From assembly GCA_002021875.1 (NCBI GenBank), contig CP018627.1, forward strand, positions 10,540,001 through 10,604,000: DNA of 64,000 bases, in the 5' to 3' direction. The translations under genes and the position numbers were made by a program. The notes under the pieces were generated by a model. That model saw only the letters and a program-made list of their open reading frames with translations. It searched no databases and was not told the DNA's origin. The stretch is from Streptomyces hygroscopicus (GTDB lineage Bacteria; Actinomycetota; Actinomycetes; Streptomycetales; Streptomycetaceae). Below are positions 1 through 64,000 of this stretch, in pieces; position 1 is the first letter of the stretch, and every line of letters starts with the position of its first letter.

Positions 1-513
1 CGGATCGCCCGGCGGCGGTAGCGCGTCGTCCGGCGGCTGCGAGGCGGGCGCGCTCGGCGTCCCGGGCGCGGCGGAGGTCGCGGGCGCCGTCGGCGTGGCC
101 GACGCGCCGCCCTCGGCCGCACCGGACGCCGAGTCCCGGGGCACCATCACCACCAGTGAGAGGGCGACCCCCGCGCCGAGTCCGGCCAGCACCAGCAGGG
201 CGGCCCTGGGGTGGCGCCGCCCGGCCGGGGCGGGCGGTTCGGCCGGACGGCGTGGCTCGGCCGGTGCGTCCTGAACCGCCCAGGCGTCGGCCGAGGTCGG
301 GCTGCCGGTCATCTCCTGGGTGTCCGCGTCCGCCATGGGCGGCGCCTCGGGCGGAAGTTCGGTGCCCGGCGGCCGGAAGAGGTCGAGCTCCTCCATCCAT
401 CCCTCGACCGGCCGCTCCGAGTCGTCGTCGTACTCCGGCGTCGCACGGAAGATCGCGGTCGGCTCGAGCACCTCGCGCCCGGCTGGTCGGTCCGGATCGG
501 GTTCGGCTGCCAT
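1..513 (-). CDS. Membrane-anchored Pro/Ala-rich protein (N-terminal part, cut by window edge)
   Basis: The reading frame starts at an ATG preceded by AAGGAGG and runs off the left edge after 171 codons. The first 100 residues are acidic, proline-rich and low-complexity. A single hydrophobic segment at about residues 104-124 follows a basic stretch (GRRHPR), which predicts a cytoplasmic N-terminus and an outward C-terminal part. After it comes an Ala/Pro/Ser/Thr-rich linker of the kind that tethers an extracytoplasmic domain. The functional domain, if any, lies outside the window, so I cannot name a family. A divergent flavin monooxygenase starts 173 bp away. Confidence 0.75.
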   Translation of the reverse strand, partial: MAAEPDPDRPAGREVLEPTAIFRATPEYDDDSERPVEGWMEELDLFRPPGTELPPEAPPMADADTQEMTGSPTSADAWAVQDAPAEPRRPAEPPAPAGRRHPRAALLVLAGLGAGVALSLVVMVPRDSASGAAEGGASATPTAPATSAAPGTPSAPASQPPDDALPPPGDP

Positions 514-686
514 ACAGACCTCCTTATGCGCCCCACACCATCACGCGGGGATACGGACGCGGGCCCAGGAGGATTCAAGCCGATCGTGATCGGGCGCACC
601 CGCGGCGCCGGTGTGGCGTGCCGCCACGGGGTAAGCCCTCCTGAGAGGGTGCCCATGGCCTCGGGGACGTCGAAGGGAGCCGTGAG

Positions 687-1940
687 ATGGAGCGGACCAC
701 ATGCTGTGTGGTGGGCGGCGGGCCCGCCGGGATGGTCCTCGGGCTGCTGCTGGCCCGGGCCGGGGTGGAGGTCACCGTCCTGGAGAAGCACGGGGACTTC
801 CTGCGCGACTTCCGCGGCGACACGGTCCATCCCAGCACGCTGCGGCTCCTGGACGAGCTGGGCCTCGCCGAGCGGTTCGCGGCCCTGCCGCAGCGGCATG
901 TGCACTCCGTCCAGCTGCCCATCGGACGGGACGGCGATCTGTTCACGGTCGGCGACATCAGCTCGCTGCCGGGGAAGTACAACTACGTCGCGATGGTGCC
1001 CCAGTGGGATCTGCTCGATCTGCTGGCGGACGAGGCCAAGCGGGAGCCCACCTTCCAGTTGCGGATGAACACCGAGGTGACCTCCTTCCTCATGGAGCGC
1101 GGACGGGTCACCGGAGTGCGCTACCGCGACCGCGTCGCCGGCTCCACCGGAGAGCTGCGCGCCACCCTCACCGTGGCCTGCGACGGCCGGGGGTCGCTCG
1201 CCCGTGTCCTGCCCGAGCTGGGGCTGCGGGAGTTCCCCTGCCCGATGGACGTCTGGTGGTTCCGGCTGCCACGCGAGGAGCGCGACCCGCGGGGGCTGGT
1301 GGGCAACGCCGGCGAACGCTATCTCACGGCCATGATCGACCGCGGGGACTACTGGCAGTGCGCCGCCCTGATCCCCAAGGGGGCCGACGACGCCTGGCGC
1401 GCCCAGCCCCTCGACCAGTTCCTCGCCTCGTTCGCCGAGGCCACGCCATGGATACGGCAGGGCGTGGCCGACCGCGAACCCCGCCCGCGGTCCTGGGACG
1501 AGGTCAAGCTGCTGGACGTCCGGATGGACCGGCTCCGCCGCTGGCACCGCCCCGGACTGCTGTGCATCGGGGACGCGGCCCACGCGATGTCGCCCGTGTT
1601 CGGGATCGGCATCAACCTCGCCGTCGAGGACGCGGTCGCCGCCGCCCGCCATCTGGCCGGGCCGCTGCGGAAGGGCACCGTGGGCCTCGCCGACGTACGC
1701 GCCATCCAGAACCGCCGGTGGCCGACCGCCGCCGGGACGCAGATACTGCAGCGGATCGCCCACGCACGGGTCATCGAGCCGCTGCTGCAGGGGCGTTCAC
1801 CGGCCGTCGCGGGGCGGCCGCTGCGGCTGACCCAGGTGCTCACCAAGGCGCCCTGGCTGAAGCGGGGGCCCGCGTACTTCCTAGCCTACGGCGCCGGCCG
1901 CGAGCGGCCCCCGGCCGCGTCGCTGCGGCATTCCGGATGA
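687..1940 (+). CDS. FAD-dependent monooxygenase (PheA/TfdB-like, PF01494 type)
   Basis: A 417-residue class A flavoprotein. The N-terminal dinucleotide-binding loop GGGPAG is at residues 10-15, followed by the acidic end of strand 2 (VTVLEK). The motif DTVHPST is near residue 49, and the FAD-ribityl motif GDAAHAMSP is near residue 296. Family members use NAD(P)H and O2 to hydroxylate or epoxidise aromatic and polyketide-like substrates, and some act as halogenases or dehydrogenases; the substrate is not readable here. The start is set by GAAGGGAG about 8 bp upstream. It is a stand-alone gene convergent with a permease, with a strong hairpin between them. No biosynthetic cluster is adjacent, so a general catabolic or detoxifying role is as likely as a biosynthetic one. 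Confidence 0.85.
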   Translation: MERTTCCVVGGGPAGMVLGLLLARAGVEVTVLEKHGDFLRDFRGDTVHPSTLRLLDELGLAERFAALPQRHVHSVQLPIGRDGDLFTVGDISSLPGKYNYVAMVPQWDLLDLLADEAKREPTFQLRMNTEVTSFLMERGRVTGVRYRDRVAGSTGELRATLTVACDGRGSLARVLPELGLREFPCPMDVWWFRLPREERDPRGLVGNAGERYLTAMIDRGDYWQCAALIPKGADDAWRAQPLDQFLASFAEATPWIRQGVADREPRPRSWDEVKLLDVRMDRLRRWHRPGLLCIGDAAHAMSPVFGIGINLAVEDAVAAARHLAGPLRKGTVGLADVRAIQNRRWPTAAGTQILQRIAHARVIEPLLQGRSPAVAGRPLRLTQVLTKAPWLKRGPAYFLAYGAGRERPPAASLRHSG

Positions 1941-1955
1941 GTCCGATCGCGCGGC

Positions 1956-1986
1956 ACCGGGGTGCGGAATCCCTCCGCACCCCGGT
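1956..1986. terminator. Bidirectional hairpin terminator
   Basis: A perfect 13-bp stem (ACCGGGGTGCGGA and its complement) with a 5-nt loop lies between the convergent monooxygenase and permease genes. It has no U-tract, as is common for Streptomyces terminators. Confidence 0.75.
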
Positions 1987-2001
1987 TTCGGACAGACACC
2001 T

Positions 2002-3522
2002 TCAGACGATGCCCTCGGCGATCTCCGCCTGTTCGCGCGCCGTGCCGTACGCGGAGGGCGTGTTGTACGAGCGGCGGGCCACGAACCACCAGATCGTGGC
2101 CAGCAGCAGTACCACGGCCAGGGCGATCGAGGCGTAGTTCATCGAGTCGGCCGTCACCGGACTGGACTGCGGCAGACAGAACAGCACCGTCACCACGGCC
2201 ACCCACACCACCGCGATCCAGCCCACCGGTTTGCTCCAGCGGCCCAGGTGCCACGGGCCCGGCTGGAACCGGTCCCCGGCGCGCAGTCGCAGGAAGATGG
2301 GGATGGCGTAGGCGGGGGTGATCCCGATGACGTTGATGGCGGTCACCGCGCCGTAGGCCGTCTCGGAGTACAGGGACGGCAGGGCCAGCACACACGCGAC
2401 CGCCACCGACAGCCAGACCGCGTGCACCGGCGTCTGGGTGCGGGAGCTGACCCGCTGCCACAGCCGTGAGCCGGGCAGCGCGCCGTCCCGGCTGAAGGCG
2501 AACACCATCCGGCTGGCCGCCGCCACCTCGGCGTTACCGCAGAACAGCTGCGCCACGATGACGATGAGCAGCATCGCGGTGGCACCGCTCGTCCCCAGGG
2601 CGTCGATCAGGATCTGCGCCGGGGGCACTCCGGTGGCGCTCTTCTGCGCACCGGCGTAGTCCTGGATGGCGAAGGTGAGCCCGGCCAGCAGCACGAACCC
2701 GGCCACCCAGGACACCCAGATGGCGCGGACGATCCCCCGGGCGGCGAAGACGGAGGCGTTGGAGGTCTCCTCGGACAGATGCGCGGAGGCGTCGTAGCCG
2801 GAGAAGGTGTACTGGGCGAGCAGCAGTCCGATCGCGGCCACGTACAGCGGATTCGACCAGCCGGTGTCATTGACGAATTCGGTGAAGACGAACTCGGGCG
2901 ACTGGTGGTGGGAGGGCACGATCGCCAGTGCGCCGACGATGATGGCGACACCGGCCAGATGCCACCACACACTGACCGAGTTGAGCACGCTGACCAGCCG
3001 CACCCCGAACAGATTCAGCGCCGCGTGCAGCAGCAGAATGCAGATGAAGATGACCATGGTCGATTCCGGTGTGGGATCGAATCCCCACTGGAGGTTGAAG
3101 AGCGCGCCGGTGAACAGGGCGGCGCCGTAGTCGATTCCGGCGATGGCCCCGAGCAGCCCCAGCAGGTTGAGCCAGCCGGTGTACCAGCCCCACCTCCGTC
3201 CGCCCAGCCGGTCGGCCATGTAGTACAGCGCTCCCGAGGTGGGATAGGCGCTGGTCACCTCCGCCAGGGCGAGTCCGACGCACAGGACGAAGAGCCCCAC
3301 TCCGGCCCAGCCCCACATCATGACCGCGGGGCCCCCGGTGTCCAGCCCGAAGCCGTACAGCGTCATGCAGCCGGAGAGAATGGAGATGACCGAGAAACTG
3401 ATGGCGAAATTGCCGAACCCGCCCATGCGGCGGGCCAGTACGGGTTGATAGCCGAGCTCACGCAGCCGCTGTTCGTCGTCCAGTTGGGGAGCGGGACCCG
3501 AACTCGACCATGCCGTGGACAT
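2002..3522 (-). CDS. APC-superfamily amino acid permease
   Basis: A 506-residue integral membrane protein with about 12 hydrophobic helices. The N-terminus has the layout of the amino acid/choline transporter (ACT) branch of the APC superfamily: a short hydrophilic leader, LGYQPVLARRMGGFGNFAIS, then the first helix (SFSVISILSG). TSAYPTSGALYYMADRLGG and the region FAFSRDGALPGSRLW also match the family. Relatives import amino acids, GABA, choline, ethanolamine or other amines; the substrate cannot be deduced. The gene is monocistronic and reads toward the hairpin at 1956-1986. Its upstream region contains 8-bp tandem repeats. Confidence 0.88.
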   Translation of the reverse strand: MSTAWSSSGPAPQLDDEQRLRELGYQPVLARRMGGFGNFAISFSVISILSGCMTLYGFGLDTGGPAVMMWGWAGVGLFVLCVGLALAEVTSAYPTSGALYYMADRLGGRRWGWYTGWLNLLGLLGAIAGIDYGAALFTGALFNLQWGFDPTPESTMVIFICILLLHAALNLFGVRLVSVLNSVSVWWHLAGVAIIVGALAIVPSHHQSPEFVFTEFVNDTGWSNPLYVAAIGLLLAQYTFSGYDASAHLSEETSNASVFAARGIVRAIWVSWVAGFVLLAGLTFAIQDYAGAQKSATGVPPAQILIDALGTSGATAMLLIVIVAQLFCGNAEVAAASRMVFAFSRDGALPGSRLWQRVSSRTQTPVHAVWLSVAVACVLALPSLYSETAYGAVTAINVIGITPAYAIPIFLRLRAGDRFQPGPWHLGRWSKPVGWIAVVWVAVVTVLFCLPQSSPVTADSMNYASIALAVVLLLATIWWFVARRSYNTPSAYGTAREQAEIAEGIV

Positions 3523-3584
3523 GAATGTACCTCCCGAATGCTGGGGCGGGCGAGGGTGGTGGTACAGGTGGGGAAATCGGTCTG

Positions 3585-3616
3585 GCAGAAGGGCAGAAGG
3601 GCAGAAGGGCGGATGG
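3585..3616. repeat. 8-bp tandem repeat upstream of permease gene
   Basis: Three exact copies of GCAGAAGG (3585-3592, 3593-3600, 3601-3608) are followed by the imperfect copy GCGGATGG. They lie 60-95 bp upstream of the permease start, between it and the end of the neighbouring same-strand gene. Such short repeats are prone to slippage and could vary between strains. Confidence 0.8.
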
Positions 3617-3653
3617 GGGAGCGGTGGTTGGAAACGCCGGGGAGGACCCCGGC

Positions 3654-4661
3654 TCAGCCGTTGACCCCGGGTCTTGGCCCACGGGCGCCGGCCAGCGAGC
3701 GGACCCGGGCGCGAAGAAACATTTCTTCAGCTACCGCGCGGTCGCCGGGGTTGGGGGTGCGGTAGGCCCAGGGGAGCGGGGTGAAGTACGGCCCCAACGC
3801 CTCGAAGACGCGGGCCGCGTCGGAGAATCGCAGCGCGCCCCACAGGGCGTGCGCGAGATGGTTGAGATCCAGCAGTGAACTCGTCGTGAGATCGGCGTGG
3901 TCGAACCAGCCGTGCAGCGCCTTCTGGGCGTCCCGGGTGGCGTCCTCGGTGGCCCAGTGCAGGTCGAGCGCCTTCTCGTAGCCCCGCTCCTCGCGGTACC
4001 GCTCGACGTGCACATACAGCGGCAGCACCTGCAGCGCGGACTCCCCGGGCGCGCCCGAGGACACCCACTGCACGAAGTTGACCGCCTCGGCCAGCGAACC
4101 TCCGGCCCGCCGGGCGTACACGAACTGCAGCATCCGGTGGTACGCCTCGCGGTTGTACGGATCGCGCCGGTCGGCCTCCGCCAGCAGCCCCCAGGGCCCG
4201 GGGAACAGCAGCGGACCGGGCGGGGGCACCCGGTGCTCCTCCTGCCGCTGCTCCTTGTCCAGCTGGGCCAGGGCCAGCAGACACACCCACGGCACCGGAT
4301 CCGCCGGAGAGTGGTGCGCGGCCAGCTGGCAGGACTGCCACGCCTCCCGCCACAGCTCCCGGGTGCGGGGATGTCCCTCGCGGTGTGCGCGCACCGCGCG
4401 TTCCACCCCCACCCGGGCGCCCATCACCAGCGCCGCCACGCTCTGCGGCTCCTCGGCCCGCCACGCGTCCACCACGTTGGATCCGGCGGCGGCCGTGGCC
4501 AGCACCTGGGTGCGCTGGGTCCACAGCGCCCACGTGGGAGTCTCCGCGAGCAGATTGCGCATCGATATCCAGCGTCCGGTGCGCAGATCCTGCAGCGCGA
4601 TGCGCAGTCCGCCGTCATACCCCGCGGGGTGGTACACGGGGCGGAACTCTTCCTCGGGCAT
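3654..4661 (-). CDS. Conserved hypothetical protein, helical, Streptomyces-type
   Basis: A 335-residue soluble protein with no signal peptide or membrane segment. It is rich in Trp, Ala and Arg, with long amphipathic helices (for example the regions around AWQSCQLAAHHSPADPVPW and GGSLAEAVNFVQWV) that resemble tetratricopeptide or helical-repeat packing. I do not recognise a named family or catalytic motif. It is divergent from the FGGY kinase operon with a 232-bp gap, so it might share a promoter region with that operon, but nothing else links them. It lies upstream of the permease on the same strand. Confidence 0.7.
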   Translation of the reverse strand: MPEEEFRPVYHPAGYDGGLRIALQDLRTGRWISMRNLLAETPTWALWTQRTQVLATAAAGSNVVDAWRAEEPQSVAALVMGARVGVERAVRAHREGHPRTRELWREAWQSCQLAAHHSPADPVPWVCLLALAQLDKEQRQEEHRVPPPGPLLFPGPWGLLAEADRRDPYNREAYHRMLQFVYARRAGGSLAEAVNFVQWVSSGAPGESALQVLPLYVHVERYREERGYEKALDLHWATEDATRDAQKALHGWFDHADLTTSSLLDLNHLAHALWGALRFSDAARVFEALGPYFTPLPWAYRTPNPGDRAVAEEMFLRARVRSLAGARGPRPGVNG

Positions 4662-4893
4662 CGGATGACTTTCGTACGGAGCTGACGTACCGGACGCGGA
4701 GAACGAGGGGCCTGGGGGATGGTTGCAGGGATCCTATAGTCCCGCCGCGGCGACTCGGGCACGGGGGACCACGGGCATGCCCGGACCGGCCGTCTTGACG
4801 CCCGCCCCGTGACTGCACCAGGCTTTCCGGCAAGATCTCCGCGCACCGTCCCCGAGCTGAAGCGATCCACCAGTCCCGAGCGAAGAACCGGAC

Positions 4894-6390
4894 ATGCTGC
4901 CTGCAGAGCGTCGCCCCCGCACCCCGGCCGACCCCGCGACCGGCCCGGTCCTCGCCGTCGACCAAGGCACCTCGGGCACCAAGGCGTTGGTGCTGTGTCC
5001 CGAGCGCGGGGTGATCGGCTCCGCCGAGGTCTCCGTGCGCCCCCGCTATCTGCCCGGTGGGCTGGTCGAGGTCGATCCGGCCGCGTTGCTCACCTCGGTC
5101 CTCGAGGCCGGACGCCAGGCGCTCGCGGCCGCGGGGGAGCCGGTCGTGGCGGTCGGGCTGGCCAACCAGGGCGAGACCGTGCTGGCCTGGGACCCCGTCA
5201 CGGGCGACCCACTGACCGACGCGCTGGTCTGGCAGGACCGGCGGGCGCGGACGGTGTGCGAGCAGCTCGCGCCGCACGCCGAGACACTGCGCGAACTCAC
5301 CGGGCTGCCACTCGATCCGTACTTCGCCGCGCCCAAGATGGCTTGGATCCGGCGCCATCTGACCGGCGAGGGCGTGGTCACCACCAGCGACGCCTGGCTG
5401 ATCCACCGGCTCACCGGCGCGTTCGTCACCGACGCCGCCACCGCGGGGCGCACCGGGCTGCTCGACCTCGACCGTGTCGCCTGGTCCCCCAAGGCGCTGG
5501 ACCTCTACGGGCTGACCGCCGAACGGCTGCCGCGCGTCGTCGACGCCGCCGGGCCCGTCGGCACCACCACGGCCTTCGGCGGCGAGGTCCCGCTCACCGG
5601 GCTCCTCGTCGACCAGCAGGCCGCCCTGCTGGCGCAGCGGGTGACCGAGCCGGGCACCGCCAAGTGCACCTACGGCACCGGGGCCTTCCTCCTCGCCCAG
5701 ACCGGGGACCGGCCCCGGCGCGGCCCTCATGGTCTGGTCTCCTGCGTGGCCTGGCGGTTCGGCGGGCGTACCAGCTACTGCCTGGATGGCCAGGTGTACA
5801 CCGCCGCCTCCGCGGTGCGCTGGCTCAGCGACCTGGGGGTGATCCAGGGGCCCCAGGACCTCGACCCGGTCGGGTCGACCGTGCCCGACACCGGGGGAGT
5901 CACCTTCGTACCGGCGCTCGCCGGACTCGCGGCGCCGTGGTGGCGCGGCGACCTCAAGGGCTCGCTGACCGGGCTCGGCCTGGACACCACCGCCGGGCAT
6001 CTGGTGCGCGCCCTGTGCGAGGGCATCGCCGCCCAGGTGGTGGAGATCGCCGAGGCGGCCGCCTCCGACCTGGGCGCGCCGCTGACCGTCCTGCGGGTCG
6101 ACGGGGGACTGACCCGCTCGGCGCTGCTGATGCAGACCCAGGCCGATCTGCTGCAGCGGCCGGTGGAGGTGTCGGCGCTGCCGGACGTCACGGCGCTGGG
6201 CGTGGGCGCCGCCGCGCGGCTGGGGCTCGACCCGGGTCTGACGGTCGAGGAGGCGGTCCCGGCGTGGGAGCCCGCCGCCGTCTACGAACCGCGGATCAGC
6301 GCGGAGCGGGCCGCCGAGCGCCTGGCCGGCTTCCGCTCTGCCGTGGCCGCGCTGCTGGACCAGGCGCCGACGGCCGCCGCCCACGACTGA
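4894..6390 (+). CDS. FGGY-family carbohydrate/polyol kinase (glycerol-kinase-like)
   Basis: A 498-residue sugar kinase of the FGGY family. The N-terminal phosphate-1 loop AVDQGTSGTKALV is near residue 24 (after a short Pro/Arg-rich leader), the phosphate-2 motif TYGTGAF near residue 262, and the adenosine-binding motif VDGGLTRSALLMQ near residue 402. The family phosphorylates glycerol, erythritol, xylulose, ribulose and similar substrates with ATP. The following genes are GlpA-like and GlpB-like flavoproteins, so the operon looks built to phosphorylate a polyol and oxidise the phosphate. No glycerol facilitator is adjacent, and the kinase differs from classical GlpK at many family positions, so the polyol may not be glycerol. 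The upstream gene is divergent. Confidence 0.85.
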   Translation: MLPAERRPRTPADPATGPVLAVDQGTSGTKALVLCPERGVIGSAEVSVRPRYLPGGLVEVDPAALLTSVLEAGRQALAAAGEPVVAVGLANQGETVLAWDPVTGDPLTDALVWQDRRARTVCEQLAPHAETLRELTGLPLDPYFAAPKMAWIRRHLTGEGVVTTSDAWLIHRLTGAFVTDAATAGRTGLLDLDRVAWSPKALDLYGLTAERLPRVVDAAGPVGTTTAFGGEVPLTGLLVDQQAALLAQRVTEPGTAKCTYGTGAFLLAQTGDRPRRGPHGLVSCVAWRFGGRTSYCLDGQVYTAASAVRWLSDLGVIQGPQDLDPVGSTVPDTGGVTFVPALAGLAAPWWRGDLKGSLTGLGLDTTAGHLVRALCEGIAAQVVEIAEAAASDLGAPLTVLRVDGGLTRSALLMQTQADLLQRPVEVSALPDVTALGVGAAARLGLDPGLTVEEAVPAWEPAAVYEPRISAERAAERLAGFRSAVAALLDQAPTAAAHD

Positions 6391-6462
6391 GGACCCCGCT
6401 GAGGACATCCGCCCAGGACCGCCGCGCCAGGAGCCGTTCGCACCACCGAGCAAGGGACCACA

Positions 6463-7890
6463 ATGACCGTCACGACCACGGGTGACCTCCCCGGCGAGGT
6501 CTACGACGTGGCCATCATCGGCGCCGGGGTGGTCGGCACCGCCATCGCCCGCGAACTGGCCCGCCACCGGCTGCGGATCGCCCTCGTCGAGGCGGCCGAC
6601 GATGTCGGGAACGGCACCTCCAAGGCCAACACCGCGATCCTGCACACCGGTTTCGACGCCACCCCGGGCACCCTGGAGGCCCGCCTGGTGCGCGAGGGCT
6701 ACCAGCGGCTGACCGCCTACGCCGCCGAGACCGGCATCCCGCTCGAACCGCTCGGCGCGCTCCTCGTCGCCTGGGACGCCGAACAGCTCGCCGCACTGCC
6801 CTCACTCGCCGAGAAGGCCGTGCGCAACGGCTACGACGAGACGAGCATCCTCGACGCGGAGGCGGTCTACGCCCGCGAACCCCATCTGGGACCGGGCGCC
6901 CTCGGCGCGCTCGAAGTCCCCGGGGAGAGCATCATCTGCCCCTGGACGACGACGCTCGCCTACGCCACCCAGGCGGTGCGCGCGGGCGTCGCCCTGCATC
7001 TGAACTGCCCGGCCGGGGCCATCACCACCGGCGAGGACCACCACGAGATCGCCACCCCGCGCGGGGTGCTGCGCACCCGTCATCTGGTCAACGCCGCGGG
7101 GCTGTACTCGGACGAGATCAACCGGCGGCTCGGCCACGAGGAGTTCACCGTGACCCCGCGCCGCGGCCAGCTCATCGTCTTCGACAAGTTCGCCCGCGGC
7201 CTGGTGGACCACATCCTGCTGCCGGTGCCCACCGCGCTCGGCAAGGGCGTGCTGGTGGCGCCGACCGTGTACGGCAATGTGATGCTCGGCCCCACCGCCG
7301 AGGACCTCGGCGACAAGACCGCCACCGGATCGTCGGCGGACGGGCTGGCCTCGCTCCGGGAGAAGGGCGCGCGGATCATGCCGGAGCTGCTGGCGGAGGA
7401 GGTCACCGCGGTCTACGCCGGGCTGCGCGCCGCCACCGAGCACGGCGACTTCCAGATCCACGCCGACCCCGGCCGACGGTATGTCGCCGTGGGCGGCATC
7501 CGTTCCACCGGACTCACCGCCTCGATGGCCATCGCCGCACATGTGGCGGAGCTTCTCACCGAGTGCGGTCTCGACCCCGGGCCCGAGCGGGAGATCGAGC
7601 CGGTACGGATGCCCACCATCGGCGAGGCGTTCCCGCGCCCCTACCAGCGCGCCGATCTCATCGCCGCCGACCCCGCGTACGGCACCGTGGTCTGCCACTG
7701 CGAACGCGTCACCCGGGGCGAGATCCGCGACGCGCTGACCGCCACCGTGCCACCGGGCTCGCTCGACGGCCTCCGGCGCCGCACCCGCGCCCTCGGCGGG
7801 CGCTGCCAGGGATTCTTCTGTGGTGCTGCGGTGCGCGCCCAGTTCGACGCGGCCACCGCGGCCCAGGACCGGACGGAGGCCCGGCGATGA
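6463..7890 (+). CDS. GlpA-like FAD oxidoreductase with C-terminal BFD-type [2Fe-2S] domain
   Basis: A 475-residue protein with two parts. Residues 15-400 form a DAO-fold FAD domain (GAGVVG at residues 20-25, GNGTSKANTAILHTGFDA near 46-63, GGIRSTGLTASMAIA near 345). The C-terminus is a BFD-like Fer2 domain with cysteines in the pattern C411-x-C413 and C448-x4-C453. This architecture is that of the anaerobic glycerol-3-phosphate dehydrogenase subunit GlpA and related polyol-phosphate dehydrogenases: FAD oxidises the substrate and the cluster passes electrons on. It lies 72 bp after the kinase and overlaps the next flavoprotein gene by 4 bp (ATGA), so the pair are probably made as partners. Neither a GlpC-like membrane subunit nor a quinone-interacting partner is present. 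Confidence 0.85.
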   Translation: MTVTTTGDLPGEVYDVAIIGAGVVGTAIARELARHRLRIALVEAADDVGNGTSKANTAILHTGFDATPGTLEARLVREGYQRLTAYAAETGIPLEPLGALLVAWDAEQLAALPSLAEKAVRNGYDETSILDAEAVYAREPHLGPGALGALEVPGESIICPWTTTLAYATQAVRAGVALHLNCPAGAITTGEDHHEIATPRGVLRTRHLVNAAGLYSDEINRRLGHEEFTVTPRRGQLIVFDKFARGLVDHILLPVPTALGKGVLVAPTVYGNVMLGPTAEDLGDKTATGSSADGLASLREKGARIMPELLAEEVTAVYAGLRAATEHGDFQIHADPGRRYVAVGGIRSTGLTASMAIAAHVAELLTECGLDPGPEREIEPVRMPTIGEAFPRPYQRADLIAADPAYGTVVCHCERVTRGEIRDALTATVPPGSLDGLRRRTRALGGRCQGFFCGAAVRAQFDAATAAQDRTEARR

Positions 7891-9140
7891 CCCCCACCGA
7901 CCGTACCCACCGCACCGTCGACGTGCTGGTCATCGGGGCCGGACCGGCCGGACTCGCACTCGCCGCGCGGCTGGCCGCCGCCGGGGTGGACCGGGTCGAG
8001 GTCCTCGACCGCGAGCAGCACGCGGGCGGCATTCCCCGCCACTGCCACCACACCGGGTTCGGACTGCGCGATCTGCGCCGGCTGATGACCGGCCCCGACT
8101 ACGCCCGCCACCACGTCGCCGCCGCCATCCGCGCCGGAGCCGTGCTGCGCACCTCGGTCACGGCCACGGGCTGGGCGGCGCCGAGGACCGTGGACATCAC
8201 CGGCCCGACGGGCCTGGAGCGGGTCACCGCGACGGCCGTCGTCCTGGCCACCGGCGCCCGGGAACGCCCCCGCAGCGCCCGGCTGGTGCCCGGCACCCGG
8301 CCGGCGGGTGTCCTCACCACCGGACAGCTGCAGCAGGCCGTCCATCTGCACCATCAGAACGTCGGCCGACGCGCCGTCATCGTCGGCGCGGAACGGGTCA
8401 GCTACTCCGCGGTGGCCACCCTGCGCCGGGCCGGGGCCGAGGTCGCCGCCATGGTCACCGACCAGCCCCGCCACCAGACCCACCCGGCGCGCCATCTCGG
8501 CACCCGGCTGCGTTATGGCTTTCCGCTGGTCACCGACGCCACCGTGGCCGAACTGACCGGCCAGGGGCGGCTGGAGAGCGTGCGGCTGCGGCACCGGGAC
8601 GGCAGGACGGCGGCCGTCGTCTGCGACACCGTCGTGTTCACCGGCGACTGGATCCCCGACCACGAACTGGCCAGAAGCGCCGGGATCGCCCTCGACCCCG
8701 GCACCCGGGGCCCCGCGGCCGACGCAGAGTTCCGCACCGGTGAACCCGGGGTCTTCGCCGTGGGCAATCTGCTGCACCCCGTCGAGACCGCCGATATCGC
8801 CGCCCTCGACGGCCGGTTGGCCGCCGGACCCGTGCTGCGCCATCTCGCCGGCCGGCCGTGGACCCCGGGTGCGCTGCCCGTGCGGGTCGAGGCGCCGCTG
8901 CTGTGGGTCTCACCCAACCGGATCGCCCCGGACGGGCCCCGCCCGCCGCGCGGCCGGTTCACCCTGCGCACCACGCGTTTCCTGACCCGGCCGGTGCTCA
9001 CCGTCGGCCAGGACGGCCGGACGCTGCACCGCGGGCGCCTTCCCCGCACGGTGGCGCCGGGCCGCCCGTTCCACGTGCCCGCCGACTGGATCGCCGGGGC
9101 CGACGCACACGGCGGCCCCGTAAGGATCACGGTGGACTGA
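7887..9140 (+). CDS. GlpB/HcnB-like FAD-dependent oxidoreductase, partner of upstream GlpA-like protein
   Basis: A 417-residue pyridine-nucleotide-disulfide-type flavoprotein with two dinucleotide-binding loops: GAGPAG at residues 17-22, and a weaker one around RRAVIVGAERVSYSA. A conserved segment GGIPRHCHHTGFG follows the first fold, as in HcnB/OoxA and clostridial GlpB-like proteins. The last 80 residues form an extra beta-rich domain. The start is the ATG within ATGA, overlapping the end of the GlpA-like gene. In related Firmicutes systems a small cysteine-rich DUF1667 protein completes the set; none is visible here. The likely role is to re-oxidise the partner with NAD(P)+ or another acceptor; this is inference from the pairing. 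Confidence 0.8.
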   Translation: MTPTDRTHRTVDVLVIGAGPAGLALAARLAAAGVDRVEVLDREQHAGGIPRHCHHTGFGLRDLRRLMTGPDYARHHVAAAIRAGAVLRTSVTATGWAAPRTVDITGPTGLERVTATAVVLATGARERPRSARLVPGTRPAGVLTTGQLQQAVHLHHQNVGRRAVIVGAERVSYSAVATLRRAGAEVAAMVTDQPRHQTHPARHLGTRLRYGFPLVTDATVAELTGQGRLESVRLRHRDGRTAAVVCDTVVFTGDWIPDHELARSAGIALDPGTRGPAADAEFRTGEPGVFAVGNLLHPVETADIAALDGRLAAGPVLRHLAGRPWTPGALPVRVEAPLLWVSPNRIAPDGPRPPRGRFTLRTTRFLTRPVLTVGQDGRTLHRGRLPRTVAPGRPFHVPADWIAGADAHGGPVRITVD

Positions 9141-9167
9141 CCGGCTCTCGGTGGACTGACCGGCTCT
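9130..9167. repeat. Tandem 19-bp duplication spanning a stop codon
   Basis: Two exact copies of CGGTGGACTGACCGGCTCT abut at 9130-9148 and 9149-9167. The first copy contains the last codons and TGA of the GlpB-like gene, and the second ends at the first base of the stop codon of the convergent S4 gene. The duplication fills the whole intergenic space and also creates a small hairpin (CCGGCT/AGCCGG at 9160-9174). Confidence 0.9.
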
Positions 9168-9556
9168 CAGCCGGTGTCGCCGGGCGTACCGCGCAGCCGC
9201 TCCATCTCGCGCCGGTCGCGCTTGGTGGGGCGGCCCGTCCCGCGGTCGCGCAGCCCGATCGGCACGGTGTGCTCGCGCGGCGGCGGAGGCGGGCTGTTGT
9301 CGACGAAGCACTCCGCGGCCACCGGCGCGCCGACCCGCTTGCGCACGATGCGCGAGACGACCACGACCCGGTCGCGCCCCGCATGGCGCAGCCGCACCTC
9401 GTCTCCGGGCCGTACCGCGTGCGCGGGCTTGACGCGCTCGCCGTTGACCCGGACGTGCCCCGCGCGGCAGGCCGAGGACGCCATGGAACGCGTCTTGGTC
9501 AGCCGCACGGACCAGATCCAGCTGTCCACCCGTACGGACCCCTCGTCTGAAGCCAT
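9167..9556 (-). CDS. S4-domain RNA-binding protein, Hsp15 family
   Basis: A 129-residue basic protein. The S4 RNA-binding fold covers about residues 8-70 ([18 protein letters not shown], then [20 protein letters not shown]). This is followed by a region typical of Hsp15 (HslR/YrfH): [15 protein letters not shown] and the basic tail [16 protein letters not shown]. In E. coli, Hsp15 binds 50S subunits carrying stalled nascent chains after heat shock and helps recycle them. The gene is divergent from the dihydrolipoyl dehydrogenase gene with only about 30 bp between starts, a common arrangement in Streptomyces. Confidence 0.9.
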
Positions 9557-9586
9557 ACCCCGACTCTAATGTCTAAGGTGCGACGC

Positions 9587-10987
9587 ATGAGCGCACATTT
9601 CGACGTGGTGGTTCTGGGAGCCGGCCCGGGTGGCTATGTCGCCGCGATCCGCGCCGCCCAGCTGGGCCTGACCACGGCCGTCGTCGAGGAACGCTACTGG
9701 GGCGGCGTCTGCCTGAACGTGGGCTGCATCCCGTCCAAGGCTCTGCTGCGCAACGCCGAGCTGGCCCATCTGTTCATCCATGAGGCCGAGAACTTCGGCA
9801 TCCGGGTGAACGGCGATGTGACCGTGGACTACCGCGACGCGTTCGAGCGCAGCCGCAAGGTGGCCGACGGACGGGTCAAGGGCGTCCACTATCTGATGAA
9901 GAAGAACAAGATCACCAAGTACGAGGGACGGGGCACCTTCACCGGACCCCACGAACTGCGGGTCACCCTCACCGGCGGTGACACGGAGACGGTCACCTTC
10001 GACCACTGCGTCATCGCCACGGGCTCGCTCACCAATCTGCTGCCCGGCACCTCCCTCAGCGAACGGGTGGTGACCTACGAGGAGCAGATCCTCGCCCCCA
10101 CCCTGCCCGGCAGCGTCCTGATCGCGGGCGCGGGCGCCATCGGCGTGGAGTTCGCGTACATCATGCACAGCTACGGGGTGCAGGTGACGCTGGTGGAGTT
10201 CATGGACCGGATCGTGCCCCTGGAGGACGAGGAGGTCTCCGCCGAGCTCACCCGCCGCTTCCGCAGGCTCGGCATGAACATCCTGACCTCCACCCGGGTG
10301 GAGGCGATCAACGACACGGGCCCCGCGGTCAAGGTCATGGTGACCACGGGCGGCCAGCGGCAGACCCTGCAGGCCGCGCGGGTGCTGCAGGCCATCGGAT
10401 TCCGGCCGCGGGTGGACGGATACGGGCTGGAGCACACCGGCGTCCGGCTGACCGAGCGGGGCGCCATCGACGTGGACGGCCTCTGCCGCACCAATGTGCC
10501 GCACATCTTCGCCATCGGCGATGTCACCGCCAAGCTGATGCTGGCGCACGCCGCCGAGGCCATGGGCATCGTCGCGGCGGAGACCATCGCCGGTGCCGAG
10601 ACCATGGAGCTCGATTACGTGATGATCCCGCGCGCCACCTTCTGCCAGCCGCAGATCGCCAGCTTCGGCTGGACCGAGGCCCAGGCGCGGGAGCGCGGCT
10701 TCGACGTCCGGGTGGCGAAGTTCCCGTTCACCGCCAACGGGAAGGCCCATGGCCTCGGCGACCCGGTCGGCTTCGTGAAGCTCATCAGCGACGGCCGCCA
10801 CGGCGAGCTGCTGGGCGGCCATCTCATCGGCCCCGAGGTCACCGAGTTGCTGCCCGAGCTCACCCTCGCCCAGCAGTGGGATCTGACCGTGCACGAGGTG
10901 GCCCGCAACATCCACGCCCATCCGACCCTCAGCGAGGCGGTGAAGGAGGCCGTCCACGGGCTCGCCGGACACATGATCAATCTGTGA
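9587..10987 (+). CDS. lpdA: Dihydrolipoyl dehydrogenase
   Basis: A 466-residue E3 flavoprotein. The FAD loop GAGPGG is at residues 11-16, the redox-active disulfide is C42-x4-C47 (GGVCLNVGC), the NAD loop is [11 protein letters not shown], and the C-terminal catalytic His-Glu pair is H445/E450 (HPTLSE). It re-oxidises dihydrolipoamide of the 2-oxo acid dehydrogenases or the glycine cleavage complex. I chose the ATG at 9587 rather than 9569 because AAGGTG lies 7 bp upstream and the family begins [13 protein letters not shown]. It is not next to E1/E2 genes, consistent with an E3 shared between complexes. Confidence 0.93.
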
Positions 10988-11052
10988 CCGCCGATGCCCC
11001 GCCCCGGCCGCCACCGGGTGTGCGACCCGGGGATATGCGCTAGACAGAGCAT

Positions 11053-13710
11053 GTGAAAGTGCGCTCGGCGCTGGGCTCGCGCAGTGTCGGCGGGCAGGTG
11101 TGCGCCCTGATGCTGATCATCGTGACGCTCCTGGTGCTCGCCGCGGGTGCCACGCTGTCCCTCCAGGCCCGCAGCAGCGGGGACAGCCAGGCCCGGGTCA
11201 GTGCCCTGACCGTCGCGCGGACCGTCGCCCTCGCCCCCGGCGTCCAGCGGGCGCTGGAGTCCCGCCACCCTTCCACGACCCTCCAGCCCTTCGTCGAGAA
11301 GGTCCGGCACCGGACCGACGTCGACTACATCGTGGTGACCTCCCCTCGGGGCATCCGCTGGACCCATCCGGATCCGAAGCTGCTCGGCAAGCCCATCGGC
11401 CGCACCCTCTATCCGGCCACGGCGGGCCGGACCTTCACCGACAGGCTCCCGGGCATCACCCGCTCGGCCCCCTCGATCCGTGCCGCCGTGCCGGTCACCG
11501 ACGCCCGGGGCCGGGTGATCGGCATCGTCAACGCCGGGGTCTCCATCCCCTCCGTGGCCCGGACGGTCGGCCGCCAACTGCCGATGATCTACGGCTCCAC
11601 GGCGCTCGCTCTCGTCCTGGGCGGGGGCGGTGCGGCACTCGTGGCCCGGCGGCTGCGGCGTCAGACCCACCGGCTCGACCCCGCCGAGATCACCAGGATG
11701 TACGAACACCACGACGCCGTGCTGCGCAGCGTCAAGGAGGGGGTGCTGATCGTCGACGACGAGGGGCTGCTGCTGCTCGCCAACGACGAGGCGCTGCATC
11801 TGCTGGGCCTCACGCCCGACGCGCACGGACGGCAGATCACCGACGCCGGCCTGCCCTCGGAACTCGCCGGGCTGCTCGCCTCCGGCCGTGCGGCCACCGA
11901 CGCGGTGTATCAGGTCGGGGACCGGCTGCTGGCGGTCAACCAGCGCCCGGCGGAGCGGGACGGAGCGCCCTGGGGCAGCGTCGCCACCCTTCGGGACACC
12001 ACCGAGCTGCGCGCCCTGACGGACAAGGCCGACCGGGCGTACGCACGCCTTCAGTTGCTCTACGAGGCCGGTGTCCGCGTGGGCAGCAGCCTCGACATGG
12101 AAGGGACCGCCCAGGAACTGGCCCGGGTCGCCGTGCCGCGCTTCGCCGACTACGCCACCGTCGATCTGCACGAGGCCGTACTGCGCGGCGAGGAGCCGGG
12201 CGACCAGGACTCGTCGTTGCGCCGGGCCGCCTTCAGCGGCATCCGGCAGGACGCCCCGCTGCGCCGTGTCGGCGAGCACGTCTCCGCCTTCCCCGTCACC
12301 CAGCGGGCCGGCGGCACCGGCCAGGCGCGCGTGTTCGCCGTGGAGCGGCTGCCGTCCGACCCCGACTGGACGCCGCAGGACCCGGAGCAGGTGGGATGGC
12401 TGGTGGCCTACGGCATCCGCTCACTGCTGACCGTGCCGCTCAGCGGGCGCGGCGTCCGGCTGGGCCAGGTGGCGTTCTGGCGCTCGGGGGACGCCCCGCC
12501 GTTCGACGAGGAGGACCGGTCCTTCGCCGAGGAGCTGGCCGGCCAGGCGGCCGTCGCCGTCGACAACGCCCGCCGCTACGCACGCGAGCACGCCACCACC
12601 CTGGCCCTCCAGGAGAGCCTGCTGCCCCGCGGCCGCCCCGAACAGCAGGCCGTCGTCGCCGCCCAGCGCTATCTGCCCGCCCCCGGCGGGGTGCGAGGCG
12701 ACTGGTTCGACGTCATCCCCCTGTCGGGGGCCCGGGTCGCTCTCGTCGTCGGCGATGTCGTCGGCCACGGACTGCACGCCGCCGCGACCATGGGCCGGCT
12801 GCGCACCGCAGTGCTCAACTTCTCCGTCGTGGACCTTCCGCCCGATGAGCTGCTGGCCCGGCTCGACGACGTGGTCGACCTGGTCGACCGGGAGGAGACG
12901 GCCGTTACCGGCGGCGTCGGGGCGGCGGGGGCCACCTGTCTGTACGCGGTCTACGATCCGGTCTCCCGGCACTGCACCCTGGCGCGGGCCGGTCATCCGC
13001 CCCCGGCCCTGGTCCATCCCGACGGTTCCGTGACCTTCCTCGACCTGCCCGCAGGACCGCCGCTGGGACTTGGCGGCCGGCTCTACGAGATGACCGAGAC
13101 CGAGCTGCCCGAGGGCAGCCGCCTCGTCCTCTACACCGACGGACTCGTCCGGGACCGCGAACGGGACCTCGTGACCGGGCTCGACCAGCTGCGTGACGCC
13201 CTCACCGATGCCGACCCCGATCCGGAGCGGGCCTGCGACGCCGTGATGGCCGCCCTGCTGTCGCCGCGCCGCACCGACGACGTCTGCCTGCTCATCGCCC
13301 GTACCACCGCGCTGGACGAGCACCGGGTGGCCTCCTGGGAGCTGCCGCCGGACCCGGAGGTCGTGGCCCGGATGCGGGCGGCCGTCGCCCGCACCCTGGC
13401 CGACTGGAACCTGGAGGAGGCCGCCTTCACCACCGAGCTGGTGGTCAGCGAGCTGCTCGGCAACGCCATCCGGCACGCCGTCGGCCCCGTGCGGCTGCGT
13501 CTGATGCGCAACCGGGCGCTGATCTGCGAGGTCGCCGACGGCAGCACCACCGCACCGCATCTGCGCCGGGCGGCCATCACCGACGAGGGCGGACGCGGGC
13601 TGTTCCTCGTCGCCCAGATGGTCCAGCGCTGGGGCACCCGCTACACCAGGAACGGCAAGATCATCTGGACCGAGCAGGATCTTCCGGCCGCGGAACGCGC
13701 CCCGCGGTGA
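11053..13710 (+). CDS. Membrane sensor PP2C phosphatase (sCache-PAS-GAF-SpoIIE-HATPase)
   Basis: An 885-residue regulator. The order is: TM helix at about 17-38, an extracytoplasmic DcuS/CitA-like sensor domain (about 40-175, YIVVTSPRGIRWTHPDP), TM helix at about 178-200, PAS domain (about 215-320), GAF domain (about 340-515), SpoIIE/PP2C phosphatase (about 545-755, with GDWFDVIPL, GDVVGHG and LYTDG), and a C-terminal anti-sigma-factor-type ATPase (about 775-875, N-box ELVVSELLGNAIRHA). Such proteins relay signals through phosphorylation of anti-anti-sigma factors; carrying both the phosphatase and the kinase-like ATPase suggests two-way control. No sigma or antagonist gene is adjacent. The start is a GTG; an in-frame GTG 6 bp further on is possible. 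The ribosome binding site is weak. Confidence 0.88.
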   Translation: MKVRSALGSRSVGGQVCALMLIIVTLLVLAAGATLSLQARSSGDSQARVSALTVARTVALAPGVQRALESRHPSTTLQPFVEKVRHRTDVDYIVVTSPRGIRWTHPDPKLLGKPIGRTLYPATAGRTFTDRLPGITRSAPSIRAAVPVTDARGRVIGIVNAGVSIPSVARTVGRQLPMIYGSTALALVLGGGGAALVARRLRRQTHRLDPAEITRMYEHHDAVLRSVKEGVLIVDDEGLLLLANDEALHLLGLTPDAHGRQITDAGLPSELAGLLASGRAATDAVYQVGDRLLAVNQRPAERDGAPWGSVATLRDTTELRALTDKADRAYARLQLLYEAGVRVGSSLDMEGTAQELARVAVPRFADYATVDLHEAVLRGEEPGDQDSSLRRAAFSGIRQDAPLRRVGEHVSAFPVTQRAGGTGQARVFAVERLPSDPDWTPQDPEQVGWLVAYGIRSLLTVPLSGRGVRLGQVAFWRSGDAPPFDEEDRSFAEELAGQAAVAVDNARRYAREHATTLALQESLLPRGRPEQQAVVAAQRYLPAPGGVRGDWFDVIPLSGARVALVVGDVVGHGLHAAATMGRLRTAVLNFSVVDLPPDELLARLDDVVDLVDREETAVTGGVGAAGATCLYAVYDPVSRHCTLARAGHPPPALVHPDGSVTFLDLPAGPPLGLGGRLYEMTETELPEGSRLVLYTDGLVRDRERDLVTGLDQLRDALTDADPDPERACDAVMAALLSPRRTDDVCLLIARTTALDEHRVASWELPPDPEVVARMRAAVARTLADWNLEEAAFTTELVVSELLGNAIRHAVGPVRLRLMRNRALICEVADGSTTAPHLRRAAITDEGGRGLFLVAQMVQRWGTRYTRNGKIIWTEQDLPAAERAPR

Positions 13711-13767
13711 CACCGGCGACGTACGGACCGCCGTCGACCGGCCCCGGCCGCCGTCCGCGGCCCCCGT

Positions 13768-13789
13768 CACCCGCGTTCCGCCGCGGGTG
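13768..13789. terminator. Bidirectional hairpin terminator
   Basis: An 8-bp perfect stem CACCCGCG/CGCGGGTG with a 6-nt loop lies between the convergent SpoIIE phosphatase and MBL-fold genes, ending just before the MBL gene stop codon. Confidence 0.6.
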
Positions 13790-13792
13790 CCG

Positions 13793-14791
13793 TCAGGCCG
13801 AGGCCGTCGGCGCGCCCTCGCGCCGCTCCCACGCCACCTGGGCGAGGTCGGCCATGGTGGCCACGAGATCCGCCGCCTCGTCCGTGCCGTTCAGATGCCG
13901 GTACTCCGAGCCCACCGTGATCACCAGCCGCTCGGGCAGGCCCAGCGCCGGATAGGTGTTCTCGGCGATGAGGGTGCGGGCGGCCTCCAGGGCCGGTACG
14001 CCTGCCGTGTGCAGCTGCCGGGTGCGGTCCCGCAGATGCTCCAGATAGCCGATGTGGCCGCGGACCCCCTCCCGGTCGAGGACCGGCCCATGGCCGGGGA
14101 CGATCACCTCGGCCCCGGTCGCGAGCACCCGCTCGCAGGCGGAGAGCACATTGTCCAGGGGGCCCGCCCAGTGCACCGCGTGGTCGCCGGGGTCCTGGGG
14201 ACCGGAGGCGAAGATGACATCGCCGGTGAACGCCACCTTCTGCCGCGGCAGATACGCCACCAGATCGCCCGCGGTGTGCGCGGACGGCAGACTGAACAGC
14301 CGCACCGGCACCTGGCCCACCCGCAGGTCGAGTTCGCCCACGAAGGTGAGCGTCGGCTCGACCACCTCGGTGCCGGACCAGTCGAACCGCCCGAAGTGCC
14401 GCTGGAGATACCAGCCGAGCGGGGTCGCCGGATCGCTGCCGTGCACCAGGGCGTGCAACTGCTGCGGCGAGGGCTCGTACTCGATGTGGCCGAGCGCCTC
14501 GCGGGTGGCGACGATCTCCGCGTCCGGTACGACCTCCGCGCCCCACAGGTGGTCGCCGTTGGCATGGGTGACGATCACCCGCTCGATCCGGGCCCCGCCG
14601 GGCAGCAGGGCCCGGCTGCGTTCCAGGAAGTCACCGGCCATCCGCCGGTCGTAGGGGGTGTCGATCCAGGCGGCGGCGCCGTCGGGCGAGACGACCAGAC
14701 CGCAGTTGGCCAGACCCCATCCGGCGCTCGGGGTGGGGGACCAGATGTGCACACCGTCGGCCACGGTGAGGAGGGGCGATTGCGAGATCAT
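13793..14791 (-). CDS. MBL-fold metallo-hydrolase with HxNxDH variant metal site
   Basis: A 332-residue protein of the metallo-beta-lactamase superfamily. The metal motif is H76-A-N78-G-D80-H81, then H172 (SAHTAGD), D191 (FTGDVIF) and H234 (VPGHGPV). The usual second histidine of HxHxDH is Asn, a variant seen in a branch often written THANGDHCWG. Superfamily members hydrolyse thioesters, lactones, sulfate esters and others; the substrate is unknown. After the fold there is a helical tail of about 80 residues. It lies downstream of gltD on the same strand, but a gap of about 140 bp with tandem repeats argues against tight coupling. Confidence 0.82.
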   Translation of the reverse strand: MISQSPLLTVADGVHIWSPTPSAGWGLANCGLVVSPDGAAAWIDTPYDRRMAGDFLERSRALLPGGARIERVIVTHANGDHLWGAEVVPDAEIVATREALGHIEYEPSPQQLHALVHGSDPATPLGWYLQRHFGRFDWSGTEVVEPTLTFVGELDLRVGQVPVRLFSLPSAHTAGDLVAYLPRQKVAFTGDVIFASGPQDPGDHAVHWAGPLDNVLSACERVLATGAEVIVPGHGPVLDREGVRGHIGYLEHLRDRTRQLHTAGVPALEAARTLIAENTYPALGLPERLVITVGSEYRHLNGTDEAADLVATMADLAQVAWERREGAPTASA

Positions 14792-14883
14792 GGACGCACA
14801 CTATTCCCGCGCCGCGCGCCCGCGGCGGGCGGCCCGCTCTCCGGGCGCCGGTGGCCGGGCGCTGATGTCCGAGCACCGGTGTC

Positions 14884-14914
14884 GGCCACCTGCGCCGGCC
14901 ACCTGCGCCGGCCA
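14884..14914. repeat. 12-bp tandem repeat between gltD and MBL gene
   Basis: Two copies of GGCCACCTGCGC (14884-14895, 14896-14907) are followed by a partial third (GGCCACC). They lie in the 142-bp spacer between the gltD stop and the MBL-fold gene start. No function is evident. Confidence 0.7.
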
Positions 14915-14933
14915 CCGGAGTGCCGCCCCGTTG

Positions 14934-16436
14934 TCAGGCCGTCATCGGGCGGTCGGCCGCCCCGACCGGCGCCGGGAGTGTCGTCGAGCCCGCGAGATAG
15001 CGGTCCACGGCGGCCGCGGCGGAGCGGCCCTCGGCGATCGCCCAGACGATCAGCGACTGGCCACGGCCCGCGTCGCCCGCTACGAACACCCCGTCCGCGC
15101 CGGTGGCGAAGGACGCGTCACGTGCGACGGTGCCGCGCTCGTCGAGCTCCAGCCCGAGCTGGTCGAACAGCCCGCTGTCCGGTTCCGGGCCACGGAAGCC
15201 GAGGGCCAGCAGCACCAGATCCGCCCGGAGCACCCGCTCCGCGTCCGGCCCGGGCTGCCCGTCGGCCCGGGCCCCGATCAGGCGCAGCGCCCGGACGCCG
15301 CCGTGCGGCCGCTCCGCGTCCGGTGCCGTCCCCTCGAAGCGGACGGTGGTCGCGGAGAAGACCCGCGCGTCCACGTCCGCCTCCGGAGAGGCCGCCAGCT
15401 CCCGCGCCTCCTCATGGGCGGCGGACATCCGGTAGATCTTGGGGTAAGTGGGCCAGGGCTCGCCGTCGGCCCGTTCGTCGCCGGGCCGGGGGTGGATGTC
15501 CAGCTGGGTCACGGAGGCGGCGCCCTGCCGCAGCACGGTGCCCAGGCAGTCCGCGCCGGTGTCCCCGCCGCCGACGATGACCACATGCTTGCCCTCGGCG
15601 GTGATCGGCGGCCGGGCGTAGTCGCCCTCGCGCACCCGGTTGGCCATCGGCAGATACTCCATCGCCTGATGGATCCCGGACAACTCCCTTCCGGGGACGG
15701 GGAGTTCGCGACAGGCCCGGGCGCCCACCGCTATCACGAGCGCGTCGTAGCGCGCCCGGAGCTCGGCGGCGTCCAGATCGGTGCCGACGTCCACGCCGGA
15801 ACGGAACTTGGTGCCCTCCGCCCGCATCTGCCCCAGCCGCCGGTCCAGATGGCGCTTCTCCATCTTGAACTCGGGGATGCCGTAGCGGAGCAGCCCGCCC
15901 ATCCGGTCGTCGCGCTCGTACACCGCCACGGTGTGTCCCGCGCGGGTGAGTTGCTGGGCCGCGGCCAGGCCCGCGGGCCCCGAGCCGATGACGGCGACGG
16001 TCCGGCCGGACAGCCGCTCCGGTGGCTTGGGGGTCACATATCCGCTCTCCCAGGCCCGGTCGGCGATGGCCACCTCGACGTTCTTGATGGTGACCGCCGG
16101 CTGGTTGATGGCCAGCACACAGGCGCTCTCACAGGGGGCCGGGCACAGCCGGCCGGTGAACTCGGGAAAGTTGTTGGTCGCGTGCAGCCGCTCGCTCGCG
16201 CGCAGCCAGTCGTCACGGGAGACCAGGTCGTTCCACTCCGGGATGAGGTTCCCCAGCGGGCAGCCCTCGTGGCAGAACGGGATGCCGCAGTCCATGCAGC
16301 GGTCCGCCTGGGCGTTGATGATCGGCAGCAGGGCGCCGGGCGCCTGGACCTCGTTCCAGTCCCGCACCCGCTCGTCCACCGGACGGCGGGGCGGAAGACG
16401 ACGGGGTGTGGTGAGGAAACCCTTGGGATCGGCCAT
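14934..16436 (-). CDS. gltD: Glutamate synthase small-subunit-like (GltD) flavoprotein
   Basis: A 500-residue protein that begins MADPKGFLTT, as actinobacterial GltD does. The N-terminal iron-sulfur cysteines are C47, C50, C55 and C59 (CMDCGIPFCHEGC), with a second group in CPAPCESAC near residue 97. The first dinucleotide loop is GSGPAG near residue 151, and a second is in the VIVGGGDTGADC region. GltD feeds NADPH electrons to the large subunit GltB, which makes glutamate from glutamine and 2-oxoglutarate. GltB is normally adjacent; here the upstream neighbour is a pseudogene and the downstream one an MBL hydrolase. It could be a second, orphan GltD-like oxidoreductase serving another partner. 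Confidence 0.85.
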   Translation of the reverse strand: MADPKGFLTTPRRLPPRRPVDERVRDWNEVQAPGALLPIINAQADRCMDCGIPFCHEGCPLGNLIPEWNDLVSRDDWLRASERLHATNNFPEFTGRLCPAPCESACVLAINQPAVTIKNVEVAIADRAWESGYVTPKPPERLSGRTVAVIGSGPAGLAAAQQLTRAGHTVAVYERDDRMGGLLRYGIPEFKMEKRHLDRRLGQMRAEGTKFRSGVDVGTDLDAAELRARYDALVIAVGARACRELPVPGRELSGIHQAMEYLPMANRVREGDYARPPITAEGKHVVIVGGGDTGADCLGTVLRQGAASVTQLDIHPRPGDERADGEPWPTYPKIYRMSAAHEEARELAASPEADVDARVFSATTVRFEGTAPDAERPHGGVRALRLIGARADGQPGPDAERVLRADLVLLALGFRGPEPDSGLFDQLGLELDERGTVARDASFATGADGVFVAGDAGRGQSLIVWAIAEGRSAAAAVDRYLAGSTTLPAPVGAADRPMTA

Positions 16437-16474
16437 GATGACCTCCCACTACCCGTGTCATGGTCTGGCCGCTT

Positions 16475-17240
16475 TCACCCAACTGTACGACCGCCGGTCA
16501 GCCGGGCCAGGGTCGTGGCGGCCTCGGCCATGATCCGGTCCACCGGATCCGCGGGGCAGGGCAGATCCCCGGTCACCCCGGCCACCTGTCCGGAGGCCAT
16601 CACCCCTCGTGTCGGTGCGGCCGTCGACCATCGACGCCTTGAGCGGCATCGGGGTGGTGGCGGCCAGCAGGACCTGGCTCCAGGTGAGGCCCTTGCCGTG
16701 CCGCATGGCGGGCCCGTCGCGCACCATCCGCGGCCGGCTCAGCCCGGCCGGCCGCCGGAAGGCGGCGGCGTGGCGCACGGCGCGCAGCAGTGCGGCGGTG
16801 CGGCGGTGCGGCGGTGCGGCCGGAGCGCTCCAGGGAGTCGACCAGTTCGCCGCGGAGCATCCGGTGCGGGAGCCCGTCCACCGCCGTGGTGCCGGTGACA
16901 TCGGTGACCGCCGCCGCCAGATGGCGCGCCTTCACGGCGTCCGGGACCGTGCTGTCGGAGGTGAGCGGAAACCGGGTGCCCATCGCGATCCCCGCCGCCC
17001 CGTAGGCGAGCGCGGCCGCCGGCCCCCGTCCGTCATGGGAGCCGCCCGCGGCCACGACGGGGATGTCCACCGCGTCCACGACCTGGGGAGCGGCACGGTG
17101 GTGGCCACCTGCCCGGTGTGGCCGCCGCCCTCGGCGCCCCGCACCGGCACCGCGTCCGCGCCCCAGCCCGCGCCCTTCTCCGCATGGCGCCGGGTATCCA
17201 CGGAGGGGATGACCACCACGCCCGCGTCCTTCAGCCGGTC
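16475..17240 (-). pseudogene. Nitronate monooxygenase pseudogene (N-terminus missing, three frameshifts)
   Basis: Read 3' to 5' on the plus strand, the reading frame can be pieced together as an FMN-dependent nitronate monooxygenase / 2-nitropropane dioxygenase. DAGVVVIPSVDTRRHAEKG and GGGHTGQVATTV lie in one frame. After a likely loss of one C in a C-run near 17085 come VVDAVDIPVVAAGGSHDGRG and GIAMGTRFPLTSDSTVPDA. After an 8-bp repeat expansion at 16791-16814 come ALLRAVRHAAAFRR and RHGKGLTWSQVLLAATTPMP. After a third shift near 16611 come VMASGQVAGVTGDL and VDRIMAEAATTLARL up to a stop at 16475. The flavin-domain start is absent; the 5' end is joined to a truncated patatin gene. Confidence 0.85.
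16791..16814. repeat. Three tandem 8-bp units causing a frameshift in the nitronate monooxygenase pseudogene
   Basis: TGCGGCGG is repeated exactly three times (16791-16798, 16799-16806, 16807-16814) and followed by TGCGGCCGG. Restoring a single unit would join the two reading frames on either side (RTAA to LLRAV on the minus strand). This is the signature of replication slippage. Confidence 0.8.
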
Positions 17241-17464
17241 GCCGCCGAGATGGCCCCCGCCGAGGCCCCGCACACCGCGTCGAACGCGTTCAGCAGCCCC
17301 AGCTCGTGCAGGGCCAGCGCCATACCGGCCGACCCTGTGCCGCGCATCCCGCCGCCCTCGATCGCCGGCACCACCCGGTACCGTTCGTACGTGCCGGGCA
17401 GGCTGCCGGCCTCCGTCCGGTCGGCGAGTACCTTCATCGGCCGGTGGCGGGCGGCGGCTCTCAT
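17231..17464 (-). pseudogene. Patatin-like phospholipase, N-terminal remnant
   Basis: A 78-codon remnant with a start codon 16 bp after the stop of the SGNH hydrolase gene. It carries the patatin oxyanion motif GGGMRG and the nucleophile elbow GASAG (G-x-S-x-G) with the usual spacing, then stops. The catalytic Asp and the rest of the roughly 300-residue domain are gone. Immediately after the elbow the DNA becomes the nitronate monooxygenase remnant, so a deletion probably removed the patatin C-terminus and the monooxygenase N-terminus together. As written, the product cannot be a functional lipase. Confidence 0.75.
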
Positions 17465-17480
17465 ATCGCCGTCGTAGCCG

Positions 17481-18572
17481 CTACTCCGCCGCGGTCATCA
17501 GTATCGGCACACAGTGGGCCCGGTGCAGCAGGGTGGTGAAGCGCGAGGCGAGGACCGGAGGGCCGGCGGCCGCGGGATGCAGGCGGTCCGAGCCCTCGGG
17601 CTCCAGCATCAGCGGCGTACAGGCGGGGCCGAACACGTCGGGGCCGTGGAGGTAGTGCAGCCGCGTGTCGCCGTGGTCGCGCAGCAGCGTCACGGCCCGG
17701 CGGATGTGCGCCCGGCACTCGCGCATCGTCATCCCCGAAGGGCCCGGCACCTCCTCCCGCTCGGGTGCGGTGATCGTGGACATCACGGCGAACGGGGTCG
17801 TGGGGTGGCCCTCGCGCACGGTGCGCACGAAACCGACGAGCGCCGAGACCAGCGCGTCGCGGTGATGGCTGCCGAGCGCCTGGACGTTGACCCCGACGCA
17901 GAGGGTGCGGAGATCGGCCGGCAGATCCCGCATCAGCCGCGCGGTCATGGGCTCCAGACAGTTCGACGCGCCCAGGGCCAGCGAGGTGAGATCCCACCCG
18001 GCCCGCCGGGCCACCAGGGCGGTCCAGGCCCGGCTGGGGGACGCGGCGCCGCGCCCCTGAGAGATGGAGCTGCCGCAGTGGACCCAGCGCGGCTGCCGCC
18101 CGGGGGCCTCGCCTGCCAGGGCCGCGCCCGCCTCCACGGACAGTCCGCACAACCGGAACTGATGGTAGAAGGGCAGCCACAGCTCGACCGCCGCCATCCG
18201 CCCCGGCAGGCCGTGGCACCGGAACTCCGCGTCCCCGCCGTGGGTTTCCAGCTCCACCGTGGCGGCCGGTCGCCCGTCGCACAGCACATCGAGGCGGGCC
18301 CGCTCCTCGGGCCCGTTCAGCCTGGGCGCGGGGTCGGCCTGGCAGCGGCAGACGAGCGAGGCGCTGTCGGTGCGCAGCGTCACCCGCACCCCGGACGGCA
18401 TCGCCGCCCGGCCCAGCCCGCCCCCGGGGAGATACAGCGCCGCCTCCTCGCGCGGCAGCCGCCAGGGGGCGGTCCACCCGGGGCCGCGCCGCGGCGACAC
18501 CGCGCCCCGGTAGCGCAGCCGGGGATCGTCGTGGCGGATGTCGAGCTGGGCGCGGACGGGTTGGGTCTGCAT
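17481..18572 (-). CDS. SGNH/GDSL-type hydrolase
   Basis: A 363-residue protein. The N-terminal half (about 1-155) is a beta-sandwich-like region as in the GxDLY-SGNH_3 architecture. The C-terminal half holds the SGNH blocks: a nucleophile region CGSSISQG around residues 166-173, an Asn-containing block in LGASNCLEPM, and the D329-x-x-H332 dyad (DRLHP). No signal peptide is visible, so a cytoplasmic esterase or acyl-transferase role is likely. It sits in a strip of decayed genes: a truncated patatin gene starts 16 bp after its stop, and an N-terminally deleted phytoene-desaturase-like gene lies divergently. It seems intact itself. Confidence 0.75.
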   Translation of the reverse strand: MQTQPVRAQLDIRHDDPRLRYRGAVSPRRGPGWTAPWRLPREEAALYLPGGGLGRAAMPSGVRVTLRTDSASLVCRCQADPAPRLNGPEERARLDVLCDGRPAATVELETHGGDAEFRCHGLPGRMAAVELWLPFYHQFRLCGLSVEAGAALAGEAPGRQPRWVHCGSSISQGRGAASPSRAWTALVARRAGWDLTSLALGASNCLEPMTARLMRDLPADLRTLCVGVNVQALGSHHRDALVSALVGFVRTVREGHPTTPFAVMSTITAPEREEVPGPSGMTMRECRAHIRRAVTLLRDHGDTRLHYLHGPDVFGPACTPLMLEPEGSDRLHPAAAGPPVLASRFTTLLHRAHCVPILMTAAE

Positions 18573-18629
18573 GAGCGCGAGTCTTGCACCGCCCTACGAC
18601 ACCCCTTCCACGACACCGCCCTGCGGCCT

Positions 18630-20801
<2,172 letters not shown>

Positions 20802-20811
20802 CAATTTCTGT

Positions 20812-21040
20812 CGGTGGTTCGAGCGGGACGCAGGGTGACGGACTGCCCCGGCTGCCAGGCGAAGGACACGGCGGAGGGCTCGGACGAGGCGAACAGCTCG
20901 TCCACGGCCCGGACTTCGATCGTCGCCGGGCCGCGACGCGGTCACCGTCACGGTGTCCGGTGCGGCGGGCGCCGCCGATGCGGCGTCGCGCACCGTGAGC
21001 GCGCCGAGCCGCCACCACATCGCCTCGCCCCACCCGTGAA
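20812..21040 (-). pseudogene. Remnant of a coding region (possible glycosidase C-terminus), frameshifted
   Basis: The minus strand reads like protein in two frames: AMWWRLGALTVRDAASAAP and DTVTVTA in one, then, after a shift near 20940, ATIEVRAVDELFAS and AVSFAWQPGQSVTLR in another. The WRLGALTVRDA stretch recalls the beta-sandwich tail of large glycoside hydrolases. Neither frame has a start with a ribosome binding site, and no full domain is present. I regard it as a decayed gene end lying between the egtD terminator and the Rpf-like gene promoter; the family assignment is uncertain. Confidence 0.35.
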
Positions 21041-21043
21041 CGT

Positions 21044-21076
21044 GCCGCCGCCCGGGGCGATGCCCCGGGCGGCGGC
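21044..21076. terminator. Strong hairpin terminator after egtD
   Basis: A perfect 15-bp GC-only stem (GCCGCCGCCCGGGGC and its complement) with a 3-nt loop lies 22 bp downstream of the egtD stop codon. It should end the egtABCD transcript. Confidence 0.85.
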
Positions 21077-21097
21077 GTGCGGTGATCTGCCGAGCGG

Positions 21098-22063
21098 TCA
21101 GCGGCGGACGGCCAGCGACACCGCGAAGCGGCCCTGCGCGTCGGTCCACCAGCGCCGCGAGTCCATCCCCGCGGCGGCCAGTTCGGCCCGCACCTTCTCC
21201 TCCCGGAACTTGCTGGACACCTCCGTACGGACCTCCTCCCCGGCCTCGAAATGGACCGCGAGATCCATGGCGGGGATCTTCGCCGTGAGGTCCTTACGGG
21301 CCCTCAGCCGCATCTCGATCCACTCCTCCTCGGCGTTCCACACCGCCACGTGGTCGAAGTCGGAGGGGTCGAAGTCGGCGCCCAGTTCGCGGTCGAGCAC
21401 CGCCAGCACGTTCTTGTTGAACGCCGCGGTGACCCCCTGTGCGTCGTCGTAGGCGGAGACCAGCGTGGCCTCGTCCTTGACCAGGTCGGTGCCGACCAGC
21501 AGCGCGTCGCCGGGCTCGAGCAGATCGCTCACCGAGGCGTAGAAGGCGGCCCGCTCGGCCGGCAGCAGATTGCCGATCGTGCCGCCGAGGAAGGCCAGCA
21601 GCCTTGGACCCGGCGTGTCGTCGGGCAGCGCGAGCCCGTTCATGAAGTCGGCGACCAGCGCGTGCACCGTCAGCCGTGGATGCTCGGCCAGCAGGGCCTC
21701 CCCGGCCAGTTCCAGTGCGCTCTCGCTCACGTCGACGGGGACGTAGACGCGCAGATCCGGCAGCGCCCGGATCAGATGGCGAGTCTTCTCGGAGGAGCCG
21801 GAGCCCAGTTCCACCAGGGTGCGGGCCCCGGTGGCGTCGGCGATCTCCGCCGCGCGGGCGATGAGGATCTCCCGCTCGGCACGGGTCGGGTAGTACTCCG
21901 GCAGCCGGGTGATCTCTTCGAAGAGCGCGCTTCCCCGGGCGTCGTAGAACCACTTGGGCGGAAGCTGTTTGGGGGTGCTGGTCAGCCCGTCGGCCACATC
22001 GGCGCGCAGGGCGGCCGCGGTGGCATCGGCGGGCAGGGTGCGAGTGACGGTGAAGGGGCTCAA
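21098..22063 (-). CDS. egtD: L-histidine N-alpha-methyltransferase EgtD
   Basis: A 321-residue SAM-dependent enzyme that trimethylates histidine to hercynine, the first committed step of ergothioneine synthesis. Family marks are FYDARGSALFEEITRLPEYY (about 39-58), SAM loop LVELGSGSSEKT (about 83-94), FLGGTIGN, and the C-terminal SSKFREEKV with RWWTD. It is the last gene of the egtABCD operon and overlaps egtC by 4 bp (ATGA), so translation is coupled. Confidence 0.96.
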   Translation of the reverse strand: MSPFTVTRTLPADATAAALRADVADGLTSTPKQLPPKWFYDARGSALFEEITRLPEYYPTRAEREILIARAAEIADATGARTLVELGSGSSEKTRHLIRALPDLRVYVPVDVSESALELAGEALLAEHPRLTVHALVADFMNGLALPDDTPGPRLLAFLGGTIGNLLPAERAAFYASVSDLLEPGDALLVGTDLVKDEATLVSAYDDAQGVTAAFNKNVLAVLDRELGADFDPSDFDHVAVWNAEEEWIEMRLRARKDLTAKIPAMDLAVHFEAGEEVRTEVSSKFREEKVRAELAAAGMDSRRWWTDAQGRFAVSLAVRR

Positions 22064-22815
22064 CGGGAAGCCTCCTTAAGGGCGGTGAGCAGTACATCGT
22101 TGCGGGTGGCGGTGAGCAGGGTGCGGTCGGGGACCTCCGTCCAGCCGGGGTCCTGGTCGTACGGCTCGGAGGCCACCACCACGCCCCGGTCCGGTTCGGC
22201 CAGGTACCACAGCGTGTCGCCCCAGGCGGTGGCGGCGATGGTCTCCCCGTCCATGAGCAGCAGGTTCAGCCGTGAGTCGGGGGACGCACCGGCGAGCTGC
22301 TCGACGGCCTCGGCCAGCGCCTCCGGCGGCTCGTGGCCCAGCCGCAGCCGGCGCAGCACCAGCGCCCAGACGAACGCCGAGTCACACCGCGCCTCCAGGC
22401 CGAGCAGATCCGCGGGCGGCAGGGAGGCGGCGAGGTCCGCGACCGCGTGCGGCCAGTCGCGGATCGCCCCGTTGTGGCTGAACAACCAGGTCCCGGCGGC
22501 GAACGGCGAGGCGCCCGCCTCACCGTCCGCGCTCGCCTCGGTGGCGTCCCTTACGGCGGCCATCAGCGCCCCGGTCCGCACCACGCGGGCGAGGTCGGCG
22601 AACGACAGATCGCCCCAGATGGGCCCGGCGCGGCGGTAGCGCGCGGGCACCGGGTCGCCCGACGCGTACCAGCCGACGCCGAACCCGTCGGCGTTGACCG
22701 TGCCGTGCGCCTGCCGCCGCGGCGCCCACGACTGCCGGAACAGGCTGTGCTCGGGCGCCATGACCACCTCGCCGATGGGGGTCCGCGGTCCGAGGTACGC
22801 CAGATGCCTGCACAT
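22060..22815 (-). CDS. egtC: Ergothioneine biosynthesis amidohydrolase EgtC
   Basis: A 251-residue class II glutamine-amidotransferase-type (Ntn) hydrolase. The start is the ATG overlapping the egtB stop (TGATG), giving the mature N-terminal nucleophile Cys2 in MCRHLAYLG. GFGVGWY, LFSHNGAI and SEPYDQDPGW follow as in the family. EgtC removes the glutamate from gamma-glutamyl hercynylcysteine sulfoxide. It is translationally coupled to egtB upstream and egtD downstream. Confidence 0.95.
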   Translation of the reverse strand: MCRHLAYLGPRTPIGEVVMAPEHSLFRQSWAPRRQAHGTVNADGFGVGWYASGDPVPARYRRAGPIWGDLSFADLARVVRTGALMAAVRDATEASADGEAGASPFAAGTWLFSHNGAIRDWPHAVADLAASLPPADLLGLEARCDSAFVWALVLRRLRLGHEPPEALAEAVEQLAGASPDSRLNLLLMDGETIAATAWGDTLWYLAEPDRGVVVASEPYDQDPGWTEVPDRTLLTATRNDVLLTALKEASR

Positions 22816-24143
22816 CAGGACGCGTCCCGAGCGGTGCGGAAACCCGAGAAGATCTGGCGGCGGACCGGCAGGTCCCAGTTGCGGAACGTGCCCCGGCAGA
22901 CGACCTCGTCCACCGCGAAGGAACCGCCGCGCAGCACCTTGTGCGCCGGGCCGAAGAAGACTTCCGAGTACTCGCGGTACGGGAAGGCACGGAACCCCGG
23001 GTAGGGCAGGAAGTCGCTCGAGGTCCACTCCCACACATCGCCGATCAGCTGCCGCACCCCCAGTGGGGAGGCGCCCTTCGGATAGCTTCCCGCCGGTGCG
23101 GGCCGCAGATGGCGCTGGCCGAGGTTGGCCTGGTCGGGGGCCGGGTCGGCGTCGCCCCACGGATAGCGCCGGGACCGGCCGCTGTCCGGGTCGTGGCGGG
23201 CGGCCTTCTCCCACTCCTCCTCGGTCGGCAGCCGCCGCCCCGCCCAGCGGGCATAGGCGTCCGCCTCGTACCAGCTCACATGCACCACCGGCTCGTTGGG
23301 CGGCACCGGCTCGGTCACCCCGAACCGGCGGCGCAGCCACTGCCCGCCCTCGCGCCGCCAGAACAGCGGGGCGGCGAGCCGGTGCTCCTGGATGTGGGCC
23401 CAGCCCTCGGCCGTCCACCAGCGCCGCTCGCCGTAGCCGCCATCGGCTATGAACCGCTCGTACGCGCCGTTGGTCACCGGTGTGGTGTCGATGTGGAAGG
23501 CCGGGACCAGCCGGTGGTGCGCGGGCCGCTCGTTGTCCAGGGCCCAGGGCTCGGTCGAGGTGCCCATCGTGAACGGGCCGCCCGGGATCAGCACCTCCTC
23601 GGGCAGCGCCGCGCCGTCCGCCGTGTCGGGCGGCGGCGGGGCGGTGAGCGCGGCGGGTCCGCGGCGTAGCTGGTGGGTGATGAGCATCGTCTCGTCGTGC
23701 TGCTGCTCATGCTGCGCGATCATGCCGAAGGCGAAGCCCGCGTCGACCAGCGGGGCGCCGCGCAACTCGATCCGCTCGAGGATGTCCAGCACCCGGCCGC
23801 GCACCTCGTGGACATAGCCGCGGGCCTCGGCGGGCGCCAGCAGCGGCAGGGCGGGCCGCTCGGCGCGCGGATGCTCGAAGGCGTCGTAGATCGAGTCGAT
23901 CTCGGGGCGCAGCGCGTCACGGCCGCCGACCGCGCGCAGCAGCCACTGCTCCTCCTGGTTCCCGATATGCGCCAGATCCCAGACCAGCGGGGACATCAAG
24001 GGGGAGTGCTGGGCGGTGAGGTCGGGCTCGTCCACGCACGTGGTGAGGGCGTGGGTACGGTCGCGCGCGGTGCGCAGTGCCAGCTCGGCGCGCCGGCGCA
24101 GCGCCTCGGGATCGATGGTGAGGTCGGAATCGGGGGCGGTCAT
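22815..24143 (-). CDS. egtB: Hercynine oxygenase EgtB
   Basis: A 442-residue non-heme iron sulfoxide synthase. The N-terminal DinB-like domain carries the iron ligands H59 and the H145-x3-H149-x-E151 motif (AQHEQQHDE). The C-terminal formylglycine-enzyme (FGE-sulfatase) fold includes GGPFTMG, YPWG and LIGDVWEWTSSDF. It joins hercynine to gamma-glutamylcysteine with O2. The iron-binding residues are all present, so it is probably active. Its start overlaps the egtA stop by 4 bp. Confidence 0.96.
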   Translation of the reverse strand: MTAPDSDLTIDPEALRRRAELALRTARDRTHALTTCVDEPDLTAQHSPLMSPLVWDLAHIGNQEEQWLLRAVGGRDALRPEIDSIYDAFEHPRAERPALPLLAPAEARGYVHEVRGRVLDILERIELRGAPLVDAGFAFGMIAQHEQQHDETMLITHQLRRGPAALTAPPPPDTADGAALPEEVLIPGGPFTMGTSTEPWALDNERPAHHRLVPAFHIDTTPVTNGAYERFIADGGYGERRWWTAEGWAHIQEHRLAAPLFWRREGGQWLRRRFGVTEPVPPNEPVVHVSWYEADAYARWAGRRLPTEEEWEKAARHDPDSGRSRRYPWGDADPAPDQANLGQRHLRPAPAGSYPKGASPLGVRQLIGDVWEWTSSDFLPYPGFRAFPYREYSEVFFGPAHKVLRGGSFAVDEVVCRGTFRNWDLPVRRQIFSGFRTARDAS

Positions 24144-25396
24144 GGCCGTCCCTCCTTACCGGTGAGAGGAGCGAGCAGATCGTCGGCGGGACATCGGCCG
24201 CGGGCCACATAGCGGTCGGTGAAGGCGGCGACGGCGGCGGTGATGGCGGGGGAGGCGCCGAGGCGGGGCAGCGCGTCCAGCGCCGTGGCGAAGCAGCTGA
24301 CGGCGGCGGCGCGCAGCTCGGGTTCGGCCAGACCGTGGCGCGCGGCGGCCCGCCACAGCCGATTGCCAGGTGCGGGGCGTGCGCCCGCCGTCTCGGCGAG
24401 CGGCTTCACCACCCGGTAAACCGTTTCAGCAGCCTGCGGATCGTCGAAGAGGGCGACCGTGACGGCGAGGGGGACGATCCAGCCGTCTTCACCGCTCTGC
24501 GCGTCGATCATGCGCAGTTCCAGATGGCCGCGCGGGCGGACAGGGGGAAAGAGCGTGGAGACGTGGAAGTCGAGATCGTCGAGGGTGGGCGGCCGGGGCA
24601 GCCCCGTCCGGGCCCACTGGCGGAAGGTCACCCCGGACGGCACCGCCCAGGGCCCCTTCTCGTCCCGGATGGCCATCACGGGCGCGTCCAGCACATAGTG
24701 CGCCCAGGCGGTGCGGGGATCCCCGCCGTCGGGCGGGGCGTGGGTGCGGCCGGGCTCCATCGCCGTCCACACCGCCTGCCGGGTGGAGCGGTAGCCCGTG
24801 GGGCGGCCCTGGCGCAGCGGCGAGTTGGCGAACGCGGCGGTCAGCACCGCGCCCAGCAGATGGGCGAGCCGCCAGCGCCGTGCCATACCGAGCGGTCCGG
24901 GCTCCTCGTGTCCGGCGTCCACGCAGACCTGCACGGAGGCGGTGCTGCACATCATGGAGCGCCCGGCCGGCCCCCGGCGGTCGAAGTAGGTCTCCATGCA
25001 TTCGTACCGGGGTGTGGTGAGGAACCGTCTCGGCGGGCGCCAGGGGTCGTGGCCATGGCCGGCCAGGCCGAGGCCGAGCCCGGTGAGAAGGGACCGTACG
25101 AGGACCAGATCGGCGGCGGCGGACTCCACACACTCGGTGAGGGAGTCGGCCGGAAGGGAGCTGAGCTCCACCTGGCCGCCGGGTTCGAAGGTGATGGCGG
25201 ACCGCAGCGGCAGTCCGCGCAGGGCGGTGACCGCGGCTTCGAGCCGGGCCGCCTCGATGGGTCGTGCGGGGACGTGCGGGTCGTACAGGAGCCATTCGAG
25301 CTCGACTCCGATGCGGCGCGGCGGCCCTGTCTTGAAGCAGATGCCGTGCAGCCGGGCCTCCATCTCGGCCTCGCTGATCGCCTTGTCGTCGGGCAC
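24140..25396 (-). CDS. egtA: Glutamate-cysteine ligase EgtA
   Basis: A 418-residue ATP-dependent ligase of the GCS2 type that makes gamma-glutamylcysteine, the sulfur donor for ergothioneine. Family features include GVELEWLLYDP, ITFEPGGQVELSS, MMCSTASVQVCVDAG and HLELRMIDAQ. The frame stays open far upstream, but I place the start at the GTG at 25396, 4 bp after a GGGAGAGAG sequence and at the expected domain edge. First gene of the four-gene operon; egtE is not present. The 248-bp region to the divergent quinone oxidoreductase gene must hold its promoter. Confidence 0.93.
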   Translation of the reverse strand: MPDDKAISEAEMEARLHGICFKTGPPRRIGVELEWLLYDPHVPARPIEAARLEAAVTALRGLPLRSAITFEPGGQVELSSLPADSLTECVESAAADLVLVRSLLTGLGLGLAGHGHDPWRPPRRFLTTPRYECMETYFDRRGPAGRSMMCSTASVQVCVDAGHEEPGPLGMARRWRLAHLLGAVLTAAFANSPLRQGRPTGYRSTRQAVWTAMEPGRTHAPPDGGDPRTAWAHYVLDAPVMAIRDEKGPWAVPSGVTFRQWARTGLPRPPTLDDLDFHVSTLFPPVRPRGHLELRMIDAQSGEDGWIVPLAVTVALFDDPQAAETVYRVVKPLAETAGARPAPGNRLWRAAARHGLAEPELRAAAVSCFATALDALPRLGASPAITAAVAAFTDRYVARGRCPADDLLAPLTGKEGRP

Positions 25397-25644
25397 TGTC
25401 TCTCTCCCGTCCCGTTCCGGCAACGGCTCGCTGTGAAACGAGCCGATATGTCGCCGTCCACCTTTACCTGCCGACGCACCGGGCTCAAGGGTGCCTCCAG
25501 AGTTGCACAAGAGTTCATCCACCGCCGGGTGGGCCGGGCAGGATGGCTGACGGCCGTGGCGGTTCCGCTGCTCGTACCGACTGGTTAGTATGTGCGCCCG
25601 GCGCGGGTAACGCGTCCCGACGATCCGTTTGTGGAGGCCACCGG

Positions 25645-26649
25645 ATGCAGGCATGGCGAGTGCACGACAATGGCGAGCCGGGTGAGGTCATGCGCCTCGA
25701 CGACGTGCCCGATCCCCAGGCGGGACCGGGACAGCTGCTGCTGCGGGTCCGGGCCGTCGACGTCAACTTCCCCGACGCACTGCTGTGCCGCGGCCAGTAC
25801 CAGGTGCGGCCGCCCCTGCCGTTCACCCCCGGTGTCGAGGTGTGCGGCGAGGTCGTCGCCGTCGGCGAGGGCGCCGAGGGCGAGGTGGGCTCCCGCGTCC
25901 TGGCCACGCCCACGCTCCCCGCGGGCGGCTTCGCCGAGCTGGTGCCCGTCGAGGCGGCGAACGTGCTGCCCGCGCCCGACGCCCTGGACGACGCCGAGGC
26001 CGCGGCGCTGCACATCGGCTACCAGACCGGCTGGTTCGGCCTGCACCGCAGGGCCCGCCTCCAGTCCGGCGAAACGCTTCTGGTGCACGCCGCCGCGGGC
26101 GGGGTCGGCAGCGCCGCCGTCCAGCTCGGCAAGGCGGCCGGGGCGAGGGTGATCGGGGTCGTCGGCGGCGACGACAAGGCCCGGGTCGCCCGCGAGCTCG
26201 GCTGCGACCTCGTCCTCGACCGGCGCGCCGATGACATCGTGGCGGCCGTCAAGGAGGCCACCGGCGGACGCGGCGCGGACGTCGTCTACGACCCGGTCGG
26301 CGGCGACGCCTTCGTCAAGTCCGTCAAATGCGTCGCCTTCGAGGGCCGCATCGTGGTCGTCGGCTTCGCCAGCGGCGTCGTCCCCCAGGCCGCCCTCAAC
26401 CACGCCCTGGTCAAGAACTACGCCATCCTCGGCCTCCACTGGGGCCTGTACAACACCCACGACCCGGCCGCGATCCTCGCCTGCCACGAGGAGCTGACCA
26501 AGCTCGCCGCACAGGGCACCGTCAAGCCGCTGGTCAGCGAGCGCGTACCGCTGGCAGGCGCGGCCGACGCCGTGCAGCGCGTCGCCGACGGCGTGACCAC
26601 CGGCCGTGTGGTGGTCCTCCCCGGGCAGTCCGCCGGAGGCGCCCGATGA
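25645..26649 (+). CDS. NADPH:quinone oxidoreductase family protein (zinc-free MDR)
   Basis: A 334-residue medium-chain reductase. It has the GroES-like N-terminal domain (FTPGVEVCGEVVAVG) and the NADPH loop AAAGGVGSAAVQLG near residue 150, but lacks the catalytic and structural zinc cysteines. The motif HWGLYNTHDP fits the actinobacterial group usually found beside acyl-CoA dehydrogenases. The start at 25645 has GGAGG 9 bp upstream. It leads a three-gene operon, overlapping the first acyl-CoA dehydrogenase gene by 4 bp, and probably acts on enones or enoyl-thioesters formed in that pathway; the substrate is unknown. Confidence 0.88.
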   Translation: MQAWRVHDNGEPGEVMRLDDVPDPQAGPGQLLLRVRAVDVNFPDALLCRGQYQVRPPLPFTPGVEVCGEVVAVGEGAEGEVGSRVLATPTLPAGGFAELVPVEAANVLPAPDALDDAEAAALHIGYQTGWFGLHRRARLQSGETLLVHAAAGGVGSAAVQLGKAAGARVIGVVGGDDKARVARELGCDLVLDRRADDIVAAVKEATGGRGADVVYDPVGGDAFVKSVKCVAFEGRIVVVGFASGVVPQAALNHALVKNYAILGLHWGLYNTHDPAAILACHEELTKLAAQGTVKPLVSERVPLAGAADAVQRVADGVTTGRVVVLPGQSAGGAR

Positions 26650-27851
26650 GCGCCGCCGGGCAGCACCCCGCCGTGGACGCCGACGAGCTGCGCCGCCGCG
26701 TCCGCGACCTCCTGGACGCCCATCCGCCCGCCACCACCGAACCCCTGGACTTCCTGCGCGCCCGCTTCGACGCCGGACTCGCCTGGGTGCACTACCCGGC
26801 CGGACTCGGCGGCCTGGACGCCCCGCGCTCCCTGCAAGCCGTCGTCGACGCCGAGCTGACGGCCGCCGGCGCACCCGACAACGACCCCCGCCGCATCGGC
26901 ATCGGCCTGGGCATGGCCGCCCCCACCATCCTCGGCTTCGGCACCGACGAGCAGCGACAGCGGCTGCTGCGTCCGCTGTGGACCGGTGAGGAGGTGTGGT
27001 GCCAGCTGTTCAGCGAGCCCGGCGCCGGATCCGACCTCGCGGCCCTGGCCACCCGGGCCGTGCGCGACGGCGAGGACTGGGTGGTCGACGGACAGAAGGT
27101 CTGGACCTCCAGCGCCCATATCGCCCGCTGGGCCATCCTCATCGCCCGCACCGACCCCGACCAGCCCAAACACCGCGGCATCAGCTACTTCATCTGCGAT
27201 ATGACCGACCCCGGGGTCGAGGTGCGGCCACTGCGCCAGATCACCGGCGAGGCGGAGTTCAACGAGGTCTTCCTCACCGGTGTGCGGATCCCCGACAGCC
27301 GGCGGCTCGGCGAGATCGGCGAGGGCTGGCGCGTCGCCCAGACCACCCTGATGAACGAGCGGGTCGCTATCGGCGGCGGCCGCGTCCCCCGCGAGGGCGG
27401 CATGATCGGCCTGGTCGCCGACACCTGGCGCGAACGGCCCGAACTGCGCACCCACGACCTCCACCAGCGGCTGCTGCGGCTGTGGATGGAGTCCGAGGCG
27501 GCCCGGCTCGCGGGCGAGCGGCTGCGCCAGCAGCTAGCGGTCGGCCAGCCCGGCCCCGAGGGCTCGGCCATGAAACTCGCCTTCGCCCGCCTCAACCAGC
27601 ACATCAGCGCGCTGGAGGTCGAGCTGCTGGGGGAGGAGGGGCTGCGCTACGACGACTGGACGCTGCGCCGCCCCGAACTGGTGGACTTCACCGGACGCGA
27701 GGCCGGCTACCGCTATCTGCGCGCCAAGGGCAACTCCATCGAGGGCGGCACCTCGGAGGTGCTGCTCAACATCATCGCCGAACGCGTCCTGGGCCTGCCG
27801 CCCGAGCCGCGGACCGACAAGGACCTCCCGTGGAAGGACCTGCCCCGATGA
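26646..27851 (+). CDS. Acyl-CoA dehydrogenase (first of pair)
   Basis: A 401-residue FAD enzyme. It has the three-part ACAD fold: N-terminal helical region, middle sheet (WCQLFSEPGAGSDLAALATR, WVVDGQKVWTSSAH) and C-terminal helical bundle ending in KGNSIEGGTSEVLLNIIAER. The motif SEPGAGSD binds FAD and the acyl chain. It starts at an ATGA overlap with the quinone reductase gene and overlaps the second dehydrogenase gene in the same way. Adjacent unlike ACAD genes often encode heteromeric (alpha2beta2) enzymes for bulky or branched acyl-CoA thioesters, as in actinobacterial steroid catabolism. Confidence 0.92.
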   Translation: MSAAGQHPAVDADELRRRVRDLLDAHPPATTEPLDFLRARFDAGLAWVHYPAGLGGLDAPRSLQAVVDAELTAAGAPDNDPRRIGIGLGMAAPTILGFGTDEQRQRLLRPLWTGEEVWCQLFSEPGAGSDLAALATRAVRDGEDWVVDGQKVWTSSAHIARWAILIARTDPDQPKHRGISYFICDMTDPGVEVRPLRQITGEAEFNEVFLTGVRIPDSRRLGEIGEGWRVAQTTLMNERVAIGGGRVPREGGMIGLVADTWRERPELRTHDLHQRLLRLWMESEAARLAGERLRQQLAVGQPGPEGSAMKLAFARLNQHISALEVELLGEEGLRYDDWTLRRPELVDFTGREAGYRYLRAKGNSIEGGTSEVLLNIIAERVLGLPPEPRTDKDLPWKDLPR

Positions 27852-28987
27852 GCACCCCGGACCTGCTCTACTCCGAGGCGGAGGACGATCTGCGCGCGGC
27901 CGTACGGTCGCTGCTCACCGACCGCTGCCCGCCCGCCACGGTGCTCTCCCAGGCCGAGAGCGGCCGGGCCCACGACGTCGCACTGTGGGGTGCGCTCGGT
28001 GCCGATATGGGCACTGCCGGACTGCTGGTCCCCGACAAGCTCGGCGGCCAGGGCGCCACCGCGCGCGAGGCGGCCGTCGTCATGGAGGAGCTGGGCCGCG
28101 CCGTCGCCCCCGTGCCCTACCTCACCAGCGCCGTCCTCGCCGCCAGTGCCCTGCTCGGCTGCGACACCGACCAGGAGCCGGTGGCCCGGCTGCTCGGCGC
28201 GCTCGCCGAGGGCCGCACGGTCGGCGCCCTCGCGCTGCCGCTGTCCACCGTGGCCGGTGTGCCCGGCACGCCCGCCGCGACCGTACGGGCCGACGGCGAC
28301 GGAACGCTCAGCGGCCAGGTCTCCGGGGTCGCGGGCGCGGCGGGCGCCGATGTGCTGCTCGTCCCCGCCACCGGCGCGGACGGATACGGGCTGTACGCCG
28401 TGGAGACCGCCGAGACCAGCGTCACCGTCGAGCCCCTCACCTCGCTCGACCTCACCCGCCCGCTCGCCGCGGTGACCCTCACCGGCGCCCCGGCCCGCAG
28501 GCTGGCCGGGCCCGACCGGGCCGCGACGGCCATCGGGCGGGCGCTGCTGACCGGGGCCGGGCTGCTCGCCTCCGAGCAGCTGGGCGTGGCCGAATGGTGT
28601 CTGACCGAGACCGTCCGCCACACCAGGGAGCGCCATCAGTTCGGGCGCCCCATCGGCTCGTTCCAGGCGCTCAAGCACCGTATGGCCGCGCTGTGGCTGG
28701 AGCTGGTCTCGGCGCGCGCCACCGCCCGCTACGCGGCCGACGCACTGGCCACGGACAGCCCGGACACACCGGTCGCGGTGGCCGTGGCCCAGGCGCACTG
28801 CGCCGAGGTGGCGGTGCGCGCGGCCGAGGAGTGCGTTCAGCTGCACGGCGGCATCGGCATGACCTGGGAGCACCCGGCGCATCTGTATCTCAAGCGGGCC
28901 AAGAGCGATGAGATCGCTCTTGGCACCCCCGGCCGTCACCGGCAGGCGCTCGCCGGGCTGGTGGATCTGGCGGCCCCCACCGGCTGA
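27848..28987 (+). CDS. Acyl-CoA dehydrogenase (second of pair)
   Basis: A 379-residue ACAD-family protein, more diverged than the first. The middle domain lacks a clear SEPGAGSD-like motif, while the C-terminal part is well kept (ERHQFGRPIGSFQALKHRMA, then HGGIGMTWEHPAHLYLKRA). The difference suggests that only one subunit type contributes some of the FAD or substrate contacts, as in heterotetrameric ACADs. The start is the ATG in the ATGA overlap with the previous gene. It is the last gene of the operon; a GMC oxidoreductase follows after 123 bp with its own probable promoter. Confidence 0.9.
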   Translation: MSTPDLLYSEAEDDLRAAVRSLLTDRCPPATVLSQAESGRAHDVALWGALGADMGTAGLLVPDKLGGQGATAREAAVVMEELGRAVAPVPYLTSAVLAASALLGCDTDQEPVARLLGALAEGRTVGALALPLSTVAGVPGTPAATVRADGDGTLSGQVSGVAGAAGADVLLVPATGADGYGLYAVETAETSVTVEPLTSLDLTRPLAAVTLTGAPARRLAGPDRAATAIGRALLTGAGLLASEQLGVAEWCLTETVRHTRERHQFGRPIGSFQALKHRMAALWLELVSARATARYAADALATDSPDTPVAVAVAQAHCAEVAVRAAEECVQLHGGIGMTWEHPAHLYLKRAKSDEIALGTPGRHRQALAGLVDLAAPTG

Positions 28988-29036
28988 CCGGCCGGATCCG
29001 GCGAACCCGCCCCCGCTCCGCGATCACGCCACTAGA

Positions 29037-29084
29037 GTGCCGCACAGCTGTTCGGCGCTCTGGTGGCGGACGGCCGTGCGGCAC
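29037..29084. promoter_or_regulatory. Spaced inverted repeat before GMC oxidoreductase
   Basis: Nine-base arms GTGCCGCAC (29037-29045) and GTGCGGCAC (29076-29084) lie 30 nt apart just upstream of the GMC oxidoreductase start. A TAGAGT hexamer at 29034 overlapping the left arm could be a -10 box. It might be a two-site operator or a leader hairpin. Confidence 0.4.
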
Positions 29085-29110
29085 GTCGGACGAGGCCGGA
29101 ACAGGGGCAC

Positions 29111-30631
29111 ATGATGAGCGACTTCGACTACATCGTGGTGGGGGCGGGCTCGGCGGGCGCGGCGGTGGCGGCCCGGTTGACGCAAGCCCCGGACACGCGG
29201 GTGCTGCTGCTGGAAGCCGGGAAGGACGACGCGGCCGAGCAGATCCACGACCCCACCGCGTGGTTCACGCTCATCGGCGGTGAGCACGACTGGGGCTACA
29301 CCACAGTCCCGCAGCCGGGCCTCGCCGGTCATCCGCAGGCCGCCGCGCGCGGCAAGGTGCTCGGCGGCTCCAGCAGCATCAATGTGATGACCTACGTCCG
29401 CGGCCACCTGGGCACCTTCGACGCGTGGGCCGCCGACGGCTGTACCGGCTGGGACGCCGCGTCGGTGCTGGAGATCTTCCGCGCCATCGAGCACACCGAG
29501 GGCCGTGACCCCCGCTTCCGCGGCACCGGCGGCCCGCTGCGGCTCAGCCGGGCCGACACGCCCAACCCGCTGACCGCCGCCTTCCTCGACGCCGCCAAGG
29601 AACTCGGCCACCCCTTCAACGACGACTTCAACGCGGCGGAGAGCGACGGCGCCGGACGCCATGAGTGGACCATCCACGAGGGGCGCCGCCAGAGCACGGC
29701 GGTCGCCTATCTCGATCCGGCGATGGACCGCCCCAACCTCACCGTCCGCACCGAGGCCCACGCACACCGGCTGCTCTTCGAGGGCACCCGCTGCGTCGGC
29801 GTCGAATACGCCGGCTCCGGCGGTGTGGCACGGCGGGTGCGCGCGGCGCGGGAAGTCATCGTGTGCGCCGGTTCGGTCGACTCGCCCAAGCTGCTGATGC
29901 TCTCCGGGATCGGCCCGGCCGGCCATCTGCGCGAGGTGGGCGTCCCGGTGCTGGTGGACGCCCCGGAGGTGGGGGCCAATCTGCAGGACCACCCCCTGGT
30001 CGGGCTGGTCCACGAGGCGGACACCCCGCTGCCGCCGCCCCCTTTGACCACCGCCGAGGCGGCCCTCTTCACCCGGACCGACCCCGGGCTGCCTCGCCCC
30101 GACCTCGAGGTGTTCCTCTTTCACATCCCCTTCCACCCGAGGCTGCTGCCGTTCCCGCGGAACACCTTCACCCTGACGGCCGCCGCGATGCAGCCCCACA
30201 GCCGGGGCACGGTCCGGCTCTCCGGCGCGGACCCCGAGGACCGGCCGCTGATCGACCCCGGCTATCTCAGCGACGGAAGGGACCTCGCCACCCTGGTCCA
30301 GGGAGTCGAACTGGCCCGGTCGCTCGCCGCCACCGACGCGTTCGGGGCGTGGCAGCCGCGCGAACTGCTGCCCGGCCCCGGTGTGAGCGGCCGGGACGGG
30401 CTGGCCGACTTCGTCCGAGAGAACGCCGGCACCTACTTCCACCACGTCGGCACCTGCCGGATGGGCGGGGACGAGGAATCCGTGGTGGACCCCCGGCTGC
30501 GCGTCCGGGGTGTCGAGGGGCTGCGGATCGCCGACGGATCGATCATGCCGTCGATCGTCTCGGCCAACACCAACGCGGCCTGCGTCATGATCGGCGAGAT
30601 GGCCGCCGAGCTGATCCGCCACGACGCCTGA
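29111..30631 (+). CDS. GMC-family FAD oxidoreductase (choline-dehydrogenase-like)
   Basis: A 506-residue glucose-methanol-choline oxidoreductase. It has the N-terminal FAD loop GAGSAG (residues 11-16), the GMC signature region GKVLGGSSSINVMTYVRG, a second signature GSVDSPKLLMLSGIGP, and a C-terminal catalytic histidine in TYFHHVGTCRMG near residue 444, followed by ADGSIMPSIVSANTNAACVMI. These enzymes oxidise alcohols such as choline, polyethylene glycol or alkanols. No betaine aldehyde dehydrogenase gene is adjacent. The start at 29111 (or 29114) is chosen because CAGGGG lies 6-8 bp upstream; there is no plausible site for the longer frame. Confidence 0.9.
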   Translation: MMSDFDYIVVGAGSAGAAVAARLTQAPDTRVLLLEAGKDDAAEQIHDPTAWFTLIGGEHDWGYTTVPQPGLAGHPQAAARGKVLGGSSSINVMTYVRGHLGTFDAWAADGCTGWDAASVLEIFRAIEHTEGRDPRFRGTGGPLRLSRADTPNPLTAAFLDAAKELGHPFNDDFNAAESDGAGRHEWTIHEGRRQSTAVAYLDPAMDRPNLTVRTEAHAHRLLFEGTRCVGVEYAGSGGVARRVRAAREVIVCAGSVDSPKLLMLSGIGPAGHLREVGVPVLVDAPEVGANLQDHPLVGLVHEADTPLPPPPLTTAEAALFTRTDPGLPRPDLEVFLFHIPFHPRLLPFPRNTFTLTAAAMQPHSRGTVRLSGADPEDRPLIDPGYLSDGRDLATLVQGVELARSLAATDAFGAWQPRELLPGPGVSGRDGLADFVRENAGTYFHHVGTCRMGGDEESVVDPRLRVRGVEGLRIADGSIMPSIVSANTNAACVMIGEMAAELIRHDA

Positions 30632-30792
30632 GACGGCTCGCCACGCCCGCTCACCACCGAGGGGCGATAGCAGGGGAGTAACCGCACAGCAGATCGGCAC
30701 CCGTATGGAGCACCAGCCGACGGCGGTGCAGGGGCGATTCTGGGCCACACTGACGGCCGGATTCCGATGCTCCGTGGCCGAGGAGGCTCCCC

Positions 30793-30987
30793 ATGGCCAT
30801 TTCCATCTCCGTGGTCCTGCTGCTTCTGATCCTGGCGGTGGTCTTCCTCCGCAGCGGCGGATTGCGCATCTCGCATGCGCTGGTCTGTGTGACGCTGGGC
30901 TTCTACCTGGCGAGCAGCAGCGTGGCGCCCACCATTTCCGAGGGGCTCGCCGCCACCGCGGACGTGGTCAGCAGCGTCCGCCCCTGA
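30793..30987 (+). CDS. Small membrane protein beside the encapsulin pair
   Basis: A 64-residue protein with two hydrophobic segments: about residues 3-20 (ISISVVLLLLILAVVFL) and about 28-44 (HALVCVTLGFYLASSSV). It has an excellent ribosome binding site (GAGGAGG). I do not recognise a named family. It is convergent with the tandem encapsulin genes (37 bp to the nearer stop) and follows the GMC gene. The position suggests, but does not show, a link to the shell proteins. Confidence 0.7.
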   Translation: MAISISVVLLLLILAVVFLRSGGLRISHALVCVTLGFYLASSSVAPTISEGLAATADVVSSVRP

Positions 30988-31023
30988 CCCACGCCCGCGG
31001 CGACCGGCCAATCCCAGCCGGGC

Positions 31024-32412
31024 TCAGCGGCCGATCTCGACGTCCTCCAGCACACCGACCGCATCGGGCACCAGAATCGCCGCCGAGTAGTAGGCGGAGA
31101 CCAGATAGGACGTCACGGCCTGCTCGCTGATGCCCATGAACCGGACGTTCAGACTGGGCTCGTACTCGTCCGGGATACCGGTCTGATGCAGACCGATGAC
31201 CCCCTGGCTCTCCTCCCCGGTGCGCATCGCCAGGATGGAGCTGGTGCCGGACTCGCTGATCGGGATCTTGTTGCAGGGCAGCAGCGGAACCCCGCGCCAC
31301 GCCCGCACCGCGACCCCGGCCACCTCGATGCCCTGCGGATACAGACCACGGTCGCTGCACTCACGCCCGAAGGCGGCGATGGTGCGCGGATGCGCCAGCA
31401 GATACTGGGTCTTGCGGCGCCGTGCCAGCAGCTCATCGAGGTCGTCGGGGGTGGGTGGTCCGCTGCGGGTGTGGATGCGCTGGGAGAGGTCGGCGTTGTG
31501 CAGCAGGCCGAATTCGCGGTTGTTGACGAGCTCGTGTTCCTGGCGTTCGCGCAGGGCTTCGATGGTGAGGCGGAGTTGCTGCTCGACCTGGTTCATGGGC
31601 TCGTTGTAGAGGTCGGCGACGCGGGTGTGGACGCGGAGCACGGTCTGGGCCACGCTCAGCTCGTACTCGCGCGGCGCCAGCTCGTAGTCCACGAACGTGC
31701 CCGGCAGGACCGGCTCACCCGCGTGGCCGGACGCGACGGCGATATCGGCCTCACCGCGCCGGTTCTGAGCGGGCGTGGACCGCTCCGAAAGCCCCTGGAG
31801 ATGGTCGCGCAGCGCATCGGAGCGGTCGGCGGCCTCCTGGACGACGCGGCGGGGGAGAGTGAGCACCGTGGTCCGGGTGACGGCCCGGACGCTGAACTCC
31901 CAGGTGTGCTCCGGACCGGTCAGCACCGCGTCGCCGAAGTACTCCCCGTCGGCCAGCACCGCCAGCGTGGTGCCCTCGTCATAGGCGCCGGGGGCGACCT
32001 GGCGGACCTTGCCGTGGGCGATCAGGAACACCTGGTCGGCCGGGCGGCCCGCCTCCACCAGCACATCCCCGGGCGCGTACTCACGCTGGACGCACCCGTC
32101 GGCCAGCGATTCCAGTACGGCGGTGTCCCCGAAGCCGCGCAGCGTCGGCAGCTCGCCCAGCTCCGGTGGGATGACCCGCACCTGCGATCCGGTGCTGATG
32201 AACTCCACCCGACCGTCTCCGACCGTGTACGTCAGTCGGCGGTTCACCCGGTACGTACCGGCCGACACCTGCACCCAGGGGAGGACGCGCAGCAGCCACC
32301 GGGAGGAGATGGCCTGCATCTGCGGAACGGACTTGGTGGTGGTCGCCAGATTCCGTGCGGCGGCCGTGCCCAGACTCAGCGGCTGCTCACCGGACTCCAC
32401 GGAAGTGGTCAT
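31024..32412 (-). CDS. Family 2B encapsulin shell protein, EshA-like (copy B)
   Basis: A 462-residue HK97-fold shell protein with an inserted cyclic-nucleotide-binding domain. The N-terminal arm reads [20 protein letters not shown]. The cNMP-like domain spans about 95-210 ([29 protein letters not shown]). The shell fold resumes with [39 protein letters not shown] and ends [16 protein letters not shown]. EshA of S. griseus, which affects sporogenic growth, belongs to this family; relatives form icosahedral shells around enzymes. The cNMP pocket lacks the usual Arg-Ser/Thr-Ala. It is the second gene of a tandem pair, 71 bp after copy A, and shares a nearly identical internal tract with it. No terpene synthase is nearby. 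Confidence 0.92.
31438..31717. repeat. Near-identical tract shared with encapsulin copy A (gene conversion)
   Basis: This 280-bp block matches 32901-33180 with about six mismatches by my alignment (offset 1463 bp). Sequence on both sides diverges sharply. It encodes the shell region from the GEPVLPGTF area to the TPDDLD area. It also uses more T- and A-ending codons than its surroundings. Confidence 0.85.
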
Positions 32413-32483
32413 AAGTGCTCATCACCCATTTCGGTAGATCTTCGGGAAGGTATGCGAAGGCCACGGGCCCGGTCGGGCGGGCG

Positions 32484-33896
32484 TCAGAGTCCGATTTCCA
32501 CGTTCTCCAGAATTCCGAGCGCGTCCGGGACGAGCACGGCCGCGGAATAGTAGGCGCTGACGAGATACGAGATGATGGCCTGCTCGCTGATTCCCATGAA
32601 CCGCACCGAGAGGCTCGGCTGGTATTCGTCGGGAATTCCGGTGCGGTGCAGTCCGATGACCCCCTGGTTCTCCTCCCCGGTGCGCAGGACGAGAATCGAG
32701 GTCACTCCGCTCCGGGACACCGGAATCTTGTTGCACGGGAAGATGGGCACGCCCCGCCAGGCCGGCATCGCATGGCCGTTCACCTCCGTGGGCTGCGGGG
32801 AGATGCCACGGCTGTTGAACTCGCGGCCGATGGCCGCGATGGCGCGCGGATGCGCCAGGATCAGCCCCGGGTCCTTCCAGACGGTGGCCAGCAGCGCGTC
32901 GAGGTCGTCGGGGGTGGGTGGTCCGCTGCGGGTGTGGATGCGCTGGGAGAGGTCGGCGTTGTGCAGCAGGCCGATCTCGGGGTTGTTGACGAGCTCGTGT
33001 TCCTGGCGTTCGCGCAGGGCTTCGATGGTGAGGCGGAGTTGCTGCTCGACCTGGTTCATGGGCTCGTTGTAGAGGTCGGCGACGCGGGTGTGGACGCGGA
33101 GCACGGTCTGGGCCACGCTCAGCTCGTACTCGCGCGGCGCCAGCTCGTACTCCGCGAACGTGCCCGGCAGGATCGGCTCGCCCGAATGTCCCGAGGCCAG
33201 TGCGATGGCGGCCTCCCCGTGCTCGTTCTGCTCGGCCTCCGGCGCCGAGCGCACCCCCTCCACATGCGCCCGCAGTCGCGGTGAACGGTCCAGCTGCTCC
33301 TCGAACTCCTGCCGGGGCAGGGCCAGCACCGTGCAGGACGTCACGGCCTTCACGGTGATGCCCCAGGTGCCCGCCTCGGCGGCGGTCAGCTCCGGCTCCC
33401 CGATGTGGTCGCCGCCGGCGGCCGAGCCGACCACCGCGGGCTCGTCGAACGCGCCCTCGGTCAATTTGTCGACCTTGCCATGGGCGATGAGGAGAAGCTC
33501 ATCGGCCGGGCGCCCGGCCTCGACCAGCACTTCGCCCGGCGCGAATTCCCGCTGGGCGAAGCGGTCCGCCAGGGCCCCGAGCACCGAGGTGTCCTCGAAA
33601 CCGCGCAGCAGCGGCAGCTCGCGCAGCTCGACCGGGATGACCCGCACCTCGGACCCGGTGGTGGTGAACTCCACCCGGCCGTCGCCGAGCGTATGGGACG
33701 CCCGGCGGTTCACACGATAGGAACCGCCCGGAACCTGCACCCACGGCAGCATGCGCAGCAGCCACCGGGAGCTGAGGCCCTGCATTTGCGGAACGGATTT
33801 GGTCGTCGTCGCCAGATTCCGCGCGGCCGCCGTGCCGAGACTCAACTGCGGCTGCGAATTTTCGGTACCGGAACCCGGTTCAACGGACGTCGTCAT
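32484..33896 (-). CDS. Family 2B encapsulin shell protein, EshA-like (copy A)
   Basis: A 470-residue paralogue of the downstream shell protein with the same order of parts: N-terminal arm ([20 protein letters not shown]), cNMP-like domain at about 100-215 ([31 protein letters not shown]), then the HK97 core to [16 protein letters not shown]. Outside the shared tract the two proteins differ most in the cNMP domain and in the loop after TPDDLD ([10 protein letters not shown] here, [10 protein letters not shown] in copy B). This would suit two shell subunits with different outer domains in one particle. It is the first gene of the pair; a 14-bp palindrome lies 91 bp upstream of its start and may control both. 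Confidence 0.92.
32901..33180. repeat. Near-identical tract shared with encapsulin copy B (gene conversion)
   Basis: Partner of the block at 31438-31717. The boundaries are sharp: upstream and downstream homology falls to ordinary paralogue level within a few bases. Confidence 0.85.
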
Positions 33897-34301
33897 CGTG
33901 AATGCTCACCCATCCCTGTACGGACCTTGAGGACAAATTCCGCTCGAGCAACTGCCAAGCTATCAGCGGACTTTGGGTGGTGCATTCACTCAAAAGAGTG
34001 CCTGGGTGATGGTTATGTCGGCGGTCGCGGACGGGTAAACACTCCGAATGCGCGCCGCGGGCCGACGGCCTTCGCGACCGACCCCGCCCGTTCACCCGGC
34101 GCCCGCGCACCTGTCGCGCCTCCCCGTGGGCGGGCACCGCGGGCCATCCCCTCGGCACCCCGGGAACGGTGAGGAAATGGCCGGGGACCACCCGTGGAAC
34201 TCTTCGCGCAGCACTGCCCTTTGGGCGCACGGCCGCCCGATACTCACTGGCGTCCATCCTGCGTATCCGGCACCGCGCCGGGACGAGAGCCGGGAGGCCC
34301 C
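33897..34301. other. 405-bp divergent intergenic region (encapsulin A / phosphodiesterase)
   Basis: Apart from the palindrome at 33987-34000 I see no gene here. It includes a relatively AT-rich stretch (about 33935-34020), unusual for this genome, that probably holds the encapsulin promoter. The frame of the phosphodiesterase is open upstream from 34194, but its real start has a ribosome binding site at 34302. Confidence 0.6.
33987..34000. promoter_or_regulatory. Palindromic operator candidate upstream of the encapsulin pair
   Basis: CACTCAAAAGAGTG has perfect 5-bp arms around AAAA. It lies 91 bp before the start codon of encapsulin copy A in an AT-rich patch, where a promoter for the two shell genes is expected. 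No regulator gene is adjacent, so the binding protein is unknown. Confidence 0.45.
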
Positions 34302-35195
34302 ATGGTCCGCCGTACACGCCGTGCCTTTGTCGTCACCCTCGGAGCCGCCCTGGCGGGCGGCGCGGCCGCGCCCGCGTTCGCGAGCACGGCCAGCTCGCTC
34401 GGCACCACGTCCGTCTCGAAGGACGGCCCGAAGGGCAAGCGGCCGCTGGCCAGAGCCCACGCCCACAACGACTACGAGCACCCGCGTCCGCTCCTCGACG
34501 CGCTCTCCCACGGCTTCGGCAGCGTCGAGGCCGACATCTGGCTGGTCGACGGCCAGTTGCTGGTCGCGCACGACGCCACCGACCTCGACCCCACCCGCAC
34601 CCTGGAGTCGCTCTACCTCGACCCGCTGGCCCGGCGGGTGAAGGCCAACGGCGGCCGGGTCTACCGCGGCTACGACCTGTCGTTGCAGCTGCTGATCGAC
34701 CTCAAGACCGCCGGGGAGGCCACCTACCTGGAGCTGGCCAAGCGGCTGCGCCACTACGGCCCCCTGTTCAGCGCCGCCTACGGCGGGGTGGACGGCCGGG
34801 TGCGCCGCGGCGCGGTGACGGCCGTCATCTCCGGCGACCGCGGCGCGCGGGCCCCCATGGAGGCCGAGAAGGTGCGCCACGCCTTCTACGACGGCCGTCT
34901 GGAGGATCTCGGCTCGGGTGTGCCCGCCTCCTTCATCCCGCTCATCAGTGCCGACTGGACCAAGACCTTCACCTGGACGGGGACCGGTCCGATGCCGCGG
35001 GCGGAGCGCGAGACGCTGCACCGCCTCGTCGCCTCCGCACACGCCGCCCGGCAGACCGTGCGCTTCTGGGCCACCCCGGACGTGGCCGGGCCGGAGCGCG
35101 ACGCCCTGTGGCGTGAGCTCCTGGCCGCCGATGTGGACTACCTCAACACCGACGACCTGGCCGGGCTGGAGGCGTTCCTGCGCGCCGCCCGCTGA
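34302..35195 (+). CDS. Tat-exported PI-PLC / glycerophosphodiesterase-like protein
   Basis: A 297-residue protein with a twin-arginine signal (TRRAFVV at about 5-11, then a hydrophobic stretch ending AAPAFA near residue 27). The TIM-barrel phosphodiesterase region starts AHAHNDYEHPRPLLDALSHG, with SVEADIWLV and LLVAHD providing the His, Glu and Asp expected for metal-dependent phospholipase C/GDPD enzymes. It is likely secreted folded and acts on phosphodiesters outside the cell. The start at 34302 is backed by GGGAGG; the longer open frame has no such site. A GNAT gene follows closely on the same strand. Confidence 0.82.
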   Translation: MVRRTRRAFVVTLGAALAGGAAAPAFASTASSLGTTSVSKDGPKGKRPLARAHAHNDYEHPRPLLDALSHGFGSVEADIWLVDGQLLVAHDATDLDPTRTLESLYLDPLARRVKANGGRVYRGYDLSLQLLIDLKTAGEATYLELAKRLRHYGPLFSAAYGGVDGRVRRGAVTAVISGDRGARAPMEAEKVRHAFYDGRLEDLGSGVPASFIPLISADWTKTFTWTGTGPMPRAERETLHRLVASAHAARQTVRFWATPDVAGPERDALWRELLAADVDYLNTDDLAGLEAFLRAAR

Positions 35196-35261
35196 CCCCT
35201 CGCGGGCGGCGGCCGGGAAAATCTCTCGCGCGCCGTCGCCCGCACCGCCATGCTGCCCCGC

Positions 35262-35750
35262 ATGCTCATCAGGACTGCCACCGCCGAGGACTGGCCCGCC
35301 ATCTGGGCCTTCCTGCGCCGCATTCTCGCCGCGGGCGAGACCTACACCTACCCTCGCGACCTGGACGAGGACCGGGCCCGCGACATCTGGATGCCGGAGC
35401 CCCCGAGCCGTACCGTCGTCGCCACCGACCCCGACGGTACGGTCCTGGGCTCGGCCAAGATGAACCCCAACCAGATGGGACCCGGCGCGCATATCGCGGG
35501 GGCCAGCTTCATGGTCGCGCCCGAGCAGGGCGGGCGCGGTGTGGGCCGGGCCCTGGGGGAGCATGTCCTGGAGTGGGCGCGCGCCGAGGGCTACAAGGCG
35601 ATGCAGTTCAACGCCGTGGTGGAGAGCAACACCCGGGCGGTGGCGCTGTGGCGCTCACTGGGCTTCGAGGTCATCGGCACCGTCCCCAAGGCGTTCGACC
35701 ACCCCACGAAGGGCTATGTGGGGCTGCACATCATGCATCGCTTCCTCTGA
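35262..35750 (+). CDS. GNAT family N-acetyltransferase
   Basis: A 162-residue acetyltransferase (166 if the ATG at 35250 is used; neither has a clear ribosome binding site, and MLIRTATAEDW is the usual start). The acetyl-CoA loop is VAPEQGGRGVGRALGEHV, followed by NAVVESNTRAVALWRSLGFE, both standard for the fold. The acceptor is unknown. It lies 66 bp after the phosphodiesterase gene, and its 3' end overlaps the convergent ROK regulator gene by 20 bp. Confidence 0.88.
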   Translation: MLIRTATAEDWPAIWAFLRRILAAGETYTYPRDLDEDRARDIWMPEPPSRTVVATDPDGTVLGSAKMNPNQMGPGAHIAGASFMVAPEQGGRGVGRALGEHVLEWARAEGYKAMQFNAVVESNTRAVALWRSLGFEVIGTVPKAFDHPTKGYVGLHIMHRFL

Positions 35751-37050
35751 CCCCGGCCGGCTCTCCGGCTCCGGCGGGGTCCCTGAACCCCGCCGGATCG
35801 TCGAGGACCGCCTGCACCACCGAGTTGGCCGCGCCCAGCAGTGGACCGTCCGGGCCGAGCCGGGAGACGGTCACCGCGCCGCTGCCCGGACGGGCCGGGT
35901 CGGTGAGCCGCCGTCCCAACTCCCGCTCCAGGGCGGGCAGCAGCCAGGGCGCCAGAGGCGTCAGCGCGCCGCCGAGCACCACCTTCTCCGGGTCCAGGAG
36001 GTTCACCGCGCCCGCGAGGGCGATCCCGAGCGCCGAGCCCGCGCCGCGCAGCGCACGCCGCACTCGCTGGTCGCCGCTCGCCGCCCTTACGGCCAGCACG
36101 GTGATACGGCCGCCGGGGCCCGGGTGCTGGGCCGCGGCCTGCTCGGGGGACAGGCCGCTCGCCCGCAGCACCGCCTCCTCGCCCGCGTACTGCTCCAGGC
36201 AGCCGCGGCCGCCGCAGGCGCACTCGGGCCCTTCGGGACGCACCGGCACATGGCCCAGCTCGCCCGCGAAACCGTGAGTGCCGCGCAGCAGTTGTCCCTC
36301 CAGCACGACCGCGGCGCCGATGCCGATCTCGGCCGAGACATGGATGAAGTCCTGGGGTGCCGGGTCGTGGCCGCCCCGCCACAGCTCGGCGAGCGCGCTC
36401 AGATTCGCCTCGTTGTCGACGGTGACCGGCAGCCCGGGCAGCGCCGCGCGCAGCTCGGGGCCGATGTCCACCCCCTCCCAGCCCAGGTTGGGGGCGCGGA
36501 CGACCAGCGACGAGTCCCGCGCCACCAGACCGGGCACCGCCACCGCGAGCCCCACCGGCCGCAGCCCGCCCAGCTCCGCCTCCGCCGCGACCTGCCGGAC
36601 CAGGGAGGAGAGCTGGGTGAGTACCGGGGCCGGTGCACGGTCGCGGTTCGCCGACGCTATCTCGGTGCGGGCCCGCACCCGCCCGGCGAGGTCCACCGCG
36701 CACACCGCGAGATGGTCCACCCCGATCTCCGCGCCGAGTCCGGCCGGACCGCGCTCATTGAGCTGCAGGGCGCTGCCGGGGCGGCCGACCGTACCGGGCC
36801 GGGAGGGGCCCAGCTCGACCAGCAGCCCGTCCCGGATCAGCTCGTCGACGAGCGTGGAGACGGCGGCCCGGGTGAGCCCCACGCGGGCCGCCACCGACGC
36901 ACGGGACAGCGGGCCGTGGGCGGCCACGGAGTGCAGCACGAGGGAGAGATTGCGCCGGCGCATCGCCTGCTGGGTGTTGGGCAGTGGCGCTGCCACCTGA
37001 ATCCGTCTCCTCTCGCCCGATCGCCTGATCCGCTCATTGTGCCGGGCCAC
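35731..37050 (-). CDS. ROK-family transcriptional regulator, probable xylose repressor
   Basis: A 439-residue protein. An N-terminal winged helix-turn-helix (about 30-85, GPLSRASVAARVGLTRAAVS) is followed by a ROK sugar-kinase-like domain (GIGAAVVLEGQLLRGTHGFA) with the zinc motif CACGGRGCLEQY near residue 275. ROK proteins of this layout (XylR, NagC, Mlc) bind operators until a sugar ligand releases them. It lies 75 bp downstream of xylB on the same strand and near xylA, so XylR is the obvious guess; the likely target is the xylA-xylB divergent promoter. Confidence 0.88.
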   Translation of the reverse strand: MARHNERIRRSGERRRIQVAAPLPNTQQAMRRRNLSLVLHSVAAHGPLSRASVAARVGLTRAAVSTLVDELIRDGLLVELGPSRPGTVGRPGSALQLNERGPAGLGAEIGVDHLAVCAVDLAGRVRARTEIASANRDRAPAPVLTQLSSLVRQVAAEAELGGLRPVGLAVAVPGLVARDSSLVVRAPNLGWEGVDIGPELRAALPGLPVTVDNEANLSALAELWRGGHDPAPQDFIHVSAEIGIGAAVVLEGQLLRGTHGFAGELGHVPVRPEGPECACGGRGCLEQYAGEEAVLRASGLSPEQAAAQHPGPGGRITVLAVRAASGDQRVRRALRGAGSALGIALAGAVNLLDPEKVVLGGALTPLAPWLLPALERELGRRLTDPARPGSGAVTVSRLGPDGPLLGAANSVVQAVLDDPAGFRDPAGAGEPAGVRGSDA

Positions 37051-37125
37051 TACGACACCGGTCCGCCCGGCCGCCGCGTACGGTGCTCACGCGAGCCGTA
37101 CGGCGTTTACGCGGGCCGTACGGCG

Positions 37126-38583
37126 CTACGCGTGGCGCAGCAGGCCGTCCGCGTCCGCCAGCACCCGGGAGAGCCGCTCCAGCGCCGCCTCGTCGCGGGG
37201 CACCGGACCGTAGGACGGCCCTTCGGCAGTCGCCCAGCGCCGCGCCACCGCCGCCGGGTCCTCGCCCAGCACCAGCCCCGCGGCCTGCGCGGCGGCCCCG
37301 AGGGCGACCAGCTCCCCGGCCCGGGGCACCTGAACCGGGCGTCCGCTCAGCCGCCGGACCGTCTCCCGCCACGCCGTGCCCTTGGCGCCACCCCCTATGA
37401 GCAACAGCGGGGCGTCGGGCGCCGCGTCCGCGTCCAGCACCTGGTCCAGCGCGGTGAGCAGGGCGAAGACGGCCCCGTCGTAGGCGGCCTGGAGCACCTG
37501 CCCCGGTGTGGTGTCGTGACGCAGACCGTGCAGCAGCCCCGAGGCGTGCGGCAGATGAGGGGTGCGCTCGCCGTCGAGGAACGGCAGCAGCACGGCCGAG
37601 CCGCCCGCGTCCACCGCCTCCCGGTCGCGGCCCAGCAGCGCCGCGATCCGGTCCACCGCGAGCGTGCAGTTGAGCGTGCACGCCAGCGGCAGCCAGGCGT
37701 CCCGCGTGTCGGCGAACCCCGCGACCACCCCGGTGGGGTCGGCGGGCCGGTGGGCCGAGACCGCGTAGACGGTGCCGGAGGTGCCCAGGCTGAGCACCGG
37801 CTGCCCCGGGCGCAGGCCGAGCCCCAGAGCGGCCGCCATGTTGTCGCCCGTGCCGGTGGCCACCAGGGCGCCGGTGGGCAGCGGCAGATCGGGCAGCTCC
37901 CGTACGGTCCCGGCGGCCTCGCCGTGGCGCAGCACACGCGGCAGCAGCTCGGGGGAGAGCCCGGCCCGGTCCAGGATCTCCTCGTCGTAGGACTCCGTGG
38001 CCGAGGACCACCAGCCGGTGCCCGAGGCGTCGCCCCGGTCGGTGGTTCCGTAGCCGGTGAGCCGCTCGGTGAGGTAGTCGTGGGGGAGTCGGACGGCCGC
38101 GGTGGCGCGGGCCGCCTCCGGTTCGTTCTCCCTGAGCCAGGCCCACTTGGTGACGGTGAAGGCGGGCGCGGGCACACTGCCGACCCGCTCCGCCCATGCC
38201 TTCGGGCCGCCCAGCTCCTCGATGAGCCGGTCGCGCTGCGGCGCGGAGCGCACATCGTTCCACAGCAGCGCGGGCCGCACCGAGCGGCCCGAGGCGTCCA
38301 GCGTGACCAGGCCGTGCTGCTGGCCGCCCACGGAGACCGCGGCCGCCTCCCGGGCCGGGCTGCCGCACTGGCGCAGCGCCTCGGTCAGCGCCTCCCACCA
38401 CTGCTCGGGGACGGACTCCTTACCGGTGCCGTCGCTGCCGCCGCCGACGGTGTGCGGGGCCTGTCCCCGGGCGACGACCGCGCCGGTCGCGGAGTCGACG
38501 ACGAGCGCCTTGGTCGCTTGCGTGGAGCTGTCCACGCCGACGACGAGCGGTCCTTGCGGCACGGGCACGGCTGCTGCTGCCAT
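37126..38583 (-). CDS. xylB: Xylulokinase
   Basis: A 485-residue FGGY kinase. The N-terminal phosphate loop is GVDSSTQATKALVVD (about 15-29), and the specificity region QQHGLVTLD and WNDVRS matches xylulokinases. The second phosphate site is SLGTSGTVYAVS and the adenosine motif is LIGGGAKGTAWRETV. It phosphorylates D-xylulose made by XylA to enter the pentose phosphate pathway. It is divergent from xylA with 118 bp between starts. It has only a short N-terminal leader and therefore no obvious encapsulin-targeting extension, although it lies 3 kb from the shell genes. Confidence 0.93.
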   Translation of the reverse strand: MAAAAVPVPQGPLVVGVDSSTQATKALVVDSATGAVVARGQAPHTVGGGSDGTGKESVPEQWWEALTEALRQCGSPAREAAAVSVGGQQHGLVTLDASGRSVRPALLWNDVRSAPQRDRLIEELGGPKAWAERVGSVPAPAFTVTKWAWLRENEPEAARATAAVRLPHDYLTERLTGYGTTDRGDASGTGWWSSATESYDEEILDRAGLSPELLPRVLRHGEAAGTVRELPDLPLPTGALVATGTGDNMAAALGLGLRPGQPVLSLGTSGTVYAVSAHRPADPTGVVAGFADTRDAWLPLACTLNCTLAVDRIAALLGRDREAVDAGGSAVLLPFLDGERTPHLPHASGLLHGLRHDTTPGQVLQAAYDGAVFALLTALDQVLDADAAPDAPLLLIGGGAKGTAWRETVRRLSGRPVQVPRAGELVALGAAAQAAGLVLGEDPAAVARRWATAEGPSYGPVPRDEAALERLSRVLADADGLLRHA

Positions 38584-38655
38584 CTCGCGCTCTCCCTTGT
38601 GTCCATGGGTGGTGCGGTGTGCGGGTGAAACGGGGCTTCCCCGGAATGCTCGCGC

Positions 38656-38690
38656 ATACTAATTTGTAAAGCGCCATGACGAAATAGGCG
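38656..38690. promoter_or_regulatory. Candidate ROK/XylR operator in the xylA-xylB intergenic region
   Basis: An AT-rich island within the 118-bp divergent spacer contains the imperfect inverted repeat ATTTGT ... ACGAAAT (about 38662-38684). ROK regulators typically bind AT-rich inverted repeats of this size. The position between the two xyl promoters and the nearby ROK gene support the call. Confidence 0.45.
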
Positions 38691-38701
38691 AGGGAGCCGC
38701 G

Positions 38702-39874
38702 ATGAGCTACAACCCCACCCCCGAGGACAGGTTCACCTTCGGACTGTGGACGGTCGGCTGGCAGGGCCGGGACCCGTTCGGGGACGCCACCCGCCCGGCG
38801 CTCGACCCCGTGGAGTCCGTGACCCGGCTCGCCGAACTCGGCGCGTACGGCGTCACCTTCCACGACGACGACCTCATCCCCTTCGGGGCCTCGGCGACCG
38901 AGCGCGAATCGCATATCAAGCGCTTCCGGCAGGCCCTGGACGCCACCGGGATGACCGTGCCCATGGCCACCACCAACCTCTTCACCCATCCCGTCTTCAA
39001 GGACGGCGCCTTCACCGCCAACGACCGCGATGTGCGCCGCTACGCGCTGCGCAAGACCATGCGCAACATCGACCTCGCCGCCGAACTGGGCGCCAAGACC
39101 TATGTGGCCTGGGGCGGCCGCGAGGGCGCGGAGTCCGGGGGTGCCAAGGACGTGCGCGCCGCGCTCGACCGGATGAAGGAGGCGTTCGACCTGCTCGGCG
39201 CCTACGTCACCGAGAAGGGCTACGATCTGCGCTTCGCCATCGAACCCAAGCCCAACGAGCCGCGCGGCGACATTCTGCTGCCGACCGTCGGCCACGCGCT
39301 GGCCTTCATCGAGCGGCTGGAGCGGCCCGAGCTGTACGGAGTCAACCCGGAGGTCGGCCACGAGCAGATGGCCGGGCTGAACTTCCCGCACGGCATCGCG
39401 CAGGCACTGTGGGCGGGCAAGCTCTTCCACATCGACCTCAACGGCCAGAACGGCATCAAGTACGACCAGGACCTGCGGTTCGGCGCGGGCGATCTGCGGG
39501 CCGCCTTCTGGCTGGTCGACCTGCTGGAGACGGGTGGCTACGAGGGTCCGCGCCACTTCGACTTCAAGCCCCCGCGCACCGAGGACATCTCGGGCGTCTG
39601 GGCCTCGGCGGCGGGCTGCATGCGCAACTACCTCATCCTCAAGGAGCGGGCGGCCGCCTTCCGCGCCGACCCCGAGGTCCAGGAGGCGCTGCGCGCCTCG
39701 CGTCTGGACCAGCTGGGCGAGCCGACCCTCGGGGAGGGCGAGACCCCGGCGGCGCTGCTCGCGGACCGCACCGCCTTCGAGGACTTCGACGTCGAGGCGG
39801 CCGCCGAGCGCGGTATGGCCTTCGAGCGCCTGGACCAGCTCGCCATGGACCATCTGCTCGCCGCGCGCGGCTGA
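38702..39874 (+). CDS. xylA: Xylose isomerase
   Basis: A 390-residue enzyme of the short (class I) actinobacterial type. It has [11 protein letters not shown] near residue 54 (catalytic His), [24 protein letters not shown] (metal-binding Glu) near residue 180, [14 protein letters not shown] (metal-binding Glu and His), HIDLNGQ and [11 protein letters not shown]. It interconverts D-xylose and D-xylulose. The start follows GGGAG 5 bp upstream. It is expressed divergently from xylB and ends before a very strong hairpin. Confidence 0.96.
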
Positions 39875-39880
39875 CCGCGT

Positions 39881-39920
39881 CCGGCCGCCGGTCCCGCCCC
39901 CCGACGGGACCGGCGGCCGG
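39881..39920. terminator. Strong bidirectional hairpin terminator
   Basis: A perfect 16-bp stem (CCGGCCGCCGGTCCCG and its complement) with an 8-nt loop lies between the convergent xylA and pectinesterase genes. Confidence 0.85.
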
Positions 39921-39929
39921 GGCTCATCG

Positions 39930-41033
39930 TCAGGCCGACGGCTGCCAGCCGCCGAGCCAGTCGGCGATCTCGTAGTCCGCGGCCTGGGCGTCGGTCAGCT
40001 GCGGCCGGTCGGTACTCGCCGCACCGGAACCGGCGCCGGTGTTCTTGTACTCCCCGAAGCGGTCGTCCTTCCAGGAGAAGCCGCTCATGTCCGTCCACGG
40101 AGTGGTCTTGATCGCCGCTGACAGATCCGTATTGCGGACGATCGCCTGCGGATCGAGACTGGCGTCGCCGCCCGCGTGCCAGGGGCGGCCGAGGTAGAAC
40201 GACCGGCTGCTGACATCCCCGGTGATGTTGCTGTTGATGAACAGGAAGCCCTTCTTTCCGGCCGCCGTCGAGGGCGCCGCGACATAGCCGCCGGAGCTGC
40301 CGTCGTAGCGCTTGGCGAGCCGGATCGCCGACTTGTTGATGACGGCGGAGGCACGGCCGAAGATGAAGTCGACGTTCCCCTGGATCCAGGCGTTGTTGAT
40401 GTACACCCGGCCGACGGCGGACTTGCTCGCGGAGTCCAGCAGCAGGGTGTCCTGGTCCCCGACCGCCCCGATGTTGTCCAGGACGATCCGGTCGCCCGCG
40501 GTGCGCAGCGCGACCGCCTGCTTGTCGGTGATGGCGCTGTTGGCCTCGTTGAAGTCGTTCACGAACTGCAGATTGCGGGCCTGGAAGTCATCGGCCTCGA
40601 CGGCGACGGTCGCGCTGCCGCTGGTGCCGTAGGTGCCTCCGCCGGGCTTGGGGGTGCCGGAGGCGTTGTTGTAGACGATCGTCACATCGTTCTTGCCGCT
40701 CGTCGTGCCCACCAGCCGGATATGCGGCTTGTTGGCGGGGATCTTCACCGTCTCGCGGTACGTACCGGGCTTGACGGAGATGGTGAGGGCGGACGGGTTG
40801 TTGGCCGGCACCGCGTCGACGGCCGCCTGCACGGTGGTGTAGTTACCGCTGCCGTCCTTGGCCACCACGATGGTGGCCGCCGCGGCCGGGGGCGTGGCGG
40901 CATGGGCCCGGGCGCCGTCGCCGAGCCAGCCGGCGGCCGGGGCGGCGACGAGCCCGACGCCGGTGGCAAGGGCCAGGGAGCCGATGAGCGGAGCGGGGCG
41001 GCGCCGCCGGGGGCGCCGTGGGCTGAGGGTCAT
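39930..41033 (-). CDS. Secreted pectinesterase (carbohydrate esterase family 8)
   Basis: A 367-residue right-handed beta-helix enzyme with a signal peptide (basic start SPRRPRRRRPAP, hydrophobic core to about residue 35, end near ARAHA). Catalytic marks are GSGNYTTVQAAVDAVP at the start of the helix, QAVALR, GDQDTLL, GNVDFIFG (nucleophile Asp) and YLGRPWHAG (catalytic Arg and Trp). It removes methyl groups from pectin, opening it to depolymerases. The start at 41033 is chosen from the signal peptide; the frame is open further upstream. Its leader has a spaced inverted repeat. Confidence 0.93.
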   Translation of the reverse strand: MTLSPRRPRRRRPAPLIGSLALATGVGLVAAPAAGWLGDGARAHAATPPAAAATIVVAKDGSGNYTTVQAAVDAVPANNPSALTISVKPGTYRETVKIPANKPHIRLVGTTSGKNDVTIVYNNASGTPKPGGGTYGTSGSATVAVEADDFQARNLQFVNDFNEANSAITDKQAVALRTAGDRIVLDNIGAVGDQDTLLLDSASKSAVGRVYINNAWIQGNVDFIFGRASAVINKSAIRLAKRYDGSSGGYVAAPSTAAGKKGFLFINSNITGDVSSRSFYLGRPWHAGGDASLDPQAIVRNTDLSAAIKTTPWTDMSGFSWKDDRFGEYKNTGAGSGAASTDRPQLTDAQAADYEIADWLGGWQPSA

Positions 41034-41049
41034 GGTCGGTGACTCCGTC

Positions 41050-41095
41050 CCGTGGAGACGTGCCGAGGGGGTTGACGCCCTTACGGTCTCCACGG
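41050..41095. promoter_or_regulatory. Spaced inverted repeat in the pectinesterase leader
   Basis: Perfect 10-bp arms CCGTGGAGAC (41050-41059) and GTCTCCACGG (41086-41095), 26 nt apart, lie 17-62 bp upstream of the start codon. It could be a leader hairpin or a paired operator. The rest of the spacer to 41288 shows no gene. Confidence 0.45.
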
Positions 41096-41288
41096 CCCAC
41101 CCAAAGGTTGCCGCCCCGCCGCCTTCGGCCCGGCTGGATCTTCCACCCGTCCTGTCCGCCCTCACCGGCCACGAGACGGCCGCCTGGAAGGGGCAACCCC
41201 GAGGCCGCCTCCGCGATGGGTTGACGGCCGGGGGCCACTCACTGGCGCTTCTCCCTTACGGGCGCGCCGTCGACGCTGGGCGGCTTCC

Positions 41289-41335
41289 CGGCGCGCGGCC
41301 GGTGGCGGAGGGATGCCGCCACCGGCCGCGCGCCG
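41289..41335. terminator. Very strong hairpin terminator of the SNF2/SWIM operon
   Basis: A perfect 20-bp GC-rich stem with a 7-nt loop (arms 41289-41308 and 41316-41335) lies 2 bp beyond the stop codon of the SWIM gene. Confidence 0.88.
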
Positions 41336-41337
41336 CG

Positions 41338-42615
41338 TCAGCCGTCGGAGCCGGGCATCGCCAGCGCCGCGGCCGGGTCGTGTCCGGCCGGGCCCGCCGG
41401 CCACCAGCGGCCGTGTTCCTTGCGGTACGGCCACCAGCGGCCGTCGCGTCCGTAGCGCACCTGGAGATCGGCGCCCACCACCGTCCAGCGGTTCCCCGCG
41501 GCGCGCAGCCCGGGCGCCCGCTCGTCATCCTCCCAGGCGGCGGCGAGCTGCACACGGGCACGCGCGAGGGCTGCCGCGTCCGGCGTCCACTCCTCCTCCA
41601 GAACGGTGAGCGCGGCGGCCCCGCCGTGCTCCCAGGCACGGACGGCCCGCGCCAGATCGGCGCGGTCACGCCCGCAACCGGCCGCGAGCCGGGCGGCGAT
41701 CGGGGCCGGAGGACCGGCAGCGGTCAGCCGCACCGTGTCCTGCCACACCGTCAGTGCCACCGGGACCGGGGAGGAGGCGTGGCCGGGCGAGAGTGCCTCG
41801 GCCAGCAGCCGCTGGGCGCGTACGGCGGCGTCCGCCGCCAGGAACTCCAGCGCGGCGGCGTCCAGCCCCTCGGCCGGGTCCGTGCCGCCCGCCAGCGCCG
41901 GAGGACGGCCGGGCGCCGCGACGGCGGGCGGCGGTGCGGGCAGCGGCGGCGGACCGGGCGCGGCGAACGCCTCCCGGGCCGGTACGCCCTCCGGGGCAGG
42001 GGGAGAGGTGTCCTCCGCCGTCCGCGGGAGGTGCGGGGCGGCCCGCGCCGCGCTGCGCACCTGGAGCTCGTCCAGCAGCTCCCGCTCCCCGCGTCCGCGC
42101 ATCAGCAGCAGCAGATACGGATCCTCGTCCAGCAGCCTGGCCAGTTGGTAGCACAGCGCGGCGGTGTGCAGGCAGTGGTCCCACGCCTCGCAGCCGCACT
42201 CCGGCTCAAGATCGCCTATCCCCGGCAGCAGTTCGACTCCCACGGCCGCCGCGTCCTCGGCCAACTGCGGAGGCATGTCGCGGTCCAGCAGGGCGGCGAT
42301 ATGGCCGGAGCGGTCCGCGACCACCCCCAGCAGCCGGTCCCATTCCGCCTCGGTGAACTCCCGCAGCAGTACGTCGGATCGGTAAGGCGTGCGGTCGCGG
42401 TCCCGCACCACGCCGGTGACCCGGCCCGGACGTACGCACACCGCGCCCACCGCGCCCTCGCGCGCCTGCTTGCGGCCGCGCCTCAGCTGCTCTCCGTCCA
42501 GCGCCGTGTCCTCCAGGGCCTTCAGCCATGCCTGGCCCCACCAGGTGCCGGCGAAGCCGCGGCCGCGGGCGGGCGGCAGGGCGGCGAAGGTGCGCTCGAC
42601 CTCGGCACGGCTCAT
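41338..42615 (-). CDS. SWIM zinc-finger protein, partner of SNF2 helicase
   Basis: A 425-residue protein. After a conserved N-terminal region (RGFAGTWWGQAWLKALED), the SWIM zinc ligands appear near residues 140-150 as C-x-C and C-x-H (PECGCEAWDHCLHTAALC). The C-terminal half is Ala/Pro-rich and ends in a Trp-rich segment (DGRWWPYRKEHGRWWPAG). SWIM domains bind DNA or proteins; bacterial members are typically encoded with SNF2 ATPases, as here, with a 4-bp ATGA overlap. The precise role is unknown. Confidence 0.88.
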   Translation of the reverse strand: MSRAEVERTFAALPPARGRGFAGTWWGQAWLKALEDTALDGEQLRRGRKQAREGAVGAVCVRPGRVTGVVRDRDRTPYRSDVLLREFTEAEWDRLLGVVADRSGHIAALLDRDMPPQLAEDAAAVGVELLPGIGDLEPECGCEAWDHCLHTAALCYQLARLLDEDPYLLLLMRGRGERELLDELQVRSAARAAPHLPRTAEDTSPPAPEGVPAREAFAAPGPPPLPAPPPAVAAPGRPPALAGGTDPAEGLDAAALEFLAADAAVRAQRLLAEALSPGHASSPVPVALTVWQDTVRLTAAGPPAPIAARLAAGCGRDRADLARAVRAWEHGGAAALTVLEEEWTPDAAALARARVQLAAAWEDDERAPGLRAAGNRWTVVGADLQVRYGRDGRWWPYRKEHGRWWPAGPAGHDPAAALAMPGSDG

Positions 42616-45548
42616 CGTTCGGTCCCCCGCAGTTCCACGAGCTCTGCCAGCTCGGCGTCGGTCAGTTCGGTCAGCGCGCCCTCGCCGGAGCCGAGCACGG
42701 CGTCCGCCAGCTCCTGCTTGCGCGTCAGCATCGCGGCGATGCGGTCCTCCACGGTCCCCTCCGCGATGATGCGGTGGACCTGCACCGGCTGGGTCTGGCC
42801 GATGCGGTACGCGCGGTCGGTGGCCTGGGCCTCGACGGCCGGGTTCCACCAGCGGTCGTAGTGCACGACATGCCCGGCCCGGGTGAGATTGAGCCCCGTG
42901 CCCGCCGCCTTCAGCGACAGCAGGAACACCGGGACCTCGCCGTCCTGGAAGCTCCGCACCATCTCCTCGCGCCGCGCCACCGGCGTACCGCCGTGCAGTA
43001 GCTGGGTCGGCACCCCGCGCGCGGCCAGATGGCCCTCCAGGATGCGCGCCATCTGGACGTACTGGGTGAAGACCAGGACGCTCGCGCCCTCGGCCAGGAT
43101 GGTGTCCAGCAACTCGTCGAGCAGCTCCAGCTTGCCGGAGCGCCCGGGGATCACGGGCCGGTCCTCCTTCAGATACTGCGCCGGGTGATTGCAGATCTGC
43201 TTCAGACCGGTGAGGAGCTTGACGATGAGCCCGCGCCGGACGAGACCGCCGGTGCCGGAGATCTCGGCGAGGATCTCGCGCACCACCGCCTCGTAGAGCC
43301 CCGCCTGCTCCTTGGTGAGCGCGACGGCCCGGTCCGTCTCGGTCTTCGGCGGCAGCTCGGGGGCGATACCGGGGTCCGACTTGCGGCGCCTGAGCAGAAA
43401 GGGGCGGACCAGTTTCGCCAGCCGCGCGGCGGCCTCGGGGTCGCTTCCGCTCTCCACGGCCTGGGCGTAGCGCCTGCGGAACGCACCGTGGGTGCCCAGC
43501 ACTCCCGGTGTGGTCCAGTCGAGGATCGCCCACAGCTCGGAGAGGTTGTTCTCGATGGGGGTTCCGGAGAGCGCCACGCGGGCCTGCGCGCCGATGGTGC
43601 GCAGCTCCCGTGCCGTCGCCGAGAACGGGTTCTTCACATGCTGCGCCTCGTCCGCGACCACCATGCCCCACGGCCCGGCCTCGGCCAGCCGCTGCGCGTC
43701 GAGCCGCATCGTGCCGTAGGTGGTGAGGACGAACTCGCCGTCCGCGAGGCCGTCCAGGCTGCGCGCGGGGCCGTGGAAGCGGCGCACCGGGGTGCCCGGC
43801 GCGAACCTCTCGATCTCGCGCCGCCAATTGCCCATCAGTGAGGTGGGGCAGACCACCAGAGTGGGCCCGGAGGCTTCGGGGATGGATCGGCGGTGCAGAT
43901 GGAGGGCGATCAGGGTGATGGTCTTGCCGAGCCCCATGTCGTCGGCGAGACAGCCGCCGAGGCCGATCGAGGTCATACGGACCAGCCAGTCCAGGCCGCG
44001 AAGCTGATAGTCGCGCAGCGTGGCGGCCAGAGCGGCCGGCTGGGACACGGGCGGCGGCTGTGCGCCGGCGGCCCCCTCGGGGTCGGCGAGTTGGTCCCGC
44101 AGGGCCTCCAGCCAGCCGGTGGGCCGCACTTCCACCTCGGTGCCGTCGGCTTCCGCGCGACCGGTAAGGACGGCACCGAGGGCGTCGGCGGGGGTGAGCT
44201 TGCGGTCCTGCCGGTCGCGGACGCGGCGGGCCGCTTCGGGGTCGAGGAGGACCCATTGGTCGCGCAACCGCACCACCGGCCGGCTGGCCTCGGCGAGCTG
44301 GTCCAGCTCGGCGCGGGTGAGCTCCTGGTCGCCCACGGCGAACCGCCAGCTGAAGCGCAGCAGCGCGTCGGCGGAGAGGAAGGCGGGGAACCGGGGCCCG
44401 GCGTCGTCCTGAGCCTCGTCGTCGTCCGGGCCGATGACGGCACGTGCGGTGAGCCCGCGGGCCAGCTCCCTGGGCCAGTGCACCTGGACCCCGGCCGCGT
44501 CCAGCGCCCCGGCCGCCGGGCCGAGCAGCTCGGCGACCTCCTCGTCGGCGAGGTCCAGGGCGTCGGGCACGGCGGCCGACAGCAGCGGGGCGAGCGGCGC
44601 CCAGGCGCGGGCCGCGCGCCGCAGGGTCAGCAGCGCGTCCATACGGGCGCGCGGACCGAGGGCCGGGATGACGGGCGAGGTGCCCGCCCAGACCTCGGCG
44701 GCGTCCGCGACCAGCGCCGGGTCGGTGAGACTGTGCAGCTGGAGGACGGCACGGAAGTGCGGCCTGTCCGCCTTACCGTTCCCACCGCCGCCGTGCAGCA
44801 GCTCGATACGGACCGAGAGCCGCACCCCCGCGTCATGCCCGGCGGCCACATCGGCGGCCCAGGCCCGCTGTTCGGGCAGCCGCCGTGGTGCGGTGGCGGC
44901 GAAGGCGGGGCCGCCCGCGGCCGGCGCCGCGGCGGGCGAGCGCGGCAGCCCGTCCGCCACCGCGTCCAGGAACGCGCGCAGATGCCGCTCGGGCTCGGGC
45001 AGCAGCACCGGGCCGGAGGCGGGCAGCGGCGTCGCGTGCGCGCTGGGCGGCATGGCGGCGGCCAGCTCACGCACCCGTGTCAGGTCGTCGGGGGTGAGCG
45101 GGCCGACGCGCCAGGCGTCGTGGTCGGTGGCGGTGAGCCCGGGCAGCAACTTTCCGCGGGCCGCGAGTTGGAGGGCGAGTACGGCCGCGGCGCCCCAGAA
45201 GGCCGTGGCGGGGTCGCACTGGCCCGGACCGGCCTGTGCGGCCCGCGCCCGGGCGCGGGTGAGCACCGGCAGCGCCTCGCCCAGGGGCAGCACGAACGCC
45301 CGTACGGTCCGTGTCCGGACCTCGAGGCCGGTGGGGGCGGGGCCGGTGGAGCCGTCGTCGGCGCCGTCCACCGGGACGGCGACCGTCAGCTCCTCGGCGG
45401 AGCCGGTGGCGGGACCGGAAGGAGTGGAGCCGTCTGGCCGCCAGAACGCGATCCGGCCGGTGCGTGCCGGATCACCGGGAAGGAAGACCGCGGTGCAGCG
45501 GGAGAGTTCGGCGACGTCGGAGGGTGTTGCCGCGGAGGGTGGGGTCAC
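42612..45548 (-). CDS. SNF2-family DEAD/DEAH ATPase (RapA/HepA-like)
   Basis: A 978-residue SF2 translocase. The N-terminal 450 residues form the SNF2-associated region of bacterial members. Walker A is DDMGLGKT near residue 540, the DEAQ box (VVADEAQHVKN) near 629, motif III SGTPIENNLSELW follows, and the C-terminal helicase half includes VFTQYVQM, DRWWNPAVEAQATDRAYRIGQ. Such enzymes use ATP to move on double-stranded DNA and remodel protein-DNA complexes. It is co-translated with the SWIM protein, making a two-protein machine probable. A small membrane protein gene lies divergently. Confidence 0.93.
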   Translation of the reverse strand: MTPPSAATPSDVAELSRCTAVFLPGDPARTGRIAFWRPDGSTPSGPATGSAEELTVAVPVDGADDGSTGPAPTGLEVRTRTVRAFVLPLGEALPVLTRARARAAQAGPGQCDPATAFWGAAAVLALQLAARGKLLPGLTATDHDAWRVGPLTPDDLTRVRELAAAMPPSAHATPLPASGPVLLPEPERHLRAFLDAVADGLPRSPAAAPAAGGPAFAATAPRRLPEQRAWAADVAAGHDAGVRLSVRIELLHGGGGNGKADRPHFRAVLQLHSLTDPALVADAAEVWAGTSPVIPALGPRARMDALLTLRRAARAWAPLAPLLSAAVPDALDLADEEVAELLGPAAGALDAAGVQVHWPRELARGLTARAVIGPDDDEAQDDAGPRFPAFLSADALLRFSWRFAVGDQELTRAELDQLAEASRPVVRLRDQWVLLDPEAARRVRDRQDRKLTPADALGAVLTGRAEADGTEVEVRPTGWLEALRDQLADPEGAAGAQPPPVSQPAALAATLRDYQLRGLDWLVRMTSIGLGGCLADDMGLGKTITLIALHLHRRSIPEASGPTLVVCPTSLMGNWRREIERFAPGTPVRRFHGPARSLDGLADGEFVLTTYGTMRLDAQRLAEAGPWGMVVADEAQHVKNPFSATARELRTIGAQARVALSGTPIENNLSELWAILDWTTPGVLGTHGAFRRRYAQAVESGSDPEAAARLAKLVRPFLLRRRKSDPGIAPELPPKTETDRAVALTKEQAGLYEAVVREILAEISGTGGLVRRGLIVKLLTGLKQICNHPAQYLKEDRPVIPGRSGKLELLDELLDTILAEGASVLVFTQYVQMARILEGHLAARGVPTQLLHGGTPVARREEMVRSFQDGEVPVFLLSLKAAGTGLNLTRAGHVVHYDRWWNPAVEAQATDRAYRIGQTQPVQVHRIIAEGTVEDRIAAMLTRKQELADAVLGSGEGALTELTDAELAELVELRGTER

Positions 45549-45690
45549 AGCGCTGAGCGTTCCTCAAATTTGACTAGTGGAGCCCGGGCCGCCCGAGGGT
45601 ACAGGATGTCGGCGCGAGGAGGAACCGGGTGCCGTCGGTGTCCGTTGTGTGGAGTGAGTGCGGCTATGGGCCGTGAAGGAGGCGGGTGAA

Positions 45691-45873
45691 ATGTCCACAC
45701 GCGCGAAGGTCGCCACCGGTGGTGTGGTGGCAGGTGTGATCCTGCTCTGGGTGTTGCCCTTCTGGGCGGCGCTGCTGGTGATCGTGGGAGTGCCGGCGGC
45801 GGCCTACCTGCTGCTCGACTCCTCCCAGCGCCGCAGGTTGCACAGGGTCTCCCGTAAGCAGCTGGGCCGCTGA
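45691..45873 (+). CDS. Small two-helix membrane protein
   Basis: A 60-residue protein with hydrophobic segments at about residues 9-22 and 25-42 (LLWVLPFWAALLVIVGVPAA) and a basic tail (SSQRRRLHRVSRKQLGR). The start at 45691 follows GGAGGCGGG. I do not recognise a family; the basic tail suggests it stays on the cytoplasmic side. It is divergent from the SNF2 gene. Confidence 0.65.
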   Translation: MSTRAKVATGGVVAGVILLWVLPFWAALLVIVGVPAAAYLLLDSSQRRRLHRVSRKQLGR

Positions 45874-46196
45874 AGCAGCCGGGCCGCCGAGCGCGGCCGC
45901 GGAAGGCGGCCGGCCGGGCTCGGGGGCACGGGCGGCGCGCACCCGGGAGTGACCGTGCAGCACCGATCGCGGACCGCCCGCGACCCCGTTCGGGGCTCGG
46001 CCGGCTGGGGGAGCGGTCATGTCTCGCTGAGGCCCGGGGCGGCGTCCATGGCCCGGATGGGCGCAGTGGGCCGTGGCGACCGTAAGGACGGCGGGCCATG
46101 CGCTCGTCGTCCTTGACCGGCCCGGACGGAGGAGGGCGCTCAGGTTCTCAGCGGGGTTGCCCGGCCGACCGCTCAGGTATCGGCGAGGTCGTGCTC
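45874..46196. other. Intergenic region without visible gene
   Basis: 323 bp between the small membrane protein and the convergent unknown protein gene. I find no convincing frame with a ribosome binding site, no strong hairpin and no repeat. Confidence 0.5.
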
Positions 46197-46994
46197 TCAG
46201 TGGGGTCGCATGGCCAGCTTGTCCAGGGCCGTCAGCAGCTCCGGCAGCTCGGGGCCACGGCCGACCGGCAGCACCTCGCCCGGAGCGTCGTCCAGCAGCA
46301 CGAAGGCGATGTCGTCGGTCCGGGCCACCATGCTCCAGCCCGGCCCGTCGGCCCGGAGGGTCCGCGCGTCACCGGAGGCGAACGCCGAACGGATCCGGCC
46401 CGCCGGCGGGGGCGAGGCCAGATAGCCGCGCGCCTCCTCGAGCACTCGCCGTACGCCCCCGTGCGGCCTCTCGCCCGGGGCCACGAACGTCACGTCGCTG
46501 TCGACCTGCTCACGCCAGATCGCCCACTGGAGCGCGATCTCATCGGCACCCAGCCGCCGCTGGGCCGGGCCCCACCGCTCGGAGTCCGGTGGTGTCAGCG
46601 GCGCCCGGGAGGCGTCCGCTCCCAGCTCGGCGCCGGGAGCGGGGTCATGGGGAGCCGGTACGCCCGGGGCGGCCACGGCCACCGCGAGCGGCCAGCCGGG
46701 AAGGGAGGCGACCACCGTCCGGTCGTCGATGGCCAGGGCGTACTCCATACCGCAGTCCCAGGTCGCGATGGCACACGCCACGAGTGACACATCGTCGGTG
46801 ACCACCGTCCAGCGGGCACCGCCGCCGTCCTGCCCCAGCACCAGTCCGTAGCCGGTCTCGTACGGCTCCAGCCCGAGCACGGCACATGCCTCGGGATAGT
46901 CGTCACCGAGCACGCTCGGGAATTGAGCGGGTGTCAGCAGCACCGCGGTCAGCACATACAGTGCCTCGTCGCCTGACTCCTCCGTGGCGGGCAC
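46197..46994 (-). CDS. Conserved hypothetical protein
   Basis: A 265-residue acidic soluble protein starting at a GTG with GAGGAGG 5 bp upstream. The sequence has a regular alpha/beta look (ARWTVVTDDVSLVACAIATW, DRTVVASLPGWPLAVAVAAP) but no motif I can assign. There is no signal peptide or membrane helix. It lies between a small membrane protein and a PadR regulator, with no clear operon. Confidence 0.65.
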   Translation of the reverse strand: MPATEESGDEALYVLTAVLLTPAQFPSVLGDDYPEACAVLGLEPYETGYGLVLGQDGGGARWTVVTDDVSLVACAIATWDCGMEYALAIDDRTVVASLPGWPLAVAVAAPGVPAPHDPAPGAELGADASRAPLTPPDSERWGPAQRRLGADEIALQWAIWREQVDSDVTFVAPGERPHGGVRRVLEEARGYLASPPPAGRIRSAFASGDARTLRADGPGWSMVARTDDIAFVLLDDAPGEVLPVGRGPELPELLTALDKLAMRPH

Positions 46995-47096
46995 GACAGC
47001 CTCCTCTTGCGCATGCGGATCCGAAGGGCGATCCGTCGTCGCGCACCTTAACCACCCAGTAGCCATGGAGTCGAGACATCGGGTCGCGGTCGGTCC

Positions 47097-47651
47097 TCAG
47101 TCGTCGGTCGCCGCGCGGAGCGTGTCGAGCGTGCGCCGCAGCCAGGACAGTTCGGCCTGGCTGGTGGCCCGGGCGATGGTGAGGATGCCGCGCCGGAAGG
47201 GGTCCTCCACCTCTTCGGCCCGCAGCGGACGGTCGCCCTCGTAGAAAAAGCTCGACGGCTGCCGCAGAAAGGCCATCCGGCGCTCCAGCAGCTCGGCCTG
47301 TGCCGACGGGTCGTCGAGATGCCGCAGGAACGCCAGCAGGGTGAACCAGCGGTTCTCGTCGGTGATGTCGATGTCCGCCGGATGCGCGAGGCGGCGGCGC
47401 AGCTCCGCATGTCCCTCGGGGGTCAGCGTGAGGACGTGCCGGGGCGCGGCTCCCGCGCCCGGCTGGGTCCGGCGGGCCAGCAGTCCGGCCTTCTCCAGCC
47501 GCTTGATCGCCGGGTAGAGGGTGCTCTCGGCCACGGGTTTCACATGTCCGGTCAGCGCGGCGATGCGCTTGCGCAACTCGTAACCGTGCAGGGGGACGTC
47601 GTGGAGGAAGCCCAGGATGGCGAGTTCGAGCATGACCGCATTGTGCCGCAT
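47097..47651 (-). CDS. PadR-family transcriptional regulator
   Basis: A 184-residue protein. The N-terminal winged helix (ELAILGFLHDVPLHGYELRKRI, then VAESTLYPAIKRLEKAGLL) is typical of PadR. The C-terminal part is a long helical dimerisation domain of the AphA/Vir type. It is divergent from an alpha/beta hydrolase gene, and a perfect 11-2-11 palindrome lies between the two starts, so it probably represses both itself and the hydrolase. The ATG at 47651 is preferred over 47633 because GAGG precedes it. Confidence 0.9.
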   Translation of the reverse strand: MRHNAVMLELAILGFLHDVPLHGYELRKRIAALTGHVKPVAESTLYPAIKRLEKAGLLARRTQPGAGAAPRHVLTLTPEGHAELRRRLAHPADIDITDENRWFTLLAFLRHLDDPSAQAELLERRMAFLRQPSSFFYEGDRPLRAEEVEDPFRRGILTIARATSQAELSWLRRTLDTLRAATDD

Positions 47652-47672
47652 GACCGCTGTACCTCGCAGGCG

Positions 47673-47696
47673 CAATACATCGAGATCGATGTATTG
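47673..47696. promoter_or_regulatory. Perfect palindromic operator for PadR regulator
   Basis: Arms CAATACATCGA (47673-47683) and TCGATGTATTG (47686-47696) are exact reverse complements separated by GA. The site lies 22 bp upstream of the PadR start and 42 bp upstream of the hydrolase start, so it can cover both promoters. PadR proteins are known to bind AT-rich sites with ATAC/GTAT cores. Confidence 0.8.
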
Positions 47697-47737
47697 TCTC
47701 GGGTGTCCGACGCGATCCGTAAGGCGGGAGTCAGGCC

Positions 47738-48505
47738 ATGCAGCACGCTTCATTCGGCCCGGAGGGGGCCCACATCGGATGGACCGGCACGGCCGGGGCC
47801 GGGGACGGTGGCCCGCCGCGGGTCTATGTCCATGGACTCGGCGCGTCATCGGCCGTCTATCACGCCCATATAGCCGCCGTCCCGGCTCTCGCGGGCCGTC
47901 GGTCGCTCTTCGTGGACCTGCCCGGCCACGGGATCAGCGACCGCCCCGCTGATTTCGGCTACACGCTGGAGGACCACGCCGACGCGCTGGCCGCCGCCCT
48001 CGACGCGGCCGGGGTGCGGGGCGCCGAGCTCATCGGGCACAGCATGGGCGGATCGGTGGCCATCGTGCTGGCGGTGCGCCGTCCGGAGCTGGTGTCGCGC
48101 CTGGTGCTCACCGAGGCCAATCTGGACCCGGACCCGCCGCTGACGGCGGGCAGCAGCCGGATCAGCACGTACACGGAGGACGCGTTCGTGCGCGGTGGCG
48201 GTTTCGAGGAGACCCTGGAGCGGATCGGGCCGGTGTGGCGGGCGACGATGCGGCTCGCCGACCCGACCGCCCTGCACCGCAGCGCGTGCGCACTGGCCCG
48301 TGGCACCCGGCCGACCATGCGGGAGATGCTCCTCGGCCTGGAGATCCCCCGCACGTATCTCGTCGGCGGGAACGGCGAGGAGCTCACCGGGCGCGAGGAG
48401 CTGACGGCGGCCGGAGTGACGGTTCGCACCGTGCCCGGAGCGGGGCATAACGTGATGTTCGACAACGCCCCGGGCTTCGCGGCGGCGATCGGGGATCAGC
48501 CCTGA
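47738..48505 (+). CDS. Alpha/beta hydrolase
   Basis: A 255-residue alpha/beta-hydrolase-fold protein. The oxyanion region is VHGLGASSAVYHAHI, the nucleophile elbow GHSMGGS near residue 98, and the catalytic His lies in VPGAGHNVMFDN near residue 238. No signal peptide. It is an esterase, lactonase or similar enzyme of unknown substrate, and is the likely target of the divergent PadR repressor, which suggests induction by a small lipophilic compound. Its 3' end overlaps the convergent methyltransferase gene by 10 bp. Confidence 0.88.
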   Translation: MQHASFGPEGAHIGWTGTAGAGDGGPPRVYVHGLGASSAVYHAHIAAVPALAGRRSLFVDLPGHGISDRPADFGYTLEDHADALAAALDAAGVRGAELIGHSMGGSVAIVLAVRRPELVSRLVLTEANLDPDPPLTAGSSRISTYTEDAFVRGGGFEETLERIGPVWRATMRLADPTALHRSACALARGTRPTMREMLLGLEIPRTYLVGGNGEELTGREELTAAGVTVRTVPGAGHNVMFDNAPGFAAAIGDQP

Positions 48506-49176
48506 TCGGACCGACCCGGCTGACCGGTCCGGTCCGGCCGGCCGTTCCGCCCCGTCCAGTCGATTTCGCGGACGGCGAGCGCCAGAAAGCGTGTGTCCTC
48601 GTCGGTGTACGACTCCAGGCGCCAGCCGGCGCCCGCCAGCAACGGCCGCAACCGGGGCTCCGCCCGCAGGTCGTCGGGGGTGAGGGGGCGGCCGTGGCGG
48701 GCGGCGAGAACGGCTCGTCCCACCGGATGGAACAGCGCGAGCCGCCCGCCGGGGCGCACCACCCGGGCCAGTTCCCGCAAGCCCGGCCCGGGGTCGGCGA
48801 GATGGGAGATCAGCCCGGCGGCGAACACCGCGTCGAGGCGGCCGTCGCGCAGCGGCAGCCGCGCCACATCGGCGAGGGCGAGGCCCGCGAAGCCGTCCCG
48901 GCCCTGGCGTACGGCGGCGTCCAGCATGGCGGGCGTGAGGTCCACGCCGAGGACGGTTCCCTCGGGGCCGACCGCGGCGCGCAGCGCCGGCAGCGCGCGC
49001 CCCGTCCCGCATCCCGCGTCGAGGACCGCGTCCCCGGGGCGCGGCCCGAGGTCGGCGACGGCGGCGGCGTAGGCGGGGCCGTCGTCCGGGAAGCGGCTGT
49101 CCCAGTCGGCCGCCCGGGGGGTGAAGAAGTCCCTCACGTCGGCCGCGCTGTTTCCGTGGGAGGGCTCATGTGGCAC
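48496..49176 (-). CDS. Class I SAM-dependent methyltransferase
   Basis: A 226-residue methyltransferase (Methyltransf_11 type). Motif I is VLDAGCGTGRALPAL, the acidic end of strand 2 is GVDLTPAML, and LRELARVVRPGGRLALFHP is the post-motif region. The substrate is unknown. I place the start at the GTG at 49176, which has CGAGGAG 5 bp upstream, instead of the GTG at 49194. Confidence 0.85.
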   Translation of the reverse strand: MPHEPSHGNSAADVRDFFTPRAADWDSRFPDDGPAYAAAVADLGPRPGDAVLDAGCGTGRALPALRAAVGPEGTVLGVDLTPAMLDAAVRQGRDGFAGLALADVARLPLRDGRLDAVFAAGLISHLADPGPGLRELARVVRPGGRLALFHPVGRAVLAARHGRPLTPDDLRAEPRLRPLLAGAGWRLESYTDEDTRFLALAVREIDWTGRNGRPDRTGQPGRSDQG

Positions 49177-49416
49177 GGGAACTCCTCGGGACACCTTGGA
49201 TACGACGGTGAAGCGATGCGATGAGCAAGCAGCCTACGCCCGGATCGAGTGCAGATTCGGACGCTGACCGATCGCTCTGGCATCTGACTCTGTCAAATTT
49301 CAACAGGTTCCGTAATGCGCCCCCAAGGTGCACCCCTGCCGGGTCTAGCGTCCCTGGCTCAGGGGGGACCTGGAGCGCCGCCCGGCGCGGCGCATCCCGA
49401 CCGAGGGAGACCGCCC

Positions 49417-49935
49417 ATGACCAAGCCCCGCAGCGCCGCCGCACGCTCCATGGCCGATCTCGACCGGATCCTGGACGATCTGGTGGCCGGGGCCGGAGGC
49501 GTACGCCATGCCGTGGTGCTCTCCCGGGACGGGGCGACCGTCAGCGCGTCCCGTGGGCTCTCCCGCCAGGAGGCCGAGCACCTGGCCGCCGTCGCCTCCG
49601 GATTCCATCGCGTCGCCGCGAGCGCGGGGCGCCGGGGGCGCGGCGGCCCGCTCCGGCGGACGATGATCGAGATGGCCGCGGGCCTCCTCTGCGTCGCGGC
49701 GCTGGCGGACGGCGCGTGCCTGGCCGTTCTGAGCACCGCGGGTGCCGAGCCGGGCGTGGTCGCCGAGGAGACATCCCGGCTCGTGGACCTGGTGGACCGG
49801 CGGCGCGGGCCGTGGTCCCGCCGACGCTTCGGCCGGATCCGCCGGGGTACCCGGAACGTCCCCCGGAAGACCATGCCGACGACCACGGCGAAGGGATGCG
49901 GCGATGCGAGCGGTGACCTGGCAGGGCCGGCGTGA
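49417..49935 (+). CDS. Roadblock/LC7-domain protein (first)
   Basis: A 172-residue protein. The Roadblock fold covers about residues 12-125 (LDRILDDLVAGAGGVRHAVV, EAEHLAAVASGFHRVA, LLCVAALADGACLAVL), and a basic Arg-rich tail follows. In Streptomyces, Roadblock proteins (CvnB) usually sit in cvnABCD conservons and help a membrane histidine kinase control a small GTPase. None of the other conservon genes is present. The start follows GAGGGAGA. Its end overlaps the alcohol dehydrogenase gene by 32 bp, implying co-expression. Confidence 0.82.
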   Translation: MTKPRSAAARSMADLDRILDDLVAGAGGVRHAVVLSRDGATVSASRGLSRQEAEHLAAVASGFHRVAASAGRRGRGGPLRRTMIEMAAGLLCVAALADGACLAVLSTAGAEPGVVAEETSRLVDLVDRRRGPWSRRRFGRIRRGTRNVPRKTMPTTTAKGCGDASGDLAGPA

Positions 49936-51097
49936 TGTGCGGGTCGAGACGGTTCCGGACCCCATCATCAAGGAGCCGACGGACGCGGTCGTCCGGATCA
50001 CCACCACCGGGCTGTGCGGCTCCGATCTGCATCTGTACGAGGTGCTCACGCCCTTCATGACCCCCGGCGACATCCTCGGCCACGAGCCGATGGGCATCGT
50101 GGAGGAGACCGGTCCGGAGGTGACGCACATCAGCCCCGGCGACCGCGTGGTGGTCCCGTTCCAGATCGCCTGCGGACACTGCTGGATGTGCCGCTCCGGT
50201 CTGCCGACGCAGTGCGAGACCACCCAGGTCGCCGAGCACGGCATGGGGGCGGAGCTCTTCGGCTACACCAAGCTCTACGGCGCGGTGGCCGGCGGCCAGG
50301 CGGAGTATCTGCGGGTGCCGCAGGCCCAGTACGACCCGATCAAGGTGCCCGAAGGGGTCCGGGACGACCGCTTCGTCTATCTCTCCGACGTGCTGCCCAC
50401 GGCATGGCAGGCCGTTGAGTACGCGGAGATTCCGCGCGGTGGCACGCTCGCGGTCCTGGGACTGGGCCCCATCGGAATCATGGCCTGCCGGGTGGCGAAG
50501 GTCCGGGGGATGGCCGACCGGGTCATCGGAGTGGATCTCGTCCCCGAACGGCTGCGCCGAGCGTGCGGCGACGGTGTCGAGGTCCATGACCTCAATGACT
50601 TCTCCCGTCAGGAGGACCTGGTCGAGGCCATCGTCTCGACCACCGGCGGCCGCGGACCGGACGCGGTCATCGACGCGGTGGGGGCGGAGGCCCATGGCAG
50701 CCCGCTCGGCCGGACCGCCCAGCGGGTCGCGGGCTTCCTTCCGCGGGACTGGGCCGCCAAGCTCACGGAGAAGACCGGGGTCGACCGGCTGGCGGCGCTG
50801 CGGCTGGCCATCGCGCTGGTGCGGCGTGGCGGAACGATCTCCCTCAGCGGGGTGTACGGAGGCATGGCCGATCCGCTGCCGCTGATGACCATGTTCGACA
50901 AGCAGATCCAGCTGCGGATGGGCCAGGCGAACGTGCGGCGCTGGGCCGACGACATCTTCCCGCTGCTGACGGACGACGACCCGCTGGGCGTCGACGGGTT
51001 CGCCACCCATCGCATGCCGCTGGAGGAGGCACCCCGCGCCTATGAGATGTTCCAGCACAAGGAGGACGGTGCGATAAAGATCCTCATGCGCCCGTAA
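49904..51097 (+). CDS. Zinc-dependent alcohol dehydrogenase (formaldehyde-dehydrogenase-like MDR)
   Basis: A 397-residue medium-chain dehydrogenase. Catalytic zinc ligands are in CGSDLH and GHEPMG, structural zinc cysteines in CGHCWMCRSGLPTQCE, and the NAD loop is GLGPIG. The long form with insertions (around AHGSPLGRTAQRVAGFLPRD) matches the glutathione-independent formaldehyde dehydrogenase-like group. The start at 49904 is preceded by AAGGGA and overlaps the Roadblock gene. It probably oxidises an aldehyde or alcohol in detoxification. Confidence 0.9.
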   Translation: MRAVTWQGRRDVRVETVPDPIIKEPTDAVVRITTTGLCGSDLHLYEVLTPFMTPGDILGHEPMGIVEETGPEVTHISPGDRVVVPFQIACGHCWMCRSGLPTQCETTQVAEHGMGAELFGYTKLYGAVAGGQAEYLRVPQAQYDPIKVPEGVRDDRFVYLSDVLPTAWQAVEYAEIPRGGTLAVLGLGPIGIMACRVAKVRGMADRVIGVDLVPERLRRACGDGVEVHDLNDFSRQEDLVEAIVSTTGGRGPDAVIDAVGAEAHGSPLGRTAQRVAGFLPRDWAAKLTEKTGVDRLAALRLAIALVRRGGTISLSGVYGGMADPLPLMTMFDKQIQLRMGQANVRRWADDIFPLLTDDDPLGVDGFATHRMPLEEAPRAYEMFQHKEDGAIKILMRP

Positions 51098-51147
51098 ACG
51101 TCGGATGGGCGGGGTGCGTCATGAAGGAATGGATTTCGGTCGAATCG

Positions 51148-51576
51148 CTAGTCGGTGACTCCGGCGAGCGCGAGTACCTTGTCGATGCGCACCCTGACCA
51201 GGAGTTCGCCCGGCACGCCGTTGCGGTCGCCGAACTCCTTCGCCCGGTCCTCGCCCATGTAACGGGCGGCGATCCGGGTCGCCCAGTCGCGGACCTGCCG
51301 CAGATCGTCGATGAGTTCGGCCTGGCCCCGCAGCGTGACGAAGGCGAATGGCGGCCTGTCGTCGTCCACGCAGATGGCGACCCGGCCGTCCCGGGCCAAG
51401 TTGCGTCCCTTGACCGTCTCCTGACCTGTGTTGAAGAGAAGGTCGTCACCGTCCAGCAGGAACCACACGGGGGCGATGTGCGCGCTTCCGTCGGCCCGCA
51501 CGGTCGACAGCTTCGCGGTGCGGGTGCCCTCCATGAGGAACTTCTGCCACTGATCCTTGGTCATGTTCTGTGCCAT
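51148..51576 (-). CDS. PPOX-class (F420- or FMN-dependent) split-barrel enzyme
   Basis: A 142-residue split beta-barrel flavin/F420-binding protein of the pyridoxamine-phosphate-oxidase-like superfamily. Features are TAKLSTVRADGSAHIAPVWF, DLLFNTGQETVKGRNLARDG and FVTLRGQAELI, close to the TIGR03618-like F420 group of actinobacteria. It probably reduces an unknown substrate. It is convergent with the alcohol dehydrogenase gene and divergent from the second Roadblock gene. The start at 51576 is preferred because it begins MAQNMTKDQW. Confidence 0.85.
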   Translation of the reverse strand: MAQNMTKDQWQKFLMEGTRTAKLSTVRADGSAHIAPVWFLLDGDDLLFNTGQETVKGRNLARDGRVAICVDDDRPPFAFVTLRGQAELIDDLRQVRDWATRIAARYMGEDRAKEFGDRNGVPGELLVRVRIDKVLALAGVTD

Positions 51577-51695
51577 GTCCCCATCCTGCGTCAATCAGCG
51601 CACAACCGTGGGGTGCCGGGCGGGGCGGGTTGCCCAGACGGCGGCAGTGAGAAAGGCTGGCACGCAGCTGAAGGGGAATCGGGGAGGAATCGGAT

Positions 51696-52100
51696 ATGGC
51701 AGTGAACAAGGGGCTCGACTGGTTACTGGACGACCTGACCGAGCGGATCGCGGAGATACGGCATGCGCTGGTGCTGTCCAACGACGGGCTGGTGACGGGG
51801 GCGAGTTCCACACTGGTGCGCCAGGACGCCGAGCACCTCGCCGCGGTGGCCTCGGGACTGCACAGCCTCGCCAAGGGGTCCGGGCACCACTTCCGGACGG
51901 GCCGGGTGCGGCAGACTATGGTCGAATTCGACGAGGGCGTCCTCTTCGTCACGGCGGCCGGGGATGGCAGCTGTCTGTGTGTGCTCACCGGGCCGGACTC
52001 CGATGTGGGGCAGGTCGCCTACGAGATGGCGCTGCTGGTCAACCGGGTGGGGGAGCACCTGGGAGTCGAGGCCAGGCAGGAGACCGGCACACCCGGCTGA
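51696..52100 (+). CDS. Roadblock/LC7-domain protein (second)
   Basis: A 134-residue CvnB-like Roadblock protein (LDWLLDDLTERIAEIRHALV, DAEHLAAVASGLHSLAKG, VLFVTAAGDGSCLCVL). It keeps the regular family length and lacks the basic tail of the first. Its ribosome binding site is GGGGAGG. It has no DUF742 or GTPase partner next to it. The two Roadblock proteins share a similar core and may form a heterodimer; this is inference. Confidence 0.87.
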   Translation: MAVNKGLDWLLDDLTERIAEIRHALVLSNDGLVTGASSTLVRQDAEHLAAVASGLHSLAKGSGHHFRTGRVRQTMVEFDEGVLFVTAAGDGSCLCVLTGPDSDVGQVAYEMALLVNRVGEHLGVEARQETGTPG

Positions 52101-52199
52101 TGCCGCGCGGAAGTTATCCACAGGGCTGACCGACCCTCTTGCTTCGCGGCTATCGTCGTCACTGTCAGTGATTGAGGCAGTGCGGGGGAGGACGTCGCC

Positions 52200-53180
52200 A
52201 TGGCAGTGCGGATGGATCAGGAGCTGCGGGAGAGCCAGGGGCCGTGGAGCCTGGAGTGGTTCGGGGAGCCGAGCGTACCGGGACAGGCGAGCGGGCCGGG
52301 ACAGGCGAGCGGGCCGGGAGACCCCGGCGGGCCGGCGGAGCCGGGCGGACCGGGCGAGAGCGTCGCGTTCGGCGCGGCGGCCCGGGCACTGGGGCTCAGG
52401 CCGCGAGAGTTCGAGCTGGCCGTGCAGCTGGGAGAGGTGCGCACCGTCACCACCGGCCTGGGCCGGCGGGTGGCGTGCGAGGAGTTGAGGCGGGTGACCG
52501 CCGCCGAGGGCTTCCCGGAGGCGCTCGTCGTCCGCCTGCGCGTGGTCGGCACGGCGGAGGGCGCGGAGCTGCTCGGCATCAGCCAGGGCCGGCTCACCCG
52601 TCTCGCGCGCGGGGGTTTCTTCGCCCCCGTCCGGTTCTATGTCAATCGCTATCGGGCCGTCGTATGGCTCTATCCGGCATCGGAGCTGACCGAGTTCGCC
52701 ATCAGGCAGCCGGAGTTGCTGAGCGGCCGCACGCCGCCTGGGCTGAGCGCCGCATTGGCCGCCGGGGAGGACTGGCGGGCCGCGAAATGGCGCGGCCGCA
52801 GGACCGGCCAGCTGCTCGCCCAGACCGAGGACCCCTGGGAGCGGGCCGCGGTCCTGGCCTCAGTGCTGGGCTCCGTCGAACTGGCTTCGGCCGTGGCCGA
52901 TTCGTACGAGCGGGCACATCTGCGGGAGCTGCGCCCCGCGCTCGTCCGGATGCGCCCCGAAGCCGGCGCGGTCCGGGACGTCATCGACGCGGTGGTCACG
53001 GCCGACGACCCACGGGAGATCCGGCGCTATCGGGCCGCCCTCGCCTCCTCACTGGGCGATGCCCGCCGGGCCCGGCCGGCGCCGCGCCCGGACGCCGCGG
53101 CGGAGCGACCGCCAGCGGACCGCACCCGGGCTCCGGGCCGCCCGCGGAGCCTGTGGCAGAAGCTGGTCGGCGGGCGATGA
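52200..53180 (+). CDS. Conserved hypothetical actinobacterial protein with HTH-like core
   Basis: A 326-residue soluble protein. A Gly/Pro-rich N-terminal stretch contains an 18-bp in-frame tandem duplication (52278-52295, 52296-52313). The core (about 55-290) includes helix-turn-helix-like segments (AEGAELLGISQGRLTRLARG) followed by FYVNRYRAVVWLYPASELTEF; the C-terminal 40 residues are basic and proline-rich. It resembles a Streptomyces DUF family that I recall as DUF6397, but I am not certain. The HTH-like part suggests DNA or regulatory binding. It is downstream of the second Roadblock gene. Confidence 0.7.
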   Translation: MAVRMDQELRESQGPWSLEWFGEPSVPGQASGPGQASGPGDPGGPAEPGGPGESVAFGAAARALGLRPREFELAVQLGEVRTVTTGLGRRVACEELRRVTAAEGFPEALVVRLRVVGTAEGAELLGISQGRLTRLARGGFFAPVRFYVNRYRAVVWLYPASELTEFAIRQPELLSGRTPPGLSAALAAGEDWRAAKWRGRRTGQLLAQTEDPWERAAVLASVLGSVELASAVADSYERAHLRELRPALVRMRPEAGAVRDVIDAVVTADDPREIRRYRAALASSLGDARRARPAPRPDAAAERPPADRTRAPGRPRSLWQKLVGGR

Positions 53181-53210
53181 GACACGGCGCGGCACACACC
53201 CCGGGGGCGC

Positions 53211-54113
53211 TCAGCCGCCGTCGACGGCTCCTCCGGCGGTACCTTCGGCGGGCCTCAGCGGGCGGAACAACCCCTCTTGCACCACCGACACCAGAAGCCG
53301 GCCCGCACGGTCGTAGATCCGGCCGCGTGCCAGTCCCCGGCCGCCCGTGGCCACGGGCGACTCCTGGTCGTAGAGAAACCACTCATCCGTGCGGAACGGC
53401 CGGTGGAACCACATGGCGTGATCCAGCGAGGCCATGTCGAAGCCCCGTGGGCCCCACAGCGGCTCGACCGGCATCCGCACCGCGTCCAGCAGCATCATGT
53501 CGCTCGCATAGGTGAGCGCGCAGGTGTGCACCAGCGGGTCGTCCCCGAGCGGCCCCACCGCGCGCATCCATACGGCGCTGCGCGGCTCCACGCCCTTGAG
53601 CTCCTCGTCCGTCCAGCGCAGCCGCTCCACATAGCGGACGTCGAAGGGCTGTCGGCGCTCCATGCGGGCGAACGCCTCGGGGAGCGCTCCCAGATGGGAG
53701 CGGACCTCGTCGGCGAGGCTCGGCAGACCTTCCGGCCCGGGCACCTCGGGCATCGGCAGCTGCTGCTCGATACCCGGCTCAGGAGAATGAAAGGAGGCGG
53801 TCAGATTGAAGATCGTGCGACCCTGCTGGATGGCGACGACCCGGCGGGTGGTGAAGGAGCGCCCGTCCCGGATCCGCTCCACCTGGTACACGATGGGCAC
53901 GCCCGGCCGACCCGGCCGCAGGAAGTACGCGTGCAGCGAGTGCACCGGACGCAGCCCGTCGGTGGTCCGCCCGGCGGCCACCAGCGCCTGGCCCGCCACC
54001 TGCCCGCCGAACACCCGCTGCAGCGACTCATCGGGGCTGAGGCCGCGGAAGATGTCCTGCTCGATCCGTTCCAGATCGAGCAGATCGACCAGGCGCTCGG
54101 CGGGATTGGTCAT
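53211..54113 (-). CDS. tesB: Acyl-CoA thioesterase II
   Basis: A 300-residue double hot-dog thioesterase. N-terminal hot dog: FGGQVAGQALVAAG and LHAYFLRPGRPGVPI; C-terminal hot dog: MLLDAVRMP, SLDHAMWFHRPFRTDEW and GRGLARGRIYDRAG. TesB releases fatty acids from a broad range of acyl-CoAs. The catalytic Asp is in SLDHAMWFH. It lies downstream of the helicase gene on the same strand (61-bp gap) but is probably unrelated in function. Confidence 0.94.
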   Translation of the reverse strand: MTNPAERLVDLLDLERIEQDIFRGLSPDESLQRVFGGQVAGQALVAAGRTTDGLRPVHSLHAYFLRPGRPGVPIVYQVERIRDGRSFTTRRVVAIQQGRTIFNLTASFHSPEPGIEQQLPMPEVPGPEGLPSLADEVRSHLGALPEAFARMERRQPFDVRYVERLRWTDEELKGVEPRSAVWMRAVGPLGDDPLVHTCALTYASDMMLLDAVRMPVEPLWGPRGFDMASLDHAMWFHRPFRTDEWFLYDQESPVATGGRGLARGRIYDRAGRLLVSVVQEGLFRPLRPAEGTAGGAVDGG

Positions 54114-54174
54114 CGGTGGTGCTCCTTCACTGAGGGGGCCGTGCCGGTCCTCGGCGTGGACCGCGTCCAGGAGG

Positions 54175-56703
54175 CTACAGTTGGCCCACGTCGGTGACCC
54201 GGACCACCGCCCGGCCCTCCTCGTCCGAGGCGGCGAGATCCACCTCCGCCGAGATGCCCCAGTCGTGGTCGCCGTTCGGGTCGTCGAAAGTCTGCCGCAC
54301 CCGCCACAGGCCGTGCTCGGGGTCCTCCTCGATCAGCAGCAGCTTCGGCCCGCGGGCCTGCGGTCCGGTGCCGAGCTCCTCGTACTCCTCCCAGTACCCG
54401 TCCATCGCCTCCGCCCAGGCATCCTCGCCCCAGCCGGAGTCCGCGTCCATCTCCCCGAGCTCGGCGACCTTGTCCAGAGCGGCCAGTTCCACCCGGCGGA
54501 ACATCGCGTTGCGCACCAGCACGCGGAAGGCGCGGGCGTTCGCGGTGACCGGCCTGACCTGGTCGGCGCGCTCCTGCGCCTCCTCCGCCGACTCGTCCTC
54601 CGGGTTGGCCAGCTGCTCCCACTCATCCAGGAGGCTGGAGTCGACCTGCCGCACCATCTCGCCGAGCCAGGCGACGATGTCCTGGAAATCGTCGGACTTC
54701 AGGTCGTCCGGCACGGTGTGGTCAAGGGCCTTGTAGGAGCTGGCCAGATAGCGCAGCACAATGCCCTCGGTCCGCGCCAGGTCGTAGAACGAGGTGAACT
54801 CGGTGAAGGTCATCGCCCGTTCGTACATGTCGCGGATCACCGACTTGGGCGACAGCGGGTGGTCGCCGACCCAGGGATGGCTCTTGCGGTAGAGCCCGTA
54901 CGCATGGAAGAGCAGCTCCTCCAGCGGCTTGGGGTAGGTGATGTCCTGGAGCCGCTCCATGCGCTCCTCGTACTCGACGCCGTCCGCCTTCATCGCGGCG
55001 ACCGCCTCACCACGCGCCTTGTTCTGCTGGGCCGCCAGGATCTGCCGGGGATCGTCCAGCGTCGACTCGACGACCGAGACCATGTCCAGGGCGTAGGAGG
55101 GCGATTCGGGGTCCAGCAGCTCGAAGGCGGCCAGCGCGAAGGTGGACAGCGGCTGATTGAGAGCGAAGTCCTGCTGCAGATCCACCGTCAGCCGGACGAT
55201 CGGGGCGGCCCCGTCCGCACCGTCGGCGCCCTGTGGCTCCACCTGCTCGACCACCCCGCCGTCCAGCAGCGAGCGGTAGATCGCGATGGCCCGGCGGATG
55301 TGCCGCAGCTGGTTCTTGCGCGGCTCGTGGTTGTCCTCCAGCAGGCGGCGCATCCCCTCGAAGGCGTTGCCGGGCCGGGCGATGACCGACAGCAGCATCG
55401 CGTGGGTGACCCGGAACCGGGAGGTGAGCGGCTCGGGTTCGGAGGCGATGAGCTTCTCGAAGGTGTTCTGGCCCCAGTTGACGAAGCCCTCCGGCGCCTT
55501 CTTGCGGACCACCTTGCGGCGCTTCTTCGGATCGTCCCCGGCCTTCGCGAGCGCCTTCTCGTTCTCGACGACGTGCTCGGGCGCCTGGGCCACCACAAAG
55601 CCCGCGGTGTCGAAGCCGGCCCGGCCGGCCCGGCCCGCGATCTGATGGAACTCCCGGGCCCGCAGCGTCCGCACCCGCTGACCGTCGTACTTGGTCAGCG
55701 CGGTGAACAGGACGGTACGGATGGGCACATTGACGCCCACGCCGAGGGTGTCCGTACCGCAGATGACCTTGAGCAGCCCGGCTTGCGCCAGCTTCTCCAC
55801 CAGCCGCCGGTACTTGGGCAGCATGCCCGCATGGTGCACGCCGATCCCGTGCCGGACGTAACGGGACAGATTCCGGCCGAACTTGGTGGTGAACCGGAAA
55901 TTGCCGATCAGCGAGGCGATCTCGTCCTTCTCGGCGCGCGAGCACATATTGATGCTCATCAGCGCCTGGGCCCGCTCGACCGCCGCCGCCTGTGTGAAGT
56001 GCACGATGTAGACCGGCGCCTGCTGCGTCTCCAGCAGCTCGGTCAGCGTTTCGGTCAGCGGCGTCGTCCGGTATTCGTAGCTCAGCGGCACCGGCCGGGT
56101 CACGGACCGCACGACCGCGGTGGGCCGCCCGGTGCGCCGGGTCAGATCCCCCTCGAACCGGCGCACATCACCGAGCGTCGCCGACATCAGGATGAACTGC
56201 GCCTGCGGCAGCTCCAGCAGAGGGATCTGCCACGCCCAGCCCCGGTCTGGCTCCGCATAGAAGTGGAACTCGTCCATCACCACCTGGCCGATATCGGCGT
56301 CCTTGCCGTCCCGCAGGGCGATGGACGCCAGCACCTCGGCCGTACAGCAGATGACCGGCGCGTCCGCGTTGACCGACGCGTCCCCGGTCAGCATCCCGAC
56401 GTTCTCGGTGCCGAAGAGCTTGCACAGCTCGAAGAACTTCTCCGATACCAGGGCCTTGATCGGCGCGGTGTAGAAGGTGACCTGGTCCCGGGCGAGCGCG
56501 GCGAAGTGGGCGCCGGCCGCCACCAGGCTCTTGCCCGATCCGGTGGGGGTGGACAGGATGACATTCGCCCCGGACACCACCTCGATCAGCGCTTCCTCCT
56601 GGGCTGGGTACAGCGAGATGCCCCGCTCTTCGACCCAGGTGGAGAACGCCTCGAAAAGTGCGTCGGGGTCGGCGTCGCTCGGCAGCTGATCGATAAGAGT
56701 CAC
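54175..56703 (-). CDS. Ski2-like DEAD/DEAH RNA helicase with DUF3516
   Basis: An 842-residue SF2 helicase. Walker A is TPTGSGKS (52-59), Walker B is the unusual DEFH (144-147), motif III SATL, motifs V-VI in HHAGMLPKYRR and IAGRAGRAGFDT. The C-terminal 350 residues are the DUF3516 region found in actinobacterial members. Ski2-like enzymes unwind RNA; the bacterial role is not settled. The start is a GTG with AGGTG just upstream. This family appears in nearly all actinobacteria. Confidence 0.92.
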   Translation of the reverse strand: MTLIDQLPSDADPDALFEAFSTWVEERGISLYPAQEEALIEVVSGANVILSTPTGSGKSLVAAGAHFAALARDQVTFYTAPIKALVSEKFFELCKLFGTENVGMLTGDASVNADAPVICCTAEVLASIALRDGKDADIGQVVMDEFHFYAEPDRGWAWQIPLLELPQAQFILMSATLGDVRRFEGDLTRRTGRPTAVVRSVTRPVPLSYEYRTTPLTETLTELLETQQAPVYIVHFTQAAAVERAQALMSINMCSRAEKDEIASLIGNFRFTTKFGRNLSRYVRHGIGVHHAGMLPKYRRLVEKLAQAGLLKVICGTDTLGVGVNVPIRTVLFTALTKYDGQRVRTLRAREFHQIAGRAGRAGFDTAGFVVAQAPEHVVENEKALAKAGDDPKKRRKVVRKKAPEGFVNWGQNTFEKLIASEPEPLTSRFRVTHAMLLSVIARPGNAFEGMRRLLEDNHEPRKNQLRHIRRAIAIYRSLLDGGVVEQVEPQGADGADGAAPIVRLTVDLQQDFALNQPLSTFALAAFELLDPESPSYALDMVSVVESTLDDPRQILAAQQNKARGEAVAAMKADGVEYEERMERLQDITYPKPLEELLFHAYGLYRKSHPWVGDHPLSPKSVIRDMYERAMTFTEFTSFYDLARTEGIVLRYLASSYKALDHTVPDDLKSDDFQDIVAWLGEMVRQVDSSLLDEWEQLANPEDESAEEAQERADQVRPVTANARAFRVLVRNAMFRRVELAALDKVAELGEMDADSGWGEDAWAEAMDGYWEEYEELGTGPQARGPKLLLIEEDPEHGLWRVRQTFDDPNGDHDWGISAEVDLAASDEEGRAVVRVTDVGQL

Positions 56704-56839
56704 GCACCTATACTGCCTGGTTTCCCCGCCGGGACGGGAACCGGCTGTGCGGACGAAGATCGCCCGCCGCTAGGCCGTGCCGGGCCGAAGCAGTCAACTC
56801 CCGCACGGAAGCGGGAAAGAACAGGGGCGGGGTACGACC

Positions 56840-57631
56840 ATGATGGGACCGGCGCATTCGCTGTCCGGAGCGGCGGCCTGGCTGGGGGTGGGGGCGGCGG
56901 CTGCGGCGGCCGGCCACTCGATGCCCTGGCCGGTGCTGGTCGCCGGCGCGCTGATCTGCGCGGGAGCGGCGCTCGCCCCCGACCTCGACCACAAGGCGGC
57001 GACCATATCGCGCGCCTTCGGGCCCATCTCAAAGGGACTGTGCGAGGTGATCGACAAGCTCTCGTACTCCGTCTACAAGGCGACCAGGAAGCAGGGCGAC
57101 CCGCGCCGCTCGGGCGGCCACCGCACCCTCACCCACACCTGGGTATGGGCGGTGCTGATCGGCGCCGGAGCCTCGGCGCTCGCCATGGTCGGCGGGCGCT
57201 GGGCGGTGCTGGGCATCCTCTTCGTGCATATGGTGCTGGCCGTCGAGGGGCTGCTGTGGCGCGCGGCCCGGGTCTCCAGCGATGTCCTGGTATGGCTGCT
57301 CGGCGCGGCCAGCGCCTGGATCCTCGCCGATGTGCTGCACCAGCCGGGCAACGGCTCGGACTGGCTGTTCACCGCACCGGACCAGGAGTACCTCTGGCTC
57401 GGCCTGCCGATCGTACTCGGCGCCCTGGTCCACGACATCGGGGACGCGCTCACCGTCTCGGGCTGTCCGATCCTGTGGCCCATCCCGATCGGCCGCAAGC
57501 GCTGGTACGCGCTCGGCCCGCCGAAGGGGATGCGGTTCCGGGCCGGCAGCTGGGTCGAGTTGAAGGTGCTGATGCCGGTCTTCATGCTGCTGGGCGGCAT
57601 GGGTGGACTGGCCGCCCTCGGCATCATCTGA
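56840..57631 (+). CDS. Membrane metal-dependent hydrolase-like protein (YdjM/LexA-associated family)
   Basis: A 263-residue integral membrane protein with about five hydrophobic segments. The N-terminal motif GPAHSLSGAAAWLG and DLDHKAATISR, HRTLTHTWVWAV and HDIGDALTVSG supply the His/Asp residues of the YdjM (DUF457) family, predicted to be zinc-dependent hydrolases. Function in vivo is unknown. The start at 56840 (56843 is equally possible) follows CAGGGGCGGGG. It is divergent from the helicase gene. Confidence 0.85.
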   Translation: MMGPAHSLSGAAAWLGVGAAAAAAGHSMPWPVLVAGALICAGAALAPDLDHKAATISRAFGPISKGLCEVIDKLSYSVYKATRKQGDPRRSGGHRTLTHTWVWAVLIGAGASALAMVGGRWAVLGILFVHMVLAVEGLLWRAARVSSDVLVWLLGAASAWILADVLHQPGNGSDWLFTAPDQEYLWLGLPIVLGALVHDIGDALTVSGCPILWPIPIGRKRWYALGPPKGMRFRAGSWVELKVLMPVFMLLGGMGGLAALGII

Positions 57632-57647
57632 ATCCCGGACGGTACCG

Positions 57648-57675
57648 GGGTGGCCGCGCCGGGACGCGGCCACCC
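57648..57675. terminator. Bidirectional hairpin terminator
   Basis: A perfect 11-bp stem (GGGTGGCCGCG and its complement) with a 6-nt loop sits between the convergent membrane protein and ABC transporter genes, directly against the ABC gene stop codon. Confidence 0.82.
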
Positions 57676-59457
57676 TCACTGATGCCAGGAGCGCCACAGC
57701 GCGGCGTAGGCCCCGTCCGCCGCGACGAGTTCGTCATGGCTGCCCAGCTCGGTGATCCGGCCGCTCTCGACCACGGCGATCACATCCGCGTCATGCGCGG
57801 TGTGCAGCCGATGGGCGATCGCGACCACGGTCCTGCCCTCCAGCACCCGCCCCAGCGACCGCTCCAGATGGCGCGCCGCCCGCGGGTCCAGCAGCGAGGT
57901 GGCCTCGTCCAGCACCAGCGTATGCGGGTCGGCCAGCACCAGCCGGGCCAGCGCGATCTGCTGCGCCTGTGCGGGGGTGAGCGCGAGACCGCCCGATCCG
58001 ACCTCGGTGTCCAGGCCCTCGTCCAGCGCGCGGGCCCAGCCGTCGGCGTCCACCGCGCCCAGTGCCGCCCACAGCTCGGCGTCCTTGGCGACGGCGCGGG
58101 CCAGCAGCAGATTGTCACGCAGCGAGCCCACGAAGACATGGTGCTCCTGGTTGACCAGGGCCACATGCTCACGGACCCGCTCGGCGGGCATCCGCGCCAG
58201 CTCCGCCCCGCCCAGCGTCACCCGGCCGGTGCGTGGCGAATAGATCCCGGCCAGCAGCCGCCCCAGGGTGGACTTCCCCGCCCCGGACGGGCCCACCAGC
58301 GCCAGCCGCGTCCCCGGCGGCACCTTCATGGACACCTCGTGCAGCACATCGCTGCCCTCGTGGTATCCGAACCGCACCTCGTCCGCCCGCACCTCACGGC
58401 CCCCGGGGACCACCCCCTTGTCGGCGGGGCCCTCCTCGATCTCCCGCACCCCCACCAGCCGGGCCAGCGAGACCTGAGCGACCTGCAGCTCGTCGTACCA
58501 GCGCAGGATCAGCCCGATCGGCTCGACCAGCATCTGCGACAGCAGCGCCCCGGTGGTCAGATCGCCGATCGACATCCAGCCCCGCATCACACAGACGCCG
58601 CCGATCATCAGCACCGAACCGGTGATCAGCGTGTAGCTCACATTGATCACTGGGAAGAGCACCGAGCGCAGCCAGAGTGTGTACCGTTCCCACGCCGTCC
58701 ACTGCTTGATGCGCAGCTCGGACTGGGCGATCCGCCGGTCGCCCAGCCGGTGGGCCTCGATGGTCCGCCCGGCGTCCACGCTCTCGGTGAGGGACGCGGA
58801 CACCGCCGCGTAGCCGGCCGCCTCCGAGCGGTAGGCGCTCGGCGCGCGGCGGTAGTACCACCGACAGCCGACCACCAGCACCGGAAGCGCCACCAGCACC
58901 GCGAGCCCCAGTGGGGGAGCGGTCAGGGTCAGCGCGCCGAGCAGCAGCCCGGTCCACACCACGCCGATGGCCAGCTGCGGCACGGCCTCGCGCATCGCGT
59001 TCGCCAGCCGGTCGATATCGGTGGTGATCCGGGACAGCAGATCCCCGGTCCCGGCCCGCTCCAGCACCCCCGGGGGCAGACCCACCGACCGTACGAGAAA
59101 GTCCTCCCGCAGATCCGCCAGCATTTCCTCGCCCAGCACCGCCCCGCGCAGCCGCACCATCCGGACGAACACGGTCTGCACCACCAGCGCCACCGTGAAC
59201 AGCGCCACGATGCGGCCGATGTGGAGGTCCTCCTCGCCCTGGGAGAGGTCCTCGACCAGGCCCCCCAGCAGCTGGGGGCCGACCATGGAGGCGATCACCG
59301 CGGTCGCGTTCACGACCATCAGCACGGTGAACGCGGCCCGATGCCGCCGCAGCAGCTCACGCACATAGGCCCGTACGGTGGTGGGTGTGCCGACCGGCAG
59401 CGTCGTCGCCGACTCCGGTGCGGCCGGGTCATAGACGGGCGGTGCCACGCCGATCAT
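57676..59457 (-). CDS. ABC exporter half-transporter with intact Walker A and degenerate signature
   Basis: A 593-residue TMD-NBD half-transporter. Six hydrophobic helices lie in about residues 40-330. The NBD has a canonical Walker A (GPSGAGKST at about 389-397), Q-loop ([10 protein letters not shown]), Walker B ([11 protein letters not shown]) and H-loop (AIAHRLHTA), but the ABC signature is LTPAQ (near residue 493) where LSGGQ is expected. It is the second gene of a pair, overlapping the partner by 4 bp. Together they form a heterodimer with a single full ATPase site; substrate unknown, likely a lipid, peptide or drug. Confidence 0.93.
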
Positions 59458-61346
59458 GCCGACTCCTCGATCTGTTCCTCGATCCGTCCGATGCCCTTCA
59501 GACCGTGTCCGGCCGGCCCGGCGCCCCGCACGGCGGCCTCGTCCTCCGTCTCGCGGGTGACGACCGCGCGATACGCGGGATCGGTGCCCAGCAGCTCACG
59601 ATGGGTGCCCACCCCCGCCGCCTCGCCGTCGGGCACGAACACCACCCGGTCGGCCCGGTCCAGCAGCAGCGGGCTGGAGGTGAGCACGATGGTCGTCCGG
59701 CCCGCCCGCAGCCCCCGCACGCCGTCGGCGATCCGCGCCTCGGTGTGCGAGTCCACCGCGGAGGTCGGTTCGTCCAGCACCAGCACCTCCGGATCGGTCA
59801 CCAGCGAGCGGGCCAGCGCCAGCCGTTGCCGCTGGCCGCCCGACAGCGAGCGGCCACGCTCGGTGATCCGGGTGCGCATGGGGCCGGCGCCATCCGCCTC
59901 GGCCGCCGACGCCTGCGCCAGCGCGTCCAGGACATCGCCGCACTGGGCCGCCTCCAGCGCCTTCTCCGCCGTGACCTCGCCGGACCTCGGCACATCCAGC
60001 AGCTCGGTGAGCGCCCCCGACAGCAGCACCGGATCCTTGTCCTGCACCAGCACCGCCGCGCGCGCCGCGGTCAGCGGCACCTCGTCCAGGGCGACCCCGC
60101 CCAGCAGCGCCGACGGTGCCCCACCGGGGTCCCCGTCGCCCGGGCCGTCGTGGGTGGGATGCCCGCCGAGCCGGTCGGCCAGCCGCCCCGCCGCGTCCGG
60201 GTCGCCGCACACCACCGCGGTCAGCAGCCCGCTGGGCGCCAGCATCCCGCTCGCCGGGTCGTACAGATCCCCGCCGAGCGGCGCGGTGGCCTCCTGCACC
60301 TTTCCGCGCTCGTCGCCGTCCACGGTGGCCGCGCCCTCGCTGTCCGGGGAGGAGCGCCGCAGCGCCAGCACCCGGGCCGCGCGCCGCGCCGAGGGCCGGG
60401 AGAAGGAGTACGCCATGGCGATCTCCTCGAAGTGCCGCAGCGGGAAGAGCAGAAAGGTCACCGCGCTGTAGACGGTGACCAGCTCGCCCACCTCGATCCG
60501 TCCGTCGCGGGCCAGCGACGCCCCGTACCAGACGACACCGATCAGCAGCAGCCCCGGCAGCGCGACCTGCACGGCCGCGATCAGCGCCCACATCCGCGCG
60601 CTGCGCACCGCCGCGATCCGCACCTCCTGCGAGGCATGCCGGTAGCGGCCCAGGAACAGCTCCTCCCCGCCGATGCCCCGCAGCACCCGCAGCCCGGCCA
60701 CGGTGTCCGAGGCCAGCTCGGTCGCCCGGCCCGCCTTCTCCCGCTGTTCATCGGCTCGGCGCGCCGCGCGCGGCAGCAGCGGCAGCACGGCCAGCGCCAG
60801 CGCGGGCACCCCGACCGCCACTACCAGTCCCAGCGCCGGCTGGTAGAGAACCAGGGCCACGCTGACCGCGACGGTGGTGATCGCGGCAGCCGTGAAGCGC
60901 GAGAGGGCCTCCACAAACCAGCCGATCTTCTCGACATCGCCCGTGGAGACGGCGACGACCTCACCGGCCGCCACCTTCCGGGTGAGGGCGGAGCCCAGCT
61001 CCACCGCCTTGCGGGCCAGCAACTGCTGCACCCGTGCCGCCGCCGTGATCCAGTTGGTGACCGCCGCGCGGTGCAGCATGGCGTCCCCCAGCGCGGTGAG
61101 CACGGTGAGCCCCACCATCAGCGCCCCGGCCATCGCCAGCCGGGAGCCGGAGCGGTCCACGACCGCCTGCACGCCGAAGCCGATGGCGATGGGGAAGGAC
61201 ACCAGCGCGGCCATATGCACCAGACCCCAGAGGGCCGCCTTGATCTGCCCGCCCAACTGATTCCGGCCCAGCCAGAAGAGAAACCGCGGACCTGACCGTA
61301 CGTCGGGTCGGCCGGGGTCGGGATACGGAAGATCGCGAATGTGCAT
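59454..61346 (-). CDS. ABC exporter half-transporter lacking Walker A but with intact signature
   Basis: A 630-residue partner half-transporter. After the six-helix TMD (about 30-320), the NBD has no Walker A: the P-loop region reads [14 protein letters not shown] (about 379-392), without the GxxGxGK. It keeps the signature [15 protein letters not shown] near residue 500 and Walker [13 protein letters not shown] near 519, while its H-loop His is replaced (LTSSPLLL). Its signature would complete the consensus ATP site with the Walker A of the other half. The start at 61346 is inferred from the domain edge ([11 protein letters not shown]); the open frame upstream has low-complexity sequence. 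Confidence 0.92.
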
Positions 61347-61500
61347 GACGTCCCAAGGTCGGGCGGGCTGAGGAGGGCTGGTAGGAGACGTGAAAGGTTG
61401 ACGTTCCCACGGTGCGGAGTTCAACTGGTTTTCCCGGGAGCGGCCGGAACACGCCAATCCCGCATAGGGCACTGTCCTACGCAGGTGGGACCATGGGGAC

Positions 61501-62241
61501 ATGCGAATCTCCGGCACGATGTCCATGCGCGCGGCGGCCGCGGCCGCCGCGGCCCTTGTCCTTCTCACTGCCTGCGGCGACGGCGGCGGAGACAGTGGTG
61601 GTGACAAGGGTGGAAACTCGGGCAAACAAGCGCTGCGCAGCGGGGCGCCCGCGCCGGATCCCACGCGCATCCCGGATGTGGGGGACACGCTCCAGTCCCG
61701 GATCCCGGACCAGTCCCGTCAGGTCGTGGCGGTCTACGGCAAAGGGGTGAACTCCGCGGACGCCACCGTGGTCCTCTACACCAAGCAGGGCAAGGCATGG
61801 GAGCGGACACGCAGTTGGACGGCGCACAACGGCAAGCGCGGCTGGACGACGAGCCATCACGAGGGCGACAAGCGCAGCCCGGTCGGCGTCTACACGCTCA
61901 GCGACGCGGGCGGGGTGCTGCCCGACCCCGGCGCCCGGCTGCCGTATACCGCCTCCGGCTCCTTCGCGGCGCCCCACTACTGGCCCAAGTCCCACTGGAC
62001 GGACTTCAACTACGTCATCGCCATTGACTACAACCGGGTCAAGGGCGCCTCGCCGCTCGACCAGACCCGGCCCGAAGGGCAGAGCAAGGGCGGCAGCATC
62101 TGGCTGCACATGGATCACGGCAGCGGCACCTCGGCCTGCGTCAGCCTCTCCAAGTCCGGTATGGAGTATCTGCTGAAGAATCTCGACCCCAAGCTGCACC
62201 CGGTGGTGGTCATGGGGGACAAGGCGCATCTGGCCGCCTGA
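61501..62241 (+). CDS. Lipoprotein L,D-transpeptidase (YkuD family)
   Basis: A 246-residue lipoprotein. The lipobox LLTAC gives modified C25 after an Ala-rich signal; a Gly/Asp-rich linker (about 26-45) leads to a YkuD domain ending with H203-x2-H206-G and SGTSACVSL, in which C213 is the nucleophile of the conserved HxxxxG...SxxC pattern. It probably makes 3-3 or lipoprotein cross-links in peptidoglycan, or modifies it. The spacer [15 protein letters not shown] supports the assignment. Single gene with its own promoter; divergent from the ABC exporter operon. Confidence 0.88.
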
Positions 62242-62366
62242 GCGCGGCGCCAGGGTTTTCCCGGCTGTTACACGGATCTCATCGGCGGAAACGTGCGCTC
62301 GCCATAGTGGGCGCCGCGCGGAATCAATCTTCCGCATCCCAGAAGTCCCGCCCCGGAGGAGATTCC

Positions 62367-63806
62367 GTGCCGCATTCCGTATCAGCGCCTTCGGTTCCCC
62401 GGCGCGTGGCAAGACTGCTGCGTACTTCCCTGTTCGCGCAGGTTGGCTGCGCCCTCGTGCTCGGTGTCGCGGTCGGCCGGCTCTGGCCGGACGTGGGCAC
62501 GGCCGTTCAGCCGCTCGGCGACGGCTTCGTCCGCCTTATCAAGGCGGTGATCGCGCCCCTCGTCTTCTGCGTGGTCGTCGGCGGTATCGCCAAGGCCGGG
62601 GATCTGAAGGCGTTCGGGCGAATCGGGCTGAAGGCGCTGATTTGGTTCGAGGTGGCCACTACCGTGGCGCTGGTCCTCGGTCTGCTCGCCGCCAATCTGG
62701 CCGGGCCGGGCACCGGTATGCATATCGATCCCGCCTCGCTCGACAGCTCGGCCGTGGACGAGCAGACCGGCGGCGGCCATCTGCCGTCGACGGATCAGTT
62801 CATCCTGGAGGCCCTGCCGGACAGCGCGGTCGGCGCCTTCGCCGAGAACTCCCTGCTCCAGGTGCTGGTGCTGGCCTGTCTGGTGGGCGCGGCGGTATTG
62901 CATCTGGGCAAGACCAAGGTGCCCGCGATCCTTTCGGCCGTCGACCAGGCCCAGGGGATCGTCTTCGCCGTCGTCGGCTTCATCATGCGGCTCGCGCCGC
63001 TGGCCGTCTTCGGGGCCATGGCCCATCTCGTCGGAGAGTACGGCCTGAAGGCCCTGTCGACGTACGGAGAGTTGATCGCGCTGTGTTATGGCGTCGCACT
63101 GCTCTTCCTGGTCCTGCTCGCCGTCGCCCTCAAGGCGATCACCGGGCTCAGTCTCTGGAAGTTCGTCAAGTACACCCGCGAGGAGATGCTGCTGGCCCTC
63201 GGTACCGCGTCCAGTGAGACCGTCATGCCGCGCATGATGCAGAAGCTGCGCGCCGCGGGGTGCCGGGAGGACGCGGTGGGCCTGGTGCTGCCCACCGGAT
63301 ACTCCTTCAACCTCGACGGTGCCTCGATCTATCTCTCCATGGGCACGCTGTTCATCGCCCAGGCGGTCGGGGTGGACCTGAGCCTGGGGCAGCAGATCAC
63401 CGTCATCCTCGTACTGATGCTCACCAGCAAGGGCATGGCCGGAGTGCCGGGTTCCGCCTTCCTCGCGCTGTCCGCCACCGCCTCGGCCCTCGGGGTGATC
63501 CCGGCCGCCGCCGTGGCCCTGCTGCTGGGGGTGGACCGGATCATGGATTCGATGCGGGTGGCCACGAATCTGCTCGGCAACTGCGTCGCGGTCTTCGCCG
63601 TCTCGCGCTGGGAGGGCGCACTGGATGCGCGGAAGGCCCAGCGGGTTCTCTCGGGCGAGGAGGCGGCCGAGGGGGCGGCGGCTCAGGAGGCGACGCCCGA
63701 GGGGGCGGCGGCCGAGGAGGAGAAGACGGCTGAGGAGAAGGACTCCGTCGCCCAGGCGGGGGCCGGCCGGACCGAGTCCGCGGGCAGTGTCTCCCGCAGC
63801 GGCTGA
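62367..63806 (+). CDS. dctA: DctA-type dicarboxylate/cation symporter
   Basis: A 479-residue DAACS-family transporter. Signature segments are ASSETVMPRMMQKL, GYSFNLDGASIYLSM and TSKGMAGVPGSAFLAL, which match the HP1, TM7 and HP2 regions. The start is the GTG at 62367, with GGAGGA just upstream. The C-terminal tail of about 60 residues is an unusual Glu/Ala/Lys-rich run of imperfect repeats (EEAAEGAAAQEATPEGAAAE). It likely imports C4-dicarboxylates with sodium or protons; glutamate/aspartate is the alternative. Confidence 0.9.
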   Translation: MPHSVSAPSVPRRVARLLRTSLFAQVGCALVLGVAVGRLWPDVGTAVQPLGDGFVRLIKAVIAPLVFCVVVGGIAKAGDLKAFGRIGLKALIWFEVATTVALVLGLLAANLAGPGTGMHIDPASLDSSAVDEQTGGGHLPSTDQFILEALPDSAVGAFAENSLLQVLVLACLVGAAVLHLGKTKVPAILSAVDQAQGIVFAVVGFIMRLAPLAVFGAMAHLVGEYGLKALSTYGELIALCYGVALLFLVLLAVALKAITGLSLWKFVKYTREEMLLALGTASSETVMPRMMQKLRAAGCREDAVGLVLPTGYSFNLDGASIYLSMGTLFIAQAVGVDLSLGQQITVILVLMLTSKGMAGVPGSAFLALSATASALGVIPAAAVALLLGVDRIMDSMRVATNLLGNCVAVFAVSRWEGALDARKAQRVLSGEEAAEGAAAQEATPEGAAAEEEKTAEEKDSVAQAGAGRTESAGSVSRSG

Positions 63807-63811
63807 AGGGT

Positions 63812-63839
63812 CCGGACCACCTCAGCAGCGGTGGTCCGG
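63812..63839. terminator. Bidirectional hairpin terminator
   Basis: A perfect 10-bp stem CCGGACCACC/GGTGGTCCGG with an 8-nt loop lies between the symporter and MarR genes. The MarR stop codon lies within its loop. Confidence 0.75.
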
Positions 63840-64000
63840 GGTGCCGGAGAGGGTGTCCAGCAGATCGCCCAGCGCGTCGCGCTGCTGATCACTGAGCGGT
63901 GCCAGGATGTCCTCCGCGGCGGCTCGGCGGGCCTCGCGCAGCGCGCGCAGCGTCGCCCGCCCGGTGTCGGTGAGCTCGATGCGCACCACCCGGCGGTTGG
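63822..64000 (-). CDS. MarR-family transcriptional regulator (C-terminal part, cut by window edge)
   Basis: The last 59 codons before the stop at 63822 read NRRVVRIELTDTGRATLRAL then a helical tail (ILAPLSDQQRDALGDLLDTL), the wing and dimerisation helix of a MarR regulator. The rest lies beyond the right edge. It is convergent with the DctA-type symporter gene, so it need not regulate it. Confidence 0.82.
   Translation of the reverse strand, partial: NRRVVRIELTDTGRATLRALREARRAAAEDILAPLSDQQRDALGDLLDTLSGTPDHRC

Follow-up and report, generated by a model that had tools for sequence, protein, structure and literature searches.

The window analysed here, a stretch of 64,000 nucleotides of the Streptomyces hygroscopicus genome (CP018627.1, positions 10,540,001–10,604,000), contains two shell genes on the minus strand that are separated by a gap of only 71 bp. 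The upstream gene (32484–33896, 470 aa) is of the Enc1 type and the downstream gene (31024–32412, 462 aa) of the Enc2 type; these coordinates confirm the same-strand tandem pair described in the original prediction. Both products match the SrpI-like shell family PF19307 in Pfam (E-values 1e-141 and 2e-135) and carry a cNMP-binding domain, PF00027 (E-values 1e-14 and 2e-12), which follows the N-arm region and precedes the PF19307 part. This cNMP-binding-like insertion comprises residues 116–204 of Enc1 (33285–33551, minus strand) and residues 110–197 of Enc2 (31822–32085, minus strand), and its insertion site is the E-loop (PMC12407261). The claim that the genes encode Family 2B shells with a cNMP-binding-like domain is thereby borne out. 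Pattern matching located an N-arm motif LGTAAAR in both genes, at 33820–33839 in Enc1 (genome 10573820–10573839) and at 32354–32373 in Enc2 (genome 10572354–10572373). The Rfam antisense-RNA family Sernc350 has matches opposite both shell genes. These were rejected as a sign of an RNA, because the family also matches shell genes elsewhere (5 matches at 4 loci) and coding homology thus explains the matches opposite the pair.

Comparison with solved structures assigned the upstream gene to PDB entry 9bje (716 bits) and the downstream gene to 9bix (692 bits), in both cases with homology over nearly the full length, and together with PF19307 these matches identify both products as SrpI-related HK97-fold shell proteins. 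Both entries bear the title ‘Crp/Fnr family transcriptional regulator’. The sequence of 9bje contains LATVWK as well as Enc1 motif 2, and since the sequence motifs of the two entries match those printed in PMC12407261 we infer that they represent the two shell proteins of S. lydicus. An AlphaFold2 model of Enc1 built from 32 aligned shells was of low confidence (mean pLDDT 55.9, pTM 0.35).

The two shell genes of the window are 71% identical at the protein level and differ in the diagnostic motifs defined in PMC12407261: motif 1 reads TVWK in Enc1 (32874–32885, minus strand) and RRRK in Enc2 (31411–31422, minus strand), and motif 2 also differs between the genes. Throughout the relatives read, the pair genes retain motif 1. 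In a tree the Streptomyces pair shells divide into Enc1 and Enc2 groups, with SH-aLRT support of 95 and 88, respectively, and the split between them is, as judged from the sequences, an old duplication. The pair shares with Sl-Enc1/Sl-Enc2 of S. lydicus two adjacent shell genes in identical order with an identical domain plan, the same versions of motif 1, best PDB matches to the corresponding subunits and the xylulose kinase (XK) operon class. In our genome a GNAT and a GDPD-like gene separate xylR from the pair. Two distinct Family 2B shell genes so close together, matching the S. lydicus subunits in this way, almost certainly constitute a two-component shell orthologous to that system. Co-assembly into a mixed shell has already been published for the S. 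lydicus pair (PMC12407261). A mixed shell is therefore expected here rather than new, and the original prediction of a two-component particle gains support. By homology, Enc1 and Enc2 of our genome very probably co-assemble; their products would form T=1 shells of mixed composition and irregular tiling, in which the cNMP-like domains are located over the two-fold pores, as seen in S. lydicus.

Along most of their length the two genes have diverged, with the exception of one core tract comprising residues 241–332 of Enc1 (32901–33176, minus strand, limits set by eye) and residues 234–325 of Enc2 (31438–31713, minus strand). Third-position identity between the genes is 0.98 in the tract compared to 0.52–0.67 in the other five gene regions, and the tract showed the highest third-position identity among the six regions in all 25 genomes considered. 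In a quartet test of our genome against S. endocoffeicus, 9 concerted and 2 orthologous sites were found inside the tract and 0 and 111, respectively, outside (p = 4.5e-12). The test gave p<0.05 in 14 of 15 partly overlapping genome comparisons, 8 of the 15 including our own genome. These comparisons were the analyst’s choice, as were the 25 genomes and the limits of the tract. Recurrent gene conversion keeps this part of the two genes alike. The tract ends just short of motif 1, leaving TVWK of Enc1 just outside. The shells had been proposed to share core surfaces and to differ in the cNMP domain; divergence there is evident, but motifs 1 and 2 of the A-domain differ as well, and near-identity is confined to the one tract. 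Conversion in the tract with divergence elsewhere is compatible with two subunits obliged to share one lattice. We found no published account of gene conversion in the shell pair, and the term is absent from the text of PMC12407261. Such a signature may offer a hint, from sequence only, as to whether a pair of shell paralogues builds a common lattice.

Upstream of the pair, at a distance of 2–6 kb, lies a xyl block consisting of a xylR-like ROK repressor (35731–37050, minus strand, PF00480), the xylulose kinase gene xylB (37126–38583, minus strand, FGGY_N/FGGY_C) and the xylose isomerase gene xylA (38702–39874, plus strand, PF01261). The original prediction had missed this block at 35731–39874, as well as a third Family 2B shell gene in the genome. 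Between block and pair, a GDPD-like gene (34302–35195, PF13653), which in type-a relatives flanks the pair on its upstream side, and a GNAT acetyltransferase gene (35250–35750, PF00583) are located on the plus strand. On the other side the pair is flanked by a convergent gene for a 64-aa protein (30793–30987, plus strand), judged by eye to be a putative membrane protein and without Pfam match. We compared this arrangement across the genus in a draw of 121 genomes, at least 20 of which bear the pair; at most 13 candidates were scored per genome and the matches were listed in part, so that unseen pairs may be present among the 101 others. Each of the 9 type-a pairs (that of the window and 8 others) has the GDPD gene beside it, the 5 type-b pairs all lack it there, and the 64-aa gene was found near 13 of 14 xyl-block pairs including that of the window, with no match in G029. 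Neither is retained as a cargo candidate, both being also found near the xyl block in places without shell genes. A NAGPA-like gene (PF09992), located between GDPD and Enc1 in relatives, was likewise rejected: its product is apparently secreted, judging the N-terminus by eye, and no match lies beside the pair in the window’s nearest genomes in the draw (G052, G091 and G066).

With xylB located 3.2 kb upstream of two shells, the locus falls into the published XK type. The statement that the pair has no obvious cargo gene stands for terpene cyclases, for prenyltransferases and, among the proteins scanned, for cysteine desulfurases, but not for xylB. The published reading takes the neighboring xylulose kinase as cargo and assigns the shell to xylose metabolism. 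PMC8346489 lists 124 XK-type systems with two shells in every case, and of the 14 xyl-block pairs in our draw 11 have xylB at a distance of no more than about 6.3 kb. In G081 and G085 it is even found in an operon-like position, on the strand of Enc1 and 0.3–0.4 kb upstream of that gene. Among 23 named type-a relatives xylB is located within 10 kb of the pair in 10; against this, the remaining 13 possess the pair but lack an xylB orthologue anywhere in the genome (best matches 44–54% identity). These 13 had been chosen for the genome-wide search since xylB was missing from the fetched flanks; a fourteenth genome, SAJ15, with xylB in the fetched flanks, served as check and does contain the orthologue. 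The draw includes three such cases (G033, G016 and G057), which are probably among the 13 named, and orthologous pairs at another locus have no xylB beside them.

The distribution of xylB likewise argues against a xylulose kinase cargo. Orthologues with at least 74% identity occur in 16 of the 20 pair-bearing genomes and in 58 of the 101 others (p = 0.079), the 74 orthologues having been counted by hand and the cut placed by eye where identities drop from 74% to 70%; at a threshold of 68% the numbers are 16 and 62 (p = 0.13). In all 17 xylB neighborhoods fetched from genomes in which no pair was counted, xylA is next to xylB and no shell gene is present in the 20 kb, and in 5 of these neighborhoods the flank genes for GDPD and the small protein occur as well. 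XylB has neither a terminal extension nor a GLGT motif in any of the 21 loci read out of 30, of which 9 adjoin a pair, and in the window two genes on the opposite strand separate xylB from the pair. On the tests of synteny, presence/absence and termini we rejected the xylulose kinase as the best cargo reading and keep it as a rival explanation which we consider very unlikely: the enzyme is probably a syntenic neighbor and not cargo. For S. lydicus, PMC12407261 treats it as a putative cargo and gives the native cargo as undetermined.

A terpene cyclase, which usually accompanies Family 2B encapsulins in Streptomyces, is not co-encoded with the pair. PF19086 has five matches in the genome, none of them in the window, and the nearest one (starting at 10,392,455) lies about 180 kb away in a 2-MIB synthase (2-MIBS) operon; PF00348 has 11 matches, again none in the window, the nearest being at 10,212,140. 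Pfam scans of 39 further window proteins, a subset of its ORFs, detected no member of the cysteine desulfurase family. The original prediction would be refuted by a terpene cyclase cargo that close relatives keep directly beside the pair and that was lost in this genome alone; the close relatives fetched show no such gene. Cyclase-like matches beside or between shell genes were found in 21 of 80 loci, outside the Streptomyces pair group. Among the Streptomyces pairs examined only G084, a more distant relative, has a cyclase inside the pair, a GS-like enzyme with an interdomain tag between Enc1 and Enc2. The 2-MIBS operon itself (L004 6892–10773), at a distance of about 180 kb, contains the third shell gene of Family 2B. 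Its shell belongs to the same family, but in contrast to the pair the operon has a single shell gene with a linked 2-MIBS and a GPP methyltransferase.

For an unlinked cargo, as had been suggested in general terms, geosmin synthase (GS) provides a concrete though unproven candidate. The GS gene of our genome is located 4.04 Mb from the pair, and the protein ends in GPTGLGTSAAR. This motif has been published as a putative targeting motif of GS-like cyclases (PMC8346489), and the tail in addition resembles the N-arm motif of the shells. The pattern [LF]GT[SA]AAR has four matches at the DNA level in 12 Mb, namely Enc1, Enc2, the GS tail and one match antisense to another gene; the reversed pattern, used as control, has two. 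Across the genus 30 of 37 matches of the tag pattern were classified: 28 fall into terpene cyclases (20 GS, 8 2-MIBS-like) and two into nothing recognised. Two more, in G029 and G035, were placed in GS by coordinates, and the other five were left out. Pattern-control genomes numbered 4 of the 121. In 27 tails selected for GLGT, the core thus being fixed by construction, the surrounding positions were also largely preserved (P in 26, T in 22, each A of A-A in 24, R in 24).

We read GS tails in 53 genomes, a non-random set in which 10 of the genomes without a counted pair were chosen by a match to the tag pattern; tails of the form GPTGFGTSAAR (G027, G049, G050 and G062) were counted as tagged. 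A GLGT tail on GS is present in 19 of the 20 pair-bearing genomes. The exact pattern occurs in the GS tail of 11 of these 20 and of 10 of the 101 other genomes (p = 2e-5), an association that is not significant after phylogenetic correction, with two supported independent contrasts (four on all branches). The tag is not confined to pair genomes: the 33 others comprise 14 with a tagged tail, 4 with an FGM-type variant and 15 without the tag. Among the 14 are G045 and G100, which have single shells without recognised cargo, G114, whose pair status is uncertain, and G027, G119 and G089, where the only shell found is linked to a prenyl synthase. Conversely, G033 has kept the pair with a degraded C-terminal GS tag and a remaining internal GLGTSAAR, and in G048 and G051 GS adjoins a shell gene yet has no C-terminal tag. 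GS-linked Family 2B systems, described in PMC8346489 and here represented by G041, G048, G051, G081 (where GS adjoins a shell gene of the Enc2 group) and the cyclase in the G084 pair, share the shell family with the window, and GPTGLGT-type motifs occur in the cyclases of G041, G081 and G084; unlike these, the tagged GS of our genome is unlinked.

In a different reading, which we regard as unlikely, the pair holds some other unlinked cargo, be it a different terpene cyclase, a prenyl synthase or some enzyme without recognised tag. The genome offers further terpene cyclases and the 11 PF00348 matches, and prenyltransferase cargos lack a recognised motif (PMC8346489). Two tag patterns with four DNA matches each speak against it, as the in-frame matches in recognised genes are restricted to GS, the two shells and the 2-MIBS with its own shell, in a search by which a guest without motif would go unseen. 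EshA is known for a developmental role, and the pair might similarly have no fixed cargo, acting as an EshA-like developmental factor or mixing with the third shell protein and its 2-MIBS cargo. Mixing is conceivable since the 2-MIBS shell is 63% identical to Enc1. This we hold to be distinctly unlikely, given that motif 1 is maintained in the relatives read and that 7 of the 20 pair-bearing genomes showed no Family 2B shell other than the pair, so that a 2-MIBS shell is not needed; counting G113, in which a second shell is cut by the contig end, the number is 8. A tagged GS is found in these genomes as well. Where a 2-MIBS shell does exist, as in our genome, GS could instead enter that shell.

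We tentatively propose geosmin synthase as the most likely native cargo of the pair, although as a predicted candidate it falls somewhat short of being probable. The enzyme would be confined in the shell with its C-terminal GPTGLGTSAAR docking in the lumen, perhaps by imitating the shell’s own LGTAAAR. We found no published account that links GS to the pair through a tail echoing the N-arm. The explanation as a whole, that is a two-component shell with a core tract kept by conversion, a bystander xylulose kinase and GS as most likely cargo, appears to us plausible with a little less than an even chance. Its extension to many Streptomyces is doubtful: GS would reside inside a two-component shell encoded megabases away, its N-arm-mimicking tail perhaps competing with the N-arm, conversion would keep the subunits compatible and the XK class would be a by-product of synteny. 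The comparison casts the presumed xylulose kinase cargo as a probable bystander and names GS as a candidate to replace it. If this is true, the smell of soil comes from an enzyme, geosmin synthase, that works within a compartment. Encapsulin cargo genes would then not need to adjoin their shell genes, and cargo lists based on operons would miss some of them.

The original prediction of a tandem, same-strand pair of Family 2B encapsulin shell genes was borne out: the upstream Enc1-type gene (32484–33896, minus strand, 470 aa) and the downstream Enc2-type gene (31024–32412, minus strand, 462 aa) are 71 bp apart, and both proteins, 71% identical to each other, consist of a cNMP-binding-like domain followed by a SrpI-like shell domain. 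All 32 aligned shells carry a tryptophan at the position of W178 of Enc1. Going by CAP numbering and an alignment by eye, we take this to be the place expected for the phosphate-binding arginine. PMC12407261, which follows earlier work on this point, describes the cNMP-like domain as one that binds no cyclic nucleotide. The best structure matches are 9bje for Enc1 and 9bix for Enc2, and the diagnostic motif 1 residues are TVWK and RRRK, respectively, as given for Sl-Enc1 and Sl-Enc2 in the same paper. The pair therefore belongs to the two-component Family 2B kind already in print there and as such is a further case of it; xylR, xylB and xylA close by correspond to the published class with xylulose kinase (XK, xylB) as putative cargo. 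The S. hygroscopicus genome, a single contig of 12.0 Mb, contains three PF19307 matches, the pair and one gene at genome position 10,393,749. The latter lies directly upstream of genes that we named by eye as 2-MIB synthase (2-MIBS) and GPP methyltransferase, relatives of both of which adjoin single shells in other genomes.

Elsewhere in the window (21098–25654) Pfam places genes for a histidine-specific methyltransferase, an FGE-sulfatase/DinB protein and a glutamate-cysteine ligase side by side. The arrangement of this trio is that of ergothioneine (egt) clusters.

On the plus strand the RNA family RF02735 (Sernc350) matches opposite both shell genes, at 33349–33865 and 31898–32392 (125 and 103 bits, gathering 50). 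Sernc350 is a Saccharopolyspora cis-antisense RNA; according to PMC3827479 it was detected in S. erythraea, both by deep sequencing and by qRT-PCR. Since RF02735 also matches opposite shell genes at other loci, the signal in the window is probably due to coding homology. The same paper describes the S. erythraea tpc3 cluster with SACE_3976 (a cNMP-domain protein) and SACE_3977 (a terpene synthase), a cluster to which geosmin synthesis has been attributed; we infer that SACE_3976 is a shell gene, since its antisense RNA belongs to an Rfam family that matches opposite shell genes.

A quick tree without bootstrap divided the shells of Streptomyces pairs into two groups, Enc1 (SH-aLRT 95) and Enc2 (88); the duplication thus looks old. 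Residues 241–332, a tract ending just short of motif 1, are kept alike by gene conversion between the two genes. In all 25 of the pair-bearing genomes compared this was the region, out of six, with the highest Enc1-Enc2 identity at third codon positions; in S. hygroscopicus it reached 0.98 versus 0.52–0.67 in the other five. Within the tract S. hygroscopicus Enc1 is nearer to its own Enc2 (0.98) than to the S. endocoffeicus orthologue (0.89), whereas outside it is nearer to the orthologue. Quartet sites against S. endocoffeicus were 9 concerted to 2 orthologous inside and 0 to 111 outside (p=4.5e-12). The test gave p<0.05 in 14 of 15 genome comparisons (exception: G034 versus G085, p=0.14), and for G085 versus G061 orthologous sites inside the tract still exceed concerted ones, 7 to 5. 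The same peak occurs in Saccharopolyspora, and a weak one in Solihabitans (0.82 versus at most 0.80). Selection on codon usage cannot easily yield paralogues that are alike within, yet different between, genomes. A literature search for encapsulin and "gene conversion" returned one unrelated paper only, and the tract was not found in the open-licence literature.

We considered xylulose kinase as cargo in a draw of 121 Streptomyces genomes. A Family 2B shell was present in 119 (all except G007 and G097), a tandem pair of this kind in at least 20 and a xylB orthologue (≥74% identity) in 74. The orthologue occurred in 16/20 pair-bearing versus 58/101 other genomes (p=0.079), or 16/20 versus 62/101 with a lower cut-off of 68% (p=0.13). 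Seven genomes (G017, G027, G049, G050, G054, G062, G069) have a kinase 58–60% identical to xylB, with one TAG in each alignment. Twenty xylB neighbourhoods were fetched, three of them from genomes with a pair elsewhere; in the other 17 xylA always adjoins xylB, xylR does so in 15, and none has a shell gene in the 20 kb around xylB. Five of these shell-less neighbourhoods also contain the GDPD gene and the gene for a small putative membrane protein (64 aa) that flank pairs, three of the five a NAGPA-like gene too. Among 23 named relatives with a GDPD-like gene flanking the pair (two further loci end at contig ends and are not counted), xylB lies within 10 kb of the pair in 10. The whole genomes of the remaining 13 lack the orthologue, the best matches being kinases 44–54% identical, while a whole-genome search of SAJ15 as a check did find it. 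The pairs of these 13 sit between the GDPD and 64-aa genes. G033, G016 and G057 of the draw likewise have the pair but no xylB orthologue, and are probably among the 13. In several relatives a NAGPA-like gene (PF09992) stands between GDPD and Enc1 (L012, 8629–9876); it has no counterpart at window 33897–34301. At a second locus (L028, L029, L039, L068, L072, L157, L337, L338, L339) further orthologous pairs have different neighbours, some of them shared, and neither xylB nor a cyclase was recognised beside these pairs. XylB termini are alike beside the pair and elsewhere (21 of 30 loci readable). Counting against a bystander reading, xylB in G081 and G085 shares the strand of Enc1 and lies 0.3–0.4 kb upstream of it. 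Taken together, the synteny, absence and terminus comparisons indicate that xylB accompanies the pair mostly through synteny. A case against XK as cargo was not found in the open-licence literature.

PMC8346489 names two possible targeting motifs of cyclases, GPTGLGT for the 2-MIBS-like and GPTGLGTSAAR for the geosmin-synthase-like ones. At DNA level GP[TS]GLGT matches the S. hygroscopicus genome four times, in geosmin synthase, 2-MIBS and two frames unrecognised by eye; the reversed control matches five times. The geosmin synthase (genome 6,530,964–6,533,297) ends in HGPTGLGTSAARIPVPAGAVGARP, with no shell gene in the surrounding 20 kb. The N-arm motif of both shells, [LF]GT[SA]AAR, occurs four times in 12 Mb (reversed pattern: twice): once in each shell gene of the pair, once in the tail of geosmin synthase and once antisense to a gene that looks, by eye, like thymidylate kinase. 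This resemblance of the tail to the N-arm was not found in the open-licence literature; the main 2-MIBS encapsulin paper, outside that scope, could describe N-arm mimicry. Nor was an unlinked geosmin synthase as cargo found in that literature.

Across the genus [PT]xGLGTxAAR, slightly looser at DNA level, matched in 32/121 genomes (reversed control 4/121); of 30 classified matches 28 fell in cyclases, geosmin synthase accounting for 20 and 2-MIBS-like enzymes for 8, and 2 in no recognised gene. A GLGT tail was read directly in 19 of the 20 pair-bearing genomes. In seven of these (G055, G029, G091, G084, G035, G070, G107; the last three confirmed with all candidates scored) the pair constitutes the only Family 2B shells found, and G113 is an eighth if a third match (24 bits, cNMP domain) is set aside; all eight carry the GLGT tail. 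A prenyl-synthase-like or 2-MIBS gene adjoins the shell in 24 of the 28 single-shell neighbourhoods taken from other genomes. Two single shells lack a recognised cargo (L160 in G100, L353 in G045), both in genomes with a tagged geosmin synthase; in the tree, which covers the former only, the shell of G100 groups with Enc2. Tails read in 33 other genomes were tagged in 14, variant in 4 and without tag in 15. The variant FGM[SA]AAR (L222, L287, L288, L289, L302) is perhaps a changed or decaying tag. Of the two shell-less genomes, G007 has no geosmin synthase match at 1e-100 and G097 an incomplete one without tail.

Linked cyclases were also found. The Enc1 and Enc2 genes of G084 have between them a gene for a two-domain cyclase with 48% identity to geosmin synthase, and one tag-pattern match falls mid-protein between the domains of this cyclase; in G081 the shell adjoining geosmin synthase falls on the Enc2 side of the tree. 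The raw association of tag (exact pattern in geosmin synthase tails) and pair was 11/20 versus 10/101 (p=2e-5), but it is concentrated in a small number of clades. The geosmin synthase tree has four changes of each trait and two supported independent contrasts, with which the association cannot reach significance. Genomes whose only shells found are linked to a prenyl synthase can have the tail too; it is degraded in pair-bearing G033, and the geosmin synthases adjoining a shell gene in G048 and G051 lack it. Given the few contrasts, the tails without a pair and the degraded or absent tails, geosmin synthase is the foremost candidate for the cargo of the pair rather than a demonstrated one.
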